NCBI GenBank assembly: GCA_029256485.1
Contig: JAQSXU010000306.1
Location: forward strand, 1-6,330
Source: Clostridiaceae bacterium
GTDB lineage: Bacteria; Bacillota_A; Clostridia; Clostridiales; Clostridiaceae
DNA: 6,330 nucleotides
Reading direction: 5' to 3'
Part shown: positions 1 through 6,330 of the stretch, one piece after another
Layout of the letters: the number at the start of each line of letters is the position of its first letter
How positions within the stretch are numbered: position 1 is the stretch's first letter
The notes under the pieces: generated by a model
Database searches by the model: none
What the model was told of the DNA's origin: nothing
What the model saw: the letters and a program-made list of their open reading frames with translations, nothing else
Position numbers and translations under genes: made by a program

Positions 1-1
1 A

Positions 2-478
2 AGTCTTTATTCAATAGTTAAAGATTTTATGGGAGATAGCCAAGATAAAGTTGTATTTGACCTTTATTGTGGTACTGGAACTATAGGCCAAATAGTAGCA
101 CCAAATGCTAAAAAAGTCGTAGGAATAGAGCTTATAGAAGAAGCAGTTGAGGCTGCAAAAGAAAATGCTAAGTTAAATGGACTAAATAATTGTGAATTCT
201 TAGCAGGAGATGTAGCTGAAATAATTAAAACAGTAAAAGATAAACCAGAAATAATAATTCTAGACCCACCAAGAACAGGAGTGCATCCTAAGGCTTTAGA
301 TTACGTAATTAAATTCAATGCACCTGAAATAATTTATGTTTCTTGTAATCCAAAGACCTTAGTTAATGATTTAAAGGTATTAACTGAAAAAGGATATAAG
401 GTGGTTCAGACTAAGGTGAAAGACATGTTCCCTAATACGCCTCATGTTGAGACGGTTGTTAAGATAATTAAGCAATAA
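2..478 (+). CDS. rlmD: 23S rRNA (uracil-5-)-methyltransferase RlmD/RumA family, C-terminal part (5' end outside window)
   Basis: SAM-dependent enzyme of the TrmA/RumA family, which makes 5-methyluridine in 23S rRNA. The frame is open from the left edge (SLYSIVKDF), so the N-terminal TRAM and central domains lie outside and the ATG at 29 is only internal. Visible are the SAM-binding motif ([11 protein letters not shown], about residue 10 after that ATG), the acidic GIELIEEAV turn, [14 protein letters not shown], the catalytic-cysteine motif VSCNPKTL, and the C-terminal [14 protein letters not shown]. In RumA the glutamate of this last HVE motif is the general base. The C-terminus (IIKQ) looks complete, so the gene is probably functional. 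Its closest enzyme group (RlmD versus RlmCD) cannot be settled from this fragment. The last 40 bases are the template of the degenerate repeats found further right, which suggests the gene end has been an insertion target. Confidence 0.93.
440..477 (+). repeat. rlmD 3'-end repeat, copy A (intact, inside the gene)
   Basis: This is the reference copy, encoding [12 protein letters not shown]. Bases 446-463 (gttgagacggttgttaag) are identical to 1428-1445. Weaker copies lie at 594-635 and 6059-6115. A conserved gene end that recurs downstream is what repeated site-specific insertion leaves behind; the role as an attachment site is inference. Confidence 0.6.
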
Positions 479-529
479 AGCGGTTTAGAGCATGTTTTAA
501 TAAAAAAATATAAGTATTTGCCACTGTTT

Positions 530-562
530 TGCCACCATTTTATTTAAGATGGTGGTAAATTT
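530..562 (+). terminator. Possible terminator of rlmD
   Basis: A perfect 7-bp stem, ccaccat (532-538) with atggtgg (549-555), can extend by two pairs including one G-U. It has a 10-base loop and is followed by taaattta. It sits 50 bases after the rlmD stop. The T-run is poor, so termination may be weak. Confidence 0.4.
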
Positions 563-593
563 ATTGCTTTGGTATAAGATTTCGTTTTAACAA

Positions 594-635
594 ACGCCTC
601 ACGTGGAGTGTTGCGTGCTACTATGTCGGAAATAA
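594..635 (+). repeat. Degenerate rlmD 3'-end repeat, copy B
   Basis: Read in one frame, this stretch encodes TPHVECCVLLCRK and then TAA. It has the same length and layout as the rlmD tail [17 protein letters not shown], and HVECxxLL resembles the RlmD tails of other Firmicutes. An in-frame stop at 588-590 just upstream shows it is not part of a longer gene. The DNA match to copy A is confined to acgcctca-gt-ga, so this looks like the tail of a different rlmD allele left behind, not a recent duplication of copy A. Confidence 0.5.
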
Positions 636-637
636 AT

Positions 638-663
638 ACTAAAATATATTTTGATATTTTAGT
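638..663. repeat. Perfect 10-bp inverted repeat directly after copy B
   Basis: actaaaatat (638-647) and atattttagt (654-663) pair perfectly around a 6-base loop. It starts three bases after the stop of copy B. It is AT-only apart from one pair and lacks a T-run, so it is a poor terminator. It could be a recombination or protein-binding site, or a coincidence of base composition. Apart from the features listed, 479-700 holds no gene. Confidence 0.4.
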
Positions 664-700
664 GTCTAATATACAAGTTAAACATCATTTTCACAGCTTA

Positions 701-736
701 ATTAATAAAAGCCGCCCTCATTGCTGAGAGCGGCTT
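701..736 (-). terminator. Rho-independent terminator of the DUF1428 gene
   Basis: On the minus strand, aagccgc (730-736) pairs with gcggctt (709-715). The inner pairs ctca/tgag extend the stem, and the T-run ttttattaatt follows. It begins 20 bases after the stop codon of the minus-strand gene. Confidence 0.85.
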
Positions 737-756
737 CATGACTTAACATCTTGTCT

Positions 757-1137
757 CTAGCCTTCGACTTCAACTTGAAAACCGCCATAAGCCATTTGCT
801 TCATGTCAAAAGGCATCGACATGTCTTCATATCCTTCCATCTGCTTATTCATTTCTTCCATTACTTTAGCATTGACCTCATCTCGATGTTCTTTGGATTT
901 AAAGACTATAAAAGAAAACCAAACGGTATCACTACTTGTTGCTCCAGTCATTTCAGTAAATGCACGCGCTTTCTCACCACCCATTCCCTGTGGGACAAGG
1001 TCATCACCACGACATTCATAGTATTCAAGTGCACCACACTTCATCCACGTATCACGGCCACTTTCTGCCATTTTCTTGTATTCCTCAGTTTTGTTTTTGG
1101 GCACTACAAGCACAAATCCGTCTACATATTTTGCCAT
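757..1137 (-). CDS. DUF1428 family protein (YbaA-like)
   Basis: A 126-residue small cytosolic protein of the DUF1428 family, whose members have a ferredoxin-like alpha/beta fold and no settled function. The family pattern is clear: KYVDGFVLVVP at 3-13, GALEYYEC at 35-42, the core VWFSFIVFKSKEHRDEVN at 72-89, and MPFDMKQMAYGGF at 108-120. The length is normal and the reading frame intact. The start is supported by AGGGGTG eight bases upstream. It is the only minus-strand gene here, with its own promoter and terminator, so it is a self-contained unit. Its G+C (about 35-53% line by line, around 44% overall) is well above its neighbours, which suggests acquisition from a different host. It sits between copies B and C of the rlmD-end repeat. 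The family call is firm; function is unknown. Confidence 0.9.
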   Translation of the reverse strand: MAKYVDGFVLVVPKNKTEEYKKMAESGRDTWMKCGALEYYECRGDDLVPQGMGGEKARAFTEMTGATSSDTVWFSFIVFKSKEHRDEVNAKVMEEMNKQMEGYEDMSMPFDMKQMAYGGFQVEVEG

Positions 1138-1145
1138 AATTTATT

Positions 1146-1205
1146 CACCCCTTTTTTTCTAACTATGTTTGACATTATTATCCCACATACCTAAAACAAT
1201 TGCAA
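1146..1205 (-). promoter_or_regulatory. Promoter and ribosome binding site of the DUF1428 gene
   Basis: On the minus strand, TTGCAA (1200-1205) and GATAAT (1177-1182) are separated by exactly 17 bases and resemble sigma-A -35 and -10 boxes. The ribosome binding site AGGGGTG is at 1146-1152, eight bases before the ATG. Confidence 0.65.
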
Positions 1206-1402
1206 TTCGCCGTTATATAATTGGAGGCTTGAATGAGGAACATGATGATGAAAAACTAAAAAGAGAAATATATTGCACTCAGTTTTTTTATGAAATATGG
1301 AAATGTTTTGAAGCAGACGTTGAGAGAATCACTTACTATGATTGTTTTGGAAACATTCTATACGAATACTCTGTTGATAGTAATGTCTGCCAAGAAATTT
1401 GA
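1199..1402 (+). pseudogene. Orphan ORF, probably the 3' end of a lost gene
   Basis: An open plus-strand frame encodes about 67 residues that look protein-like (for example ERITYYDCFGNILYEYSVD) and end in TGA at 1400-1402. I do not recognise the family. There is no credible start: GGAGG at 1223-1227 is followed in this frame only by a TTG one base later, while the well-spaced ATG at 1233 opens a different frame that stops after eight codons. The upstream part of the frame runs through the promoter of the opposing DUF1428 gene, which suggests the 5' part was replaced when that cassette arrived. It could also be a chance ORF. Confidence 0.3.
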
Positions 1403-1487
1403 CATCTTTTTTGTATCATCAAGGCACGTTGAGACGGTTGTTAAGCACTTAATGAAATCAAGCAAGCGCAGATTGAATTTAGTGTGA
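1398..1487 (+). repeat. rlmD 3'-end repeat, copy C
   Basis: This frame reads KFDIFFVSSRHVETVVKHL and runs on to TGA at 1485-1487. Eighteen bases (1428-1445) are identical to the rlmD end at 446-463. The similarity breaks down just 5' of the HVE codons except for a weak D-x-F pattern, so the shared part is the last gene segment only. The peptide lies in a frame that overlaps the orphan ORF and has no ribosome binding site, so I treat it as a repeat and not as a gene. Confidence 0.6.
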
Positions 1488-1492
1488 AAGCC

Positions 1493-1521
1493 CGCATACC
1501 GAAGCTTGCCTGAGGTATGTG
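1493..1521. repeat. Hairpin after copy C
   Basis: cgcatacc (1493-1500) pairs with ggtatgtg (1514-1521), eight pairs with one G-U, around a 13-base loop containing the palindrome aagctt. No T-run follows, so it is not a terminator. Its role is unknown. Confidence 0.35.
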
Positions 1522-1591
1522 TTCCTTATAACAATTGCTAATATCAAATGGTTTCGAGGTTTTTAAGAAAATTTCATAGTGTGTTTTATGT

Positions 1592-1622
1592 TCCCCAAGA
1601 CGTCAATTTTGGGGGATTTTTG
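1592..1622 (+). terminator. Rho-independent terminator
   Basis: ccccaa (1593-1598) pairs with ttgggg (1609-1614) around a 10-base loop, followed by gatttttg. The T-run is on the plus strand only. No gene ends near it: the closest open frame stops at 1487. It may belong to the original sequence downstream of an rlmD copy, or to a short transcript. 1488-1780 otherwise holds only the ywbE upstream region. Confidence 0.75.
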
Positions 1623-1738
1623 CTTTAGGCGGTCTAACTCTTACTCAGAATTAATGGTTTTGTGAAATTGTTTAATAGATTAACTGCTCAAACGTAAAAA
1701 TTATTATGTGAAAGATTTAAATAATAATTAGTTTAGGG

Positions 1739-1772
1739 TAAAATAAGATAAATATTAAGCATAGATGGGAGG
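1739..1772 (+). promoter_or_regulatory. Possible promoter -10 box and ribosome binding site of the ywbE-like gene
   Basis: TAAAAT at 1739-1744 is a plausible -10 box, but the -35 position (1716-1721, tttaaa) is weak. The ribosome binding site GGGAGG ends at 1772, eight bases before the ATG at 1781, and is convincing. An 8-bp AT-only inverted repeat (1699-1706 with 1722-1729) spans the upstream part. Confidence 0.35.
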
Positions 1773-1780
1773 AAATTGAA

Positions 1781-1972
1781 ATGAACGGAACAAATAGAAG
1801 TAATATTAAAATAGGAGCAACAGTTCTAGTTGTTCAAAAGCAAGATCAATGTACAGGAAAATTAACAGAAGGAATAGTGGCAAAGATACTTACCAATTCA
1901 TCAGAGCATCATCATGGTATAAAAGTGATGCTTGATAATGGTATTGTTGGTAGAGTGAAAGAGATAAAGTAG
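1781..1972 (+). CDS. ywbE: YwbE family protein (DUF2196)
   Basis: A 63-residue protein with the full YwbE/DUF2196 pattern: NRSNIKIGATVLVVQKQDQ at 5-23, TGKLTEGIVAKILTNSSEHHHGIKV through the middle, and LDNGIVGRVKEI at the end. Family members are about this size and are predicted small beta-rich (KOW/SH3-like) proteins; their biochemical role is not known, and the fold is recalled family knowledge. The start has a strong GGGAGG site. The gene is monocistronic: about 280 bases separate it from the next gene and no clear terminator is visible between them. YwbE is common in Firmicutes chromosomes and is not a usual mobile-element gene, so here it may be either a displaced chromosomal neighbour or a passenger of the island. 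Confidence 0.88.
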   Translation: MNGTNRSNIKIGATVLVVQKQDQCTGKLTEGIVAKILTNSSEHHHGIKVMLDNGIVGRVKEIK

Positions 1973-2128
1973 ATGTAATTATTGATACTAGGGTATTTTA
2001 TTTTGAAAGTAAATTAGTGATTTAATAATTGATACACTTATTGAAGTTTTGTATAGTCAGCGCTTCTATTCTGAGAAAGTTGAGCTATTAATAATAAAGA
2101 AATTTTGTTTTTTAAAATTACTTGCCGA

Positions 2129-2174
2129 ATTTTAGAGATATCTAAAATAAAAACGATAAATGCGTTTTTATTTT
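2129..2174 (+). promoter_or_regulatory. Two overlapping, mutually exclusive hairpins upstream of the ATPase gene
   Basis: Hairpin 1 pairs attttaga (2129-2136) with tctaaaat (2141-2148). Hairpin 2 pairs aaaataaaaacg (2144-2155) with cgtttttatttt (2163-2174), a perfect 12-bp stem with a 7-base loop. They share 2144-2148 and cannot both form. Hairpin 2 ends in a T-rich arm and could act as a terminator or as an operator. 1973-2253 holds no gene; it also has an imperfect direct repeat (attgatac at 1981 and 2029). Confidence 0.4.
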
Positions 2175-2183
2175 GAATAAATA

Positions 2184-2248
2184 TTGAATAAGCAGGCAAT
2201 ATAATATAGTATATATAATATAAAAACAAAAATAGCGATTTTATGAGG
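2184..2248 (+). promoter_or_regulatory. Possible promoter and ribosome binding site of the ATPase gene
   Basis: TTGAAT (2184-2189) and TAGTAT (2207-2212) are 17 bases apart. Two TATAAT sequences (2200-2205, 2214-2219) also occur but have poor -35 partners. The region is so AT-rich that chance matches are expected. GAGG at 2245-2248, five bases before the ATG, is the ribosome binding site. Confidence 0.35.
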
Positions 2249-2253
2249 CAAAG

Positions 2254-3519
2254 ATGAAATTACTAAAAATCAAAATTAGAGGTTTAAAACTTTTTACAGA
2301 AGAACTCGAAATAGACTTTTTTGCTGAACAACGTGTTGGTCCTGAAAAAAATGAAATGTTATACAAATTGTTTTCTAATATTTATATTAATAATGTTATT
2401 GCTTTAATAGGAATTAATGCGTCAGGGAAAACATCTATTTTAAAGGTTATATCTTTTGTGATTAATATGTTAAATAATGAACCAATCAACAAAATTGTTT
2501 ACAACGATATTTTAAATGGAATAAATTATGAAGATGAAGTGATATTTGAGACATATTTCTATTCAGAAGAAAATTATATAAACAAATTACAAACTGTTGT
2601 GAAAATAGATGACAAATCTCAAGATGGTGAAAATAAATATATAATTAAAGAAGAGAAACTTTGGAGAAAAAGCTTAAGTGCAGTAAAAACTAAAAAAAGC
2701 CTTTTTGAATTTAATAAATTGAATCCAGTTCAAATAAGAAATGCGGATGAAGAATTTTTGATGGAAGATGTTAGTATCATTATTTCTTTAAATAAAAAAC
2801 ATAATTCACACTTTTATATTAGAGATATTATAAACTTGACTAATACAAACCAAATTACTTTTACTAGAGAATTTCCACCTCAATTAATAACTTTTTTAGA
2901 TCCTAGCATTGAGTATTTAAATTTAAAACATGATAATAAAAAATTAGAAATAAGATTAAAATTCAAAGAAAAGGAAGAAATTATTTTATATGATCCAGTG
3001 GAATTGAATAATTACTTATCTTCTGGAACAATAAAGGGAATAAATGTATTTTTAAATGCCATGTTAGCTTTTAATAATGGCGGATATCTGATTGTTGACG
3101 AATTGGAAAATCATTTTAATAGAGAAATTGTTTCAACATTAATCCGACTCTTTATGAATGAAAAAATTAATCATAAAGGTGCAACTATAATATTCTCAAC
3201 ACACTATTCGCAGCTATTAGATGAATTTGAAAGAAGTGACGATATTTATATTGTCAGAAATAAAAGTGGTATAAACGTTGAAAAACTTTCTAAAATATTG
3301 AAGAGAAATGATATTAAAAAAAGTGAAGCTTATCAAAGTGGCTATTTGCAAGGAACTACACCAGCTTATGAATCATATATTGATTTTAAAAAGGAACTAC
3401 ACCAGCTTATGAATCATATATTGATTTTAAAAACGCTATTATTTCTGGCAGAATTGATGAGGTATGATTATGGTGTTGAAAGGATATATATAGCATGTAT
3501 TTGTGAAGGATCAGCTTAA
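2254..3519 (+). CDS. AAA/ABC-type ATPase (AAA_15/AAA_21, OLD-like), 3' end frameshifted by a tandem duplication
   Basis: A 421-residue ATPase of the SMC/ABC-like group found in many phage-defence operons. An N-terminal strand pattern (MKLLKIKIRGLKLF) is followed by Walker A GINASGKT at 53-60, a variable middle (about 80-240), an ABC signature-like YLSSGT at 254-259, Walker B YLIVDELE at 278-285, and an H-loop STH at 315-317, so the nucleotide site is complete. A 41-bp tandem duplication (3350-3431) shifts the frame near residue 380. Without it, the protein would run GTTPAYESYIDFKNAIISG and stop at 3465-3467, giving about 390 residues; the present last 42 residues are out-of-frame sequence. 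The restored stop would overlap an ATG (ATGA at 3464-3467), indicating a lost translationally coupled partner. The ATPase core is intact, but whether the altered protein is active is uncertain. Such ATPases normally act with a nuclease or toxin partner, not seen here. Confidence 0.85.
   Translation: MKLLKIKIRGLKLFTEELEIDFFAEQRVGPEKNEMLYKLFSNIYINNVIALIGINASGKTSILKVISFVINMLNNEPINKIVYNDILNGINYEDEVIFETYFYSEENYINKLQTVVKIDDKSQDGENKYIIKEEKLWRKSLSAVKTKKSLFEFNKLNPVQIRNADEEFLMEDVSIIISLNKKHNSHFYIRDIINLTNTNQITFTREFPPQLITFLDPSIEYLNLKHDNKKLEIRLKFKEKEEIILYDPVELNNYLSSGTIKGINVFLNAMLAFNNGGYLIVDELENHFNREIVSTLIRLFMNEKINHKGATIIFSTHYSQLLDEFERSDDIYIVRNKSGINVEKLSKILKRNDIKKSEAYQSGYLQGTTPAYESYIDFKKELHQLMNHILILKTLLFLAELMRYDYGVERIYIACICEGSA
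3350..3433 (+). repeat. 41-bp tandem duplication inside the ATPase gene
   Basis: Units 3350-3390 and 3391-3431 are identical, and two more bases match beyond the second unit. The length 41 is not a multiple of three. The second unit, read in the ancestral frame, repeats GTTPAYESYIDFK and continues sensibly to a stop at 3467. The A-runs at the unit borders suit replication slippage. Exactness implies it is recent, or an assembly error. Confidence 0.92.
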
Positions 3520-3553
3520 GGATACTGATGATTTAGTTAATGTAATTTGCTAA
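3464..3553 (+). pseudogene. Remnant of the gene that followed the ATPase
   Basis: One frame starts with the ATG that would overlap the ancestral ATPase stop: MIMVLKGYI, then TAG at 3491-3493, then HVFVKDQLKDTDDLVNVIC and TAA at 3551-3553. The part after the stop looks coding (alternating charged and hydrophobic residues). A reading that fits is a coupled second gene reduced to its first and last codons by an internal deletion. The fragment is too short to name a family. Confidence 0.35.
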
Positions 3554-3642
3554 CATAAAAGGATTGCTAAAATACACAAGGGAGAGAATGCTCTATTTAT
3601 TTAATTAAAAAAATAAATTAATATAAGGTGTTAATATTTTGA

Positions 3643-3738
3643 ATAATAAATGCGTTGATTAATAAAATTGAGGTTCTTGAATCAAAGCATTTAGTTTTTA
3701 TATTGAAGAATGGGATGAGAATTGAAAAGGTAATTTAG
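3643..3738 (+). pseudogene. Possible C-terminal scrap of a serine recombinase
   Basis: An open stretch of 31 codons after a stop at 3640-3642, with no start codon near a ribosome binding site, reads INKIEVLESKHLVFILKNG and continues to a TAG at 3736-3738. The pattern of a short helix, then I-x-V, then a strand with F-x-L/F-K-N/D-G resembles the extreme C-terminus of large clostridial serine recombinases (I-D-K-I-x-V ... F-x-F-K-D-G). This is a judgement by eye on a short peptide. If right, it is the trace of a mobile element next to the two-gene unit. 3554-3882 holds no other gene. Confidence 0.3.
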
Positions 3739-3779
3739 TATTAAAATCAGAAAACAATATAACATGAAATTATAATAAA

Positions 3780-3874
3780 TGTTAAAAATAAACATAATAT
3801 GGTATAATATATCTATATTGTTGGAGATTTGAATTATTTACAGAGATAAAAATTTTAATATAATATATAGGGGA
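3780..3874 (+). promoter_or_regulatory. Promoter and ribosome binding site of the small-membrane-protein/NTPase operon
   Basis: TGGTATAAT at 3800-3808 is an extended -10 box with a perfect TATAAT. The -35 position 17 bases upstream (3780-3785, tgttaa) is weak, as is usual for extended -10 promoters. AGGGGA at 3869-3874 lies eight bases before the ATG at 3883. The leader would be about 70 bases. It means the pair is transcribed independently of the ATPase gene. Confidence 0.55.
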
Positions 3875-3882
3875 AGTACGTA

Positions 3883-4074
3883 ATGGAAGTTTTTAATATT
3901 ATTTCGGGTATATGCTCAATTATTGGTTTAGCTGTGACTATATTTGCTACAAGTAAAGTAGTAAAAATAAGTCAGCATATAAGTTCAAAGCAAAATGCAA
4001 TTGAAAAAAATAAAATGAGAGATAATAACACAATTGTGGGAGGAAATTTCAATGGAACACCACATAAGAGATAA
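3883..4074 (+). CDS. Small single-pass membrane protein with a C-terminal motif shared with the next gene
   Basis: A 63-residue protein I do not recognise as a named family. Residues 4-23 (FNIISGICSIIGLAVTIFAT) form one hydrophobic helix, followed by a basic stretch (KVVKISQHISSKQ) that suggests the C-terminus is cytosolic. The tail has the motif NKMRDNNTIVGGN at 43-55, almost the same as residues 8-20 of the downstream NTPase. The start has a strong AGGGGA site and a good promoter. Its last 23 bases overlap the NTPase gene, whose ribosome binding site lies inside it, so the two are translationally coupled. The likely role, by analogy with NLR-effector pairs joined by amyloid-type motifs, is a membrane-damaging effector triggered by the NTPase; this is inference. 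Alternatively it is an anchor that keeps the NTPase at the membrane. Confidence 0.72.
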   Translation: MEVFNIISGICSIIGLAVTIFATSKVVKISQHISSKQNAIEKNKMRDNNTIVGGNFNGTPHKR

Positions 4075-4111
4075 TAAAATGAGGGATAATAATACTTTAA
4101 TTTCCGGTAAT
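4009..4111 (+). repeat. Motif repeated in the two overlapping genes (copies start at 4009 and 4073)
   Basis: Both copies encode NKMRDNNT, then I/L-V/I-G/S-GN: 10 of 13 residues are identical and the rest of that core mostly conservative. The first is the tail of the membrane protein, the second the head of the NTPase, in different reading frames 64 bases apart. The DNA also matches (aataaaatgag-gataata), and a third partial unit (agagataat, encoding IRDN) precedes the second copy, so the motif may have spread by local duplication and been kept by selection. Confidence 0.75.
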
Positions 4112-5983
4112 ATTTATAACATAATAAATAATGAAATAAAGTATTATGAAAGTTCTGATACATCTAAAAAGTACCAATCATCATTTATTATCAAAAAAAT
4201 AAATAAATTAAAAAAATATTTTGTTGAAATTTCACAATATAAAAAGGCTGTAAATGAGTTGGGCAATTCAAACGCTGTAATGTTCATTGGGTGTTCTGGA
4301 ATTGGAAAAACTGATACATCAATTATGGCTGCTAATTATTTTATTGAAAATTATGGTTATAAATTTAGATTTATTGAATCACCTAACGAAAATGATATTC
4401 AGAAGATTTTTGCATTGATAGATCAAAATATTGAAGAAAAAGAAGTTTTAATTTTCGATGATTTTTTAGGAAATATAAAATTAAATAAATCAGAAAGTTA
4501 TTTTTATGAATTAGAAAAAATTTTAAAAAACATTGAATATTGTGATGAGAAAAAATTTATTTTTAATACACGCAAAACTATTTTTCAAGATGCAAAAGTT
4601 TATAGTAAAAAAGTATATAACTTAGTAAATCAGAATTGTAAGATAATAGATTTAGAATATTGGGAGAATATTCAAGACAAGGTGGAAGTATTTCGCAAAT
4701 ACTGTAAGAAAAATAATATTTTTGATAAAATACTAAAATTGATTAATGAAAAAAAGTGGAACAAAAAAATTTGTGAAGATATTATTAATCATCAAAATTT
4801 TACTCCGCTGATTATTAAAACAGCAGCTAAAGAATGTTGCAATGTAGATGTGTTAGAATATCAAAGTATATTTTTTAGATATTTGAATCATCCAGAGGAG
4901 ATTTGGGAAAAAGAATATAAAGCTTTAGATGAATTTTCACAAAAGTACCTAAAGATACTTTATTCTTTGTCAGATAATTTCATAGAACAGGATATAGTTG
5001 ATGAGTGTTATAAGAATTACATAAATAAACAGAATATAGCTATTGATAATTCATTAAATGAAATTCATGAGCATATTGACTCTTTAGTATATTATGATAA
5101 CAATCAAATACAATTTATTCATCCGTCACTAATCGAATATTTAGAAAATAAAATATCTATTTCGGATGAGAACGATATTATAAATACAGCTATTTATTTA
5201 GAACAAGTAGTAAAATTAGATGATAAAAAAGTAGAGGAATTACTTACTATAAAAGAAGGTTCATATCTACCTAGTATTTTTAATTTTAAGGTATTAGCAG
5301 TTACGTATAAATTAGATGATGGAAAACCTATAAAATTTACCAATAATATATTATTGCAATATTTAAAATATTTATATGAATTTAATATTGATGATGAAGA
5401 ACATCAAGAAATAGTTACAGAAGTTTTGAAAAGTGTTTTAGAATACGGGGCATCATTATTTTTTCATTGTTCAGATATTGTTCTAAATGTTCTAAAACTA
5501 AATTATGATTTTAGTGAAATATTAAATAATGATAAGTTTATAATGGAATTATATGAACAATCTAATCCAGATAGTATTTGGATATTGATAGAATTAACAA
5601 TACAAAAAGACGAAAAAGGGATTGATTTTAAAAAACTTGATGATTTTATTCAGGAAAAAATAGAAAGTGCATTAATAGATATTGGTACTAATGTAAAGGA
5701 TTCATGGATACAAGATAATATTGAAAATTATATAGAAGATGAATTCGAATACTACAATAAGGATGATGAATATGATTATTCTGATATAACTCAAGGGGTA
5801 TTAGATAATATGTCAGAGAATTTTGATATAGAATTAGCTAAAGATGCAATTAGGAAAACAATAGAAAAGTATTGTCTATATAATATAGATATTGATAGTC
5901 TTGATGATTTTGAGATAAGTGATTATATATGGGAAATCACTAATGATGCTATTATTGAGTTCGATAATAATAGGGAATGCTAG
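4052..5983 (+). CDS. nSTAND3-type NTPase (NLR-like), probable sensor of a defence pair
   Basis: A 643-residue signal-transducing P-loop NTPase. The ATG at 4052 is preferred over the TTG at 4034 because GGGAGG (4038-4043) precedes it by eight bases. Order: shared motif NKMRDNNTLISGN at 8-20; linker; a Y-V/F-E-I-S-Q-Y-KKAV helix at about 56-66; Walker A GCSGIGKT at 80-87; Walker B VLIFDDFLGNI at 132-142; and FNTRKTIFQDA at 171-181. DDFLG and TTR-type motifs in this order are the signature of nSTAND3 domains. FIHPSLIEYL at 355-364 marks the winged-helix end of the STAND core. Residues 370-643 match nothing I recognise and become very acidic after 550; they probably form the sensor. There is no nuclease, TIR or other effector domain in the protein, so the effector is probably the small membrane protein encoded just upstream, which carries the same motif. 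No clear terminator follows. The NTPase family is a firm call; the defence role is inference. Confidence 0.87.
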   Translation: MEHHIRDNKMRDNNTLISGNIYNIINNEIKYYESSDTSKKYQSSFIIKKINKLKKYFVEISQYKKAVNELGNSNAVMFIGCSGIGKTDTSIMAANYFIENYGYKFRFIESPNENDIQKIFALIDQNIEEKEVLIFDDFLGNIKLNKSESYFYELEKILKNIEYCDEKKFIFNTRKTIFQDAKVYSKKVYNLVNQNCKIIDLEYWENIQDKVEVFRKYCKKNNIFDKILKLINEKKWNKKICEDIINHQNFTPLIIKTAAKECCNVDVLEYQSIFFRYLNHPEEIWEKEYKALDEFSQKYLKILYSLSDNFIEQDIVDECYKNYINKQNIAIDNSLNEIHEHIDSLVYYDNNQIQFIHPSLIEYLENKISISDENDIINTAIYLEQVVKLDDKKVEELLTIKEGSYLPSIFNFKVLAVTYKLDDGKPIKFTNNILLQYLKYLYEFNIDDEEHQEIVTEVLKSVLEYGASLFFHCSDIVLNVLKLNYDFSEILNNDKFIMELYEQSNPDSIWILIELTIQKDEKGIDFKKLDDFIQEKIESALIDIGTNVKDSWIQDNIENYIEDEFEYYNKDDEYDYSDITQGVLDNMSENFDIELAKDAIRKTIEKYCLYNIDIDSLDDFEISDYIWEITNDAIIEFDNNREC

Positions 5984-6016
5984 TTAAATTTTATTTAAAG
6001 AAATCTAATGAAGTAG

Positions 6017-6115
6017 AGATTGCTATGTAATCTGGTAAAGTATATATCTTTCACTACCTCAAGGCATGTGGAAACTTTGGTGAAGCTAGTTAAGAAGTTT
6101 GTAAGTAAACAATAA
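6017..6115 (+). repeat. rlmD 3'-end repeat, copy D (right side of the island)
   Basis: After a stop at 6014-6016 one frame reads KYISFTTSRHVETLVKLVK and ends in TAA at 6113-6115. SRHVETxVK is shared with copy C, and HVETxVK with rlmD. The clearest part is 6059-6085. It has no start codon with a ribosome binding site, so it is a gene-end remnant. Copies A to D enclose every accessory gene in the window. Confidence 0.55.
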
Positions 6116-6116
6116 G

Positions 6117-6262
6117 CGTTTGCAATTCCGACCAAACCATGGCTATTCCCACTAAACTATGATGAAAACGCCATTCGGGTTAGGAATCCACCAACACTAA
6201 AAACTAAATCAATAAATCCAGAGCTGAGAGCAAAATGAACCGACTCCTGTCAAGTAGACAGA
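6117..6262. mobile_element. Possible remnant end of an insertion sequence
   Basis: There is no gene here. Two adjacent 20-bp units (6125-6144 and 6145-6164) share attcc-ac-aaac-atg, 14 of 20 bases with mostly transitions between them. A hairpin ctgtc (6247-6251) with gacag (6257-6261) follows further right. Arrays of related units of this size close to the end, and an end beginning TGTCTACTTGACAGG on the minus strand, are reminiscent of IS21-like ends in Firmicutes. That resemblance is from memory and unverified. No transposase sequence is left. Confidence 0.28.
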
Positions 6263-6279
6263 GGAAATAAATAAAAATA

Positions 6280-6321
6280 TTGACTAACGCGATCAGTAAA
6301 CTGGTCGCGTTTACTTATGAT
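6280..6321 (+). promoter_or_regulatory. Inverted repeat, probable operator or promoter of a gene beyond the right edge
   Basis: aacgcgatcag (6286-6296) pairs with ctggtcgcgtt (6301-6311) over 11 bp with one G-T and a 4-base gap. TTGACT (6280-6285) directly abuts its left arm, and TATGAT (6316-6321) follows its right arm. The boxes are 30 bases apart, too far for a normal promoter. The size and position suit a TetR-type operator, or the hairpin could be a terminator with a poor T-run. Confidence 0.4.
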
Positions 6322-6330
6322 ATTTTCTGT

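Follow-up and report, generated by a model that had tools for sequence, protein, structure and literature searches.

In terms of gene layout, the window (the whole stretch of 6,330 nt analysed here) contains two open reading frames that lie in different frames and overlap by 23 nt, one for a small membrane protein and one for an nSTAND3 NTPase, as the preliminary description had stated (Table 1). The frame of the NTPase would comprise 649 residues if counted from a TTG at 4034. The evidence for a promoter upstream of the pair is weak, as such sites number 21 in the region versus 26.5 expected in shuffles.

Table 1. Features of the gene pair, with positions counted from the first letter of the window
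Feature	Position	Strand	Basis or remark
Promoter-like TTTACA-16-TATAAT upstream of the pair	3837..3864	+	Weak; 11/12 consensus matches
Small membrane protein, 63 aa, candidate effector	3883..4074	+	ORF
Hydrophobic stretch VFNIISGICSIIGLAVTIF, residues 3-21, predicted membrane helix	3889..3945	+	Kyte-Doolittle
Effector-side motif NKMRDNNTIVGGN, small-protein residues 43-55	4009..4047	+	
Shine-Dalgarno-like GGGAGG for the NTPase, in the codons of the effector motif's VGG	4038..4043	+	8 nt before ATG 4052
nSTAND3 NTPase, 643 aa, candidate sensor	4052..5983	+	ATG 4052, stop 5983
Sensor-side motif NKMRDNNTLISGN, NTPase residues 8-20	4073..4111	+	
nSTAND3 NTPase domain, residues 57-219	4220..4708	+	Pfam
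Walker A GCSGIGKT with K86	4289..4312	+	G80, S82, G83, G85 and K86 (the Walker A lysine) invariant in 9 aligned sequences
Walker B region IFDDFLG	4451..4471	+	D136, D137, F138, L139 and G140 invariant in 9 sequences

The hydrophobic stretch of the small protein has a 19-residue Kyte-Doolittle mean of 2.24 (1.93-2.39 across the 12 small proteins described below), and the structure model consists of one helix, residues 2-46, at low confidence (mean pLDDT 61.5). This single predicted membrane helix is the sole recognisable part of the candidate effector, in keeping with its earlier characterisation as a minimal single-helix protein. The small protein yielded no Pfam or NCBIfam family above cut-off, no PADLOC match at E <= 1, no PHROGs match at E <= 0.001, and no match to solved structures by sequence.

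Elsewhere in the window, positions 2254-3519 hold an AAA_21/AbiLi-like ATPase gene (PF13304, E = 1.4e-12; AbiLi, E = 1.1e-36) with an exact 41-bp tandem duplication at 3350-3431; since 41 is not divisible by three, the reading frame appears to be shifted in its 3' part. The 3' end (446-463) of an rlmD-like gene (2-478) recurs as an exact 18-bp copy at 1428-1445, and a degenerate copy of the rlmD 3' end is found at about 6060-6115, where the frame reads RHVETLVKLVKKFVSKQ and then stops. These repeats may reflect islands inserted at the rlmD 3' end around defence genes.

The two proteins share a motif at their facing ends. The copies NKMRDNNTIVGGN and NKMRDNNTLISGN are identical at 10 of 13 residues, as previously described; the small protein had been said to end in its copy, but the residues FNGTPHKR follow it. 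The sensor-side copy falls within NTPase residues 1-42, which are modelled at pLDDT <50. The match scores 65 (BLOSUM62, ungapped). When the two tails were shuffled 20,000 times, the best score was 48, and 2,000 rounds with the complete proteins went no higher than 52; a further 20,000 rounds with slightly different tails peaked at 58. Over their first eight codons, the copies differ at three nucleotides (AGA/AGG, AAC/AAT, ACA/ACT), each time without altering the residue, which indicates that the match is kept at the protein level. A six-frame pattern scan of the window and of two related loci, L001 and L006, found no third copy of the motif.

The assignment of the NTPase to nSTAND3 is upheld by Pfam (PF20720, E = 1.2e-21; 77.4 bits versus a cut-off of 27.2). 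The protein, modelled with a mean pLDDT of 82.8, has an NLR-like order, with the NTPase followed by helical parts and a C-terminal sensor region, and is predicted to adopt a STAND/NLR fold. The two-gene sensor/effector layout put forward in the preliminary description is supported, as is the motif at the facing ends. The PADLOC profile PDC-S73 matches the NTPase (E = 1.1e-27, 95.2 bits) over profile positions 159-714 of 752. Only 56 residues precede nSTAND3, and Pfam gave no Sir2 match at E <= 1. A sequence search of solved structures with the NTPase alignment returned two weak ATPase matches.

Relatives of the NTPase differ at the N-terminus. Fifteen relatives were obtained from the 7,994 best candidates scored, and precomputed Pfam places a nuclease domain in 6 of them: HNH in P0003 and Mrr_cat in P0010, P0011, P0014, P0015, and P0016. 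P0003, 49% identical to the window NTPase, carries its HNH domain at residues 7-48, ahead of nSTAND3, and is without the motif. Pfam likewise finds Mrr_cat at the N-terminus of the nSTAND3 loci L007 and L016; the N-terminus of L002 resembles these loci by eye, with nSTAND3 alone named there by Pfam. At two further nSTAND3 loci, L018 has a long N-terminal part without a Pfam name and L019 a frame that is helicase-like by eye. The NTPase of L003, 35% identical to that of the window, has neither the motif nor a named N-terminal domain, and no matching small frame was found in the 400 nt upstream (ORFs of at least 40 residues; close-upstream frames of at least 25). P0006, P0007, P0012, and P0013 are without the window motif (the sequence of P0012 was not read) and without a Pfam-named nuclease. 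As judged from these predicted domains, the motif occupies the slot in which several NTPase relatives hold a killing domain, and some relatives have neither. The preliminary description had counted relatives lacking the motif or the small ORF against its reading, and such relatives exist in part, namely the HNH-fused P0003 and L003 with neither element. Two other nSTAND3 relatives, P0008 and P0009, bear a different N-terminal N/G-rich motif (YNIYGGQVNFASDNGKIDAV and NVSGGQVNIASGNAKIDAV); a scan of viral contigs gave no relative.

Pairs with an nSTAND3 NTPase and readable DNA number three: the window, L001 (Anaerosolibacter carboniphilus), and L006, whose small protein is identical to P0021 of Inediibacterium massiliense. 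Both named species belong to the family Thermotaleaceae of the Clostridia, and in all three loci the small ORF overlaps the NTPase. The tags of L001, NKMRDGNTVIGGD and NKMRDGNTLISGD, are identical at 11 of 13 residues, and relative to the window both partners show the same changes, N to G and a final N to D. In L006, the tags NKMHDRNIIIGGN and NKMRDDNILISGG are identical at 8 of 13 residues and T has changed to I in both partners, with 3 of the 5 mismatches (H/R, R/D, N/G) affecting positions where both the window pair and the L001 pair are matched; the NTPase frame of this locus contains one internal TGA, so constraint may be relaxed there. The expectation that the motif of the small ORF would co-vary with the NTPase N-terminus is thus borne out by L001 and partly by L006; the NB-ARC loci described below, with their different tag, bear it out more strongly. 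At L001 (3985-4000), the NTPase start is apparently an ACG (3998), located 8 nt after GGAGG and aligned with the ATG used in L006 and the window; the public version of this Anaerosolibacter NTPase, P0002, has a later start inside the motif. An orphan small protein, P0019, and an orphan NTPase, P0005, have matching 14-residue tags (score 63, compared with 15-37 for P0019 against the other six partners), and are possibly neighbours in a genome.

A profile search with five small proteins recovered 12 proteins, that of the window included, at E <= 1 among 134 candidates, and the 11 relatives besides the window's own all have E <= 1.3e-8. These 12 proteins are 55-73 residues long, with N-terminal halves that are alike and tails that fall into distinct types. 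Viral contigs searched with the small proteins gave L008, L025, and L026, as well as the contigs of L021 and L022, which had first been reached through the L008 NLR. In these five loci, the small ORF overlaps the gene for an NLR by 23-29 nt. The NLRs of L008, L021, L025, and L026, the four that were scanned, are NB-ARC plus TPR proteins by Pfam; the L022 effector is the same as the L021 effector, and the L022 NLR was read as sequence. The NB-ARC loci share another tag, of the Y-x-GRD type, between both genes, as exemplified by GNTYNGPYAGRD and DSNFYGPYAGRD of L008. Two of the NB-ARC pairs have phage genes in their vicinity, for replication in L025 and for holin/endolysin functions in L026, settings that fit defence cargo of phages or prophages. 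The gene upstream of the L008 pair (4184-4765) encodes CyanoTRADDas_TM (PF20712, E = 1.9e-17), a second membrane component beside the NLR.

A further partner type is seen at L010 (genome G580, 956-1692), where the small membrane protein directly precedes an ABC-3C operon with CTD12 (PF20279, E = 4.7e-25) and MC8 (PF20295, E = 1.3e-8), followed by an ATPase-like gene that is cut by the locus end and was given no name by Pfam. The tags of L010, ENTVVGRDM and NNKSAGRDL, are weaker (score 39), and its small protein is a possible candidate effector for ABC-3C systems. In all nine contigs with a convincing small protein (eight distinct loci), the partner lies directly downstream; four of them (L008, L010, L025, and L026) came to light solely by way of the small protein, so that the search itself did not presuppose a partner. 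A chance match was rejected for these tags: no shuffle reached the observed score in 20,000 for the window, L001, L006, L008, and L021 or in 5,000 for L025 and L026, and 1 of 20,000 did for L010.

The specificity of the tags was assessed with a matrix of effector tails (last 30 residues) against partner N-termini (first 40 residues) for eight distinct loci. Cells that combine the same partner class score 37-66 (mean 51; 26 cells), compared with 14-25 (mean 20; 38 cells) for different classes. Over their first 30 residues, the small proteins share 19-26 identical positions within a class and 15-24 between classes, and the membrane part thus sorts by partner far less cleanly than the tail. The true partner is the best scorer within its class in 4 of the 8 rows; the cognate total is reached by 1 of 120 assignments, the cognate one, with five loci and by 2 of 720 with six. 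These results show that the tags are class-specific and not locus-specific. Since the tag changes with the partner class, what is conserved is the small membrane domain, and the earlier proposal of a new motif family was too narrow.

Both components are scarce in sampled genomes. An NTPase relative at E <= 1e-20 was detected in 3 of 198 and 3 of 393 genomes (overlapping sets containing the same three genomes, two of the relatives being full-length) and in 1 of 398 of another sample; any nSTAND3 was detected in 4 of 199. The small protein was found in 1 of 291 genomes, 4 of 398 (two dropped as chance), 1 of 5, and 1 of 110 (dropped). The system is rare, and the sample of loci is therefore small. 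Plasmids gave no match to the window DNA or to the small protein, and 89 plasmid records have partial NB-ARC/TPR matches. Phage records gave no match to the small protein or the NB-ARC NLR and two distant matches to the NTPase (22-26% identity); viral contigs gave no match with A8, A9, or the L010 CTD12 protein. Three candidate small-protein loci were rejected: L011 (E = 0.005), which holds a stop and whose frame resembles an opposite-strand tRNA synthetase by eye, L012 (E = 0.008), on score alone, and L015 (E = 9e-4), which lies inside a 300-residue frame of another protein. L004, L005, L009, L013, L014, L017, L020, L023, L024, and L027 are duplicates of other loci and were not counted.

The geometry of the pair is reminiscent of fungal HET-S-type pairs and bacterial BASS/Bell pairs, the known systems of this kind in excerpts of PMC7889193, PMC8086366, and PMC9815663. 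In BASS/Bell systems, as portrayed in excerpts of PMC7889193 and PMC8086366, the effector C-terminus and the NLR N-terminus carry the motif and the genes are adjacent or overlapping; the window pair has the same motif at the corresponding sides, in overlapping genes, and in both cases several motif families occur on one effector type. However, the Bell domain is a helical bundle with a membrane helix, whereas the 63-residue window effector has one helix, modelled at low confidence. BASS are reported mainly from filamentous actinobacteria and cyanobacteria, whereas those nSTAND3 pairs whose host is named come from Clostridia and other pairs are in viral contigs, and one locus here, L010, pairs with an ABC-3C system and not with an NLR. 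GND stands at the end of HRAM1 and ARD at the C-terminal end of BASS2 in excerpts of PMC9815663; the SGN/SGD and GRD of the present tags resemble these, which we offer as a lead only. HET-S/NWD2 and HELLP/PNT1 similarly have motif copies at the receptor N-terminus and executor C-terminus and a membrane-acting executor (excerpts of PMC7889193), but there the executor is a HeLo or HELL domain and amyloid has been shown, whereas amyloid is suggested here by analogy.

In terms of the NTPase, Avs5 and PDC-S73 also combine nSTAND3 with a C-terminal helical region (excerpts of PMC12931631). However, Avs5 has a Sir2 effector in cis, whereas the window NTPase has a short N-terminal motif and its candidate effector is a separate protein, and the first 158 profile positions of PDC-S73 are unmatched by the window NTPase. 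The likeness to ABC-3C lies in L010, with CTD12 and MC8 directly after the small protein; the window pair is without such components. Open-licence papers yielded no bacterial NLR linked through a shared motif to a small transmembrane effector, excerpts of PMC8195603 and PMC12881547 contain no description of such a small effector/NLR pair, and no open-licence paper joining ABC-3C, transmembrane, and effector was found. The principle is already known; what appears to be new is the type of effector, the tags, the hosts, and the connection with ABC-3C.

On balance, we consider it probable, if by no means secure, that the sensor and the tiny membrane effector constitute an NLR-type immune switch coupled by an exchangeable homotypic motif, in the manner of HET-S/NWD2 or BASS/Bell. 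The nSTAND3 NTPase would act as a cytoplasmic sensor. Its C-terminal helical region would encounter a trigger, which is probably a product of a phage, and the NTPase would then oligomerise as STAND proteins do. Clustering of the otherwise disordered N-terminal motifs could then produce an ordered assembly, possibly by templating of the beta or amyloid type. If the C-terminal tail of the small protein is cytoplasmic, its motif would join this assembly by stacking of like with like, and the gathered membrane helices, perhaps as a pore, would damage the membrane and bring about abortive infection, a step that is suggested by the helix prediction and by analogy.

Part of the conservation of the effector motif has another cause. 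In the window, L001, L006, L008, L010, L021, L025, and L026, the final Gly-Gly or Gly-Arg codons in the effector tag double as the purine-rich ribosome-binding site of the partner: GGAGG lies 8 nt before the start codon in the window and L006 (ATG) and in L001 (ACG), GGGAGG or GGAAGG 10 nt before the ATG in the NB-ARC loci, and GGAAGAG 7 nt before the ATG in L010. This overlap may be the reason for GG in effectors versus SG in sensors, and it makes GRD alone weaker as evidence in L010. It cannot account for the sensor-side copies or for the remainder of the tag. The overlap also bears on the notion that the two motifs are a local duplication without a signalling role, the likeness of the copies being maintained by gene conversion between repeats at a distance of 64 nt, with the effector end constrained by the Shine-Dalgarno sequence. 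A direct DNA repeat is indeed present, with two 51-nt copies (3981-4031 and 4045-4095) that are 71% identical, and the Arg codons are AGR in both copies of the window and CGT in both copies of L001. However, identical codons are used at 15 of 26 same-residue positions within pairs versus 33 of 51 between loci, numbers that are small and give no sign of recent copying, and gene conversion as the sole cause of the match was rejected for want of such a codon-level signal. The trend here is one of diverged synonymous sites with matched residues, as in the silent early differences of the window; the sensor copy keeps the motif even though it needs no Shine-Dalgarno sequence, and the different tag pair of the NB-ARC loci is also matched. 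We regard an origin by concerted copying alone as improbable.

The shared motif could be explained without self-assembly if the tail of the small protein copied the N-terminal segment of the sensor so that both fit the same groove, in the sensor core or in a third protein, with the small protein serving as a tether or a competing inhibitor. Such docking would suit the placement of both motifs in low-confidence regions of the models, and the helix of the small protein could be an anchor. It seems rather unlikely, as the NB-ARC and nSTAND3 tags differ yet match within their class, as homotypic pairing predicts, whereas groove mimicry would require a separate groove to have evolved for each class; the nuclease in the N-terminal position of some relatives also speaks against it. 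The order of the genes, in which a small single-helix protein is encoded first and overlaps a partner to which it is apparently translationally coupled, would be in line with a toxin-antitoxin-like pair, the small protein being constitutively toxic and held in check by the NTPase via the motif, up to the point at which infection upsets the complex. Related STAND proteins, though, are triggered activators with fused effectors (Avs5, in excerpts of PMC12931631, and the fused nucleases) and not inhibitors, and we give this arrangement little chance of being correct.

The immune switch favoured above suggests a minimal two-part bacterial self-destruct system with exchangeable tags. A broader reading, which is plausible but which we hold tentatively, is that the membrane domain of ~45 residues serves Clostridia and phage-like elements as a general killing module, one that exchangeable, self-recognising tags connect to no fewer than three unrelated immune ATPase classes (nSTAND3, NB-ARC/TPR, and ABC-3C). 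If so, motif-templated (amyloid-type) immune signalling would occur outside filamentous bacteria and beyond NLRs, with an effector far smaller than a helical bundle; and should the tags template as HET-S does, such signalling would extend to Clostridia and viral contigs. A very small pair whose 13-residue tag can be swapped or deleted would make motif-specific wiring of receptor to executioner testable in bacteria, and an effector of one helix raises the question of the minimum needed to breach a membrane on command.
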